DNA from: Corynespora cassiicola
Lineage: Eukaryota; Ascomycota; Dothideomycetes; Pleosporales; Corynesporascaceae
Direction: 5' to 3'
DNA length: 64,000 nt
Assembly (NCBI GenBank): GCA_022059125.1
Contig: JAEUWY010000002.1
Coordinates: forward strand, 1,178,001-1,242,000
Below, piece after piece: positions 1 to 64,000 of the stretch; the stretch's first letter is position 1, and every line of letters starts with the position of its first letter. A model generated the notes under the pieces. The model was not told the origin of the DNA. It was given only the letters and a program-made list of their open reading frames with translations, and did no database searches. The translations under genes and the position numbers were made by a program.

Positions 1-343
1 TCTTTTGCATTTCAAGTAAAGAAAAAAAGGTTTAGGTGATGCTTCTATTTAACTAGACAGCCCTGGATATCCAGGCTCAAAGAACATAACAAAAAGACAC
101 ACATACGCATGCGATACCTAGGTATCAAGGCAAAGGTGGGGAGGCAACCGCACGCTACACGCACACACACTACCGATCCGATCCGATCCCATCAAAAGAC
201 GGGAAAACGCCCTTTCAGATGCAAAGATATCCTCCCTGCGGCAAATCGTCAAAGTCATCGGCCCTTATGCAACCGTTTCCAACATGATTTAAAATAAACG
301 CTCGCATTTCTCTCGCCTTCCTTCGGCAGCGCAACTCCCTACT
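1..343. other. 3' flank of the exportin-T gene, no gene seen
   Basis: Non-coding stretch at the window edge downstream of the exportin-T stop codon. It holds a short run of GATCC-type repeats near 175-192 and CA-rich sequence. It probably contains the 3' UTR of that gene. Nothing else recognised. Confidence 0.5.
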
Positions 344-3300
344 TCATCCCCTGGCAGAGAGCGCTCGCTCGACAAACTCGACGAAAAAGTTCTTCCATTC
401 CTTCTCCTTCTTTTGGCCCTCGAATGCGCCCGCCAGAGTTCGGAGGTACTGGTCGATGACATCCTCGCCCACCCCCATGCCGCGCAAGTCGCTCTTTAGG
501 CGCTCCACAAACGGCTCGCCAACCTTCTTGACAATCTCGGCCTGGAGGTTGGCTGCTTCGTACAGGACTTGCTTGGCTTGGGCGTCCTTGGAGTTGAAGC
601 CGGGAGAGGCCGGGATGGTCCAAACGAGTGGCGAGAAGCGGTCGACAACGTAATTGTCGAAGCCTGGAATTGTCGTCTGTGATGCCACCGGAGACGAAGG
701 GTCAGCGTTGGCGCCGGGTCCAATCTTATCGGGTCCACTCCAGACTGAAGTCATCCGAATAAGCACAGTGAGCGCGAGGCGGGCGGTAGGGTAGTCGTGA
801 ACATCGCGAGCAAAGGTGTCAATTGACGTGATGATGGTCTCGAACGTGGCTTGGTTCGCTGTTGGCTATTAGCAAGATTCTGATATTGACTATGTGACAG
901 CTCACCATTGCTGACAAAGACATTCCCAAGACCGTTTGTGAGGACAACGAGGATAAAGTTCAAGTACTCTCGTCGAAGCTCTGCTAGCTGGATCTCGTCG
1001 TCTGTGCCGGAGGGAGTAACTCCGAGGGCGGTAAAGATGCGTTGCAGCAGAGGAGTCAGGACTGTATCCAGAATGCTGGCGATTTCCGTCTTGAAAGTAT
1101 AGATGACTTGCCCAAGCACCTTTAAGAAAGTAGCAATCTCATCCATGGAAGAGCTGAGCGACAAGAGCCCCTCGATCCAAGAAGGGAGTTGGCGAAGCAG
1201 ACGTGAACCCAGGACAGCAATCATCCGCGAGAAGGCAAAGCGTGCGGCGAAACGGATGTCGCCCGAAGAGTTCAGGGCATCCAATGCAACGAGAATAACT
1301 TCCGAAGCCTTGTAGAACTCGTCCGCGACATCGCTCTGTGGTAGAGTGGTGTTGTTGTTGGAAGGCACCCAGTCAGAATAGCCTCGCGCAAGCGTCCCTA
1401 GGGCCATGATGATATGATGAACCTGGAGTGCCGCTCGCTCGTCGCCGTTCCTAGCTTGCGGGAGTGTTTGTTCCAGATCAGTGAAGAGCGGGTTCATGAT
1501 GGTTTGAGCGTAGAGCCTCTTGTCCTCAGGAGACACCGTGGAAGATGATGCTATGCACCCAACAGCCTCAAACAAGTAGAGTTGGGAGTTGAAGAGTGCA
1601 TCTGCGGATTGATCTTCTTCATCCGACGACATGTCGTCTCCCGAATCGTCTGGTAGTTCGGCCTTGATTGGGAGGAGATCCGCCACGGCCTGGATGATGT
1701 CGTAGGAGACGTTTCCAAGTTGTGCACGGAGGTGCTTCACTAGGCGTTGGAAGAGATACCAGGACCTAGAGCGAACCTTGACGTGGCTGTGGTGCGTTAA
1801 GCGAACAAAGTTTTCCAGGGCCTTGGGTATGAGGTGTGCGTTTTGCTCGAAGAATTGGTGGTAGCGCACGCAGATTTCCATGTATTGCAGCTGAATGGAG
1901 GGATGGGAATAGCTCGCGAGATCTGTCCTGCGTTAGGAGTGAAGATTCAAAGGTGTTGCATACTCACCAGATTCGACCATACTGGACATCATCCCCAGCA
2001 GATGCTGGGCCGCAACGGACGAAGGTTCCCGCTTTGCGTATAGGCCGTGGTTCTTGACCGCCAATTCTCCGAAAAGGAACATCTCGTGGAGAGCAAGATC
2101 GAGATCGCGCCAGGTCAAAGACTGGTCTCCGGTGGAGAGTCGACTAAAGGTTCCATTCACAAGACGGCTTAGGGTCTCAATGTAAAAGGCTTCGTCAATG
2201 GCCGCAACCGTTTGCTGTAGAACGTGCAGGCGCTTTCTGAGATCTTGAAACTCCGCTTCGTCCGTCTGTTCACCCTCTTCGCCCCATGATGCTGTGTCGT
2301 CATACTTCATCTTGCTGACGATGGCATCCAAAACTGGCGGAAGCACGGCTGCATACTGGGGAGGCAAAGAGCCTGCCTTCTTTTGAAGTTTACGGAAGAA
2401 GGTGAGGAGGTCGGTGAGGGATGGGATGACAGTGGAGCAGACTTCATCATACTGGTCGGAGAAGAAGCGTAGGAGATAGGGCGTGAAGATCTGGATGAGC
2501 TCGTCGGCGCGCTGGCGGGTCTGTTCATTCACGCTATCGCTCTCAAGAATCTTGACAATGTCAAACACGATATTGTTGACCAGCTTGGCGACAGTCTCAG
2601 CGAGATCATTGTCGTAGTCAGAGCTGTTCATGTTAGCCAGGGCCGGGCTGCCAATCAGCTGCCCAACAACGTTGGCAAGGTTCAGGAACACGATCAGTTC
2701 GATCTTCTCGGCAGCATTCATCTTCTTGCCTACAATCTCCGTGAAGGTATCGATTGCCGCGTCGCGAACCCTGCCCTCGGGGCTGTCTGGATCCGCGATG
2801 CCCTGCTGGCCGGCCATCTCAAGAAACGTGGTAATCATGGCTTCATTCACAATGAGAGAGATGTCGGTCCAGCTGACCCAGCGACCAATGTTCCTGAGGC
2901 ACATCTCAACCAGGCTCAGATCCGTATCCCGCCACTTAGCGAGAATCTCTTGCCACGACACCGAAATCTTCTGGGCATCCCGGTGCCGGATGAGATCCTT
3001 CAGTTCCGAGTTCCGCTTCTTCTCATCCTCTGGACGGGCAACCAGCTGGTCTGCAATCTCATCGTGAACCTGGCCAAGCATGCGAAGGTACAAGAAAGTG
3101 GCGGCCGTGTTGACATTGCCAATGGCAGCCTGGTCGCCCGCCAAAGCGCGAAAGTCGTCAAAGAAAGACTGCCAGGAAGAAGGGTATAAAGCTACAAAAA
3201 GATAGGTCATGGTCTGCATCAGCTTGTTCTGGATGTGGCTACTGTCTGGCGCCGCATTGCTGGTGGCATATTGCTGCCGGACATAGCCCATCAAGGTATC

Positions 3301-3636
3301 CTTGATATAAGCCAGGCTCTGGGGGTCCAGGCGGTGCTCCTGCACGGCATTGTTCACCAGGTCCAGCGAGGTATGGCGGATGACTTCGGAGGATCTGGGA
3401 TCGCGGGTGAATAGGGCCAGGCAGGCCTGCCAGGCGGAACCTTCTGCGCGCAACTGGCTGAGGTACTCTATGGCCTGGCCGCGCAGCTGCTGGCTCGACG
3501 TGGGGTTCGAGGCGATCTGGATGGCGTTTTCGACCTATCAAGCGGCACGAGGCGTCAGCGACGGACAGGAGAGCGGGCAATGAGCGACCAGAGAGGGCGA
3601 CGATGAGGCGGTCTTGGGACGTACCTGGGCCTCCAT
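344..3636 (-). CDS. LOS1: Exportin-T (tRNA nuclear export karyopherin)
   Basis: Importin-beta-family karyopherin that exports mature tRNA from the nucleus with Ran-GTP. Four exons: 3636-3625, 3534-1968, 1922-906 and 858-344 (3,111 nt, 1,036 aa), close to the usual length of about 1,000 aa. Introns have GTACGT/GTGAGT-type donors. The first exon encodes only MEAQ, and splicing gives an N terminus of the form MEAQVENAIQIASNPTS, typical of fungal exportin-T. The second acceptor is the more distal of two candidate AGs (GACAG at 1923), because only that one keeps the frame into the exon coding SIQLQYMEICVRYHQFFE. The body is continuous alpha-helical HEAT-like sequence with an acidic patch (DDSGDDMSSDEEDQ). 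No signal peptide or membrane segment. Identity rests on my recognition of the N terminus and overall pattern, so I am confident in the family and slightly less so in each splice site. Confidence 0.92.
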
Positions 3637-4783
3637 TTCCACCACCGTCTCAGACGTAGGGCGAGTCGTTGATTGTGTTTCAAGCGCAGGCGAGGCTCGT
3701 GGGGGGCAAGAACAGCCGAGACAGTGGCGTCGATGTGTCAAGAGCTTGTATTATGCTACCGGACCATTTGCGTTGTCGTGTGTTGAGGACAGTGTAGGCG
3801 GTGAAATGGGAGCGCGGGGCAGGCAGCCGTGACGACGAGGCGACGTGCGGCCGGGGGTCCAAGGTGCAGCCGGAGCCGGGCGAGGTGGAAAGGACTGGAG
3901 GGAGTGACGTGAGCTGGAACGGGCGTGGGAGTAATTCGAAGGCTTCTTTGACGTGAGGGGCAGGTGTTGTGCGGATTAGGGCCAAGCCTCAGGTGGGATG
4001 TTTGGGCGTGGGCGTCCGCCTGCAGGTGGAGCCTTCGGCATTTGGCACGTGCTTCAAAATTTTGCTTGGAAACCCATCGAACACATCATATGTGCGCATC
4101 TGCTGTCCTTTGGCATTTTAGCCCGCCAGCCCCGTTCTGCCGGCGGTGTGTCTGATAATTTGACAGCATGCTGGTGCGTCTCGCTAGCACTGCTGGCTCG
4201 CCGCAGACGGCCGCATTCAAAAAATCGCCTCGAGCAATGCCCAACGCGTACCCACACCCCCTTGAGTGGATCATGCAAGTCATCAGCAAAACCCAAATTC
4301 TCAAGTGGCTCCCAGGTACCGGCCAAGCCATGCCTTTGAATGAACATCTCCTGTTGCAAGTACTGAGCAGCCATGCATGCATCAGCCCTGCTCTGCTCGT
4401 GCCGTTTGGGATCTGCTAATGGAGAGAGTCCCTACGCATTATTCAGGTGAGGTTCTGCTCTTTATCAGTCTTTCAGTGAACTGGACATGTTTCCACGTCA
4501 TTCATCCATAGCCTGATGCCAGCCTCCATGTTGGTACATTGCTTTGTATTCATAATTCTATTATTTCCCACCGCTAACCAGTGCCTCCAACCTTTTTCCC
4601 GGCCAATGGAGTAAATACACATTTGAATCGTAGACCATCTACACTCGGTCGCGAGGTTAGAAAATGGGGACCGTCACAAAGCCGCTCGGAACGTCTCTTT
4701 CGCGCTCGAACCGCTTCTGTAGCCGTAAGCTTCTGCCTTCATTCCACCAACCAGCCCGTCCCCAAAACAAAAACTGCAACTTA
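3637..4783. other. Intergenic, promoter of LOS1 and 3' flank of the next gene
   Basis: About 1.15 kb between the start codon of exportin-T and the stop codon of S-formylglutathione hydrolase, both on the minus strand. Short open frames on both strands lack coding character. It should contain the LOS1 promoter (nearest about 300 bp) and the 3' UTR of the neighbouring gene. No RNA gene seen. Confidence 0.4.
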
Positions 4784-5752
4784 CTACACGCCGAGATGCT
4801 TCGCCGCATACGCCACGTGCTCGTCGGCAAATGATGCCATAAAGTAGTAGCTGTGGTCGTAGTCAGGCTGCATGCGGAGGTTAATGCCCTTGTCGTTTCC
4901 GGCCTCCTTGGCGGCGGCGATGAAATTCTCCGGCAGCAGCTGGCCCTGCTTGTAGAAGTTGTCGCCAGTGCCGACGTCGATGAGCATTTCGAGAGGTCCC
5001 TTCCACTGCTTCACGAGCTCAGTGGCATCGTGCTCCTTCCACTTCTGTTGCTGGTCCTCGCCAAGGTAGCCCTTGAAGGCCTTCTGGCCCCAAGGGCAGT
5101 TGATGGGGTTTGTGATGGGCGCAAAAGCAGAGACGGACTTGTACTTTCCGGGGTTCTTGAGGAACTGTGGATCTCTGTCAGAGCCGTTTGGTATGACTAT
5201 TAGGGCGCACGTACGAGGGTCAGGGCGCCGTGGCCGCCCATGCTGTGGCCTGTGATGCTGACTCGGCTTCCGTCAAGCTCCTTGAACGAAGCAAAGAGAG
5301 CTTCGGGGAGCTCTTTGGTAATGTACGAATACATGTTGTAGCCCTTTGTCCATGGCTCCTTTGTCGCATCGATGTAGAAGCCGGCGCCAGAGCCGAAATC
5401 GTAGGCATCGTCCTCGCCTTGAATCTGGAGTCCTCCTATAGTGGTGCACCGGGTTAGTGGGGTACTCAGAGGGGCAGTCGGAGCACGCACTTGGGCTGGT
5501 GTCGGGGTAGACGACGGCGATGCCCTTTTCGCTGGCACCGTGCTGGAAGAAGCCCTTCTCCGAGCAATTGTCACCAGTGCAAGTCAGACCGGAGAGGTAG
5601 AATAGCACAGGGACCTTTGCACCCGATTTGAGGGCTTGTGGCGGCAGGTAGAGGTTCAGGGCCATGTCGGTGTTGGTGCTCGAGGACTTGTGCTTCAGCT
5701 TGAGAAGCTTGCCCCCGAAGGAGGCAATGGTGGCTGTAGTTTCGAACGACAT
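4784..5752 (-). CDS. S-formylglutathione hydrolase (esterase D family)
   Basis: Cytosolic serine hydrolase (EC 3.1.2.12) that releases formate from S-formylglutathione in glutathione-dependent formaldehyde detoxification. Three exons: 5752-5491, 5435-5215 and 5164-4784 (864 nt, 287 aa), the usual family length. Landmarks: YLSGLTCT near residue 50, DTSPRG at the first exon junction, nucleophile motif GHSMGGHG near residue 150, [13 protein letters not shown] across the second junction, and the acid and histidine of the triad in IDVGTGDNF and DYDHSYYFM near the C terminus. The second acceptor (CCACAG, ending at 5165) was chosen over two upstream AGs because only it restores the conserved [13 protein letters not shown] sequence. 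No targeting signal. Certain at family level. Confidence 0.96.
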
Positions 5753-6127
5753 GGTGAATATGCTTTCGTATCGTCAAGAGGAGAATTGGTGAGGGAGTGA
5801 AGGAGCTGAATTTATTCGATTGTATGCGGCGATAGCTGGTTATGACGCCTCTGTTTTGTGACGTTGAGCGGACTGCGGGGCACACTTCCCCTCTGCCAGT
5901 GCCCCACCTTTGCCTAAAACGAGGTAAGTATTCCGGCTCGATGGGGCCTGGAGAGATATCGGATCCGCTTCACGCTCGTTCCAAGTCGGAGAAACACGTT
6001 AATTCGGGATTGATTCGGAGGGGTAATACTACGATGCCGCTCAAACTCCTTTCGCCGAACATCCCCCGTTTTACCAGCCAAAGAACTCCATGCCATGAAT
6101 GCAGCCAAGCCTTTCTTGCCCTTTACT
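5753..6127. other. Intergenic between S-formylglutathione hydrolase and RPB6
   Basis: 375 bp holding the promoter of the hydrolase (minus strand) and the 3' UTR of RPB6. No additional gene or repeat seen. Confidence 0.4.
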
Positions 6128-6859
6128 TTACAGAAGCTCCTCGCACGTCCAGTCCTCGTACCTGCGTTGCCGTTAGCGCGTCGCTCGCCGCACGAGCTGC
6201 ATGCAGCTGCACTTACCATCCGTCTGGTAGATACCGCCGCACCACCAGAGGAATCTTCTTCTCCCGCAGCTCCTTGAGAGCAATCTGGAGAGGGTCGGTC
6301 ATTCCCTCGACATCGATGAGGACCGGTGCGTTTCCACTGCGCAATGTGTGAGCATGTACTGCTTCCCATTTCTATCCTTGGCGAGCACGCCTAGGTTCGA
6401 TGCCTCCGACATACCTAATCTGAAGAGCCCTTGTGCCGAGGACACGCGCCCTCTCGTACTTTGTCATGTATGGTGTGGTAGTGCGCTGGTCGTTTGGCAC
6501 CTTCTTGTCCTTGATGCTCTTGACCGTGTTCTTCTGCTCTGCTTTGGCCGCAGCCGCAGCGCTTGGATCGCCCCCTACGACGACGTTGTCGTCAGCGTTC
6601 TGGTCATCTGGGTCGGGCTGGTCGCCGGCGCCAGCCTCCTCTGGCTCATCCTCCTCGTAGAGTTCGGGCTCGGCCTCCTCATCGTAGTCGAATCCCTCAC
6701 TGCTGAAGCGTCAGTCGCCGTCCGCGGAGCTCTGGGGGGCCGCTGAACTCAATGACGCGCTCGGTTGCGTCAAAGAGAACGTGCAGCAGCTCATGGCAGC
6801 ACGTACTCGTAACCTCCGGCGTCGTAGTTGTCGCCGTCGCCGCCTCCGTAGTCGGACAT
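6128..6859 (-). CDS. RPB6: RNA polymerases I, II and III shared subunit RPABC2 (RPB6)
   Basis: Small subunit common to all three nuclear RNA polymerases; it stabilises the clamp and the Rpb1 C-terminal region. Four exons: 6859-6807, 6699-6415, 6336-6217 and 6161-6128 (492 nt, 163 aa). The N-terminal half is the expected acidic, variable tail ([10 protein letters not shown]). The C-terminal core is highly conserved: [69 protein letters not shown]. The last exon codes for only about 11 residues, and all phases fit. It is transcribed divergently from the TFIIIA gene across a spacer of about 310 bp. Very sure of identity; the first intron boundary (GA|GTACGT) lies in the variable tail and is slightly less certain. 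Confidence 0.95.
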
Positions 6860-7172
6860 GGTCGCAAGCTGTGGGAGAGAAAGTGTTCCAGTGGGTAGAT
6901 TTTCGTTGCCTGGGTGCGATGGTCGACGGCGGCGCGCGGGTGGGGGTCGGGACGGTAGGCGTGGTTGGATGCGCGCAGGCTGAAAGAAACGTCGAAGGTG
7001 AACAAAAACCTTGAACCCGCGATCCAATCATCACGTGCGGACGCTCCACGCTAATGCCGAAATCTTGGCGCTCGCCTAATTTTTGTGCACCCCAGCCAGC
7101 GAGCAGCATCAGCAGCGGTCTGGACTGTCTGCCGGTCGACATCTCTTGATTTACAAGGGTCCAACTGCTCCA
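6860..7172. promoter_or_regulatory. Shared divergent promoter, RPB6 / TFIIIA
   Basis: 313 bp between two divergent start codons, so it must carry the promoters and 5' UTRs of both genes. It is GC-rich on the RPB6 side. No TATA box or clear factor site could be assigned by eye. The inference rests on the geometry only. Confidence 0.5.
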
Positions 7173-8963
7173 ATGGCTGCCAAACGGAAGGCAGTCGATA
7201 CGGACAGCGTTCAGTCGCTGAAGAAGCTGCGCATAGGTGAGTGCATCGGTCCCAACGCATCCCCATGACGTCTGTGGGCCCGACTGACCCAGGGTCCAGT
7301 GGAAGATGGCATTCCGGACGGAGATGTCCTCGACGAAGCCTACGCATCCGACGGCTCTGAAGACTACATCACAAACTTTACCGATAACGGCACCCGAAGG
7401 GCAGAGAGTGAGGCTCGCCGCCAGTGGAACTATGTTTGCGAATTCAAAGGCTGCGGCCAACGATTCAACCGCCCATGCCGCCTCGAGGCTCACATCCGCA
7501 CGCATACCAAAGAGCGCCCCTTCACCTGTCCGCACCATGGCTGTGACAAGGACTTTCCCCGCAAGGACCATCTTCAGCGGCATCTAAAGAACGCACACAA
7601 TGGCGAGGTAGAACGCACGTTTGCTTGCGACTGGCCGGGCTGTGAAAAGACATTTACTTCGAATGGGAGGCTCAAGCGGCACAGGGAGGTGCACGAATCC
7701 AAGTTCTATTGTACGGGTCATTCTCCGTGCAATGAGGTATTCCGGAAAGAAAAGGCACTCATGGCACACATCAAATCGGCACACCTGGAAGTGAAGCCGT
7801 TTGCTTGCACACACGTCGATGAGGAGACTGGAGAGCGTTGCTCGAATGGATATCAGTCAGAAGGTGCCCTTAGGCGGCATGTTGCCAAAGCACATGCTGG
7901 CTCTCAGGAAGACCGTCATTTTTGCATGATCTGCATTCCACCTGAGAGCGAGATCGAGACGATTCAGACGGCTGAGGGCAATATCGTTACGATTCCCAAG
8001 GAGCCGCTTTCGTTTTCGAGCTACGACGAGCTGCAAGCACACTCCCAGGAAGTCCACCCTCCCGTATGCTCCGAGTGCGGTCTCAAATGCAAGACACAGG
8101 CAATACTCAAGGCCCACTTCGACGCCATGCACGCCGATCCAGAGAAGCGCCAGCAGTTCCCTTGCCCCGAACCAGGATGCGACAGTGTATTTACCCGGAA
8201 GAGCAACCTCAACGTTCATATCCAGTGCGTACACGAGCAAAAGGCCAGGTTCACCTGCTCGTCAGAAGGGTTGGAGACGTCGAAGCACGAAGACCTCAAG
8301 AACTGGAACGGCGAGAATGCCTGTGGAGCCTCTTTCAAATCAAAGTCCTCCCTCGAGCAGCACATTCGGACACACCATCTCGGCCTTGAGAACCGCAAGA
8401 CGCGCCGTAAGATTGCAAAGTCCAGGAAGAAGCAACACGACCCCTCGACCCTCACTCTCCTCACCGGCGTCGGCTACGAACAAGGCCGACATGTACCTTG
8501 TCTCATTGCAGGCTGCGAGTTCCGCTTCTTCATGGACCGCGACCTGCGCCGCCATCTGCGCTCCTCCGTCCACAACCTCTCCGAGGAAGCCGTGGAGGAA
8601 ATGATTCGAGACCGCGACGCCATCTCTGGCGGCCAGTTCTGGATCGGTGGCCTCGACGAAAATGACATCTCCATGTTCGATTCCGCAGAGCCCAGCGTCC
8701 CGCACACGCCTGGCCCGTACTTTGTCGACTCGGCGTTCCCGACACAGTACGGCGGGCCAGAATATGGCAAAGGCGCGACGGTCGAGCAGCAGAATGAGCT
8801 GTATGAACAGCTCAATGAGTACGCGTATATGCAGGATCAGGCGGATCTGGATGCTGCTATGGGGCTGGATCATCTCGGGCCCCATGTGGATGTGCACGAC
8901 GGGCTTGCTATGGATGTTCTCGGGCAGGTTGAGGATTATAATTTCCAAGCTATGCAGGGATGA
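7173..8963 (+). CDS. Transcription factor IIIA-like C2H2 zinc-finger protein
   Basis: Probable TFIIIA, the 5S rRNA gene-specific factor that recruits TFIIIC/TFIIIB and Pol III. Two exons, 7173-7236 and 7300-8963 (1,728 nt, 575 aa). An N-terminal basic segment (MAAKRKAVDTD) is followed by tandem C2H2 fingers, among them CEFKGCGQRFNRPCRLEAH, CPHHGCDKDFPRKDHLQRH, CDWPGCEKTFTSNGRLKRH and CPEPGCDSVFTRKSNLNVH. I count about nine or ten Cys2His2 units in all, with TFIIIA-like inter-finger lengths and a long insertion before the later fingers. The C-terminal 120 residues are acidic and low in complexity. The finger order and the TKERPFTCP linker are typical of fungal TFIIIA. It could in principle be another multi-finger protein, but the architecture argues for TFIIIA. 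Confidence 0.85.
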
Positions 8964-9381
8964 GATACGACTGAGTGTGTGATAATTCGAGTCTTTTTCA
9001 TTGGTCATCAGGGTCATTTCAAGGTCAAATGGTAATAACGGAACGTGATGAGTAATGTACAGCCCCTGGCTAAAAAGTATAGAGATACCCAATGTATACG
9101 CGGATCAATTTTGGATTTAAAAATCTTATTGTACTCAAAAGTAGACACTTCGTCGTCGATATTAACAAAAGAAACCGCGTGAACCGCGGATGTGGAAGAC
9201 TGATTCTATATCACCAACGCCATGCCACCGTCCACCATCCAGTGTAACAGCAAAAACTCTCGCTATGCTCAAAACCCCCCTGCTTGTGCAAAATAAAAGA
9301 AAGAAAAAGCTACGCGACCGACCGTTACAATCTAAAAATACATATCTTGCCGTACACACCCGTCTATCTCAATCTCGTCCC
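8964..9381. other. Convergent 3' spacer
   Basis: 418 bp between the 3' ends of the TFIIIA gene (+) and the patatin-domain gene (-). AT-richer than its surroundings, as expected of two 3' UTRs. No gene seen. Confidence 0.4.
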
Positions 9382-12057
9382 TCAAGTCTGCAACCCTAAC
9401 CCCACACCGCCATCCTGCACCTCGCCCTCACCCTCGCCATCATCTTCATCATCTCCAAAGCCTTCTTCAGCCGCCGCATCGCCGCTCGCGTCGGGACCGC
9501 GATACGCATTCCGCATATCGCCGTCGACAGCGGCACTCCCGGGCCCCGCAGCCTCGTCCTCATTCGTCGAGTCATCATCGACAAACACCCTACTCTGCCT
9601 CCTCAACTCCTTCAAGAAATTTCCCGTGCGGTGGCGGGGGTGGAGATGCTGTTCTACACTCCCCGCCGCCAAATTCGGCGCATCGCGGAGCTCGAACATG
9701 CTGGACGGGCGGTCATTAATGTAGGGTGATGCGGGAGGTGGGGATGTAGCCTTGCGCTGGAGGCGGGGGCGGGGCTGCAAGAGTGGTTGGGACTGCGGAT
9801 TGGACTGGTCGTGCGCGTCCTTAGGGGAGAGGGAGGACCACCAGCCTGTGAGGCGTTTGCTGAGGGAGGGGCTATCGGGGGCGCCGCCAGAGGGGTGGGA
9901 GGTAGGGGCTGTGGCGAGGGGTCTGGGGACGCGCTTGTTCTTTGAGAAGGAGAAGCCGAGGGGCATTTGGATTGGGGAGCCGGGGCGGGAGGGGCCTGCT
10001 GAGGACGAGGATTCGGAACCGGAGAGGAGTTGGGGGAGGCTGCCGTCTGGCCCATCGCTCTTGGTACGCTTGAGTAGGCTTTGAAGGTCTTCTTCTGAGA
10101 GGATGTTGGCGAGACCGTCTTGGGGACCGCGAGGGCGGAATTGGCGGCGTCCTTGCTGGATGAGGTGCTCCAACTTTGCGCGGTTGGCGATGAATTTAAG
10201 CTTTGGGAAGGCCGATTGTTGGCCAACGTGAATCATGCGTGCTAGGCGATGTGGAGTGGGATCGGACAAGATGTAATAAAAGTCTGAAGGGATGGTCTTG
10301 GGCCATATTGTGATGGTACCACTGAAGCGTTGTAGCCAAATTTCGCTCCAGTCCTGGCCCATAGGGCGGGGAAGAAGCTCAAGGTGGCGAAGAACCTTGA
10401 GCCACTTGTTTAGATCGAGCTTAAGATATTGTTCAATAGCTGAACCGATGAAACCCCCACGCCATCCTCGGCCACGGCGATGGGTGACTGGCCGACCAAC
10501 CGAGCCACGGGACGAGAAGAAGAAAATGTTGATGTGTGGGTTCACTTGGCTGACGATGGAGAATCGAACATTGAAGTGCAAATTCAGTGCCTTCAAAGGG
10601 ATGTCGGTTCTCAGGCTTCCGTCTTTCCATTTGTGTCCGAACGAGTATGGAGCAAGTGTTCCGTCCCTATTTTTTTTCATCAAAACAACGGGGTTCAAGA
10701 TGCCAGGAACGGCGGCGGAGGCTAGGACTGCGGACCAGATGACGCAGTCGGGTGAAGTCAAATAATTGGCCAGGATGGTAGGAGAATGCGGGTCTGAAGG
10801 CACACACGACACATTCAGAATCCGGCCAGTGCGCTGATATGCCTCTCGGAAAGTCATGCTTCCTCGCGTGAACCAAGCACACCGCGATGCCCAGTCAACA
10901 CTGTCAAACCGAGCTCCAGTGCGATACCACCTCTTCATCCAGGTAAACATGTCATCATGACAGGCGGTAATGCGGTGGGCGAGGGCAGGGACCAGGAGTT
11001 GCTTGAGCTCATCATCTGTTCTGGTACCCAGCAAGGCTGCCACTAGCGCACCGCCTGACGTTCCAGTGATGACTTCTGGCATGAGGTTGGCATCCATCAA
11101 AGCCTTGGCCAGGCCGAAATGATAATAGGCAAAGGTGGCTCCTCCAGACAAGCAGAGAGCGGTCCGGCCGAAGTTGGTGCTCAAATGCTTGAAAAATGCC
11201 CTCTTTTCCTCCTGTTCAAGCTGCCTAGAGCGGAGGAGAAAAGCAAGCGAGGCTTCCATTTCGTCGACAAAGTTTTGGACCAAATTCTTGGTACCGTAAT
11301 ATGTCTCACTATACAAGCGTGGGTTCTCGAAGCCGACAAAGTTGTTCTTGCACGAGGCCTCGACGAGAGCTCGAAGCTCCTCGACTGCCTTTTGCTGTTC
11401 GTCGGTGCCCTTTCCATTCGATTTACCGTTTTCGTCCGATTCGGCGCGAAGGCGCAGCTTCACCATTTGTTCGTATACGCGGCGGACGGTCTTGCTATCG
11501 TAGTATGCGTATTCGTCCGTCTCTTTCCACTCGTCGTTCCCAAGATAAGTATCCAACTCCTTGGCGCCTTTTATCCATTCTTCATATGTGGTGGCGGCCT
11601 GCAGTTGTTTCCGTAACCTCTGCCTCCGGCCCCGCCAGGTGACCCAATGCTCGTAGAGATAGATGTAGGTCCGAGTGAAGACGTAAGCGATGCTCAAGAA
11701 CAGCAGCCAGCCGAAGACGAGGAGCAGCAGCGGCCATTTGAGCAGCACGTAGACGAAGCCCTCGCGGGTCTCATCCTTGCCCCTCCGCGGGGGTTTCTTA
11801 TGCCGCCTGCGCCGCCGCACTCGCTGGTGGACGGGGCGCCAGTCGTTGAGAGCGGTGATGAACCTGCCCGGTTCGGGCTGCGGGACTGTGAGGTCTTCGG
11901 CGGACGGCGAGTTCTCAGGGGCAGAAAGGGCCTTTGCAAACTCTGCAAAATCCTTCTTGTCGATGAAGTCGTTGTCAAAGTCGGGAAGAAGGGTAAAGTC
12001 AAAGCCGGACGAGTCGTAAGGCGCAGGGCCGTCGGTTTCCTTGTTGACATCAGCCAT
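9382..12057 (-). CDS. Patatin-domain triacylglycerol lipase/phospholipase with membrane anchor (Tgl3/4/5, SDP1 type)
   Basis: Single-exon, 891-aa member of the DUF3336-plus-patatin family, which acts on lipid droplets and membranes to hydrolyse acylglycerols or lysophospholipids. After a disordered N terminus and a basic stretch (RVRRRRRHKKPPRR, about residue 80) comes one hydrophobic segment (WPLLLLVFGWLLFLSIAYVF, about 109-128). The patatin core follows: oxyanion loop LSGGATFAYYHFG, nucleophile elbow GTSGG (G-x-S-x-G), and the Asp of the catalytic dyad in KWKDGSLRTDIP. The C-terminal 250 residues are Ser/Pro-rich and end in an acidic Gly-rich tail. It is divergent from QRI7 with about 300 bp between start codons. 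The exact substrate cannot be read from sequence. Confidence 0.93.
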   Translation of the reverse strand: MADVNKETDGPAPYDSSGFDFTLLPDFDNDFIDKKDFAEFAKALSAPENSPSAEDLTVPQPEPGRFITALNDWRPVHQRVRRRRRHKKPPRRGKDETREGFVYVLLKWPLLLLVFGWLLFLSIAYVFTRTYIYLYEHWVTWRGRRQRLRKQLQAATTYEEWIKGAKELDTYLGNDEWKETDEYAYYDSKTVRRVYEQMVKLRLRAESDENGKSNGKGTDEQQKAVEELRALVEASCKNNFVGFENPRLYSETYYGTKNLVQNFVDEMEASLAFLLRSRQLEQEEKRAFFKHLSTNFGRTALCLSGGATFAYYHFGLAKALMDANLMPEVITGTSGGALVAALLGTRTDDELKQLLVPALAHRITACHDDMFTWMKRWYRTGARFDSVDWASRCAWFTRGSMTFREAYQRTGRILNVSCVPSDPHSPTILANYLTSPDCVIWSAVLASAAVPGILNPVVLMKKNRDGTLAPYSFGHKWKDGSLRTDIPLKALNLHFNVRFSIVSQVNPHINIFFFSSRGSVGRPVTHRRGRGWRGGFIGSAIEQYLKLDLNKWLKVLRHLELLPRPMGQDWSEIWLQRFSGTITIWPKTIPSDFYYILSDPTPHRLARMIHVGQQSAFPKLKFIANRAKLEHLIQQGRRQFRPRGPQDGLANILSEEDLQSLLKRTKSDGPDGSLPQLLSGSESSSSAGPSRPGSPIQMPLGFSFSKNKRVPRPLATAPTSHPSGGAPDSPSLSKRLTGWWSSLSPKDAHDQSNPQSQPLLQPRPRLQRKATSPPPASPYINDRPSSMFELRDAPNLAAGSVEQHLHPRHRTGNFLKELRRQSRVFVDDDSTNEDEAAGPGSAAVDGDMRNAYRGPDASGDAAAEEGFGDDEDDGEGEGEVQDGGVGLGLQT

Positions 12058-12358
12058 GGCGAGCAGCAGCCGATGGCATTGTCAGGAATCGAGTCGCAAT
12101 AGCTGTCGTGAGGTCCGTTTGGGGGCGGCAAGTTGTTGGGGGGGCGGAAGGGAGGCCTAGAGTGAGTCGATGGTGGCATGGCCATGCATGTGATGTCACT
12201 GTAGGCGCAGGCACAGGCACACCCGAACCTCTAGCACCTTCGCGTCCGCCCTCACCTTCACGTTCACGCGACACGCCCACCAAACCATCAAGAGGCCAAT
12301 CACCTCACCGTCCTCGCCTCCCCCATTGCGTCGTCTGGCCTCACTTGCGACGGCTACG

Positions 12359-13907
12359 ATGCGGGCGCTCTCCGTTGCACGCATTGGCTGTCTGCGCCCA
12401 CGCGTCCGTCCGGTTGCCCGCCCAGGCCTCCGCCGGCCGCTCCTGACCCTCGCCATCGAGACATCCTGCGACGATACCTCCGTCGCTATCCTCGAACGCC
12501 ATGAGCCCGACTCTCCCCACCCTGGCCGCGCCGAGCTGCACTTCCACAAGAAAGTCACGTCGGATAACGCAAAGTTTGGTGGCGTGTATCCCCTGGTGGC
12601 GCTGCAATCGCATCAGGAGAACCTCGCCTTGCTCGTGAGCGAGGCTATTCCGCACCTCCGCGGCCGCACACCCGACTTTGTCTCAGTAACCCGAGGGCCC
12701 GGCATGCGATCCAACCTCTTCACTGGCGTCGATACTGCCAAAGGCCTCGCCGTGGCATGGCAGGTTCGCTTCTCAGAAACCTGTCTCGTTGATGCTTGGT
12801 TAATATCTACGTAGAAACCTCTCGTCGGCGTCCACCACATGCAAGCACATGCCCTCACTCCCCGCTTAGTACATGCTTTGCAGCCCGACACGCCGGCAGT
12901 GGAGCCTGTCCAGCCCCAATTCCCCTTTCTATCCGTACTCGCCTCGGGTGGCCACACCTTGCTCATACACTCTGCATCCTTGACCCAGCATGACATTATG
13001 GCCTCAACTGTCGATATTGCTGTTGGAGACCACTTGGACAAGGCCGCCCGGATGGTGCTTCCACCCAGCATATTGGATAATGCCGAGGGTACCATGTACG
13101 GTGCCCTTCTCGAACGCTTCGCTTTTTCGCCTGAACCACATGCTACAGCGCAGAAATCGGTACCCGAGGCTTCGGAAGATAGGCAAAAGCAGACCAGCAC
13201 CCCTCGCCTAGAAGATAACACTGCGAACCGATACCGTGACGTTTACAGTCGGCGATACGACTACGAAGTGCCCAAGAATCTTGAAGAGGACGCTATGCGC
13301 AGGTCAAAGTGGGGATGGAGTTTCAGGCAGCCTTTTGCAAGAACACGCAGTGGTGTCAAGAATAACCCACTGGCTATGAGTTTTTCTGGCCTTTCGGCTG
13401 CGGTCGAGCGTGCAGTACAATATCAGTATGACCCTGCAACCGGTAAACCGAGCAAGGCCCAGCGCTTGCCCCAAGACATTAGCATTGCCGAGAGGAAAGA
13501 TATGGCTAGGGAAGCAATGCGCGCTGCCTTCGAGCACATCGCCAGCCGCGTAGTAGCGGGCCTAAAAGAGCTCTCTCGCGGGCAATCACCCCCTGTAAAT
13601 GCCGTCGTAATGGCGGGCGGTGTTGCTGCTAATACGTTTCTCAGATACATGTACGAGTCTTGTTGCACTGATTTCAAATATACTGACCCCAGCCAGTCTC
13701 GCAAGCACGCTTTGTGCGCATGGGTATTCTGATATCAGAGTCGTCTTCCCTCCGCCGAGTTTCTGCACTGATAACGCAGCAATGATTGCCTGGGCCGGTC
13801 TTGAGATGTACGAGGCCGGTTATGCTGACCCGCTTTCTATCCGGGCCATACGGCAATGGCCACTTGACCAGCTACTTTCACCACCCCAAGAAAACCATAC
13901 AAGATGA
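12359..13907 (+). CDS. QRI7: Mitochondrial tRNA N6-threonylcarbamoyladenosine synthase subunit (TsaD/Kae1 family)
   Basis: Transfers the threonylcarbamoyl group to A37 of ANN-decoding tRNAs in mitochondria (t6A). Three exons: 12359-12763, 12815-13650 and 13697-13907 (1,452 nt, 483 aa). I start at the ATG at 12359 because the open frame upstream to 12326 begins with TTG; the resulting N terminus is Arg-rich and acid-free (MRALSVARIGCLRPRVRP), a good mitochondrial presequence. Kae1/TsaD signatures: LAIETSCDDTSVAIL, HQENLALLVSEAI, VTRGPGMRSNLFTG, metal-binding GVHHMQAHAL, LASGGHTLL, VDIAVGDHLDKAARM, VVMAGGVAANTFLR and CTDNAAMIAWAGLEMYE. An insertion of about 90 residues in the middle is typical of fungal forms. 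It shares a divergent promoter with the patatin gene. Confidence 0.94.
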
Positions 13908-14904
13908 ACCCAATTCTTTTCATCCACGGCAAAGCTAACCAATCTCGAGCAACGGAACGTAGGGCCACAGTCGTCAGGTTGTCGAGATCATCCATTCAGC
14001 CTTGATCACAATCGAAGCGAAGGCCGTTGAAAGGTGATACGAGGCAATGGCGCATATAGTTTAACCCTTGGGGCACGGAAAACGTCCCCAAAGGGGTTGC
14101 CGGCGCTCCTAAAAACCTAAAAACAGAACTTGGCTGTACTCCCAAGTTTCTATTCAGGTGCAGTATGTAATCTGACCTGAAGCACGACAGCCAAGGCCAC
14201 TATCATTGCAAAGGCATTTCTGCATGGCCATTCTCTCCCAAAGAAGAAGCTAGCAAGGCTGGAGGACAGTCTTTTTGCGTCTAGATTCAACCAAGCTGGA
14301 GCTAACTGTGAACTTACGTTTTCAAAGTATTGGTTCTGAAGGTCGAATCTAGTCACACATGACCCCCGCGTTCCTGCAAGGGCCTCGTTTAAGCTTCATG
14401 TCCCTGCGCCCAATACGGCATCGCTCGGTTCTTGCCGGATCCTCGGTGCGATCTTTTCAAATAGCCAGTAATCTACACATACAGCCTCTACTCTATTTTT
14501 CCAGTCGAATTCCCACTTCCACCAAATCACATCACTGTTCGCTTCATAACATGGCCTTATATAGCTAATAATAGTTTGTCAATCATGCCATCACTTCGAC
14601 ACGAGCTCCAGGACCAAATCCGCCCGCAGCTCAACGTGCAAGTGCGACCTAGAACCAGGAACGAAGGCGGATATCCCCACGGCTTGCTGCAGAAGAGGAG
14701 TTTCAAACACGTGAAGGAAATTCAGTACGACGGAAACAATAGTGTCTTCTTCGTATCTTTCATTTGCACATAGTGCTGTAGCTGTGAATCTGGTGACTCC
14801 AATGGAAAAAACATCATATAAAATTCCAATGTGCGCACCTTGTACCTGCGACACCGTTGAACGGCTCCATCTCAAGAAGCCTTGCTGGACGACGTAAAAA
14901 AAAC
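13908..14904. other. Intergenic between QRI7 and the repeat-peptide precursor gene
   Basis: About 1 kb with no supportable gene. It contains a strong stem-loop at 14063-14098, listed separately. The last few hundred bases should hold the promoter of the precursor gene that starts at 14905. Confidence 0.4.
14063..14098. other. Stem-loop, about 160 bp after the QRI7 stop
   Basis: The two arms AACCCTTGGGG and CCCCAAAGGGGTT are complementary apart from a two-base bulge, and an inner ACG/CGT pair closes on a GAAAA loop. The position suits the 3' UTR of QRI7, where it could stabilise or end the transcript. Seen directly in sequence; the role is inference. Confidence 0.45.
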
Positions 14905-16870
14905 ATGGCATCTTCACGGCTCAGTGTGTTGGCTTTTCTAGGTCTCCTTGCTAGGTATGCTGGAATGCTTCGACGGTATTGATATTTCTAACGGTCGCAG
15001 CGTGCACACATTGCCTGCGGCTATCCCAAAGCCTAGTAATAATATTGGGCTGGGTAAACCTACATACAGCATCAGCTGGGACCTGGGTCTGCCACAGCCT
15101 ACCGAGGAACCAGAAGCGCCAGAGCCAGCACCCTACCCTCCAGTTCCGGCCCCTCAACCGAGCGACCATATTAGTCTATCTCCGCCATCTTTCTCGGTTA
15201 GCTGGGATGGCAGTCCAGCCCCAACGGCAGTTCCTGAGGAACCAGAGTACCCTCCTCCCCCGCCAAATCCCAGTGATCAGATAAGCTTGGGCCCGCCATC
15301 CTTTACCATCAGTTTTGATCCAGGCTTTCCTGAGCCGACTGAGGCCCCTGAAGATCCAGAGCAGCCGGAGCCAACAGTAGATCTGCCTGGTCCTCCTAAT
15401 CCCAGTGATCAAATCAGTCTCGGCCCTCCTTCTTTCTCTATTAGCTTTGATCCAGGTTTTCCGGAGCCTACAGACGTGTCAGAAGAACCAGAGTCTACTC
15501 CAGCTCCACCTTCCCCACCCAAACCAAGCGATGAGATCAGTCTTAGCCCACCGTCTTATTCCATAAGTTGGGATCCTGGATACACACCACCAGCAAGCAC
15601 ATCTGCTGTGAAGACCAAGACAAAAAGGCCATGGAAGCCTACTCGACGGCCATTTCCATTCCCACCTAAGCCTAAGCCAACGGATCAGATCAGTCTTGGT
15701 AAGCCTGTTGCAAGTATCTCTTGGGCTATCAAGAGGCAAGACGACGAGCCTGAACCCACGGATTTTCCAGAACTTCCAGATGACCCCGCATTTCCGGAAG
15801 ATCCTGAATTCCCCGACGATCCTGAAGGTCCAATTATAATTGCACCCTCTCCTCCCCCGCCTCCTCCTAACAGCATTGGCATTCAACCTCCGGTTGCGAC
15901 CATCTCCTGGGGGAAGCGTGAGCCTGAACCACAAGGAAACACAATTGGCCTCGAGTTTCCGACCGCCATCGTAACATGGTGGACCAAAAAGCCACAACCC
16001 CCCAAGTCTTCCGCATATATTTCATGGGGTAAGCGCGAGGCTGAAGCCGAAGCCGAAGCCCAAACCAACACCATCGGCATAATTGTTCCAACACACCCTC
16101 CATCAAATCCATGGGACCCTCCAGCCGGCCCCCCTCATTCGGGATACATATCCTGGGCCAAGCGAGACCCCGAGCCCACCGAAGTCGCAGCTCCAGCATC
16201 ACCAAGACAAATCGGCCTTACTCCGCCAAAGGTTTCCATTTCCTGGGGAAAACGTGGCCCGGAGCCTACCGAAGCCGTCGTCGCCGAGCCCCGACAGATT
16301 GGGCTCACGCCCCCCAAAGGTACCGTCATATGGGGAAAGCGCGACGCCGAGCCTCAGGCCAACACCATTGGCATCATCTTTCCTACTTACATTCCATTGC
16401 CGGGCCCTTTTGATCCTCCCTCAGGGCCTCCGCATTCAGGCTATATATCCTGGGGCAAGCGAGACGAGGTCGCCACAGATACCTTGGCATCTACAAACGT
16501 CCGGCCCACCCCTATCACAGATTCCTCCAAGCCGTCCAAGTATCTCTGTCCCGCTACTATTACTGCGACAGTAATTCCTGTCTGTGAGCCTCCCATGTGC
16601 CCGCACGGACAGATAGCTTGTGATTTGAATCTCCCGGTTCCTGTCTTGAAGAAAAGAACTCGATCTAAAGAGGAGGGAATAGTAATTGAGAAGAGGATTG
16701 TAACTGTCAAGACGAAGACAGTGAACCTGCCGGCGCCGACGCCAATCAAGCCGACGAAACCAGTACCAGTGCCAAATTCATGCAGCAAAACGGTGACCAA
16801 GACTGTTATAGGTGCGTGCCCAACGTATACTTGTGTGCCGTGGTGTGAAGCAGTACAAGTTGTGCGATAG
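14905..16870 (+). CDS. Secreted repeat protein, candidate Kex2-processed multi-peptide precursor
   Basis: I know no named family for this gene. Two exons, 14905-14954 and 15001-16870 (639 aa); the intron has donor GTATGC, branch TCTAAC and acceptor CAG. Splicing joins the signal peptide MASSRLSVLAFLGLLAS to the repeat region; without it the frame has no secretion signal. About 12 units begin (N/D/R)-x-I-x-L and carry a core of the form IGLxPPxxSISW. In the first five units the core is followed by acidic Pro/Glu linkers (WDPG/FDPG). From the sixth onward it is followed by a dibasic site: IKRQ near 15730, then W-G-K-R or W-A-K-R near 15910, 16027, 16156, 16243, 16333 and 16452. E-P or E-A dipeptides follow several of them (KREAEAEAEAQT), as in alpha-factor precursors cut by Kex2 and trimmed by dipeptidyl aminopeptidase. 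A C-terminal domain of about 120 residues has eight Cys. Expression, cleavage and peptide function are inference. Confidence 0.82.
15040..16475 (+). repeat. About 12 diverged tandem coding repeats inside the precursor gene
   Basis: Protein-level repeats of about 23-55 residues with conserved cores and variable proline-rich spacers. Representative cores: NNIGLGKPTYSISW, DQISLGPPSFTISF, DEISLSPPSYSISW, NSIGIQPPVATISW, RQIGLTPPKVSISW and RQIGLTPPKGTVIW. Two units are longer and nearly identical in their second half (GPPHSGYISW). Unit length varies, so this is an old and diverged array, not a recent tandem duplication. The Ser/Thr-x-Trp end is the most conserved part. Confidence 0.85.
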
Positions 16871-17809
16871 ACTGTGTCATCAAGTTGGGTACGAGGTGCG
16901 AACTTGTGGACGGACGAAGGAAGATGTGCAATATCTGCGTTGAGCAAAATTTTTTCCAAACAGATGCACTCGCTAGAACCTGGAACAATTCCATCAAACT
17001 TTTCCCATTCCACTCATGATATCCATCCACCATGCACCGTGCTCTCCCTCGTTGCGCACCATCGCGGCACCAAGACCCTCTTCAACACGCCCACCAACCG
17101 CCCCCTCCCCATCGCCATACCACATCCTCTCCCATTTCCGACCCGGAACTCCTCCGATACGCGCCCCAATACTCTATCTCAGGCCGCCCATAAACTTCTT
17201 CCTTTTTCTGCAAGCACGTGAAACGCACTCAACACAGCTTGGCGGTCTCAAGGCGTCGCGTCCCGGTCGCAAAAAGCGGGGATGACGCGAGATCAAGCTC
17301 TTTGCCGAGAATGTCCCCAGGCTTATATAGATGCAAGTGTATTCTGCGAAATATCAATCGACACCGTGATGACTATTTTTTTCCTCGAGTGCTTGAAGGT
17401 TTATTGATGGGTGGCTCTTGAAGAAAAATTGGGCGGACGAACACGAGAAAGGTAACAAAAAAAACACAGAAATTGTTACGTCAAGAGAACGTATAGTACT
17501 GCGTATGCGAGCAAGCAACAACGGATGAATACGAAGAAGATACTTAATAAGTGCAATACGCATACAACGGGCCGGATTCCTTGGAAGTAAAGTTTATGCC
17601 GCATATACGTCTTGCGGTACCGAGACTAGATTCTGCAAAGCGAATTTACCTGCTACCGACGGTTTAATGCTGGGAGCTGGGCTTCTACGCCACGGCGCGG
17701 CATATACGACATCCTAATCGACCAAATACCTACACACAAGTTCTGACTTTCCGGTCTGTTCACATTTTCCAACTACTTTCCAAACTATCGACTCGAGCGT
17801 ATCTCCACC
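16871..17809. other. Intergenic, 3' of the precursor gene and promoter of the small membrane-protein gene
   Basis: About 940 bp with no coding pattern. Pyrimidine-rich stretches at 17040-17180 and just before 17810 (CCACC before the ATG) suggest promoter and 5' UTR of the next gene. Confidence 0.35.
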
Positions 17810-18076
17810 ATGGGCGACAAATCCAAAGACTCTCAGATCTTGCTCCTGTTCACCCTCTTCGGCATCCTCGTCGTGCTTTTCCTATTTCTCATCGCTTTCA
17901 TCGTTCAGACCTGGGCTTTATGGAAAATTGCCAAGGTCGTGGTGGAGCAAAATACAGAGGGTGGGGTAGATGAGCTAGGTTCGAGGGCGAGTGGGGTACC
18001 TTTCGGGGTTGGGGGAGCAATGAAGAGGGAAAGTAGAGGGAGTGCTGCGATAGGGACAGGCGGTCGATATGAGTGA
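17810..18076 (+). CDS. Small single-pass membrane protein, function unknown
   Basis: 88-aa intronless frame. The ATG sits in a strong initiation context (CCACCATGG). A short polar N terminus (MGDKSKDSQ) precedes one long hydrophobic segment, about residues 10-38 (ILLLFTLFGILVVLFLFLIA and on). A polar, Gly-rich tail of about 45 residues follows and ends in GGRYE. No signal-peptide cleavage site is obvious, so a type II or III single-pass protein is likely. It lies between the repeat precursor gene and the convergent WD40 gene. I do not recognise a family. It could be a chance frame, but the start context and the clean hydrophobic block argue for a real gene. Confidence 0.5.
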   Translation: MGDKSKDSQILLLFTLFGILVVLFLFLIAFIVQTWALWKIAKVVVEQNTEGGVDELGSRASGVPFGVGGAMKRESRGSAAIGTGGRYE

Positions 18077-18441
18077 GAAAAAGAGAGCAAAAGAGGAGGA
18101 ATTGGCCGTGTTTGGGGGTGTCTGTTGACAAGCCGCGAATTACTTCTACAGGATGTTGCCTTGGAGCATATCGATGGCATCGCTACCCAAAGTATAGGCC
18201 TCCATGATGGAAGCCAATGTGCGGTTGCGATGAATTAATAGGGATTACTAATAATAACATTGGATGCAAGAAGCAGCCACCGACGAGAAGGTAGAGCGGG
18301 CACCAAGATGTGCACAGCAGAAAAAACCGCAAAACACCTTCTTCCAAAGCTCCCTATGGGGCACTCCGTTTGAGAAGCAAGACAAAGTAGGAATACATAG
18401 CGACTTTGAGGGAGAGGGAAGAAAAGAGGCAAGGATAAACA
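18077..18441. other. Convergent 3' spacer
   Basis: 365 bp between the stop codons of the small membrane-protein gene (+) and the WD40 gene (-). No gene or repeat seen. Confidence 0.35.
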
Positions 18442-21002
18442 TCACCGCCCACACAACTTCTGCCCTGCGCCATACACACCTCTCGACGACAGCATCACCT
18501 CTTTGAACTCCCTAAACTCCCGTCTCAGAGCCGCGATATTACCTTTCAACCCTTCGTATTCCTCCTGGAGGATCCTCATCCTCATTCCTTCCTTCCACCT
18601 CTTCTCCCCGGACAGCTCAAGCTCATGCAATCCTATCTCAAAGCTGAACTTCCTGAAGGGAGCTTTATCAACATTATCTTCCGCAGCCAGAGTGTGCTTG
18701 AAAGGCTGTTCAGGCTCCTGCTGCACTCCGTCCGATTTCGATGGCTTGTGCTGCGGCCTTTGCCCCGGGGGTGCCGGGAAGGGACTCCGAAGCGGAAGCC
18801 CGGGTTGATGATGTATAGTCGAACGACCCAACTGTGCAGGCGCATGCTCACGATCATGCCCCAGCTCCACTTTCGGAGAGCTACGCCTCGGATGCGCAAA
18901 CGCCACCTCGGGGAGCGACGCCCTGAAGGACGGGCCAAAGCTTTCTTCAGCCTCTCCATCCATGGCTCTGATGCTGCTTCTTTGTTCAAAGCCAGTTCTG
19001 CGTTTCGGGTGGGTGGCAACCGAGCCGTTGGCATTATTCGCCCTAGACGAAGAAGAAGGCCTCTGGGCAGCCGTTACATCTCTACTCGGGCCCGCAAACA
19101 CCCTCACACCCCTCCTCACTTTGGACATCGGCGGCGTGACAAACACGTCCGAGTCCGACTTTTGCTCCGAGTATTCTGACGGACTATACTCGACAGCGAG
19201 GGCCTGGCATCCCTCGTCATGTGCAGGTGCAACGCGCGTTTCCGACCATCGCCGCGTTTCGCGTAGCATTGGCCTGACCGATGTGGTGGATATGGCCTGG
19301 CTGACACGACTGCCTGGACGTGTGTATAGCAGCGTGGGGTTAGGGGGAGGAGGGGATCCAGCTCTAGGGGCCTTGAAGGTCTCGGTCGCGAGCCTAGGCC
19401 GCGGAAAGGGTTTCTTGCGTGGGCGGTCCGGCGTGCGGTCTTTTCTTCCAGGCGAGGTCTGGTTCAGATGTGGCATTATGCGGGATTGAGATATAGAGGT
19501 AGGACGGGAGGAGTAGGCGGGGGCGGAAAAGAGGTCCAGGGATGGATCGATGAATATTGGTTTCAGATAGTTGGAGCCGTTTTCGGGATATGTGGCTTTT
19601 TTGACGGTTATTTGGTCTTCTTCGTCGGAACTTCTCTCATACTCGGAAAGGACTGCGCTGAGGACGGGTTGGGAAGGCGAGGTGATGGAGGTGGCGGTCG
19701 AGGAGTGGCGGCTTGGAAGCATGAAAGGCGAGGACATGTCGCCAACCCATTCGATAGTGATGATTGGAGCTCGCATGTCAATCTCATTGAGGAGAAGGCC
19801 GAGGATGTTGAATACAAAGGCTTTACCGGCGTGCGTTCCAATAGCAATCAGCGTTTCAGAACCTTCGTACGTACGCTCCCCTGGTGTTCCGTCGCCGCTG
19901 AATAAGACTACCTTGTCTTTTCTTCCACGAGATCGAAAAGGACCCTTTGAGGTTATGGATAAAGATGTAGCGGGTCCAGATACATGCTATGTTCTAAGGA
20001 TTTTTGCGCCCCCTTCGAAATCTGTGAGACGACAGCGCCCATCGTGCCCAATGCTGACAATGCGTGACTTGTAACCAGGTACAAACTCAGCAGCAGCAAT
20101 TCCACCCATGGCTGCTTTGTGGAGCTTCTTTATTGAACCAAGTTCATAGGGATGGAGAGGGAGTTTTTGGTGCTGATTCGCGGGATGGAGAATGCGAGGA
20201 GACAATCGGTAAACTGCCAATGTCCCATCTTGATATCCTAAGAGAAAGAAGGTTTGCGCTACAGACGAGTTGTGGTCTGATACTCGAAACGAACAACACG
20301 TCACGGGATACTTTGAGTGACTCGGCTGGAACTGCAACGGCGCACGGCCTAGAAAATGAATGTCCTGCATCAAGACAACCGGCGGTGTAGGGGAAGCAGA
20401 GACGATAATGTTTCCGTCTTTGGATACCGCCAGAACGTTAGGGGGCGACGGGTGTACATGGGTGAGAGTTGTGAGCTCTGCATTAGAGATGGAGTAGGAT
20501 TGGATGGAATGGCTGAGGGTTGTGGTAAAGTAAAGGGTACGAGAATCGGGTGAGAAGACAAGTAGTCGTGGGTCGCCCTTTGATACACCGTGTTAGAGTT
20601 TGGGTTTGCAGAGTGGAGTTGACTCACGTCTCCAGACTTCAACTTGCACCTCCGGTCTGTTCCCCTTGCCGTGTCGTGTAGGACAACAAGATGGCTATCC
20701 GTAATAGCAAGTAGGCCGCTGTTGTCCTGAGAAGGACGTGCGGAAACGACACCGTCACTGGTCGCACACCGAAAAAGCAAACTCCGTTGAGAGTTTTTCT
20801 GCAGCCAAGCCGCCCCAGGGGTCGCGATGAATAAATTCCGTCCTGCGTGTGGGATTTGGGACGTGAGCGCCATGCCAAAGTTCAAACTAACGATGTGGAT
20901 GTAGGGACGAGTGCATGGCTCGACAATGGCATAGCGAATACGATGGACTTGCGCAGTTGGCGAGTATTACCTATAAAGGTAAGAAGGTGTTAACGAGGGC
21001 AT
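18442..21002 (-). CDS. WD40 beta-propeller plus C-terminal coiled-coil protein, interrupted by an in-frame TAG
   Basis: Three exons fit: 21002-20971, 20886-20628 and 20577-18442 (809 codons). The first two joins are in phase and give an N terminus MPSLTPSYLYSLNFGMALTS; an alternative is the ATG at 20873. The first half has WD40-type strands (PRLLVFSPDSRTLYFTT, PNVLAVSKDGNIIVSA, FFLLGYQDGTLAVYRLS, RIVSIGHDGRCRLTDF). Codon 294 (19989-19987) is TAG. The same frame then continues for 514 codons with another blade (LIAIGTHAGKAFVFNILG), a long Ser/Pro/Arg-rich linker and a C-terminal helix of about 50 residues (EGLKGNIAALRREFREFKEV). No intron can skip the TAG without deleting conserved strands. 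Propeller plus C-terminal helix recalls NEDD1/GCP-WD, the gamma-tubulin-complex adaptor, but that is only a suggestion. If the TAG is not bypassed, the gene makes a 293-aa fragment or is a recent pseudogene. Confidence 0.7.
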
Positions 21003-21345
21003 CGTAGCTTGACTGGCTTCGGAATAAAATGGCAAGGCCAACTGGTCACAAAAGCAAAGCAAATACCGGCTAAACAAATGGCTCATCACCACGACAGCCA
21101 AGAAACCTTAGAAGAAGAACATCTGAACATAAATAAAAACGTGATTTCCATTATTATCGTGACCTCATCAAGGTATTAACTTTTGCAAAAGCCCAAATAT
21201 CCGACCCGTGTTCTCATAAAATCCCATCATCCAACTGAATAAACCCAAAAACTCCTTATTGAGATGTCACTCTCTCGCTTTCATGTCATGTCGTGCCGCA
21301 TCGTGTTGTGTCGTGTCGTTCGTAGTCCTGTCCTTCAATTCGTCT
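21003..21345. other. Intergenic between the WD40 gene and the lysozyme-like gene
   Basis: 343 bp, rather AT-rich, holding the WD40 gene promoter and the 3' UTR of the neighbouring minus-strand gene. It contains short runs of GTC/GTGTC (21290-21330). No gene seen. Confidence 0.35.
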
Positions 21346-22248
21346 CTATTCATCCAACTCATCGCACTGTCGTCCCTCGAAACCCAAACCACTGCATGTT
21401 ATGCTCTTCAAACAACCACTCCTCCTTCCGTTCCATCCGCTCAGGCGGCTCGCGATGTCGTTCGAGTAGTACTGGTTCTTGTCGATGCCACCGTCGGCTT
21501 CCGTCAAGTTATCGCTGGTGATGGCTCCCGCATTGTAAATGTGGGCAGCAGCGAAAGGGTTGCCCCTCCAGAAGTCATCGGGGTTAACCCACTTGAGGTC
21601 GTCATCGGGGGCATCGAAGTAGTGAGCGAAACCAGGCCAGCCCTTGGTAGCGCCAACTTCTTCGTTCCTCGGGGTACCGTATACGCCGTCCTCAATCATG
21701 TGTCGAATGCTCTCCTTGGTGCTGTTGCTCTGAAATTCACGTGACCCTCGGATCTGCATGATGCCGCAATCGCTGTTCTCTGCACCAGTGCAAGCCACGT
21801 TGACGTTGCCGGTGGATTCTTGCATTATCAGTGCAAGAATCAACCTGGCGTCAACGAAGCTCTCGCGAGAGACGTCAACGATGGCATCCTTGATTTCCTT
21901 GGTGACGTCCGTGGTCCTATTGTTAGTACAGTTATTGGAAAGGGATATCTCGCCTTCGTTAATTTGCCAGAGCTGTTCAAAGCTCAACCACTCGTTCATT
22001 TTGGGATAATCGTCCATCTTCGGGCCTTTGCAACTGTAGATGTCTCTCGGCTTCTCCGATATGTTGACAGCTTTCTGCTCATTTACATCGGTGTACCACT
22101 CCTTGCGGAGGCTCTCCCGGAGCACAAAGCTGTTGTCAGCATATGGATTGGCTTTGATCTCAGCGTTGGGCAGGCGACGGGGTCGGACGTATGGTAGTGC
22201 AGAAGATAATTGAGCGAATATGAGGGAGATAACGATAAAGTAAATCAT
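21346..22248 (-). CDS. Secreted lysozyme-like / lytic-transglycosylase-fold (GH23-type) protein
   Basis: Intronless 300-aa protein with an N-terminal signal peptide (MIYFIVISLIFAQLSSALP, cut near residue 19). The central part carries the hallmark of the SLT/GH23 lysozyme fold: ARLILALIMQESTGN, whose Glu in Q-E-S is the expected catalytic acid, followed about 20 residues later by DCGIMQIRG, the G-[ILV]-[MF]-Q-I motif. Downstream YNAGAI and the Cys near the C terminus are consistent with an extracellular, disulphide-stabilised fold. Family knowledge: GH23 enzymes cleave peptidoglycan glycan strands, so a fungal secreted version could act against bacteria; a chitin-type substrate is also possible. 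Flanked downstream by the WD40 gene and upstream by about 0.9 kb and then the transposon. No codon-use oddity is obvious by eye. Confidence 0.82.
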   Translation of the reverse strand: MIYFIVISLIFAQLSSALPYVRPRRLPNAEIKANPYADNSFVLRESLRKEWYTDVNEQKAVNISEKPRDIYSCKGPKMDDYPKMNEWLSFEQLWQINEGEISLSNNCTNNRTTDVTKEIKDAIVDVSRESFVDARLILALIMQESTGNVNVACTGAENSDCGIMQIRGSREFQSNSTKESIRHMIEDGVYGTPRNEEVGATKGWPGFAHYFDAPDDDLKWVNPDDFWRGNPFAAAHIYNAGAITSDNLTEADGGIDKNQYYSNDIASRLSGWNGRRSGCLKSITCSGLGFEGRQCDELDE

Positions 22249-23135
22249 GATGGATAGCGCAAGTAGTGTGGGTAGTGTTGCAGAAAAGATTTGTGGGTAA
22301 TGCTGTGGGTGAGGGGGTTAGTAGGATGTTGTCTTTCAAGACACTGGAGAGTAAAGCTGCAGCGAAAAGGCTCTTTTATCATGGCCACGATGAAAAGCAA
22401 TGATATCGTGCCACCTGCCGGTGAACACAAGCGATCAACGGTTGTTGCCTTGCGGGGTAAATTCTCAGAATCAATATCATGGCGAGAAGTATGCTATCTG
22501 GTCTCTCCATGTCTAGAGGCAAAGGGCTGACACTATAGTGGAAACAAGATATCATAACAAACAACCCAGCGTAGTAGTGATAACCCGTAACGTAGAAGAC
22601 TCGACTAAAGAGAGTTCTCCGGAATATTCGTGCGGTGTAAAAGGTTGAGTCGAAATTGTGATTGACTGTCCGACTTTGTCTGGGCGAGCTCGTGAAAACA
22701 GTTGATCTGTCTTCACCCTTTGCTTTTTGAGGAGAGCTTGATGATGATTGGATGTCCCAGAGCCAAATCCTATGGCGAAAAGATTTGGCTCATCCAACAC
22801 ACCAACCCCAGACCGGTATCTTGGAACAGATTTTCTTCAACGTGGCTACGGTGTGACTGCAAGTCCCTTGGCCTTTCGAACAATCGATGATGCTCAACAA
22901 GAGCCAAGGAAGAAGGGGTTTGCACGGCGTGCTTGCAAAGTAATATGGATGAAAATGGATCGCAAAAATTGGTCAAGACGCAGGATCATTCAATTTAGAC
23001 AAAACACACAGTCTGGTCGTTTCGTATTTTCTCGTCGAGCCGAAATTTGCAAAGCCGGACGTTTTGTTGTATCACTCCTATGAATTACTTTTTCGCTTAG
23101 CACTGCAATGCACCTGACGTAAGCCCGGTTATTCT
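22249..23135. other. Intergenic, promoter of the lysozyme-like gene up to the transposon
   Basis: About 890 bp with only short frames lacking coding pattern. The first part is the promoter of the lysozyme-like gene. The element's left TA target duplication lies immediately after, at 23136-23137. Confidence 0.4.
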
Positions 23136-23137
23136 TA

Positions 23138-23200
23138 ACGTGTTCGGCAAGCGAGTGAGACAGACAAGCGAGTGAGACAGCCCCACCGCGCGTCGCGTAC
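23138..23200 (+). repeat. Left terminal inverted repeat, 63 bp
   Basis: Begins ACGTGTTCGG next to the TA duplication and ends GCGTCGCGTAC. It contains two adjacent 17-bp copies built on CAAGCGAGTGAGACAG. GC-rich, in sharp contrast to the interior that begins within about 20 bp. Its reverse complement matches 24937-24999 at every position. Confidence 0.95.
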
Positions 23201-24936
23201 GAGCACCCTTTAACCATAATAACATAACATATCTTTATCCCCTCAGTCTATAAAAAAAAGCAGACTTACTTTAGCTATTTAAGTATATAATTTAGGTTTA
23301 TTTAAAAGCCTCTGTTAAGCAGCTTAATTATATAATATATTTTACGTAACTTTTACGCGCTGCTATTATAGTACTTTTTTAAAACGTAACTTTTATTTAG
23401 TAACGTGTAAACTTACAGCTACTAAAAAAAAAGTTTTTTTTTAGTGTATTTTTAATCTTATCGCGCGAAAAATTTTTTTTTAAATTTTAGTTATATAAAA
23501 AACTGCTAATTTTATTTTTTAAACGCGTAATAATTTTTAACTTTAAGTTATTAGCTAAAAGTAGATTAGAAACTTTATTAATTGCTAAAAAATACTTTAT
23601 ATAATTTATAATTATAAGTATAACTACTAGCAAGCAGTATATAAAAATTTTACTATTATCTAAACGTAGTTTAACTTTATACAAAACATAATCGCGAAGT
23701 ATAGAATACTTAAAAATAATATATATAACTTTAATAAAACTAGTTTCTAGATAGATATTATTATAATTTTAAAAGTTATTATAAAAATAGAACAGAAAGG
23801 TTATATAAAAACTATTTAGCTTAAAAATTATAAATAGGTTACTGTTGTACACAGAGTTAACGCTTAAAAATAAAAAATTTTACTTTTTATTATTCTCGCA
23901 GTAAAACTTTATTAAATAATCTAATATATAAATTATAATCTACTATATAACTAGATAATTACAGTTAGTAAAAACAGCTAAACAGACAATTAGATTAGAT
24001 ATAAATAGATATAATACTTTAATAGGCATATAAAAGCTTGTACAAAAAAAAATAATGCGCTTTTTTATTATAAACAGATATAAAAGCTACTATTTTAACT
24101 AGTTTAAAAAGTTCTACAAACAGAACAGCATTTTTACTCTTTATCTATTTTTTTATTTTTTTTATCTGCTTTAGCTGCTAGATATAAGCTGTTTTAGCTT
24201 TTTAAAAGCGTTATACAGTAAAAAAGTTAAAAAAAAAATAAAACTTAGTATAAACTATATTATAAAAGAAAAGTTTTTTAAAGTATACTATGCGGCGTAT
24301 ACAGCAGCTATTATAATAAAAAATATCTAAAGTAGTTTTTAAGCTACTAGACTAGTTCTATATAATCTAAAATAAATTTTTTAGTATTTAGATTTTATTA
24401 TATAAATACCGAGTTCTATATATACAGAAAAGTCTAAGTAGAAATTAAAAATATTTTATACTTTTATTAAAATAAAGCGTTAAATAAAGTATATTTAAAA
24501 GTAATAAAAGTTTTATATAAACTTTTTTTAGTTACTAACAGATCGCGCATTTTAACAGTTATTAAAAAGCTTTAAAAAAGTTGTGCATAAAAAAGTAATT
24601 TTTAAAATTAAAAATACTGCGTTTTAAGCTAAAAATATATATTAAAAATATAAACAGACAGTACGTCGTACAACTATAGTAGAAAAAAATATATTAACTA
24701 TTTAAAAGGGCTAGAAAACAGTACAGAATAGTATAGTAGTAAAGTAAATTTAGGAGAAAACTCTGTAGAGCAAGGTTTATATAGTATATACTTAACTTTA
24801 AAAGCGTGTACTACCTAAGTATAGTATATACTAGTTACTTAAATATATTATTTATACGTACGTAAAGCGCGTAAAATCTTAATAGCAATTTTATTAGCTT
24901 TTATTTTTTATTTTATAATTTATTAGAGCTGTTTAT

Positions 24937-24999
24937 GTACGCGACGCGCGGTGGGGCTGTCTCACTCGCTTGTCTGTCTCACTCGCTTGCCGAACACGT
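24937..24999 (-). repeat. Right terminal inverted repeat, 63 bp
   Basis: Reverse complement of the left repeat with no mismatch when compared base by base. It ends CCGAACACGT against the TA at 25000-25001. The internal 17-bp duplication is also conserved. Confidence 0.95.
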
Positions 25000-25191
25000 T
25001 AGAGGAACGATGAAGGTATATTAATTATCGGAAGTCCAGACTTTGGAAGAGTCGTAGGCGAAAACACTTTCGCGCTTATAGAGGTCGAGATGAGCGGTTG
25101 CCCATGACGATAACACTCCGCTGTGAAGTGTGGCGATCGACTACCACCATCCATAGGCGCAACACCTTTGAGGCGCAATCCGGGTGACGCT

Positions 25192-26751
25192 CTATTTCTT
25201 TGACGCATATTGCTTGCCCCACTTGGCAACAATTTCCTCTTCGCTGAATTTTCTCGTTTTTCGCCTCAACATGTCGGCTCGCTCTTCCATACTGAGATGC
25301 ACCTGGTCGCCAATAGGCACAAGGCACCTCGCCAAATGCATGTAGTCTTTTCTCAGGAGCGTGACAGTGAGCATGAAGTAATCGATGTTATAAAAGACAA
25401 GCGCGTGTTCGTCCGCATATTGCTCCTTTTGCGCTAAGAATGCAACGGGATGATCACGCCAGTGACGAAGCGGGTTGAGGTGGTGAGAGGTGTGGTAGCC
25501 GTCGTTGTAACAGTAACGGTTGCTCTGTATCCCCTGTGTCAGATAATTGTTCCTTTTTGGGAAAAAAATAGACCACTTACAGGAACATCAATCAATGTAA
25601 TGCTAGAGCGGAAGTCCGAGTCCGGCTCTAGCTCATCCACAAAAGCATGCTGTCCCCAGTTGCCAACCATCATCGCAATTCGCATAGCCACCAGAGGAAC
25701 CAGGAAAACGAAGACGGTGGCACGAGCGTTCACGTATGTGAACATGATGTACAAGAAAGCATAGCTGGATAATTCGCATCCACCTGCCTTCAAAGCAAGC
25801 CCCGGCTTCCTCTTTCGCATAAAATAGCGCGGCAAATCAAGCCAGACAAGAAAGAAAAATCGACCGACATAACGGAGGAAGTCAATTGGCTCATCTCTTT
25901 GTAGGCGAATGGTCGTAGAAAGATCGTCGGGGCCATTGCCTTCGACATGGTGGTGCTTGACGTGATGGAAATAGTAGGAGTTCCAGGTATGTCCCATAAG
26001 TGGATCCGTGATATAAGGAAACAGAGTATCTATGAGCGCATACTTCTTGTTCAGGATGCCGCGCATGTGGATATGCTGGTGCATCATCAAGGTGTATGTG
26101 CCCATGGACCAGCCTTGCATAGCCATATGGAGAATAGCATGCCACCAGTGGAAATCGTAGAACAGGTAAATTGCGGAAGGGAGGCTTGTGGACAAGTACA
26201 GGAAGAGATGACTGAGCATAACGACATCAGTGTCGACGCGCACTATAGTGCGTCCCCAACTGATGTAGGGGTCGATAATCCATTTTCGCAGGAATGGTGA
26301 CTTGATATCCGGTGTGTCAACGGTAAAAAATACCGTAGGATCAAAAAGGTTTGACTTTGGGTTGTTGAGATCTTTGAGATAGGCGATGATTTGTCTTTCG
26401 CGTTCCAATGTATCTAGATCCGATGTTAGAACTCGACAAAGGCGATCCTCAAGGCGCTCTTCGCAACAACATTACACTTCTGTATGACCCAGAGCAAATC
26501 ACGAAGAGAATAAACCCCCGGCGCGACACTATGTTGTCGCGACGAGAGAAAACAATGAATTGGCGCTTACCTTCAGGTGACTCGGATCCAAGTCTAGTGT
26601 GCTTGACGCCTGAACCATCCGAATCGTCCGCGCTTTCAGCTTCCAGGCGGCCAGCGTGTTGTCGTCGCTCCAGGTCCTTCTGCAGTACATCTAATACTGT
26701 CCGATCTTGGGGTGTCAAGTGAGCATCGGGCTCAAAGTGAAGCTTGGCCAT
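25192..26751 (-). CDS. Membrane fatty-acid desaturase family protein
   Basis: Three exons: 26751-26571, 26413-25581 and 25524-25192 (1,347 nt, 448 aa). The first intron (157 bp) is longer than its neighbours but joins in phase (PE-D-TLERERQ). Three histidine boxes of the di-iron desaturase/hydroxylase family are visible: MMHQHIHMRG, HHVKHHHVEGNG and, in the last exon, DGYHTSHHLNPLRHW. Between them are several hydrophobic segments (HLFLYLSTSLPSAIYLFY, ATVFVFLVPLVAMRIAMMV). Such enzymes sit in the ER membrane and use cytochrome b5 electrons to desaturate or hydroxylate acyl chains or sphingoid bases. The N terminus lacks a cytochrome b5 domain. Substrate and regiospecificity cannot be assigned. 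The 3' end lies about 190 bp from the decayed transposon. Confidence 0.9.
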
Positions 26752-28461
26752 TCCGATAAGATAAGATCCGAGGCTGTCCCCAGGTTTCCTTGTTCCAGGA
26801 GATCGTTCGCCGATAAAAAAATTACCACGCAGCCCGCTGCTGAGCAAATAAGAACGAGAGAGAAGCGATGTACACGAAGAACGATGTATATCGTATGTAA
26901 CCCAGTATGCACAGTAGCCGAGAAAGGTCCTCCGGGTGGGAAACGGTATGGCGGGGTTCAGAGACAGGAGGAAGGAGGACACTTAGATGGCGGCGAAGAA
27001 AGGGTCCACGGGTCAGGGGCCACGACAGGGCGGAACTCGGCCGGGTGCGGCTCTGCGTGGTGTGATTCAATACGATCTGGCGGTCAAGCACGTGCAAGCA
27101 TCATCTTGATGAGTGGGCCAAGGCGGAAAGTTAACGCGAACGAAACAAAGAAAGGATTGCGTTGACGGGTCGAGACTTGTTTTCGAACCTGAAAAGATGT
27201 TAGCGTTAGATTGCTCGCTGTTATCCTCCTTCGGGGATAGTACCCCCACAAAATACGCGACGATTCAGTCGTTTCAGATGCTCATCCTGCAACTCAAACC
27301 CGTCCAGCAAGCAGCTTGGGTTCGACAGCGACGTCTCTGCCCATCTATGCCGTCCTGGACCCTTGCCACCTCTTCTGGATCGCCCGTTCGGCGAGTTGTG
27401 AGGCTGTCAGCCCAGTGGCGATAAAGCGTAGATCCGAGGCAGCACCGAAAACTCAAAACCTAGACTGATCTTCCCTATCAGCCTCCTGAATCAACGTACT
27501 TGATTTTGTTTGTGCCAAGCAACCTTGCGAATGCCTATGCCCTTTTCCGTGTTGCCACACTTCATCAGTCCGCTGCCTGTAGTCAACTTCCATCCTCGTG
27601 AGCTCTCCATCTCCAATAAGAATGTCTTCGCTGTCATAGGTAGCTAGTGACATTGATCTTTTCAGTGAATATGTGATGACAGATGCTCTCTTTGGCCACT
27701 CTAGACCTAGGAACGAGGAATTGCATATCAAGCCATCCTCCTTTCAACCTCTTCTTGTCTTGTAAGCTAAATAAAATTGTCACACCACAGACCTACTACG
27801 TTGTACAGCATATGCTACCTGCAGCTCGCCGTTGGATCGACAAAAGGAGTAGCCACCTTCCTAACCATGATAGAACTCGGCTAGCCACGCTTCTGTTTTT
27901 CGCTAGAATCTCAATATAGGAACGTTAATGTAATTAACTCCATCGGCCGAAGGTTCTAATGCTCTTTACAAAAGTTTACCTGCTCCCCATTACTAGTTGC
28001 GGACTGCAACTTGCCATGCGAAAACTGCTGATCCAGGCTGCAGGTCGCCCTCAAAGTAGCGACTCTGAAGTTCTTGGGATAGTTTTTTACCCACCAAATA
28101 AATCCTAGAGGGGCAAGAAATAGATATTTCCTTTAAAAATCAACAGGTGCTACAACAAAGTGGGCTACAGATTCGGAGAGATTAGAAAACTGAACAGACG
28201 TAATGATCAGGGCCATCAAGTGTTCAAGAATATCGATAGCTACAGTTTCCTCATCATGAATTTATACACTCTATATCAAATGTCTGATACTATATCCAAG
28301 TCATTCCCAAATACAAGGCCGGCCAACTTTCACCCCAGTATTTGGTCCGTGCACGCCAATGACGTGATCCGTTATCAACTGTAAGCATTCCCGAGGTCAA
28401 CAGTCATATCATCAACACCATATCAATTCCGAAAACACATTGTGAGAAGGTGTCTCTTACC
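26752..28461. other. 1.7-kb divergent spacer without a supported gene
   Basis: Between the divergent starts of the desaturase and the 6-phosphogluconate-dehydrogenase-like gene. Several frames of 60-150 codons exist on both strands, but none shows family motifs or a convincing splice pattern. The part near 27,900-28,380 is AT-richer. It could hold long promoters or an unrecognised non-coding RNA. Confidence 0.35.
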
Positions 28462-29403
28462 ATGTCCAAGCCACTTGCAACAATCGGTATCATTTCGATC
28501 GGCCAGATGGGCCTCGGCATCGCGAAGCTCTTAACCGCCCATCGTTACAAGGTGCTGACAAACGTCTCGGACCGATCCCCGGCAACACAAGCTCGAGCAC
28601 GAGAAGCACAACTCGGGCTCGTCTCGTCGGATGTGGACCTAGTCTCTCAATCAGACTACATTTTCTCCATTGTTCCGCCGCGAGACGCCATGACTACGGC
28701 ATCGCGAATCATTGACGCTGTCAAGGCGGCGCAGAGGGACTCTTCAAGCGCACTTTATTTCCTGGATCTGAACGCCATATCTCCATCTACCGCTTTGAAG
28801 ATTGCCTCCGCTTTCGAAGATGGCGCCAAGGACGTGCGATTCGTCGATGGAGGTATCATTGGCGGGCCTCCTTCTCCCGTAGCAGACTCCTCGGAATGGA
28901 AGAAGCCAGGCGTTCCGCTTTCGGGCCCTTTTCCTTTGCACGAGGCACCCGTTAGTGGGGAAGATATCGCCCAGGTCTTGAATACGAGACATCTGGACGA
29001 AAAGATAGGGAGTGCTTCGGGGCTAAAGTGTTGCTTTGCGGCCTTGTCCAAGGGTATTACTGCGCTTGCTTTGCAGTCTTTTACGACGGCGTCTTCATTG
29101 GGCGTGGTTCCGGATCTTCAATTCTACCTAAGCCAATACAACCCCGAAGTGGGCGAAAGGGTAGCTGGTAGTATTACTGGGTGCCCAAGCAAGGCGTACC
29201 GATGGGTTGAAGAGATGAATCAGATTGGGGATTGCTTTGCAGAGGTTGGGGGGTGGGCGGATCAGGCCAAGGTTTTCCGAGAAATAGCAGGGGTTTACCA
29301 AGGGCTCGCGGATGTTGTAGAGAAGAGAGGTGGTACTGGAGGAATGGATAAAATCGAAGGAGCTATTAGTGCTTTGGAAGAGGGCTTGAAGGACAAGAAG
29401 TAA
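28462..29403 (+). CDS. NAD(P)-dependent 6-phosphogluconate-dehydrogenase-like oxidoreductase (DUF1932 C-terminal type)
   Basis: Intronless, 313 aa. The frame is open slightly upstream, but the first ATG is at 28462 (MSKPLATIGIISIG). The N-terminal Rossmann fold has the dinucleotide-binding pattern IGIISIGQMGLGIAKLL, in which the usual G-x-G-x-x-G first glycine is replaced by Ile-Ser-Ile spacing. It is followed by SDYIFSIVPPRDA and YFLDLNAISPS, typical of the beta-hydroxyacid dehydrogenase superfamily. The second half contains FVDGGIIGGPP, a substrate-loop equivalent, and a helical C-terminal domain with LKCCFAALSKGITALALQS, which resembles the DUF1932 domain, not a full 6PGDH domain. The substrate is unknown; similar fungal proteins act on small hydroxyacids. 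Its 3' end faces the histidine kinase gene with only about 130 bp between stops. Confidence 0.88.
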   Translation: MSKPLATIGIISIGQMGLGIAKLLTAHRYKVLTNVSDRSPATQARAREAQLGLVSSDVDLVSQSDYIFSIVPPRDAMTTASRIIDAVKAAQRDSSSALYFLDLNAISPSTALKIASAFEDGAKDVRFVDGGIIGGPPSPVADSSEWKKPGVPLSGPFPLHEAPVSGEDIAQVLNTRHLDEKIGSASGLKCCFAALSKGITALALQSFTTASSLGVVPDLQFYLSQYNPEVGERVAGSITGCPSKAYRWVEEMNQIGDCFAEVGGWADQAKVFREIAGVYQGLADVVEKRGGTGGMDKIEGAISALEEGLKDKK

Positions 29404-29534
29404 AGCTGTCAATATCAATAATTAAATTGACAAGTATTTAGAAGCCCATCGAATAAAAACCCACCAGGAGCGTGTATACGTAAAGAACCTCATCTCATCT
29501 CCCAAATGTACATTTTGTCAAATTACTCCTCAAG

Positions 29535-32500
29535 TCATTGTATTGTCTCTTGTGTGTTTCCGTCCGCTGTTCCTCCCTCTTTCCTGAACATCATCTCTTT
29601 CAGTTCTCGAAAATTGACGGGCTTAGTCATAAAAGAGTCGACACCACTGGTCAACGCTTCTAATCTGGTGCTCGCTGATGTCAATCCTGTAAGGGCAATG
29701 ATCCGGCAGGGTTTCATGTTCATTCTCTTTTCGTGTCTCCGAATGCGCCTCGTTGCAGTTAAGCCGTCCATGAGCGGCATTGATATGTCCATGAGGATGA
29801 CGCTGAAAGCTGTTGACTTCTCCTGGTACTTTTCCAAAGCTTGAAGGCCGTTCACGACTTCGGCGTAGAGTATCTTTTCTCGTTTCATGAAAGCACCTAA
29901 AAGCTACTCATTGTCAGCCTATGTGAAAAGTATTCTTGAACGCCAATCGTGATGGTTGATGACGCGGAGTTCTGGCATACACCCCAACGAAACGAAATCC
30001 CATATCCAGGATGCTGTTTCACCTTGTGCTAACTATACAATATCTATGGGGCTCGTTTGAAAAGATATCAAGACTTGTGCTACTTGATGGTTGGCTAAAA
30101 CCCATACAGTCTTTATAGAGAAGCAAACTATACTCCTGCATTATGCAATACATGATTTTTATTCCAGCCAAAACCACATGACACAACTCTAGAAGACATA
30201 CACGTACCCTTCGGTTTATCGCGTTATCGTCTGCTATCAGAACGCGCGGTGGATCTTGTTGACTCTCTGTGTTGGATTCGGCTGATGAATAGTTCCATTT
30301 GATCAAGGCCGGTTTAGTATTCGTTGGAGATGATGGAATGGATGAATCCTCCATCTCGTGACTATAGGGGGTAATTTTCTGCATATCCACTGATAGGGAA
30401 GCAACAAGCGGACCGGATCCGCTGGGTGTGTTTTCTGTTGGTGATTCATAACGATCAAGGCAATGGTTGAGCAAATATGCCAATTTGTAGGGACCACATC
30501 TGCCCAAATTAGCCAGATGGAAACATGATGGGATAGATGCCACTCACGGTTGAGTTGTTATTTCCACAACAGATTCCGTATTGGTAACTTTTGGAAACGA
30601 GCGCAATGTAGCTGCTTCTAAACCATCCATAGCTATGAATATCATGGCAGGGGCCTTACTACCCGGCGGTCTTTGGCTTCGTATAGCAGTGAGATAGTCT
30701 AGAGAAACCTCGGGGCAAATTACGAGATCTGCCGTGTGTCCCCATCCTGTGGTCTCTATTACTTCCATCTTGAGCCATGACCTTAAGGTATATGCGAGTG
30801 CGCTAGTGAATTCCTGCTGCGACTGGAGAGAAAAAACTTGACTGATTGCATCCACTTCACTGGAGTGGTCTTTATGGACAATTGCAATCTTTTTCCCGCT
30901 GAGTCGACGTAGTATTCGATTGAGTCGATCTCTCTTGGGATAGGGCTTCTTTTGTTCTCTATCATCTCGGATCAATGGCATTTTGACCGACACCTGCGTC
31001 CCAACGTCCTTGTTGCTAGTCATTTCGATATTACCGCCAATGATTTCAACAATGTGTCGAACAATACTAAGGCCGACTCCAGTTCCAGTCGAGAGTGGAT
31101 CTTCCTGGGAAAAAGGTTGGAACGCCTTGTTTGCGAGGAAATCGGGGCATATGGCTGATCCAGTATCAGTCACTGTGAGTGTGACAGGAGTGAGTCCAGA
31201 TTTCTCCTTTCCGGATTGTAGAGATATCTTTATGTGCCCGATTGGGGTAAACTTCATAGCATTCCCAAGAAGGTTCATAATAATTCTTCTAAACATGCCA
31301 CTTGGAATACAAAAGTCCCAGTCCTGTCCGTCGGCTATGTCCAAGATAACGAACCGAGTCTTTCTACTAGACGGAGCTTCACCAGAGGAGCTGTGTATGA
31401 ATTCCTGGTATGTCTGGCCTGAGAAAACCGCTTCCGCAACTTCTTCTGTTGAGATTCCTAGATCTACAGGATCCTCAGTCAAGAGGTTCACACGAAGAGA
31501 CTTTGAAGTTCTTGCTGAGAGGCGAATAGTGTTCTCCCCCTTGAGCTTTCTCGTGGAGAGTTGACGGTGTACTTCGCTTGTAGTTGAATAATCTAAAACA
31601 TTGTCCAAGGTCTGTAGAAGAGTTTGTCCGGATGCGGCCATGGAATCCAACATAGACAATTGAAAAGAGTCTAGAGACGTGTCTTGGAGAAACTGTATGG
31701 ACCCTAATATGCCGTGGAGAGGAGATCTTAGCTCGTGGGAAATGGAAGACAAAAATGTCTGTTTTGCCTGGCTCGCCGCTTTTGAATCCAGCTGCCCAAG
31801 CTCGTACATGATCGAGTGGCTGAAAACCTTAAATATAGGGAGATCATGTTGCCGAGACAGGATTCGATCGGCGCGATTGCTCCAGCAAAGACAACCGGCA
31901 AACCAACGGGATCGCTCGAAGTCCCAAAATGGAACGAAAGCTACACTCCTAGACCCAGGCAATGCGACATGAATGGCTTCCGCGACACCTCTAGCGTACC
32001 CAAAGGATGAAGTCCGTCGCTGTAACCAGCCCTCACTGGAGGCCGATTCTGAGTCATCGCCAGAAGTGATAATCTCCCCGTTTGTGTCAAAATTGAAAAC
32101 TTCCCCTTCTGGAAATTTCTGCAGCAGCTTTCTCAAAATCAATTCATAAAACTGATTTGGACCCATGCCAGTCTGAGAAGCAACACCGAGAATCTGACAA
32201 GCTCTGGTCGTATGCGACTGTGGGGCTCCAAAGGTACATGGGGTGCCCGATTGCTCCCCATCGCTGGACGATCTTGTATCTTGTGAGTTCTCCGAATAAT
32301 TTTGGGGCAAGCTGCCATTCAATCTATTTTCATCTCTTGAAACAGCAGAAGCGTCCAATATCAACACTCCATCCAGGTCGCTCGCAACCCTTAAGATGCT
32401 GGCTGCGCGGCTGAACATATCCCTAAAGCTCTTGGGTAATGCACTTTTCTGCAGCTTAATCAAAGGATCTTCTCGGTCATTGGACTTTTCTCGGAATTCC

Positions 32501-33285
32501 TCAGGTTCTGGAGTACTGCATGCAGACAATGATGAGCCTTGCATTTGTACTGAAATTTCGTTTTCACATGAGTTGTTCGGTGTAGAATCGCCTTGTGCAA
32601 AAGTAATCATGCCATGAACCATCTTTTGTCCCCTCCCATGGACCTCTTTGATGGCAAGTGTATCCAGGTACTCCATGATTGTCGCAGCGATGTCTTGTAG
32701 ATATACGATCTGCTCCACCGGAATACCCTGACGAGGCTTGTCGTCAAAGACACAAAGTGCGCCCACTATGACACCTCTAGGGGTTGTGAGGGCAACGCCG
32801 GCGTAAAATCTTGGTCTCGGGAATTCATCAAACTGCGCTAGATTGGGGTATTTTTCGTCTTCGGCCAGATCGTGTATAACGACAGCTCCTTCTTCAGGAG
32901 AAGCCGAACGGCTGGTATTGAGTGCAAGCACTTTTTCGCATACTCCCATTCTCCTCGGAATGCTGACATATCCGAGACAGAGCCTATCATCCACCGTGTT
33001 TTCCGAGATTGTCCGCAATGAATAAGTGGGAGTGGCCTCGGCGAGAATATGCTGACGCTCACCATCTATGAGCGAAATCATGGCTCGACACGTCTGGAGC
33101 CTAATGCTTGCCAATTGAGCGAACGCCATCAGGGACTTGTCTTTGCCCGCTTTTGCCACATGGTCTCTTAGTGTCGTGGAGGCGTCCGGTATGTAGGGAA
33201 TATCGCGGAACGCCAGTCCATAAAGACGGTGCACATCTTGCTCTCTTTTTGACTCAGAGAACGACCGAGGTGGGCGTGGAGGCAT
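29535..33285 (-). CDS. Hybrid sensor histidine kinase (GAF - HisKA - HATPase - receiver)
   Basis: Three exons: 33285-30548, 30499-30208 and 29903-29535 (3,399 nt, 1,132 aa). Domains in order: GAF-like sensor, about residues 80-215 (YAGVALTTPRGVIVGALCVF); HisKA with the phospho-acceptor in SISHELRSPLHGILG near residue 515; HATPase with N box IIMNLLGNAMKFT and G2 box GTGVGLSIVRHIVEIIGG; receiver with acidic pocket LIADDNAINRR, acceptor Asp in VILMDISMPLMDG and Lys in FMTKPVN. It relays a phosphate through an HPt protein such as Ypd1. The receiver is split by a 304-bp intron; the acceptor at GTAG (29904) was chosen because it restores NRR-LLGAFMKRE. In the G1 box the usual D-x-G-x-G reads DTGSA. 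No membrane segment, so probably cytosolic. The signal sensed is unknown. Confidence 0.94.
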
Positions 33286-33789
33286 TGGATTGCTGTGCGA
33301 TCCAGCCTAAATTGGCCACCTCTTCGGCTAAGGACTGGGGCCGGAAGTATCCAGCCGTCCGAGGGGGATAAGATGAGATACTGGAAGGGACAGATGTCCA
33401 GATTTGGTATTTAGATATCCGAGGACGAACGCAGTGACCATATGATAAAGATCAAAGTAAGGACAATCAACGAGAGTCGGGTGAAGATAAACAAGTGTGG
33501 CACCCAAGGCTGAATATCGAATCTAGATCCTTTAGCACGGTGGCGAACTAGATGCGATCCAGCAAGTTTCATTGGCTGGGCAGGCAGATCCGGCAAGCAA
33601 TGTCTCCGCAGTTTGTGATGCGAGCGCATGCGATTTTCGCTCTTACGATGGTATTTTAACTTAGGTATATAAGGATGAAGGAGATGTGCATGTCTGGGTT
33701 GGAGATACTCCACGGAAGGAGCCACAGGAGCCACAGAATCGTGACGGTCACGTGGGACTTCCTTCAGGGCTCTTGGCCACGATTGCCAT
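33286..33789. other. Intergenic between the tannase-type esterase and histidine kinase genes
   Basis: 504 bp, containing the histidine kinase promoter and the 3' UTR of the upstream minus-strand esterase. No gene seen. Confidence 0.4.
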
Positions 33790-35448
33790 TTAACACTCCC
33801 AACTCTCCGCCAAATCCACATCTCCCGACACAAAGCTAGCTCTCCCGGGATATGGGCATAACTTGCGCTGCCTTCTAACCCCCAATTCGATCGTGTCGTT
33901 GACAAATTTTGTTGACGTAATCCAATCCGGGGCAACACCCTCTTCTACCCAGCGCATCAGCGCCAACACAGCATCGTGCTCAGCATCTCTAAACCCAGGC
34001 ACGCCGTATACGTCTGGACCAAGCTCTTCAGGTCCACTTCCTGGGCCAAAGTACCACGGAGCATCGCCATTCGACCCAGCGCAATGCAGCATACCGGGGA
34101 CTTCGAACAGTCTATAGAAGTCCCCAACCTCATAATCTACGCTGCGAGAACTAATGTTGCGATAAACGGCTTCGTAAAAAGTGCGACTCGACTGATATGG
34201 GATGATTGCGTCGCCCAATCCATGCCAGTGCATTAGTTTTGCGCCTCGCTCGGCAAACGGGCGGATGTCGAAGTCACCAGGCATGCTGATAGGGTTGCTT
34301 TTCCCTCTTGCTTCTTCTATGATCGAGATGTTTAGGTCTTGCCACGTCCAGTTCGGATCCCCCAGCGCATAGCGAAACGAATCTGACCCAAGCTTGATAG
34401 GTTCGTCCGGCGGCAAGAAGCCTCTCCAAGAGGGTTCGGTGCCATAGGAAAGCGGGTGATAGAACATTGGCTGGCTAATGGTGAAGTAGTGCCCATACAG
34501 TTTATGTAGCGTGTCTACTTGGGCGCTATTTAGGCATGTTGTCGAATTCTGCGACTGCTGTGGGTTGCAGAGGAGTGTCTCGGGTCGGAAATGGCAGGCT
34601 TGAGGGTCGGAAATGACACCGTCTTCAACACCATCTACCGGATCGCATTGTCGCATGACTTCCGCTTGGATGACTGGATAAAGAGCCGGTTGTATGTGGT
34701 GGTCGCTCGTATTCGGGAGATTCATCGCGCCCATTTGAACCATCCATGGAGCAATCTTGGTTGATTCCCACGCTGGGGCGCCTGCCAGAACGCCGTCAAA
34801 ATCTTCGGGAAACCGTTGGACTTCAACTAGTGCTTGGCGACCGCCAGTTGAACAACCATTGTAGTATGAATATGCTGCAAAATGTCAGTCATCTTTTTAC
34901 TATTGCCCGTGTATGTTCGACTTACTAATATTCCTCCCATAGTACTTTTGAACGATCTCTTTTCCATTGACGATCGAAAGATGCATAGCACGATATGCAT
35001 TGTCGATTATGGCTTCTTCGCCCATAGTCATCCAGCTCGCATCGTCACTGGCACTCTCATGGCCAGTGTTGGTGGAAATGACTGCAAATCCATACTTGAC
35101 CATTGTACCCATGGCCGGCCAATTCACCCCACCAGCCTGCCCACCATTACCTACAACGGCAAACCGCCCGTTCCACTCATCGGGTAGGAATGCACCAAAC
35201 CGATAGTGTGATGTTTCTGAGCTCGTACCGTTTACTTCCAACACACAGAGGCTTGGTAGTGCCGTCGTGTTTGCTGTGTATTCACGGTCATTTGGGTCAC
35301 TGAAAGTAGAGTTGTCTGGAAGAGCGAGGGCGCGCAGAGGGTTCGTGAGAGGGGGGAGAAGGGTGTTGAAGGATTCAAGGGTACATGGCTGGGATGCAAA
35401 GGCAAATTGGCAAAAAATTGGAAGTAAGAGAATAATTTTGGGTACCAT
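33790..35448 (-). CDS. Secreted tannase / feruloyl esterase family hydrolase
   Basis: Two exons, 35448-34926 and 34874-33790 (1,608 nt, 535 aa), the normal length for the tannase/feruloyl esterase family. Signal peptide MVPKIILLLPIFCQFAFAS, then the mature N-terminal Cys-rich start (QPCTLESFNTLLPPL). The nucleophile motif YYNGCSTGGRQ spans the exon junction region (G-x-S-x-G preceded by Cys). The acid lies in HGLGDAIIPYQSS and the histidine in PGMLHCAGS, with the Cys beside His that forms the family's CS-D-HC disulphide triad. Many N-x-S/T sites suit a glycosylated extracellular enzyme. It cleaves ester bonds of gallate or hydroxycinnamate in plant material. Substrate choice cannot be told from sequence. 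A Zn2Cys6 regulator lies upstream on the same strand. Confidence 0.94.
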
Positions 35449-35986
35449 GATTAATCTCTGGGGCCGATGGAGCAGGTTGGAAGCAGGGAAAGAGCAAGCC
35501 TATGATGCGCAGACCTGGTGTTCAAATACCAGGCCTGCTGCCCGTCCTGTCCCCATGCGTGAGAGGGAAAACGCTACCCGATATACGGTGGGCATCTGGC
35601 GGAGTTATTACCATAAGCTTAGGGCATGGTTGAGTGACTTGCTAGTTTTTGAACGAGAATCGTGGGCAAGCATGGCTTTGTGGAGAAATGTGCGGGGAAA
35701 TTGGGCTTGGCCCGAGGTGCAACCTTGCGGTGGTCGGAAGACTACCTTGGAGAGGGCCTGCAATGGGAAGATCGCCCGCCCTGAAATTCAAATCAAGGCT
35801 ACTAATGTTCCGGTGCCGACATTATACTAAGAGCCGATCTTCGGTTGTTGTTGTTGTTCCTTAGGTCGCCTATACAGCGACATGTAAGCAGGTTGCATAT
35901 ACCCAGGCGCCAAATCCGCAACGGATTGAATAGAGGGGAAAAAACATGTTGGTTTTTGCAAGGGGATTGCAATCTAATCACTAGCT
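35449..35986. other. Intergenic upstream of the tannase-type gene
   Basis: 538 bp between the esterase start and the stop of the upstream Zn2Cys6 regulator gene. It should hold the esterase promoter. No gene seen. Confidence 0.4.
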
Positions 35987-37944
35987 TCAAGATCTTATAG
36001 GCCTTGTCTCCCATCTCCATGCCCCATCCTCAAACCACCCCAGATCAACACTTGCTTTGCCTGTCTCTTGATCCACACTAACTACAACATCATTGATCCT
36101 CTCCCTCTTTCCTCTGTTTAACAGGCCTCCCTCATTGTAAAAACCCCAATTGAATCCGACTTCATCTTCTTCCTCGATCCCTATAGCAATCCTGGCCGTG
36201 TTCGCCATAACATCGCCATCCCAGACACCCTCCCTCCCCGCACTCTCCAACAATTCAACAGCCCGCCTCCTCAACACACTGTCTCTGCACTTGACTGCCA
36301 CAACCCATAATGGCTCTACTACGCTCGCCTCCAAACTAAACACTGCATTCTTGCTCTCACAGCTACGATAAGCGAGCACAACTTCCGCATTCTCAACCAC
36401 AGCCTCGAACGATAGCCTGCAGTCGTGCTCATCGAAAACATTCTCTGATGCAGACAAGGCGGTCCATACCTTGATCCGGATGAGATGGTACGCGACCAGC
36501 AAATTTGCAACCACCGGGAATCTCGGGGCCTCGGACCCTGGCGCCCAGTCGAGATCAGGGTCGTGGTAGGGAAATCCAGCACGCCACTGTGCGAGCGCAA
36601 AAAGGAGGTCGTCTTGTTCTGCGAAGGCGGCTTCCGGCTTGATGGCCGCGTATTTGCAATGCAGGCCCACGTCCCGGATCCAGTAGAGTGCGCGCTTAAC
36701 GAAGCGGTACAGCCCGGCACTAGGCACATTAGGCAGTGGCTGGGATATCTCCCGGATGGGATACTTTGACCTCTCTTTCGCTCTCTTCCTTTCGTGTACT
36801 TTGGTTGAAGCGCGAACGCCTCCCCTCTTCTGCTCCCTCAGCCCCAAAAACTGCAGATCGAGTCGAGCGAACAACCCAATGAGGTCCAGCGTGCCCGGTT
36901 CCAGCCCTTTACCCCCATCCTCTCCTCCGATCACAACACTCTCAGTCGCGGACATGGCATTCGCAGCATCCAAGAACTCGCCCACCATGCCCAGACCCGC
37001 CCTTAGGTGCCTCTCCGCGGCCCTAAAGTTCTCTAGCAACATCTCCACGACCACAAACACGGCACAAACAATGAGGACTTCTTCCCTGGCATGCAATCCG
37101 ATACCCAGCCCATCCCTCTCCCTCGATGCGCGCAGGACGAGCTCCCGCGCACTCCGCACAGCATCCACATAGTGCCGCCAACACACCTCCTCGCTCCACT
37201 CCCTCTTCTTCACCACCTCAGCACGCTCATTTTCTCCATTCCAAGGCCCAAAGGTTGGAACCAGCAACGACGGGGACGAAGAAGATGAGCGAGAAGAAGG
37301 TGGTCTGCGCGAAACTAGTTCGTGCACACCCGCCAGCGCGACGATGGCAGTCGCCACTGCAGTGCTGCCCACGCACATCCTCAGTACCGTGTCCCGCCAT
37401 ACTTGGACGCAGAAAGCGCCTGTGAGGGCGGGCTCGGAGCGCTGGATAAAGTACGCTAGGGCGCGGGGGCTGGTGGGCGTGGGGTGGGAGGCAGAAGAGG
37501 GTGTAAAGGGGGAGCGTGGGATGGGGGAATGGGATGGCGAGACGGGGTGGAAGGGGTGTGAGGGGTGTGAGATCTTGGGCAACAGGATAGCGGAGCGGGA
37601 GGCCATGGTAGCGTGAGGCTGCTTGAGACGCGGTTTGGGGCGAGCTGGGGGGACCGTCCTGGAGGAGGCGTTGCCCGCGGCATAGCCGTCGCATTTCCGG
37701 CCCGTAGATGTGCATTTCTGGCAGTTTGGTTTTGTTTCGTCGCATTTGGTGTGGCGGATTCTGGGATTGGTTAGTTAGTCCATCCCCGATACACCACCTT
37801 TTTGGAGCATGGAAGGGTGGACTGGCCGCGCGATATGGAAACTTACTTGCACGTTATGCAGCCAGACCTTGTTTTTGGCGCCTTCTTTCTTTGTCTCTTC
37901 CTGCCCCGTACTAGATCCGCCTTCTCGTGTGGCGGGGCGGGCAT
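35987..37944 (-). CDS. Zn2Cys6 fungal transcription regulator
   Basis: Two exons, 37944-37847 and 37760-35987 (1,872 nt, 623 aa). The first exon starts MPAPPHEK and runs through a basic stretch (RGRKRQRKKAPKTRS). The 86-bp intron interrupts the zinc cluster, a common position. The joined cluster reads CITCKIRHTKC, DETKPNC, QKCTSTGRKC with C-x2-C-x6-C-x6-C-x2-C-x6-C spacing, so all six ligands are present. A Ser/Pro/His-rich linker follows, then a helical effector domain of about 450 residues with LARLDLQFLGLREQKRG, as in the large fungal regulators that carry DUF3468-like domains. It lies upstream of the tannase-type esterase on the same strand, so control of that gene is possible but unproven. 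Starting at the later ATG at 37606 would lose the zinc cluster. Confidence 0.88.
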
Positions 37945-40073
37945 TTGGTATGAGATCTGGGCCCGAGTGCTAGGTGCCTAGTGCAATCGCAGCCTTGCGG
38001 TTGGGCGAGAATGTCGTTCCAGAAGACCTATATCTGCGGCAGAGGTGCGGTGAAGTGTGAGGATATGCAGACTGGACGGGCATGTAGTAGTGTGGTTATA
38101 CGAAAGGCAGGGCTGGAATGGCGGTTGATCGCGATGCGTGGTGATTGGTGTGTTCGTACAACTAGCGTGCTGGCTATCCCAATGGGGCAATAAATACGAA
38201 TGCGTCACTCCTAGGTTCAGACGACAGCTCTACACAAAACCATGTCTTTCATCAATTCCAGAAGATGAAGCCAGGATGGTCCATATTATATAGGCAGTAG
38301 TAATATAACGGAGACAGAATAATGGGCTCGTCTTCGGCTTATATCTTCTGTCCCTTGGTTCTTTGCTAGTATGACGGATATTCCAGACGACAATTGGAGG
38401 TGACACATATATTTATGTTCTTCTTTTATTTTCTCTTGGCTACGATGGTAATATACCGTGTTTCTCGTCATCAGCGTCATGCTGAGGATGTGGAAGACAG
38501 GAGTAATTGATGAAGGCCCCAGCCTTTACAATATTCAAGTAAACGTCGCCTACAATTCTGCGGGTCGCGCGAGCGAGAGGCAAATAGTCTGTGCACCTGA
38601 AATTGAAGCATAAAACGTTTTCCGACATTATTCTTCCTTTTCCCAGTACGTAGCTGTGTTCTCTTCCAAAATTTTCAAGCACTCTTCTAGCTGTTATATG
38701 GGGGTCACACAGGCTTTCGTTTGCACAGGACAAATGGGTGGTGGCGAGCTTCGAGTTGAACCAGAAGTGCCCTACCTCCCGAACAAGACACCAGGTAGCC
38801 AGGTTGCTATACCCGCTGCCACACATTACTCCAACTCCAGACTCATTTCACCAACAGCAACAGCAGAAAAAACTCTCACTCAACCCCAAAACAGATCAAT
38901 TAACTACCACTACTCTTCACATCCCCCATTCCACCAATCTACCTAATTTACCCATCTCCTCAAATTTCCCAAAAGATTCCTTCAAAACACCTCGCTTCGT
39001 AGAGAACCAAAAAAGAAAAAAAGTGGAGGAAATGGGGGGATAAAAACTGTCCAAATAACCAATGCAACTACTAATACAGGGGTGATAAACAATCCACAAT
39101 CCAACAGCTTGACAAGGCAGCCGAAAAAAAAAAACAGGGCCAGAGGCAAAAAAAAAACAAGAGAGTCCAAATTCTTCATTTAAATCCTTCCTTCGCACAT
39201 CTCAAATCAAAACATTATAGAACACGAAAAAAGGGTGGGGGCATTGGCACTCTTCTTCCTTTGACATCTCTTTTCCTCGCCAAAGTACCCAGCAGGTAGA
39301 TCCACATCCACAGCCGCGCAGGCGGAACCCCGCCCCCACGCCCTCTCCCTTCCAAACTCCAATCTCTAGTCCAAACCGGGACGGCAGGGAACACTGGGTA
39401 TACCAAATCAGGATCGAGACCCTCGGAGAAGATTCGTGCCGACATCTTATTAAGTTTGTTGAAGCGAACAATTTGGGGATGCGTTCGCTTGCCAATTCCC
39501 TCGGAAAGTGTTTGAAAAAAAAGAAAAAAGAAAACAGTGAGGAACCAAAAAAGGTGGGCTGATGACTATGCATGCGTGCAATTAGAATATGCTCCAGAAA
39601 GTTTTTTATCAAGGCTATGCAGACAGACAGATGCGGCTGATCGCTGACTTGGGAGATGTTGGGAGGAGGCAAAGTATGTTACAGCAGCAAACGGGAGTTT
39701 TGGTCTAGGCGTGCGGTGAGCGTGTGCAAAGGGCTTATTTAGGGCGTTTGGTAGACGGTATTGGGCGTTGCATTTTTTTTTTGGAGTCGTGGGAGCAAGT
39801 CCTCGGAAGTAATTACCGAAAGTTCTTTAGGTTGAGGACAACAACAGGGCCGGGTTGTCCGAGAGACGCGGGACCGCGCTCAAGTTGAACAAGAAAAAAA
39901 AGACTACTTGTTTTCGAACCTGGCGCCCATGTCGGGTTTCTGGGGTGTAGTACAGGCTTGGACTTGCATCCGGTTGGCCTCGATGAATGCGCATACCGTG
40001 AAATTAATCCCTAAGAAGAGCTTGAACTGGAATGAATCTCATCCAAAAATATAAAAAAAACCATTGTCGTTTG
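37945..40073. other. 2.1-kb gene-poor spacer
   Basis: Between the start of the Zn2Cys6 regulator and the 3' end of the coiled-coil gene, both on the minus strand. Frames of 65-155 codons are present, but they are low-complexity (Phe/Lys runs from A- and T-tracts at 38,980-39,180 and 39,510-39,540) and show no family motif. This may be a long promoter of the regulator. Confidence 0.4.
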
Positions 40074-42608
40074 TTACCAACCCCTAGACGCCTGGCTGGC
40101 TCTACTGGGAGAGGTTCGGCTTCGCTCATCTTCCTCCATGACATCACTAAGCCGTGTGGGATGATGATGTCGCATGCCCATCCATTCGTTACCATAGCCT
40201 GCTCCGCTGTAATCGGGCGCTGATGTTGGGTAGTTTTGTTGATAGGAAGAACCACTAGTCGTGGTGGTATAGCTACTCGGGTCTGTTGCTGCCGTGCCAT
40301 AGCGTTGCAAATGCTCCAGCTCGCGACGGCGATCCTCCTGAACATCGTACTCGTCCGAGTCACGCGTGCGAAGTGCTCGGAAAGGGACTCGGTGGCCTTC
40401 ATCATCGAGAATGTAGTTTCCATACTCGTCAATGGCATACTCTTCATCACCCTCAGATGTCTCATCAGGGTTGGAGGTGACATAGGAACGCTCATCTTCC
40501 GGAATGCTCTTGGAATCTCGGTGGAGATATGCTTCCGGTTGCTGATAAAAGGCCTCTGGGCGAGATGTGCTAGGCTGCGCGCTCGGTTGCTGTGCGCTGC
40601 TAGCGGGAGGGTGAGGGCGCAAAGGGGCCGGCTGATCTGCATGGCTAGTCTCGGGACGTGCAGAAGAGCCTGACACGGCACCACCGGCACCAGTAGGAAC
40701 ATACGTGCCCTGGGCTAGCGACGGGATATCTGGCTCGTGCCGCAGCGAAGCACTATGGCGACCGGCAGTGAACGGGTCGGTATCTGTAGGGCTCTGCGGG
40801 TCTTCGTACGAGTAATGCTGCTCAATATCTTCGCCCACGCTGGGCGCACCGCCGTACGACTCTCCTCGATGTGAAACGCTGCCGTGCCTGCCCATTCCCT
40901 GTGCCATAGGGACCACCTGTACGCCGCCCACAACGGTCGGTTGGCCCTCTCTTAGAGAATAAGTGCGATCACGCTCCTCCTGCTCTCGTCGTCCCAGCTC
41001 TTCCCAAGCACGGCGCGCCTCTTCTTTGGAGATTTGCAACTCTCTTTTCATCTCTTGAACCATGCGTTCAGCGTTCTTCTTCTCGGTCGCCATGCGCTCC
41101 ATATTTGAAACGGCGTCGGCACGGGCTTCCTGCTCAACCCTCAAAGAATGCTGCAGCTGACCCTCCCTTTCCTGCGCACGTTCCTGCTCTTGACGGTGCT
41201 CGTAAAACCATCTCTGAAATTTGCGTTCCGAGGACGCGCGAAGTCGCTGCAGCTCGACAACAGCATGGAAAAGATTGGCACCAGCTGCTGAAAGATCAGT
41301 TATCTGCCGTGACATTTGCTGGACCAAGGGCTCCCTGCGGGCCTCTTCCGTGTTCTGCTCTAATTTGCGGATCCAATAGGATGTCAAGCCCTCCCAGTGT
41401 GAGGACAGTGTCTCCCATCTTTCGAAGGCGTGGGGGAAGGTGGACGTTGTGGATTGGCGGGGTTGTGATCCTGAAGAAGTGCCTGGTGGGGGCGGCGGCG
41501 GCGGCGGTGGGGGAGCAGTGGAGGGGCCAGCCTGAGTGGATGCGGCCGGGGCAGAGGGACGTCTGGCATGCGAGGGTGGGGGCCGGCGGGAATCGCCAGT
41601 GTTTGCGGGTCCCGTCTGATGTGGTTGCTGTTGTCCGGACTGGGATTGACCCTGCGACTGCGACTGCGAGCGTGCCCGAGGTCTGCCGTACTGAGCTCCA
41701 GCTGAAGTGTCCTGGGATATGCTGGGAATGGCAGGGTTGACAGGACCACCCGAGGTTGTCGGACGCTCGGGTTGTCTGGGGACTCCATATTGCCCCTCGC
41801 CGGGCCTCAATTGTGATGATGGAGGCTGCCTCGGGGCGCCTGGGTCGTTGGTTGGGGTGCCAGCAACGCCAGCAACAGCTTGGGCTCTCCTTTCGGCGTT
41901 CCGCCGTCGCTCCTCTTCGGCCTTGCGCTGCTCCTCTACAGCGCGCGCCTGGTCTGCCTCGGTCTGGCGGCGGGCCTCGCGTTCGCGTCGCTGGTTCATG
42001 ATCATCTGCGGCGTGCGAATGTTGGAGCGGTCGGACTGAGAGACAGGTACGGGGCCGGTGGTGCGGGCGCTGCCATTGGCGGCGCGGCCGCCGCCGGCGG
42101 CAGCAGTCAGGTCGGCCATGGACGCAGTCTCCTCTAGCAGGTCGGGGGTGAAGGGGAACGGGGTGCGGATGGCTTCCTCAAGGACGAAGCGGATGGCAGA
42201 GGCGGTGCGGCGCGAGATGCGGAGGGCAGGGTGGGGCGTCGCGAGGTCAGGGTCGTGCTCTGACACGGGCGGGCGCGGGCGCAGCAGCGATTGGGGCGTG
42301 TCTGCAAAGCGCACGAGTCGTTGAGGAAGCGGTTGCGCCGAGTCAATCGACGACGATCTAGCCCGAGAGCGCGGATCCTCGAGCTTGGGGGTGCGTCGCA
42401 GGCTGTGGGCGACGCTGCCGGAGGAGCTCGAGGCGCGGGAGTGGTTGTGCTGGGCGCGATGGAAGTCGGCAGCCTGCTGCTGGCGTTGCTGCAAGGACGT
42501 CAGGTACGGGGGCGGGTCGTGGTCGTGGCGGTCGTGGGTATCGTCAGGATGCGCGGGCGCAATCGTGGTAGACAGGATGGAGGGCGGCAGCGGGCCCGAG
42601 GACGTCAA
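40074..42608 (-). CDS. Large disordered protein with central coiled coil, function unknown; first exon unresolved
   Basis: 844 codons open without a stop. The frame start shown at 42608 is a TTG; upstream the frame stays open without an ATG until a TAG near 42790, so a short first exon is probably missing. The first internal ATG in good context (CCATGG) begins MADLTAAAGGGRA, about residue 160. Before it, RLVRFADTPQSLL and TASAIRFVLEEAIRTPF look truly coding. Then come Arg/Glu-rich helix (RRREREARRQTEADQARAVE), Pro/Gln-rich disorder with a poly-Pro run, a coiled coil from about residue 420 to 560 (QRWFYEHRQEQERAQEREGQ, NAERMVQEMKRELQISKEEA), and an acidic disordered tail (DETSEGDEEYAIDEYGNYIL). 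No enzyme motif. A scaffold or cytoskeletal role would fit, but I do not recognise the family. Confidence 0.68.
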   Translation of the reverse strand: MTSSGPLPPSILSTTIAPAHPDDTHDRHDHDPPPYLTSLQQRQQQAADFHRAQHNHSRASSSSGSVAHSLRRTPKLEDPRSRARSSSIDSAQPLPQRLVRFADTPQSLLRPRPPVSEHDPDLATPHPALRISRRTASAIRFVLEEAIRTPFPFTPDLLEETASMADLTAAAGGGRAANGSARTTGPVPVSQSDRSNIRTPQMIMNQRREREARRQTEADQARAVEEQRKAEEERRRNAERRAQAVAGVAGTPTNDPGAPRQPPSSQLRPGEGQYGVPRQPERPTTSGGPVNPAIPSISQDTSAGAQYGRPRARSQSQSQGQSQSGQQQPHQTGPANTGDSRRPPPSHARRPSAPAASTQAGPSTAPPPPPPPPPPGTSSGSQPRQSTTSTFPHAFERWETLSSHWEGLTSYWIRKLEQNTEEARREPLVQQMSRQITDLSAAGANLFHAVVELQRLRASSERKFQRWFYEHRQEQERAQEREGQLQHSLRVEQEARADAVSNMERMATEKKNAERMVQEMKRELQISKEEARRAWEELGRREQEERDRTYSLREGQPTVVGGVQVVPMAQGMGRHGSVSHRGESYGGAPSVGEDIEQHYSYEDPQSPTDTDPFTAGRHSASLRHEPDIPSLAQGTYVPTGAGGAVSGSSARPETSHADQPAPLRPHPPASSAQQPSAQPSTSRPEAFYQQPEAYLHRDSKSIPEDERSYVTSNPDETSEGDEEYAIDEYGNYILDDEGHRVPFRALRTRDSDEYDVQEDRRRELEHLQRYGTAATDPSSYTTTTSGSSYQQNYPTSAPDYSGAGYGNEWMGMRHHHPTRLSDVMEEDERSRTSPSRASQASRGW

Positions 42609-44391
42609 CGTGGCTCCCGCTCCAGCTCCAGCTCCAGGACCGGAGGGCTGCAGATGCGCAATTGAACCCGCCCAGGCGTGGGCGAGTCCAAGGGCTGCGG
42701 CGGCGTGCGGTGGTGGGTGCGGAGGCGTCGAGAGGGAGCAGCGGTGATTATCCCACTGCTGCTGCTGGGGGGACGCGCAGCACTGAGACTAGTGGGACAG
42801 CGTGAGGAATGCAGAGCCTGGTGGGTGCTGTTAGATCGGGGGAGAAGTGCAGCACTACTATGGCAAGGGGACAGAGCCATTGTCCCTCTGTGCGAGGCGA
42901 AATGCGGTGGTTGGGGGGGAGGAGGTGGTTGGTGAGGCTTCTAATTCGGGGGCGGGAAAAGGGACGACGGCCAACGACACACCACCACACACGACACGAT
43001 TCGACGGCGACGTACCGGGCATGCCTCACCGCCTGAATGAAGCGGCAGTGTCAATTCGCAGGCTGTGAGCCGGGCGTGGGCGAGGGCGAGGGCGCTGGCG
43101 CAGAGGCGGTCCTGTCAAGCTGTCGCCGCGGGTAGAGCGGGCGCCAGTCGAGACAACAACAGGCCGAGTCGATGGAGGGAGAGCGAGGGTGAGCGTCACC
43201 GTCACCGGGGCCCTCGCGCCACAGCTGGCGGCGGTGCAGGCGTCGGCGGGGCGCGATAGGATGGGCACGACGGTCGGGGAGGCAATTGGCGTCTATGGTT
43301 CATGCTCACTCGCGTCGGGCCATTGATGCTGTCGTGGTAGACGGCCGTGGTCGAGTGGGGCGCGCGCAGTGCAGTGGGTGCGGTGGGTGCAGTGCGGTGC
43401 GGGCCTGGCGCCGTTTGCCAGAGCTGAACGACAACGACTGCTGCACGCGGAGTCTGGCACTGCTCGACGTGATGCAGCGTGCGGCGGTTTAGTCGATGCG
43501 CCTCGAGGGGGGAGGGGGGGGGGCGCACGCAGTCGTCGACGACACGGTGAGGAAGCTCTCTCACGTCGCCAGCGCATACTGCATGACATCCCATGTCATA
43601 GGCCGCTTGGCCATCCCCAGCCCGGAAAGGCCAGCTTGTGAGCCCCCATCACCACGGCCGGCGCTGAGCAGGTTGGGAGGGCTTGGAGGGCGTGAAAAAC
43701 AAGGCAGGCCGGGAGGGAGCTGCGTGGTCTGCGTGGGCTGCGTCCGTGAGGTCTGCGAGGTGCTGAGACGTCTGGCCGGATGAACCGTGGGCTCGCCCTG
43801 CCCGTTACCTCATCCAAGAGACTTCGAGGGCCCTGAGAATGCGGCGTCATGCCAGCCCCCGCCCGCCAATCACGCCCCATGCCCTCCCCTTTGCCTCGCA
43901 GCTCCCCCTCGCTTGGGCGCCCACTGCATGCACCCCTCGGCCAGAAGGCGGTTCCGCCGCGCTGGAGACTTGGGAGAAGAAACATCTCGCCGCGAAGAGG
44001 AGCCCAGCCAGCACCAGCCTGCATCTTGGACCGCCGTCGCGGGAATGGCTGCTTCTGGCCGGCTGCCCACGCTATGCAGGCCACGCTACTGTATCGTGGA
44101 CATGGCCGCCCATCAAAAAAGCACCACACCAGAGACCAGACTGAAGCACCCAAGTTTTGTATTCGCACTCGGCTACCGCTACTACTACCACGACCACTAC
44201 CACAGCCCCTCTCAGCCCCTCCAGACATGACGGCCGCCATCGACTAACATAAAACATGCAAAAAGGGCTAGATTCGCCCGAAGACCTGACATCAGAAGAC
44301 ATAGTCGAACCATATACGTATTTTCATCACCAGGCTTGGTACAAAAAAAGAACACCGCCACTGCAAAAACCTCCAATCATATCCGGACAAG
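42609..44391. other. GC-rich 1.8-kb spacer
   Basis: Upstream of the coiled-coil gene and downstream of the chitinase gene. It probably contains the missing first exon, 5' UTR and promoter of the coiled-coil gene. Overlapping frames on both strands are a by-product of the GC-rich composition. No RNA gene recognised. Confidence 0.4.
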
Positions 44392-45833
44392 CTACAAGGC
44401 CAGAATACCAGCCACCATGACCGCCACCACACTCATGCCCACTCCGACACGGCTCGCCGCTCCCGTGAACGGAGCTGGCGTGTACGTCTTGTAAGGCGCC
44501 GATCCCGTGGAGCTCGCCGTACCGGTAGGATAGACGGCGGTGCTGTTGGCCGCTCCGTAGGGCGGAGCGTGTGCATCCTTGGTCGGCACGGGCACCTTGG
44601 TCAGAGTGATGACCTTGACGATCGTACTCGTGGCCGTTTCCTCGGGCAGCTCGGGGACGGCCGGGCCAGTCGGGTAAGCGACTGGTGCGGCCTGTGTCTC
44701 CTTGGTGTCCACAGGATAGTCAGCTGGCGGAGAGGCAACCGGGTATTCAGGAGCTGGTTGAGACGCAGCTGGATACTCTGGAGCTGGCTTGGAGGCGCCT
44801 GGGTACTCAGCGGGTGGCTGGGAAGCAGCCGGATAATCAGCGCCCGGCGCCTCGGGGACCTTGGTTGGGTAGTCGACGGGCTTGGTCAAAGTCACAGTAG
44901 TGGTTGCAGGGCCACAGTGCGTGCACACTGTAACGGTCGTAGTCCAACCTTCTGGAACCTCACCAGGCGTAGGCTTAGCTGTCGGGCATACGGGGCAGAC
45001 GGTCTTGGTAATCGTGGCAGTGACGGTGGTAAGGCCAGTGGGGCAAATGTCGACGTATGTAGCTATTCAAAAATTAGTAAAAAGAAGGCCGTAGCATTTC
45101 TATTCGGCATGACTTACTTGTGATAACCGTGGTCGTCGTTGTCGGGTAGCTAGGAGGCTGCTCAGGCTTATCGGTGATCGAAGGGCCAGTGGGATAGCCT
45201 TCGTAGCCAGAGGTGGAGCTAGGCACATCCTCCTTGGAAGAAGAAGAAGAAGAAACGGGATATTCGGGAATGCTGGCGGAGGAACTGGAAGCTGGGTAAG
45301 GAGCTCCGGTGCTTGAAGTCGAGCATGGAGTGGAAACAGAGATTTCCGTCGACGAGACAGAAGAGCTTGCGCCAGTTGGAACTGGGACAGTGGCACTGCT
45401 GTCAGTTGACGAGGGAATGATGGAGGTTCCATCGGTCGTGGAAGGAACGACAGAGGTACCATCAGTTGTAGAGGGAGGAACGACGGAGGAGCCCTCGGTT
45501 GTGGAAGGAGGAACGACGGAGGAGCCATCAGTCGTGGAAGGAACAACCGAAGAACTTTCAGTTGACGAGATCCCCGTAGAGATGCCACCAGTGGGGTGCG
45601 TCATGGTCGAGTTCGATCCGGTAGGGAATGGAGGCAGCTTGCTGGAAGAAGAGCTGGTCACAGGGGTGCTTGAAGCCGAAGACGAGGTGCTTTCCGCCGT
45701 GCTCGAAGCCGACGATGAAATAGTGGTTGGCAGCGTTGAGCTTGATACATAAGTAGAAGCAGACGACGACGACAATGAAGGGGTCGCAGTGGACGACAGT
45801 GACGACGAGGGCTTGACGGAAGAAGATAGGGAA

Positions 45834-45865
<32 letters not shown>

Positions 45866-47368
45866 AGGCTTGACAGTAGATGAAAGAGACGAGGACGACG
45901 GCTTAACAGTAGACGAGGTCGAAGACGGCGTAGGGCTGGGGGATGACGAAGGCTTGATGCTGGAGGACGACGAAGACTTGATGCTAGAAGATGACGAGAC
46001 GGTAGAAGACGGCTTCAGGGTAGCGGTACTGGTGATCACCGAGCTGCGAGTAGACGAAATCTTGGAAGAGGTCGTGCGGATCGTGGAAGGAGCCAGCGTA
46101 GAAGACGAAGTAGGGGGGCAGACCTCAGTGAAGGTCTTGCCTGTCCACTTTCCGGAGAGAATCTCCTTGATCCAAGTCATGTAGCCCTTGCCACACTTCT
46201 TGTTCCTCTCGGAAACAGTGGCTTCCCAAAGCATTACACCTCCGAAGATGCTGCTGTGTTTCCTCTGGTAGAAGGAGACCAGGGCGTTGGCTTCGGTTGG
46301 AGTCAGGTAGTGGTGGGGGTAAGCTGCACCAGCTCCAGCAACACCGGCAGGCTGTTGATTCGTCAGTCGATATTGCTGCAAAAAAGGGGAATACGAGTCT
46401 TACCAATCCCAGGTAGAGCTTCACTCCCTTATTCTTCGAGTTTGCATTCAGCCACGCAACCCAAGCATCAAAGGTAAAGGTGGTAGACCCCTTGTTCAGA
46501 CCATTGTATCCGTCTCGGGCGCTGCACCCGTTCGTGTTGTAGAACTGGGTGAAGATAAAATCAAAGTTCGAGTTTTTGATGGCATCAGCAAGTCGCTCGT
46601 CGGGAGACAAACATTGGGGTGCACCAGAAATGTAGTACTTGGGGAGGGGGCCTTTGGGGAATAGGTTGGTCGTAAGGTGGTTGACAAAACGAGCATAATT
46701 GGCCCATTTGTATGTAGGGAACGGTTCGGGTGACATGTGAGCTTCGAGGTCAAGATCAAAACCATCGACTGCTGCACTGCCGAACGGACGAGGTTTGTTG
46801 CCCCAGGCATCCGTCTTTGGACCAAAGGCACCCCACAAAAATTCGGCCAAATAGACCGCCACATCGGCATTGGCAAGATAGTAGTCAGTTGGTTGCCTAC
46901 ATAGTGTTTAGATAGGATTCCTATCAACAGCATTGGTCACTTACCCGCCGCCGATGGACAGCAAGACCTTCTTGCCATTCGCGTGACAGGTGTTGATGCC
47001 CTGCTCTATTGAGGGACACATGCTGTAAAGCTTGCTTGGTTTTCCATCGGGCTGGATGTAGACATCAGCCCAACAAGCATTCCCTAATTACATGTCAGTC
47101 ACTGGCACACAGGAGGTGATCGGTCCCTCGTACCAAAGTTTGACCCTGGGTAATCCCCCACTTTGGTTGGGAAGTGATTTATAAACCCAAGAACGACAAT
47201 GTCGGCACTAGGATCACTACACACTTCGCTGAGTAGCATTTGAGAATCTCCCTGTCCCCAGTAGACAACCGCGTTCTGGTTAGAGGCAGCATTGAAGGCA
47301 GCGGAGGTGGTGTAGGCAAAAAGGCCTGCGACTGCGAGAGCCGCACGTGAGAGATTGACTGGATACAT
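44392..47368 (-). CDS. GPI-anchored class III-type chitinase (GH18) with Ser/Thr-rich stalk
   Basis: Five exons: 47368-47134, 47083-46945, 46896-46404, 46351-45118 and 45062-44392 (2,772 nt, 923 aa). Signal peptide MYPVNLSRAALAVAGLFAYT, then the GH18 barrel: NAVVYWGQGD, VLGFINHFP, KKVLLSIGGG and the catalytic DGFDLDLEAH (D-x-x-D-x-D-x-E, so the acid is intact), with IFGGVMLWEATVSERN near the end of the barrel. A stalk of about 250 residues almost wholly Ser/Thr follows; part is coded by a (GAC)n run at 45835-45865 that reads poly-Ser, and part by repeats like SSVVPPSTTDG. A Cys-containing segment, Pro-rich repeats (EYPAASQPAP) and a hydrophobic tail (GVGMSVVAVMVAGILAL) suited to GPI attachment end the protein. 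Likely a cell-wall-bound enzyme for hyphal wall remodelling. Confidence 0.94.
45835..45865. repeat. Trinucleotide (GAC)n run coding poly-Ser
   Basis: About ten uninterrupted GAC units on the plus strand, read as GTC-type Ser codons on the coding strand of the chitinase stalk. Such runs are length-variable between isolates. Confidence 0.85.
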
Positions 47369-49775
47369 TATTAATATATTATGGAGATTACCGCGAGTAC
47401 GTCAAAGAATGAGTGAATAGCCAGGTGGCCGGTAAAGATCGTGATGAGTGGGCTCTCGAAAGAATGAACGCAAGCAAATGCTTGCTATTAGGACAGAGAC
47501 TCGAAAGAGTGACCAAAGAACTCGACGAGGCGAAAGTCGAGAAGAAAAGACACGGGAAATTGCAAAACCATGTAGTGTTTAGGCAGCTGTCCGCAGCACC
47601 TGCATGGCGTTGGGGGCTGGCATGTGGTTCTCTAGCATGAAGCCATCTTCCGAACGAACACGGCATAGGCGGCCAGGGGAGCATCGTATGCTACCATCCT
47701 CAGACAACTTCCCAACACGGCACCAGCAAAAGGCGAACTACGAACGCACACCATTGGGTAGCTGTGGGCCAGCTAAACCGCTTCAAGTTGAATGGATCGG
47801 GCGGCGTCAAACGGTTCAGACGAGTAACTACGCGAAGCCAGGCAACAATGAGCCTCGCATCCTGTTCCTGCATGAAGTCGGCTTTTACTGGTGGATCAGC
47901 CGGCAATCCAAGGACAAGCTTCAATTTCGGTTGTTGTGAGAACCTATGAGGAAGGCCATCAGCGAAGCGCACCCAATTTTGGATGTCATATTAGGGCTGA
48001 GCCCGGCCATGCGGTCAGGGTTTCCGGAGCGTCATGTTCCTCTTTTGACGTCCATCATTGCGACCTGTATAACGGCCGTATCCCATATTACGGCGCATCC
48101 TTCTCTTTCGTGCGAGTCCCAGGGGTAAATACATCTGTCGACTCCCCGAGAACAATTCAGTATTTCACGGGCCACATACAACTGCAATTTACAGGGCCCT
48201 CAGAGGTGCCAATTATCAAATGCCTATCGTGATGGTGTGACTACCGTGGCCACAGAAGAGTTTTTTCCCGTCGCATCCAGGGCCGTCCGGCAGGGAATGT
48301 GGGTGTGGGTGTGAAGACGGCGTTCAACCTCGGGAAGCGCTATTGAGAGGTGGCAGGGGTGGCACGGTTCAATGTCAGTCTGATCCTTCGCCCGGGTGGA
48401 GATTCTGGACGTCTGCCGCCCTTATCTCGTGCAGGACAGCGCCTGGAAGGATTCAATCGTCCATGTGCCGAGATGGAAGGTGATTTAAAAACCTCGTATG
48501 CTGACACCAGAGGCATTGTGACGGGACTGTCAAGAACTGCTAGAGAAGTAGGGCGCTTCGAGGAAGTGATCTGGTACTTGAGCATTGTGAGGCCATCAGG
48601 CCGACACGGCCCATGTGGGACTGCTAATCGTAGATCGGCTGTAGCGAGGTGCCGTCTCGTCGCCGGTGCTGCAAGCCATCTGAGTCCGGTGAAGCGAACG
48701 AGGGGCAAGGGACTGGAGGGGTAGCGCAAAGGACGGCGGCTGGATGGAATCACGGAGTCAGTCCTGCTTCGCAGTCGTCTGGTCGGAGATGGGATGCGAT
48801 GGCGATACTTCGGCTGTCGTGGGCTTGGACGGCCCCCCACCGTCTCCGCCCTCGTCATAGACGGCACGCAATGGACCCTTGGGGGTGCACCACATGCCAT
48901 GGCTCAGTAGGCACAATAGGCAGAGCAGGTCGCGAAAAGCGGCTCTGCGGGCTTGACGTGCATATCTATATAAGTAGTCGGAGCCGCAATGTCGGAGGAG
49001 GGAGATCGACCTATCGTGATCACCGCCGTCAACCCCTCTTTTGGGACGCAGCAGGCCCGCGGCCACCTCGATCCCTTCGTCCCATATGCTTGTGTCAACG
49101 TCAGCCATGGCCCGAACAATGCAATGCAGTCTGCAGCTCGATACTTGAAGACGAAGGTTGTTGCACGCGCTTCCCGCCAGCTGTCTCACTCTCTTGGGTG
49201 GTGGGCCCTCATCATCGCGTGCAGGTCATGCGGATGGTTAGCGGCTGGTGAGCCCGTCCACTGGGGAGGGCGGTGAGTGTCCAGCAGGGAGCCGCGCCTG
49301 GGGTGGCCGCCTTGATTGACAGCAACTAGAGGTGCAAGTGACATGTTTCTCACCACAAAAGGGTCCATCGGCGGTATTTGCTGCGGCCGTGGAGACGCAC
49401 AGAAGCTGTGCAATGACGTCGGGCGTCCCCAGCTCGCCTGAATCGTATCTGCCCCAAGGACCCTGACCACCACGACAAACGTCTCCCTCCGCACCACCAC
49501 GGCATCCTTTTCCAGCCATGGCTCTTACACGCTCAGTCACCTGCATCTCCTCTCATCTTAGCCCGTCGCCGATCGCTCTGGGGTACGGGGTTGCGCGGAC
49601 GTTGAACATAAAGCTGCGAGCCACGCGTTGAGCGTCTGCCCGACTGTCATTCTTGCTCATCTTTGTTTGGTACCCGGCCGCTACTTTTTTTTCTGCTGGG
49701 TCGCAGTGCGCGCTGTGCACACGTGGGAGTCTTGTTTGCTGATCGCCTACCAACGGTGCTACACCTACCACCAAC
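47369..49775. other. 2.4-kb divergent spacer without a supported gene
   Basis: Between the divergent starts of the chitinase and MFS transporter genes. Frames up to 200 codons occur on both strands at 48,340-49,250, where both strands are open at once. None has a motif, convincing start context or splice structure. Promoters of both flanking genes must lie here. Confidence 0.35.
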
Positions 49776-52148
49776 ATGTTTTCTGGTTGGAAATCGCGGA
49801 AGACGACCGACGATGGGGTTGCGAACCCTTCGCCTAGCGACTCTACCAACGAAAAGAAGGAGCCCGCCCCCAAGAAGTGGAGTCTGGGTATCCTCGCCGA
49901 TCCCCACACCGACGAGGTTCCCGGATCCGTTATTCTGCTATCGAGAGCGCACAACCGCAACGAGCCGCTTGGTCTACAGCATGCCCAAGCGCGAACATCG
50001 TCGTCCTCGCTGCCCTCGCCATACGGCCCGCCCTCGAGAAGCGTCTCCCGAGGCTCGCGCCGCTCTTCGCGCTCCCGCCGATCACGCAAGGCCGACGTCA
50101 AGAAGACCAAGGATGGCAAATTCATCCTCGATCCACAGCCCGACGACTCGGTCAACGACCCTCTGAATTGGACACAGCTGCGTCGAGATGCTGCCTTGAT
50201 CTCCCTGGGCTTTTACTGCATGGTCGGAGGTGGCATGACGCCTCTGCTCGCTGCAGGCTTCCACGACGTGGCCGAGACATATGATGTGTCTGTGCCGCAG
50301 GTTGCGCTGACCACAGGCCTCTACATGCTTGGCTTGGGCTTGGGCTCTGTGGTAGCGTCGCCGACAGCCATCTTGTACGGGAAGAGGCCAGTCTATCTTG
50401 TGGCCATTATTCTCTTCCTGCTCTCCTCGGTGTGGTGTGCACTATCTCCGAATTGTATGTTGTAACCCGACCAACCCCCCACAGGCGCTTTGCTAACTTG
50501 CCGCAGATGCATCCCTGGTCATTGCCCGCATCGTGCAGGGTATGGCCGTGTCTCCTGTCGAATGTCTCCCGAGCGCTTCCATCGCCGAAATCTTCTTCTT
50601 GCATGAGCGAGCATATCGTCTGGGAATATATACACTGCTTCTCCTCGGTGGGAAAAATCTGATTCCTCTTGTCAGTGCTGCCGTTGTTCAGTCGCTGGGC
50701 TGGAGGTGGGTATTTTGGCTAGTTGCCATTGTTGTGGGATTTTGCTTCTTCCTTGTTTTCTTTTTCGTGCCAGAGAGCTTCTGGGATAGGACCCCAACAC
50801 GGAGGGGCAGGAGCAGGTCCCGAGGCCAGAGCCCAGGAAAACGCCACCATCTCCATTTGCCTTCGTTGCAAAGGCACCACAAGAAGCACGATGACCATGC
50901 GGAAGACGGTCAGGTTATACACAGCGTGCCCATGACGCCGTCATCGCCCCTAGCTTCTCCTACATCGGGCTTGGAAAAGCCCAAGAAGGCTCGCAAAACA
51001 GGCCATGTGGGGTTTGCCGCAGATTTTGAGCGCGAAGGCGAGACTCACCATGATGAACAATCTCCGGGATCGCCAGGATCCGCATCCCACGTCGACTACT
51101 TCAGTCTTGGTCAAGATAGGAAGGAGACGGGAGAAGGTCGCCCAGGCACATCCGATGGCATAAGCGGGGTGCTGTCTGAGGCTTCAGCCGACACCAGGGA
51201 CTCCGGCCGCGACGTCGAGAAGGAGGCGGGACTGTCTTCAGACAACACGACGTTTGCCTCTGGAGCGTCGGGCGAACACGTCGCTTCAGACCAGGTGTCG
51301 GAACAAGTGTCCATCCACTACACAGATCAGCTCCGCTCTGCGCCGCCAAGATCATATGTGGACTCGCTGAAGCCCTATCACGGACGGCTGACGAAGGACA
51401 AATGGCTTCGTGTCATGGCGCGGCCTTTCATCCTCTTTGCCTACCCGGCCGTCCTGTGGTCGTCCATGTGCTATGCACTGGCAGTGGGCTGGCTGATTGT
51501 GCTCTCCGAGTCTGTGGCACACATATACCAAGACCGAGAATCGTACAATTTCACCGCGCTGCAGGTTGGTCTAGTCTACATCAGCCCGTTTGTTGGGGGC
51601 GTCCTGGGAACCGCCGTGGCCGGCAAGATATCTGATCTCCTTGTTCGATTCATGGCGCGCCGGAACGACGGCGTGTACGAGCCCGAGTTCCGGCTGCTCA
51701 TGGCGGCACCCATTGCCCTCAGCACCGTGATAGGACTGATGGGGTTCGGATGGAGCGCGGAGGAAAAGGACAACTGGATTGTGCCGACCATCTTCTTTGG
51801 AGTGATCAGCTTTGGCTGCTGCCTCGGCTCTACCACGGCAGTTACGTTTGTGGTGGACTCTTATAGGATCTACGCTGGCGAGGCTCTGGTCACGCTGAAC
51901 TTTTGCAAGAGTAAGTCGGCCAGCCCCCCCGGCGTCGAAGCGTCACACTGACTCCACCAGACATCCTCCACGGGTTCATCTTCTCGCTCTTCTTTCCGCA
52001 CTGGCTCGAGTCCAGCGGCTCCAAGGACGTGTTCCTGGCCGTGGGCGGCATCCAGCTGGGATGCATGCTCTTCTCCGTGCCCATGTATATATATGGCAAG
52101 CGGGCTCGGATGTGGACGGTGCGCAAGAACCTGATGGAGAAGTTCTGA
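49776..52148 (+). CDS. Major facilitator superfamily transporter with long cytosolic loop
   Basis: Three exons, 49776-50454, 50507-51910 and 51961-52148 (2,271 nt, 756 aa). A cytosolic N terminus of about 130 residues is rich in Ser/Arg. Then come the first MFS bundle (LGFYCMVGGGMTPLLAAGF; VALTTGLYMLGLGLGSVV; PTAILYGKRPVYLVAIILFL, the A-like loop motif; ARIVQGMAVSPVECLPSASI) and the segment LVAIVVGFCFFLVFFFVPES. A polar loop of about 230 residues (RGRSRSRGQSPGKRHH and acidic Ser-rich stretches) replaces the usual short central loop. The second bundle (RPFILFAYPAVLWSSMCYAL and on) ends with NLMEKF. It resembles fungal DHA1-type drug/organic-anion carriers. The cargo is unknown. No neighbour suggests a pathway. 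Confidence 0.93.
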
Positions 52149-53167
52149 GCGGCTGGCGGGCGTTGGCGCCGCTTGGGAGGCGTCCGGGCTGCATTTTTCT
52201 TACTCGATGCTTCACTGCAGCACACATAATTATCCGCGAGTCGGCGTGGGCGAATGAGGGGCGGCGGAATAGACAGGGCGGTTGGCGGCACAACCCACGG
52301 TGCATGTATTAGACCGGCATGGGCAGCACATCGCCATCCACCCAGATAGAAAGGAAGCGCGGCAGCCAACGAGGGCAACCACCATTATCAGCGTCGCCTC
52401 TGCTATTTTGATAACAGTGGGCTCCTGCCCGAGCCAATGCGGCGTTTCGTCATACCCGTGTCGCTTTATCTCCAACCCGCTGTTGATATCTCTCGGTATC
52501 GCGATTACGGACGTGCTGTCACGGCCGCGCTAGCCGCATGGGGTCAATTCTTCCAGAGGGGGAGTGTGGGGTGCGTCGATCGCCAACCTCCTAGCACCAC
52601 CCACCACCGCCCAGCACCGCCCAGCACCGCCTGCCCTCGCCCACCACCACCCAGCGCCTCTGTATTTGAGCATTGCCTGCCGCGTTCGATTTTTCCATGT
52701 GGGGACGCCACTTTATGGGGAAACGGCGGCCGTCGCGAACCCCCCCGGCCATGATGGCCACCGCCGTGCTGCCCGTGATGCCCGCGATGCCCGTGATGCC
52801 CGCGATGCCCGTGATGCCCCCGATGCTGCTGTTGGTGATGGAGCCTGGGAGCCTGCGCGTCCAGCGCAACCAGCCTCGTGCATGCTCGCCACAAAGGGGG
52901 CAGGTCCAGACGGATCTTTGGGCCTCCGAACGTCGGGATCCAGGCGCCTGGCCTCCTACGCATCGAACACGTCGCTATCTATCGCTATCATGACTGGCCC
53001 TAGCTTTCGGGTCGGTTCCTATCGGGTGTGACCTAGTCAGTCTTGTCACGCGCATTTAGGACGCCTACTCCACCTTCTCCGGATCCGCAACATTAAACCC
53101 TCCTCCCTCGTTGCGGATTGGCATCACTCCACCATCACACGACAATCCCTCTTCTTCACTAACAGAC
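52149..53167. other. 1-kb spacer between MFS and Zn2Cys6 genes
   Basis: Contains the 3' UTR of the transporter, a CCACC-rich stretch at 52,590-52,665, a 9-bp minisatellite at 52,771-52,825 (listed separately) and, in its last few hundred bases, the promoter of the regulator that starts at 53,168. Confidence 0.4.
52771..52825. repeat. 9-bp minisatellite, about six copies
   Basis: Tandem units of the form CCCGNGATG, alternating CCCGTGATG and CCCGCGATG. The alternation means the higher-order unit is 18 bp. Because the period is a multiple of three, long false frames appear on both strands. Confidence 0.85.
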
Positions 53168-55314
53168 ATGCCTCCATTGGCCCACGAGAGAACGCACGCA
53201 AAGGACCTCAAGGCAAAGAAGACAAAGTCGCGAAATGGTTGCGGCCGATGCAAGCTCAAACGGGTAATGCTCTCGCCCACCACCATCCTCCTCCTCCTAC
53301 CCCGCTAACGTGGCGATGAAAAAAAAAGTTAAAATGCGATGAGACTGCCCCCTCGTGTCTTCAGTGCAGGAAGCGCAACGTTGCCTGCCCGGGATATGAG
53401 AAGACGTTGAAGTGGTCGACAAAGTATGAAGTCTTTCAGCCCAGCCACTTCGGCTCGTCGCCCCCCAAGCGCTGTACACCAGCCGAGACAACCGAGAAGC
53501 CACCGAAGCCATCCAAGACTCCCACGCCCACACTGCCACAAGATGTCGTGAATGGCTTCGAGGCACTCGCCGCTGTCTTGCCTGCCGGTGGCAAGAAGCC
53601 CGAGGCTGCTCAGAGAGACCCCTCTCCCCAGACCACCCCTCCAGCTCTCGAGGAACCGTGCCCGTATGCCAACGAGTCGTCGGGTGAGGAGGTTGACTCC
53701 CCTCCTGAACCTGAACCCTTTCCTATAGATGACATTAGCCCCATGGACCCTCAGTTGCTGGACGACTTGACCGACACGATGGACTTTGCCGACGAACAGC
53801 TTCTTTTTGACTCCTTTGACCCTCTAGAACTCCCACCTCTGGAGGGCTTCGACTTTAATGCCGAGGAACTCCAAGGAAACCCAGATGACCTTGCCGTTTC
53901 GGCCTTGTCCAGTCCTCGACTGTCACGGTCCTTGTTGCTCGACTTCTATAGGCTGCCCAGTCCATCCTCGAGCTGTTCAAGACTGGATGACATGGAGTCC
54001 ATTTTGGTTCAACATTACTTCAAAGACGTTTGCGTCTTGTTTTCTTCTTTCGATTCTCCTCTTAATCCTTACCGAACCACCATTGGCCGCGTGTTTCAGG
54101 AAACACCTTCCATTTATTATGCCATTCAGTCCATGGCCGCTGCTCATCTCGCAAACAGCTTCCCAAACATGGCCTCTGTCGGCGTTGAGATGCAACGCAA
54201 GGCCTGCGATGCCTTGAACCAGGAGTTGCCACTTGTCCGGAGTGGCCAGACCAACGGCACCAGGGCCTTCCTTAGTACCATGCTACTTGGCATCACCACT
54301 TCGTGGCACGAGAGTAACGCCCTTGGTGAGGAGTTCCTTGCCACTGCCAGGAGCCTGATCTTGCCCAAGCTCCTCAACAACTCCGAGGAAGAGGGCATCC
54401 AGCGTGAGACTCAGTTCTTCGAGGAGTCTTTGATCTACTGGGAAATGCTCATGGGCTTCGTAACCCAAGACGCCATGGCCTATTACCCAGGCTCAGGACT
54501 TCGCAGCAGAGCCATCCCCAAGAAGAACGGACAAGCTTCCAGGAAGCCCGACGGGAAGATTGTACCCCACCCTTGGACGGGTATTGCCCCCACTATTCAA
54601 ATGCTCTTTGCCGAGGTGGGGAGACTAGTACGTCGCGAGCGGAGCCTAGACAAGTCCCCCACTTTCGACATTAGGCGCCGTCGTGAGAACCTGCTCAATG
54701 CCTCTACCTTGGAGGAGGACCTTCTCGCCGCCGAGTATCCTTCCGTTGAGGAGTTGACTGACCCTGGAGATGAGCGGACCCCCACTAATGACTTCGTTGT
54801 CATCGCCGAGGCCTATCGCTGTGCCGGTCTACTAGAACTCTATCGCGTCTTCCCTTCAATACTTCGTAAGCGCTTGGGGACCGACAAGTTTGCCTGGAAC
54901 TCCAGCGAGGACTTTGAATTCCCCACCCCTCGCTTTGAGACGCCATACGAGGACACCGACACCAAGCTCTGGGTCAACTCATTAGCCATGCACATACTCA
55001 GCTCTATCGAGTCCCTTCCCACATCTTCCGGTACCATCTGCATTCAGCCAATTCTCATCGTCGCTGCTGCTTCAGAGCTCAAGTTCGTGTCATCTGTCGA
55101 TTACTTTGACGTCTATGCAAACGACGCAAAGGTGCGACAGGCGCGCGAGTTTGCGCACCGCCGGCTGGAAGAGTATGCGTTGAGGCTGCCGGCTAAGCCG
55201 CTGCGCAAGATGCTTGAACTAATCGAGGAGGTTTGGCGAAGATTGGATGCTGGACAGAATGCATTCTGGATCGACGTCATGAACGAGATGGGCTGGCACA
55301 CCGTCATGGGATAA
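53168..55314 (+). CDS. Zn2Cys6 regulator with fungal-specific domain 2 (DUF3468 type)
   Basis: Two exons, 53168-53263 and 53329-55314 (2,082 nt, 693 aa). The intron lies inside the zinc cluster; its acceptor follows an A-tract instead of a pyrimidine tract, with a clear CTAAC branch site about 23 bases upstream. The joined cluster reads NGCGRCKLKRLKC, DETAPSC, LQCRKRNVAC: six cysteines with C-x2-C-x6-C-x6-C-x2-C-x6-C spacing. After an acidic Pro-rich linker come EGFDFNAEELQGN, then the long helical domain with MQRKACDALNQELPL and TSWHESNALGEEF, typical of UPC2/DUF3468-type regulators, ending in RLDAGQNAFWIDVMNEMGWH. Nuclear. Target genes unknown; the MFS gene lies upstream on the same strand with a separate promoter. 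Confidence 0.91.
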
Positions 55315-55824
55315 AACCTAGACAACCACTTCACGCCACGCCCAATCGACGTCTCCTTGTTGTCCCCCAAAAAGTTACAGCTGGACAGATTGCTATCCAA
55401 TTCGTCGGCTTTACCCTTCGACCGCTCCCGGACTTGTATTACAACCAACGTTCCTTACGAAGACGACACTCTCTTGTTACTTCGGTTGGAGTTTAGTTCT
55501 TCTCTTTCGCCTTCCTTGGGATGCCTCCTCCTACGATCCACGGCCTTGTCTTCTTTTCCTTCTGCGAGTACGACCACGACCTTAATGTACTTTCGATTTT
55601 CCATTTACGATACCGAGTCCTGCATCATCGGTGATGTGACATGGGCTTCTTCCATCGAACACGACACTGTTCGATTGCGACCTTCCTTCCACTGCAAAAC
55701 TTCCATCGATGGCGCCATGCGACCTACCCTCCACTGCGACTTGCCATCGATGATGCGAGTTTTCCGACTACGACCTCTCCATTGCGATCTCTGCTCGATT
55801 GCGACACCTCCATGCGACACCATG

Positions 55825-56005
55825 CGACCGTCCTTGCGACCCGCCTTGCGACATTCCTTGCGGTTATCCTTGCGACCATCCTTGCGACCATCCTTGCGAC
55901 CATCCTTGCGAACAGCCTTGCGACACTCCTTGCGACCTGTTCCACGACTATCCTTGCGACCAGCCTTACTACCAGCCTTGCGACCAGCCTTGCGACTCCT
56001 GCATG
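55825..56005. repeat. 12-bp minisatellite (TTGCGACCATCC type)
   Basis: About 15 diverged tandem copies. Four central copies at 55866-55912 are almost exact; the motif TTGCGAC then thins out over a wider zone, about 55,660 to 56,300. The 12-bp period keeps all frames open, which creates a false Arg/Lys/Gly/Asp-rich reading frame on the minus strand. Confidence 0.88.
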
Positions 56006-57024
56006 CGAGCCACAATACACGACCCTCATTGCGACCCTCCACTGCGATTTGACTCTGTCGCAATCTATTCTGGATTGTGGCTCCTCTCTTGACCATGGCC
56101 TCCCTTCCACCTGCGATATCCATGTCCCTCGCCTTGCATCCACGGCGTCGCCCCTTGTCGCCGTTTCCCACGATTGCGACAACCCAAGAGAACAAAGGTA
56201 CCCACCCTTCCCATTCCCGGACCCCTCGCCTGGCGCCCGTCAACCGATGCGTGACCCAGAGGTTTGCTTACCACGTCGTTCCCACGATTGCGACAAGATC
56301 CCGGATCCCAGCGCCATACATCCTTACCAAAGACCAACAGCGACGTTGTGACCCAGAGGTTTGCTACTGCTGCTGCTGATCGATGCACCCGCGATCTGTT
56401 TCCCTTCTACTCTTCCTAATACCATTTGGAATCTTGCATCCCGGTGATGTGACCAAAAATTATTGCTTCCTTTGCGGCATAGATAATTTCCTTTCTTCCT
56501 TTGCGCCACCCTTTTTTCTTAATACCATAGCAGCATAGATTTCCTTGGTCGTCGTCCTTTTGGACATATACCCTTAGCGACTTTTGCATTTGCAGATACC
56601 AGGTTCCCTCTCCTACCCTTTTTTACCATTTGATACCCCATTCCCACATATTTCCAGCGAGATCACATTATAGATAGAGACATCATCTCTTTGGGGCAAG
56701 GGGTTTTCTGGGATCATCGGCATGGCATTTACGTGTTATAGACTTGCATTGGGTTTTTGTTTTCCTTTTTCTGCATTGGGCTTTTCGGTTTTACTGTTTA
56801 CGACTATCGGTGACACATGTTGCATGGTCTGGATTTGGCCCTGTGTCTTGGTTCTCATTTCGGGTTTACAAAAAAAAAAGAACGGCAGCATCTGGTGTTT
56901 ATTCTTTTCATTATCATACCCCTACTGGCATTTCCCTCTTTCTTGTTTTATTTGCCACATTATACCACACGGAAAGCGATCTGGATTTTTTATTTTCTTT
57001 ACTTGTTTGTTCTTTTTCTTTGTT

Positions 57025-57071
57025 ACCACGGTTACGGTTACGGTTACGGTTACGGCTACGGCTACGGTTCC
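57025..57071. repeat. TTACGG hexanucleotide run
   Basis: About seven units of GGTTAC/GGCTAC. It superficially recalls telomeric repeats but lacks the TTAGGG sequence and is internal. Confidence 0.85.
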
Positions 57072-57297
57072 AAGTCTACGAACATTGCATGGCGGTAGAT
57101 ATGATACCCTCCTCCCCGCCCCAGAGAAAAGGGCTGTGAGGCCTTTTTGCTCCTTGCATGCTTGCTTGATTGTAATATACATCTCCTGTGCGGTTCTTCC
57201 GATGTGGAAGAGCGCCAGACCTTTTGTTGCCTGCGGGCGAACCTTGGCCATTGAGTGCTTGCCTTGCAATGATGTACATGTGTGATGTTGCCCCATG

Positions 57298-57301
57298 CTA
57301 C

Positions 57302-57342
<41 letters not shown>

Positions 57343-57372
57343 ATGATGACGTTGATGGTGATGGTGATGTCG
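57298..57372. repeat. (CTG)n(ATG)n compound microsatellite
   Basis: About eight CTG units run directly into about nine ATG units and then interrupted GGTGAT units. Non-coding, probably 3' flank of the ZIP transporter. Confidence 0.9.
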
Positions 57373-57837
57373 TGGCTTGGTCGCAGGTGAGTGGTCTTTG
57401 CTGCAGAGTCGTGGAAAAGGTAGGTCAGTCATTCATTCAGTCAGGTAACGTATCGTATCACATCATATCGTATGTAGCTTGGTGCGTGCTATGGGTGGGG
57501 CGTCGAGGTCCGGCTCGAGGGTTGGCTCTTGGAAAGGTACAGGCGGCTGGCTGTGCGCAGGCTTGTGGTTGCTACACGGCTCCAAGTCTGGGATGTTGTG
57601 TTCTTTGCGTTCGGTTCTGTGTATGGTGGGACGTGATTGGGCGTGTACAAATATGACAAATTACTTGTTGGAGGCGGAAGGATTGGTCATGAGGATGTTG
57701 GAATCAATTAATGTTCTAAAGATGGTATCTATTCGTGACATGATAGCATGCAGAGGGCTCTAAGCCCGAGAAGTCGCTGAAAAGGGTATGGGGTGTGCAT
57801 TTCATCAATGGGAGCAAAGAAAAAAAAAAACTGTTAT

Positions 57838-59127
57838 TCAAGCCCATTTACCAAGGAGAGCCATAAGTCCTGTTCAGAGTCAGTTGGGATCGTGTAGAAT
57901 GGTGGTGGGTGAAGAAAAAAAACATACCAGCTCCAAGACACATGAGCACAAACGCACTCAGAAGCCTGCCAATGGGCCCCTTTTGCATGTAGGGGCTGAA
58001 CATGAATTCGTGTGCCATGAGCTCGACCAGACCAGTATAGATCAGAATACCAGCGCTGATGGAGTCGAAGACGCCATTCACAATGAGGGTCGTCGCAGAT
58101 TCGGGTGGGTAGGTATTCCTAACACCGAGACCAATGGCGATGGCAATGGGTGTAGAGAGGCCATAAGCAAAGCCGAGAATGTAGGGCGTGAGGCTTTTGG
58201 ACCTGGGCCATGGGACAGTCGCGAGACGGGAGCCCAAACCAAGGCCTTCGAAAGTCTGGTGAAAAACCAGGACAATGTAGAGAGTGATGAACTCTTCTCC
58301 CGAGACGGCGAGGGTGAGTCCAATGAAGATGGAGTGGAAGATGACACCGAATTCGAGAATGAAGATGGCCGTCATTTGGGCAGCGTACGTCTCTGGGAAC
58401 ATGCCCGTCTCCTCCCAATCCACTCGGAGCGACTCGTTGTCCCTGTGGCTTCGCGCATGGCCCAGATGGTCGTCTCCCGGTACGTGGTGATTGCTGCTCG
58501 CAGCTTCCTCGCTGTGATGATCCTTGCGAGCCTCGAGACTGACCGACTCCGGAGCTGGCGGCGCATGGCTGTGGGAGTGGCCCTCACCATGGTCGTGCTC
58601 TCCAAAGTTTCCATAGCGCATCGTCATCAGCTCGAGGAAGAACATGAGGAAGATGGTCATCAAGGCAATGCCTTCGGGCCAGGAATACTCGGTAATGGCA
58701 CCCGTGAGGCACTCATTTCCCAGAGCCTCATTGGCAGGCGCGAGCAACTATGGAAGCCATTAGCTGAAGGTCTTTCAAGGCAAGAGGCACAACCCACGTG
58801 AATGAAGGCCGTGGCGATGATAACGCCCGAACCAAAATACTTTGCGACAAAGAAGGTCCAGTCCGGGATGCCCAGTCCCTTGTGTCGCTTTGCAAAGACG
58901 GGGAAGACGGCGCCTGCGGCAAGGTCAGAGGAGATTCCAAGGGACATGGACGCTCTCTACTCACCAAGGGTGGATCCGACGAGAATGACGAAGATGGCAG
59001 AGATGCGAAGGCCCATGCGCCCATTGTATTCATTGGAGGAACCGCAGCTAGGTGGTGCAGCTTCCTCGCCGGCAGCCTCCTCGGCCTGGCGCACGACCAA
59101 GCGTGCCAGCTCCATGGGGATGGACAT
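57838..59127 (-). CDS. ZIP-family zinc/metal transporter (Zrt type)
   Basis: Four exons: 59127-58965, 58913-58798, 58747-57928 and 57869-57838 (1,131 nt, 376 aa). The last exon codes only the end of the conserved tail GAGLMALLGKWA. N-terminal membrane segments (RISAIFVILVGSTLGAVFPV; FFVAKYFGSGVIIATAFIHL) are followed by a His-rich cytosolic loop (EHDHGEGHSHSHAPP and further His) that binds metal. The signature helix IFHSIFIGLTLAVSG carries the transport-site His, and HQTFEGLGLGSRLA follows with the second His/Glu pair. Members of this family bring Zn2+ (some Fe2+) into the cytosol at the plasma membrane. The start at 59127 (MSIPMELARLVV) is the most upstream ATG in good context; the second ATG four codons later is an alternative. 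Convergent with the second Zn2Cys6 gene. Confidence 0.95.
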
Positions 59128-62100
59128 TGTTTGCAAAGCTGGAATGGGGCAGCGGGATGTGAAGGTGCGAGCTTTGTGTGGTGGGGGGTGGGTTTATGTT
59201 GGGGGCAGGCTGGACTTGGAAGAAGCAGTGCGACGTGCACCCGAGAGTCTGAAACTTGCTCACAAGACCCGAGGGTGTGCAGAAAGGTATATGGGAGGCA
59301 ATGTAGAAGGTACGAATGACTGTGTCGATCCCGGCTTGGTGTTCTTGTGCAGAGAGTAGCACGTCTTGGGTTTTAAGGCGCCGAGGCGGACAAGCAATGG
59401 CAGCACCGTGATGGACGCGAGAAGCTTTGGGAGACGAGCTTGACGGTCCTTGGGAAGAGCACGGGTAGGCAGGTCCTGGAGGCGCCCTCGACCCGGTGCG
59501 TGGCTGCTAGGTGAGCACCGTGATGTCTGCGCTAGTACCCGCCGTCTCAGCAACTCCACCCGACTGCCCGCCTACGTGGAGGTGTGTTTGCGGCGAGCCA
59601 TGAGGGACGCGGCGGCGGCGACGACAAACAGCATGGGCGCGGCGGCTGCGCCTGTCGTGTAACGCCGTGCATTATCATTATATATATGGTCGACTGCATT
59701 GGCAGGCAAGCGAGGCAGGAGAGCTGCCATTCCAATCCTTGGCGGCCTTGGCGGACGCGCTAGTCCCAACCCGTCGCCGCGCTCTACCGGCCGCTTGATA
59801 AGACTCTGCGCCGTTCCCCACCACATGTCCACCCATCTCGGCCGGTCGTCGAAAAGCGCCATCGCTCCAGGAACCAGCTCGCTGTCTGCGTCCGAGCCGA
59901 GCCGGCTTTGCGCCACTATCGTTTTGACCTTCGTACTTGTCGACATTTTCGAAGCATACCACCGCTATTGACTCGAGTACATGTTCCAACCTCTCGTGCT
60001 CTGCACCGAGAATTTGAATCTCCTTGTATTTGTATAAGAGCTTTTGGTTTCTGTTTCATAGAACACTGCTTGTTATGATGGCTTCTCAACGCTGTGCCGT
60101 GGCGTACATGCTGTTTTTTTCTCGAGAATTGCAATAAAGCACGCGGGGGACCTATAGAGTCCGGAAAAGCCAAAGTACACACACAAACAGAGCGGAACCC
60201 TGAAACATGGCTCCAAGACACATACTGCGTATAGAGCTTATACGAGCTAACATGTTGTTTCTATAATGAGTAGTATGTAACAACACGTTCATGGGTTTTT
60301 TAATCAATATAACATGGATCAAGTCTTACCCTAACTATAGACATTCTGAATGATACCCATCGCGTAAGCATCGTTTGATATGTTGTACCAATGTCTAAAA
60401 GCATTTAAAGTGGTGAATTTATACGGTACTGTTGATTTGAATTTAATGTAGCTCATCTTCATTAGCCTATACGTATGACTTTAGCCACGTCAGTTCATTC
60501 CAGTTGATGGAGCTGTAAGACTGAGAGGCTTAATTGTGCATACAGAGTTGGTAAAAAAGCATCATTGCTAAAAATGAGCACATGAAAATTAGATTTCCGT
60601 AATTTTCTTAGCCCCGCCTCCATACAAAATCTATTAGCATCCTATAAATGTAGTACTTGTACCACACCTAGTAAGCTCGCGTAATGTATAAGTAGATCTT
60701 GTACACATTTCTCCCAATACGTATCATCTGTAATCTTACCGAAATAATACGTTGTATTGAAGCCGTTATATATTGTCATTATAGTAAAGACGTCGAAATT
60801 TCCACTTTGTGTAACACACGAGACGGCTCGCAACGCTCTTCGAGGGCTGTCCATTGCTGTGTGAGAAGCCTTTTTTCCGCTATTATTATTATCATCACCA
60901 ACGTAATTTGGTCCAATATGCACCTTGGTGCGAAGTCAAATAAAACAAGTACCGGTCAATGTATCCTCCCTTCCTGGGCTAAGAACTGATGTCAGTAAAA
61001 TCCACAGCATTAGGTAAAGTCTATCTCCAAATATCAACGATTGAAGAACGATCACTCTCCTTTTAGTTGGCATATAATTCAGGATTGATTTTAAAGAACA
61101 AGTAGAAGGATATACAAAAATTCCATCCCATCGAGAGAAAAAAGACTTGATCCGTTAGAATGCCTAGCGATTTGGTGAGATTATTGGAGAAACTCGAATG
61201 GTACTGCACACCGCCTTTTCACCTTGAACATGCATTCGAACGATATTCGATATACAGGGGCTAGCATACATATCGAGGTATCTCTAACAGCACATGATAT
61301 AGCACGAGAGTCAAGAAACATCATTCGTAGATGGTTCCGAGTCCCATGACTGAATGTTATGATGAGGCCAGTTTCGGTACTACATACCGAGCTTTTTGCA
61401 ACTTGCCATCCCCCAATCTTACCAAAGCAACGGCAAGTAGGGCAAGCCATGGATCATGGAATGTTTTGTCATACCTACAGCTTCCACGTCAGCTACCAAG
61501 CAACACGGAGTCGATGGTGGTGACATGCGGTGATGCGAATTTTATATCAGACTCGTGATCAGTACGGACCGTCATGGATCATGACTGCTCGAGTGCGCCT
61601 TACTCTCGACGAACCCCTGCCCTGGCCTCAAGTATGTAACTAGGATTCATAGTCAAACTTCACACATACACACCTCTTAGGACCATGCCACTCTACAATG
61701 ATGCCCAATGAGCTCAAAGCGCGATTAAGGCAGCTAAATCGCACAAGCTGTTTCAAGTAATGTTCAGTGTTTGATGTCTAGGGCGTGTTCCAAGACGGTT
61801 CCAAGCATTCTGCGGGTACGTAGCGTTCCGCACCATTCGCCTTATCTCAACTTATATCAAGGGTTTAGTTCAGATGCGACCCCTAACCTCCCTTCATACC
61901 CACGAAGCTTCACATAGTATCATGGCCAGAGAATCGCGCCCCGACAGTCCAACTCGAGGCTTACGAAAGTTTCTTCATGAAAGGGTTTCGGGAAAAATAC
62001 CCGGATCCAATGTTTTCCAATTAGTCCTCGGCGAGCTGAATTACCTGTCGATAGTGAAACATATATCCCCCTAATTACTTGAAATCTGCCATCAACCAGA

Positions 62101-62490
62101 TGGGATACAGAGAAACTGATGGTGCCATTGCATGTGATATACAACCTTGGATGTTGGAGTCGCTTTCCGCCCCACCGGAAAGTACGCGTCATTCTCCGCG
62201 GAGGGCGTGATGGCTCGAAATACTGCAAAGAGAAGTTGATATTCGTGCTGAAACGTGGCCCCCCTCCAATGCTGGCTTGCCCTGCCCGAGAGAAATTTCC
62301 GCGGGGGGAGTATTACGCGCAGCACCTGCTGTCATGACGAGGTCTTTACCAGAAAGTAGGCCAGTCGAACATGATGAGGCGAGACTAGAAGCCCGTCAAA
62401 AGTATAATATATTGGATCGCGATGAGATTGACAGCCAGTTGTCCATGACGGACCTAGTCGCTTGGCTCGAACATGGACGAACGCATGCCA
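59128..62490. other. 3.4-kb gene-poor region upstream of the ZIP gene
   Basis: Holds the ZIP promoter, one weak small frame at 59,572-59,946, and then about 2.5 kb of AT-richer sequence (60,200-62,300) without long frames, family motifs or flanking repeats. It may be decayed, but I cannot show RIP or a transposon here. Confidence 0.4.
59572..59946 (-). CDS. Possible small protein with a C-terminal hydrophobic segment
   Basis: 124 codons from an ATG with A at -3 (AAAATG). The sequence has a short polar start (MSTSTKVKTIVAQSRLGSD), a WW-containing middle part, and a C-terminal hydrophobic stretch (GAAAAPMLFVVAAAASLMA) followed by RRKH, as in tail-anchored or single-pass proteins. There are no homologues I recognise, and codon content could arise by chance in GC-rich DNA. 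It lies upstream of the ZIP transporter on the same strand. Confidence 0.3.
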   Translation of the reverse strand: MSTSTKVKTIVAQSRLGSDADSELVPGAMALFDDRPRWVDMWWGTAQSLIKRPVERGDGLGLARPPRPPRIGMAALLPRLPANAVDHIYNDNARRYTTGAAAAPMLFVVAAAASLMARRKHTST

Positions 62491-63614
62491 TTAGTCCATG
62501 TACGCAGGATCGACCTCGATGTATGTGGAGCCATCTGCAGGTTCTATCCGCGGCAAAGGAGGAATGCACTCTGGTATCTTCCACTCGTCTTGGTTTCGGG
62601 TTTCAATGGCGTCGCTGTGTACCATGCCATGGCATCCCTGCAGGCTCAAGAACTGTGCCGCTACTGTCAGCAAAGCTGAACCCCGCATGCCATCTATCAA
62701 GCGCCGCTTACCTGCAGCTCTTTCATTGTGCCAATGACATTGAGGGCTTCTTCACCAAGCACTCCACCACAGTGCATAATCCCCAGGATCTGAAGTCGAA
62801 GACCGGCGCGTCCCTCCCTGCCGCTCTCGGTTCCAAGAAAGCTCCACACCTCCTCTTCAACGCGATTGCAGCTGCACAGCCAGAGCTCTCGACACCACCG
62901 GGATTCGCGCAGGAGTCGGCTAAGTTGTTGGGTATCCATCTCGCCGCCTTCGATTCGCAGAGCTTCCAGCCGAGGGGCAAAGGCAGCGTTATCGGCGAGT
63001 ACATCCCATGCCTCGCGTTCCTCGACACGCTGCTGCGCGATCCATCGGCGTGGCACAGCAGCCCGTACATTGGGGAAATCTTGAATGCGGATGGACAGGG
63101 TTCGTACTGCTGACAGGCTCGCCAATGCCTTAGCGATTGGAACAGTAAGCGTCCAGAGGGACAACTCCAGGTTTCGAAGCGTGCCACCGTGCCGGATCAG
63201 GACACTCTTGGTGAGTGCGTTGTGGAAGCTCTGAAGTGTCTGGTAGTTGAATTCTTGGGCATCGGGTATTAAGACGGAGACCTTGTAGGGGTTCTCGAGC
63301 AGGCCTTCGTCCTCGGCGTAGTCGATTTCGTGGTGCTGGCGAGGCTGACGGTGAGACGCTGAGTGCGAAGGATTAAGCAGGGCAAAAGCCGAACGGGAAT
63401 CCCTTGGCCGGGGGTACTGGGTGCTGCCTAGGCGACTGATGATACCAGCGACGCGGGTTGGATGGATGCCTAGATTCAGTGTGTGAAGACTCGAAGTGGC
63501 AATTGAATGGGAGAATTGGCATGTTTGGGAAAATCTCAGTAGTGCTTGTACAGGAAGGAAAGCCAGGATATGAACCAATATCTCTGGGGGGATGCTCAGA
63601 AGAGAACGAGACAT
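62491..63614 (-). CDS. F-box protein
   Basis: Two exons, 63614-62712 and 62652-62491 (1,065 nt, 354 aa). I start at the ATG at 63614 because the frame farther upstream begins with GTG; this puts the F-box right at the N terminus: SLLSIPPEILVHILAFLPVQ followed by ALLRFSQTCQFSHSIA, which matches the L-P-x-E-[IL]-x-x-x-I-[FL]-x-x-L pattern with Pro-Pro-Glu. The rest has leucine-rich strands (GTLRNLELSLWTLTVP, APRLEALRIEGGEM, GLRLQILGIMHCGG), so a degenerate LRR substrate-recruiting domain is likely. It would act as the substrate adaptor of an SCF ubiquitin ligase through Skp1. Targets unknown. The second exon ends EVDPAYMD. Confidence 0.82.
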
Positions 63615-64000
63615 GGCGAAATGATGGACAATGGCGGTAAACGGCGATGGCAGCGTTGGGGGATCAAGTCTGGAGAAAGAAGCCACCGTGGGGGAGAGAG
63701 GTGGATACGTTAAATAGAGATGTGGTGGGATGCTCGAGTGCAGCAGGAAGCGGCGCAGCTACCGGTGAGCGCGTAACTGTAGGCCAGGCAGGAACCGAAG
63801 CTTATCCTCCAGCTCGTTTTGTGGTTCTGATATGGGCAAAGCAGTCTGGACCCAGAGGCCAGAGGCCAGGATAGGAAATATGAAGACGGCCGTCGTGGTG
63901 GTACAAGGCGTCAGTAGGCGCATGCGGCGTAGGGCTCAGATATCACTTCGGCCAACAGGGCGAGGGTACCTTGATGGCGGATGGGCAAGGCTTGGCTTCC
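63615..64000. other. Promoter side of the F-box gene, window edge
   Basis: About 385 bp containing the promoter of the F-box gene. A short plus-strand frame starts at 63,647 but has no recognisable motif and runs antisense to the 5' UTR. Any gene beyond the edge cannot be seen. Confidence 0.35.

Follow-up and report, generated by a model that had tools for sequence, protein, structure and literature searches.

A candidate KEX2-processed repeat protein of Corynespora cassiicola with predicted Trp-Gly-ending peptides, and its relatives in the Pleosporales

The product of a gene in a 64,000-nt stretch of Corynespora cassiicola DNA (the window) is most likely a secreted precursor, one that would be cut into several peptides ending in Trp-Gly. 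Judged from its sequence, the product is probably a Kex2-processed member of the KEX2-processed repeat proteins (KEPs), releasing peptides of the form (pyro)Gln...Trp-Gly. KEPs have been a named class since 2019-2020, with 838 types and 2560 stand-alone KEPs published (Le Marquer 2019, PMC6339444; Umemura 2020, PMC7329392). Within this known class, the window protein belongs to an unusually built family. Like published KEPs, it has a predicted signal peptide, similar pieces between Lys-Arg (KR) sites and, in part, Ste13-type dipeptides; unlike them, it has long, imperfect repeats, early repeat cores that are left uncut, and an eight-Cys tail that is common to its relatives.

The original prediction read the locus as a Kex2/Ste13-type multi-peptide precursor of no named family. 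This is still the best interpretation, and 30 homologues add weight to it, but the class already had a name, the predicted cut sites lie only in the later repeats, and the pieces differ in length from those proposed. The window protein matches no Pfam family above cut-off. Literature searches on the repeat motif and on KEPs of Dothideomycetes and Pleosporales, covering titles and the starts of abstracts, returned no paper on this family, which may already stand, unnamed, in the supplementary KEP tables of the published surveys.

Gene structure and repeats of the window protein

The gene comprises two exons on the + strand that join in frame to encode 639 aa (Table 1), and the locus has a stop-free reading frame of 642 codons. 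The 46-nt intron contains CTAAC, a branch-point-like site. Hydropathy (best 12-residue value 2.33 in the signal-peptide region) and the similar starts of several homologues point to a signal peptide without a membrane anchor, as expected of a KEP. Splicing at 14954/15001 is supported indirectly by the homologues: the N-terminus of P0009, MAPSRNTVLALLGLVTSIQAIPAA, resembles that of the spliced window protein, and the protein readings of P0007, P0010, P0012 and P0013 carry unrelated residues before SI(Q/R)A(I/L)PAA, which is what reading on into an intron at the corresponding position would give. The homologues also speak against a chance open reading frame. In the genome (44.35 Mb, 23 contigs), the long gene is present in one copy and is its own sole DNA match.

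Table 1. Features of the window gene (window coordinates) and of a second, smaller gene
Feature	Position	Strand	Remarks
Exon 1	14905..14954	+	start codon and most of the predicted signal peptide MASSRLSVLAFLGLLA
Intron, 46 nt	14955..15000	+	GTATGC...CTAAC...CAG; position supported indirectly by homologue N-termini
Exon 2	15001..16870	+	includes stop codon at 16868-16870
Uncut zone, five cores of SxSW/F-D type	15038..15574	+	no dibasic site after any core
Cores of the uncut zone	15038-15082, 15164-15208, 15275-15319, 15407-15451, 15530-15574	+	pattern and profile
Piece 1 of cut zone	15650..15736	+	end ISLGKPVASISWAI-KR
Piece 2	15737..15919	+	Q start, acidic Pro-rich spacer, then NSIGIQPPVATISWG-KR
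Piece 3	15920..16036	+	EPEP-Q... start, W-W-T-K-K inside, end AYISWG-KR
Piece 4	16037..16165	+	EAEAEAEA-Q... start, end GYISWA-KR
Piece 5	16166..16255	+	DPEP... start, inner Pro-Arg before QIGLTPPKVSISWG-KR
Piece 6	16256..16342	+	GPEP... start, inner Pro-Arg before QIGLTPPKGTVIWG-KR
Piece 7	16343..16462	+	DAEP-Q... start, end GYISWG-KR
C-terminal region, 8 Cys	16463..16867	+	no CC pair; two further KR sites without preceding Trp
Second small KEP-like gene, L020 1374-1896	G000:C5:1123354-1123876		compact repeats such as DLPKDKIELGKPSTEITWG-KR

The repeat core, I-x-L-x-x-P-x-x-x-(I/V)-x-W/F, occurs in ten full copies by pattern scan; with a profile made from the cores of the homologues, 14 stretches are detected, of which 10 lie above the inclusion level. 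Seven later pieces end in Trp-x(1-2)-Lys-Arg and measure 27-59 aa without the KR. The W.KR motif occurs six times in the protein, whereas 10,000 shuffles average 0.02 and reach 2 at most. What follows the seven sites is X-A or X-P in five cases (E-P, E-A, D-P, G-P, D-A), Q in one and D-E in one; such dipeptides behind KR are a mark of alpha-pheromone precursors, and across the family they open 50 of the 87 sites without a direct Gln. Removal of successive X-Ala/X-Pro pairs reaches Gln at four of the seven window sites. At two of the other three, the dipeptides run into Thr-Glu, but further on a Pro-Arg directly precedes Q-I-G-L-T-P-P-K; at the last, the residues are D-E-V-A. Peptides of 14 aa such as QIGLTPPKVSISWG would need an extra cut at Pro-Arg.

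Most of the original prediction for this gene holds: the signal-peptide exon joins the repeat exon in frame, and the intron position agrees, indirectly, with the homologue starts; its "about 12 repeats" was a fair count; and its claim of at least seven later repeats ending at a dibasic KR is borne out by the seven pieces. It had also placed E-A or E-P behind several KR sites. The dipeptide pattern is there, but strictly E-A or E-P appears only twice; likewise, the proposed peptide lengths of 14-40 residues cover part of the range of the KR-bounded pieces.

A KEP is expected to give at least four pieces upon cutting at KR or RR (Le Marquer), at least three of them similar; further published rules ask that repeats make up 15% or more of the protein (Le Marquer) or apply a 60% identity threshold (Umemura). 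The window protein gives 12 pieces. In a similarity test of pieces 1-6, with piece 7 left out, pieces 1, 2, 5 and 6 match mutually (z 3.5 to 15.7) and pieces 3 and 4 match each other (z 8.3), while 4 of the 15 pairs have z below 1.5. Among 675 codon pairs from the ten window cores, 115 are identical, 213 differ silently and 347 change the residue; silent differences in 213 of the 328 same-residue pairs argue that the core copies are old and have been kept at the protein level.

Homologues and the eight-Cys tail

Two word-based searches, each scoring just the candidates that shared most words (7992 and 7989), gave 25 homologues and then 5 more. They are 28-45% identical to the window protein; some are incomplete, and P0026 hardly differs from P0027. 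Organism names are attached to 12 of the 30, and the seven checked taxonomically (Neocucurbitaria, Delitschia, Lophiotrema, Melanomma, Periconia, Karstenula and Byssothecium) all belong to the Pleosporales, in seven families. A search with the Cys tail alone recovered three proteins, all already known, even though the tail is present in 22 of the 31 family members; the word search is therefore insensitive, and its results cannot be read as absence from Alternaria, Bipolaris, Pyrenophora or others. In the genome itself, the match at G000:C6:3436168 is weak (E 0.153).

The window tail has the spacing C-x11-C-x4-C-x6-C ... C-x11-C-x4-C-x3-C. Read by eye, the family spacing is C-x10-11-C-x4-C-x6-7-C ... 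C-x10-12-C-x4-C-x3-6-C in 22 of 31 proteins, and in the remaining nine the tail is truncated or different. Ten members (P0003, P0006, P0015-P0018, P0020, P0023-P0025) have at least 13 Cys, compared with at most nine in the others among 26 proteins compared; they carry extra Cys groups beside the common tail. Hydrophobins contain eight Cys with two CC pairs. A CC pair occurs in one of the 31 proteins (P0018) and is absent from the window protein, and none of the 28 members scanned with Pfam gives a hydrophobin match, so a hydrophobin is rejected. A PDB sequence search with the tail gave a chance-level match only (E 0.51). Structure prediction, with an alignment of 28 of the 31 proteins (all but P0022, P0029 and P0030), yields no confident fold (mean pLDDT 44.4, pTM 0.22); the model fits a disordered pro-protein, but any low-complexity wall protein as well.

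A predicted cut rule common to the family

The 31 proteins contain 228 Lys-Arg sites, of which 186 are preceded by Trp-x, and 157 of these read W-G-K-R, the Gly position being held by another residue at the other 29; shuffled sets contain a mean of 0.745 W.KR. (It should be noted that these counts cover related proteins and describe the family rather than independent trials.) Gln stands directly behind 99 of the 186 W-x-KR sites. Counting also the sites at which X-Ala/X-Pro dipeptides come first, 131 lead to Gln, compared with 5.9% for random starts, and the stripping rule fails at 55. Of the 87 non-Q sites, 50 open with one such pair or more and 43 with two, against an Ala plus Pro background of 25%. 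Overall, 124 of 508 R have Q as the next residue, with Q making up 3.4% of residues. The counts point to two common kinds of piece, KR-Q-acidic spacer-core-WG and KR-(E/D-A/P)n-Q-...-WG. The 161 predicted pieces with lengths of 20-120 aa have a median length of 41 and a median net charge of -5, with 128 negative, and their hydropathy is -1.09 in the head and -0.12 in the last 12 residues, a modest split. Spacers differ greatly in length.

Early and later cores differ in whether a cut site follows. Among the 24 of 31 proteins with at least five cores and both kinds of core, an uncut core precedes a cut one in 307 of 369 pairs (in shuffles the fraction averages 0.498 and does not exceed 0.648), and two uncut cores stand first in 21 of the 24; KK, RR and a single Arg before D or E were also scored as cuts. 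An early-uncut, later-cut layout that is common to relatives is not just local repeat decay. The five early cores of the window protein, which keep the core sequence without a cut site, are not accounted for by a model of pure release.

Processing enzymes and a second gene

The genome holds one match to the Kex2-type P-domain, in a frame with a membrane stretch, and four matches to DPPIV_N. Ste13 has a single membrane stretch, as does one of the two DPPIV_N frames examined. A search for plant-type glutaminyl cyclase with a single family, PF05096, found no match in the genome; the Gln would then have to close spontaneously or through another enzyme.

Clustered I-x-W-G-K-R is found at only two places in the genome, the window gene (four hits) and C5:1123586/1123655 (two); other occurrences are 11 single hits, compared with 7 in a control. 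The second place is the small KEP-like gene L020 (Table 1), which by eye has a signal-like start, an intron and six cores, the last ending D-I-T-W-G-stop. The core pattern recognised one of them. The profile found seven stretches, two of which are halves of one core, with a total score of 12.8, where 2000 shuffles do not go beyond 10.4, and no single stretch significant. The similarity to the window gene is no more than suggestive of a common origin. From the W-G-stop end it would seem that W-G is also the terminus of the mature peptides after loss of the KR.

Gly-Lys-Arg, found in the window family, also looks like the amidation signal of animal neuropeptide precursors. Unlike these, L020 ends W-G-stop and the family has non-Gly residues at 29 of 186 sites; metazoan-type amidation is disfavoured by the L020 end. 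PHM (PF03712) gave no match in the genome, nor in any control genome.

Proposed processing and comparison with known precursors

Once the signal peptide has been removed, a Kex2-type protease in the Golgi would cut behind every Trp-Gly-Lys-Arg in the later zone, and a Kex1-type carboxypeptidase would take off the Lys-Arg. A Ste13-type dipeptidyl aminopeptidase would then trim X-Ala/X-Pro pairs from the front as far as the Gln, which could close to pyroglutamate. Most of the resulting peptides would be acidic and rich in Pro, becoming less hydrophilic towards their ...I-x-W-G end. For the early cores, the probable fate is release as a product of their own or, with the eight-Cys tail, a role as a pro-part. 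We infer secretion, cutting, trimming, Gln closure and action outside the cell from the sequence rules and enzyme-family matches given above.

Parallels for such products come from agarics, in which peptidomics is described as detecting KEP peptides with pyro-Gln starts and a C-terminal Trp (Vogt 2022, PMC9769878). As in the predicted window peptides, there are Ste13 sites, trimming at which was inferred from the products; in Pichia expressing KEPs, cutting after a single Arg was suggested (PMC9769878). The agaricomycete Trp-ended peptides differ, as described, in being 7-8 aa long, from another phylum, and without Gly after the Trp. Motif 4 of Le Marquer, YVW(G/A)(G/S), from Pezizomycotina, resembles the window core in having hydrophobic residues and then W-G, a likeness that compares the short core only. 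All six Coprinopsis KEP knock-outs reported as tested fruited normally (PMC9769878); a visible role is therefore not to be expected of every KEP peptide.

Most KEP types in the larger survey are described from a single genus (PMC7329392). The present family occurs in at least seven Pleosporales families, and with its two-ended cut rule and early-uncut, later-cut layout it is a good candidate for a peptide of basic importance to these fungi. The cut rule also predicts exact peptide masses.

Possible functions

Most likely the peptides have an extracellular role that concerns the fungus itself, as a hyphal-surface coat or as a self-signal, and these two readings are nearly level. The first, a tentative one, supposes repellent-like amphipathic peptides that are released by Kex2 and lie on the hypha with no receptor, as with Ustilago maydis Rep1. 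Rep1 is described as a 652-aa protein whose 12 imperfect repeats are amphipathic, most of its peptides being 35-53 aa, and Hum3, of unknown function, as combining repeats that bear putative Kex2 sites with a hydrophobin domain behind them (PMC4617103). In overall build, size and imperfect repeats with Kex2 sites are similar, and Hum3 too ends in a Cys-rich domain; the piece lengths overlap (family median 41), with a modest hydropathy split. The window tail lacks the CC pair, and the Ste13 signature, strong in the window family, is absent from Rep1 as described (PMC6339444). A coat would also leave the uncut zone unexplained.

The second reading, also tentative and slightly less probable, is that of a signalling peptide precursor, hormone-like or serving as the mating alpha-pheromone of the lineage. 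Ste13-type dipeptides are described for alpha-pheromones (PMC6339444), and ascomycete alpha-pheromone precursors likewise place KR and X-A/X-P before the peptide; the uniform-looking Gln...Trp-Gly ends, the single copy of the long gene and a STE2 match in the genome also suit a signal. The known Pleosporales pheromone pattern gave 0 hits in the genome and 2 in a control, and a relaxed pattern gave 12 and 14, with no cluster, although such searches do not establish that the genome lacks a normal pheromone. Against this, the window protein differs from those precursors in core motif, length, Cys tail and uncut zone, the last again unexplained. It lacks the Pleosporales core PYG(L/M)P(I/V)G, and, with no Cys in its repeats, it is not of the two-Cys type either. 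Long pieces and imperfect repeats, together with the Cys tail, pull towards the coat.

A more speculative and improbable proposal is that the uncut head cores stay together and bind the same partner as the released peptides, so that the precursor would be both the source of a ligand and its built-in multivalent version, in an old, order-wide Pleosporales system in which the long gene and the small second one yield peptides protected by pyroglutamate in front and by Trp-Gly behind.

It is also unlikely that the protein is a Pro-rich, acidic structural or wall component which always stays whole and in which KR spread with the repeats. The conserved uncut cores of the early zone, the Cys-rich tail and the disordered model would suit such a protein, but W-G-K-R followed by Gln or X-A/X-P recurs at many sites in proteins of 28-45% identity, and the core copies are old and kept at the protein level.

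A dikaritin/ustiloxin-type RiPP precursor cyclised by UstYa is highly improbable and is rejected: the genome has 26 pieces matching UstYa (PF11807), but the window has none, about 1.5 Mb separate it from the closest one on its contig, and the core has no constant Tyr.

Genome context

The original prediction was right that the protein does not fit the Tyr-core ustiloxin pattern, and that neither UstYa nor a pheromone receptor lies nearby, the single STE2 match being on another contig. Some UstYa matches lie close together (C5:131863 and 133091; C1:1331411, 1332204 and 1335665) and may mark dikaritin-type clusters elsewhere in the genome. A Pfam scan of eight neighbouring frames found patatin/DUF3336, TsaD, a fatty acid desaturase, an NAD-binding dehydrogenase and a zinc finger; two frames had sub-threshold matches only and one had none. 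In the window, a signal-peptide-like frame at 21346-22317 (-) has a sub-threshold match to SLT transglycosylase (E 0.00059, 19.8 bits against a cut-off of 21.3). Frames at 44392-46907 (-) contain a GFDLDLE motif and a long Ser/Thr-rich tail, and may belong to a chitinase-type protein.
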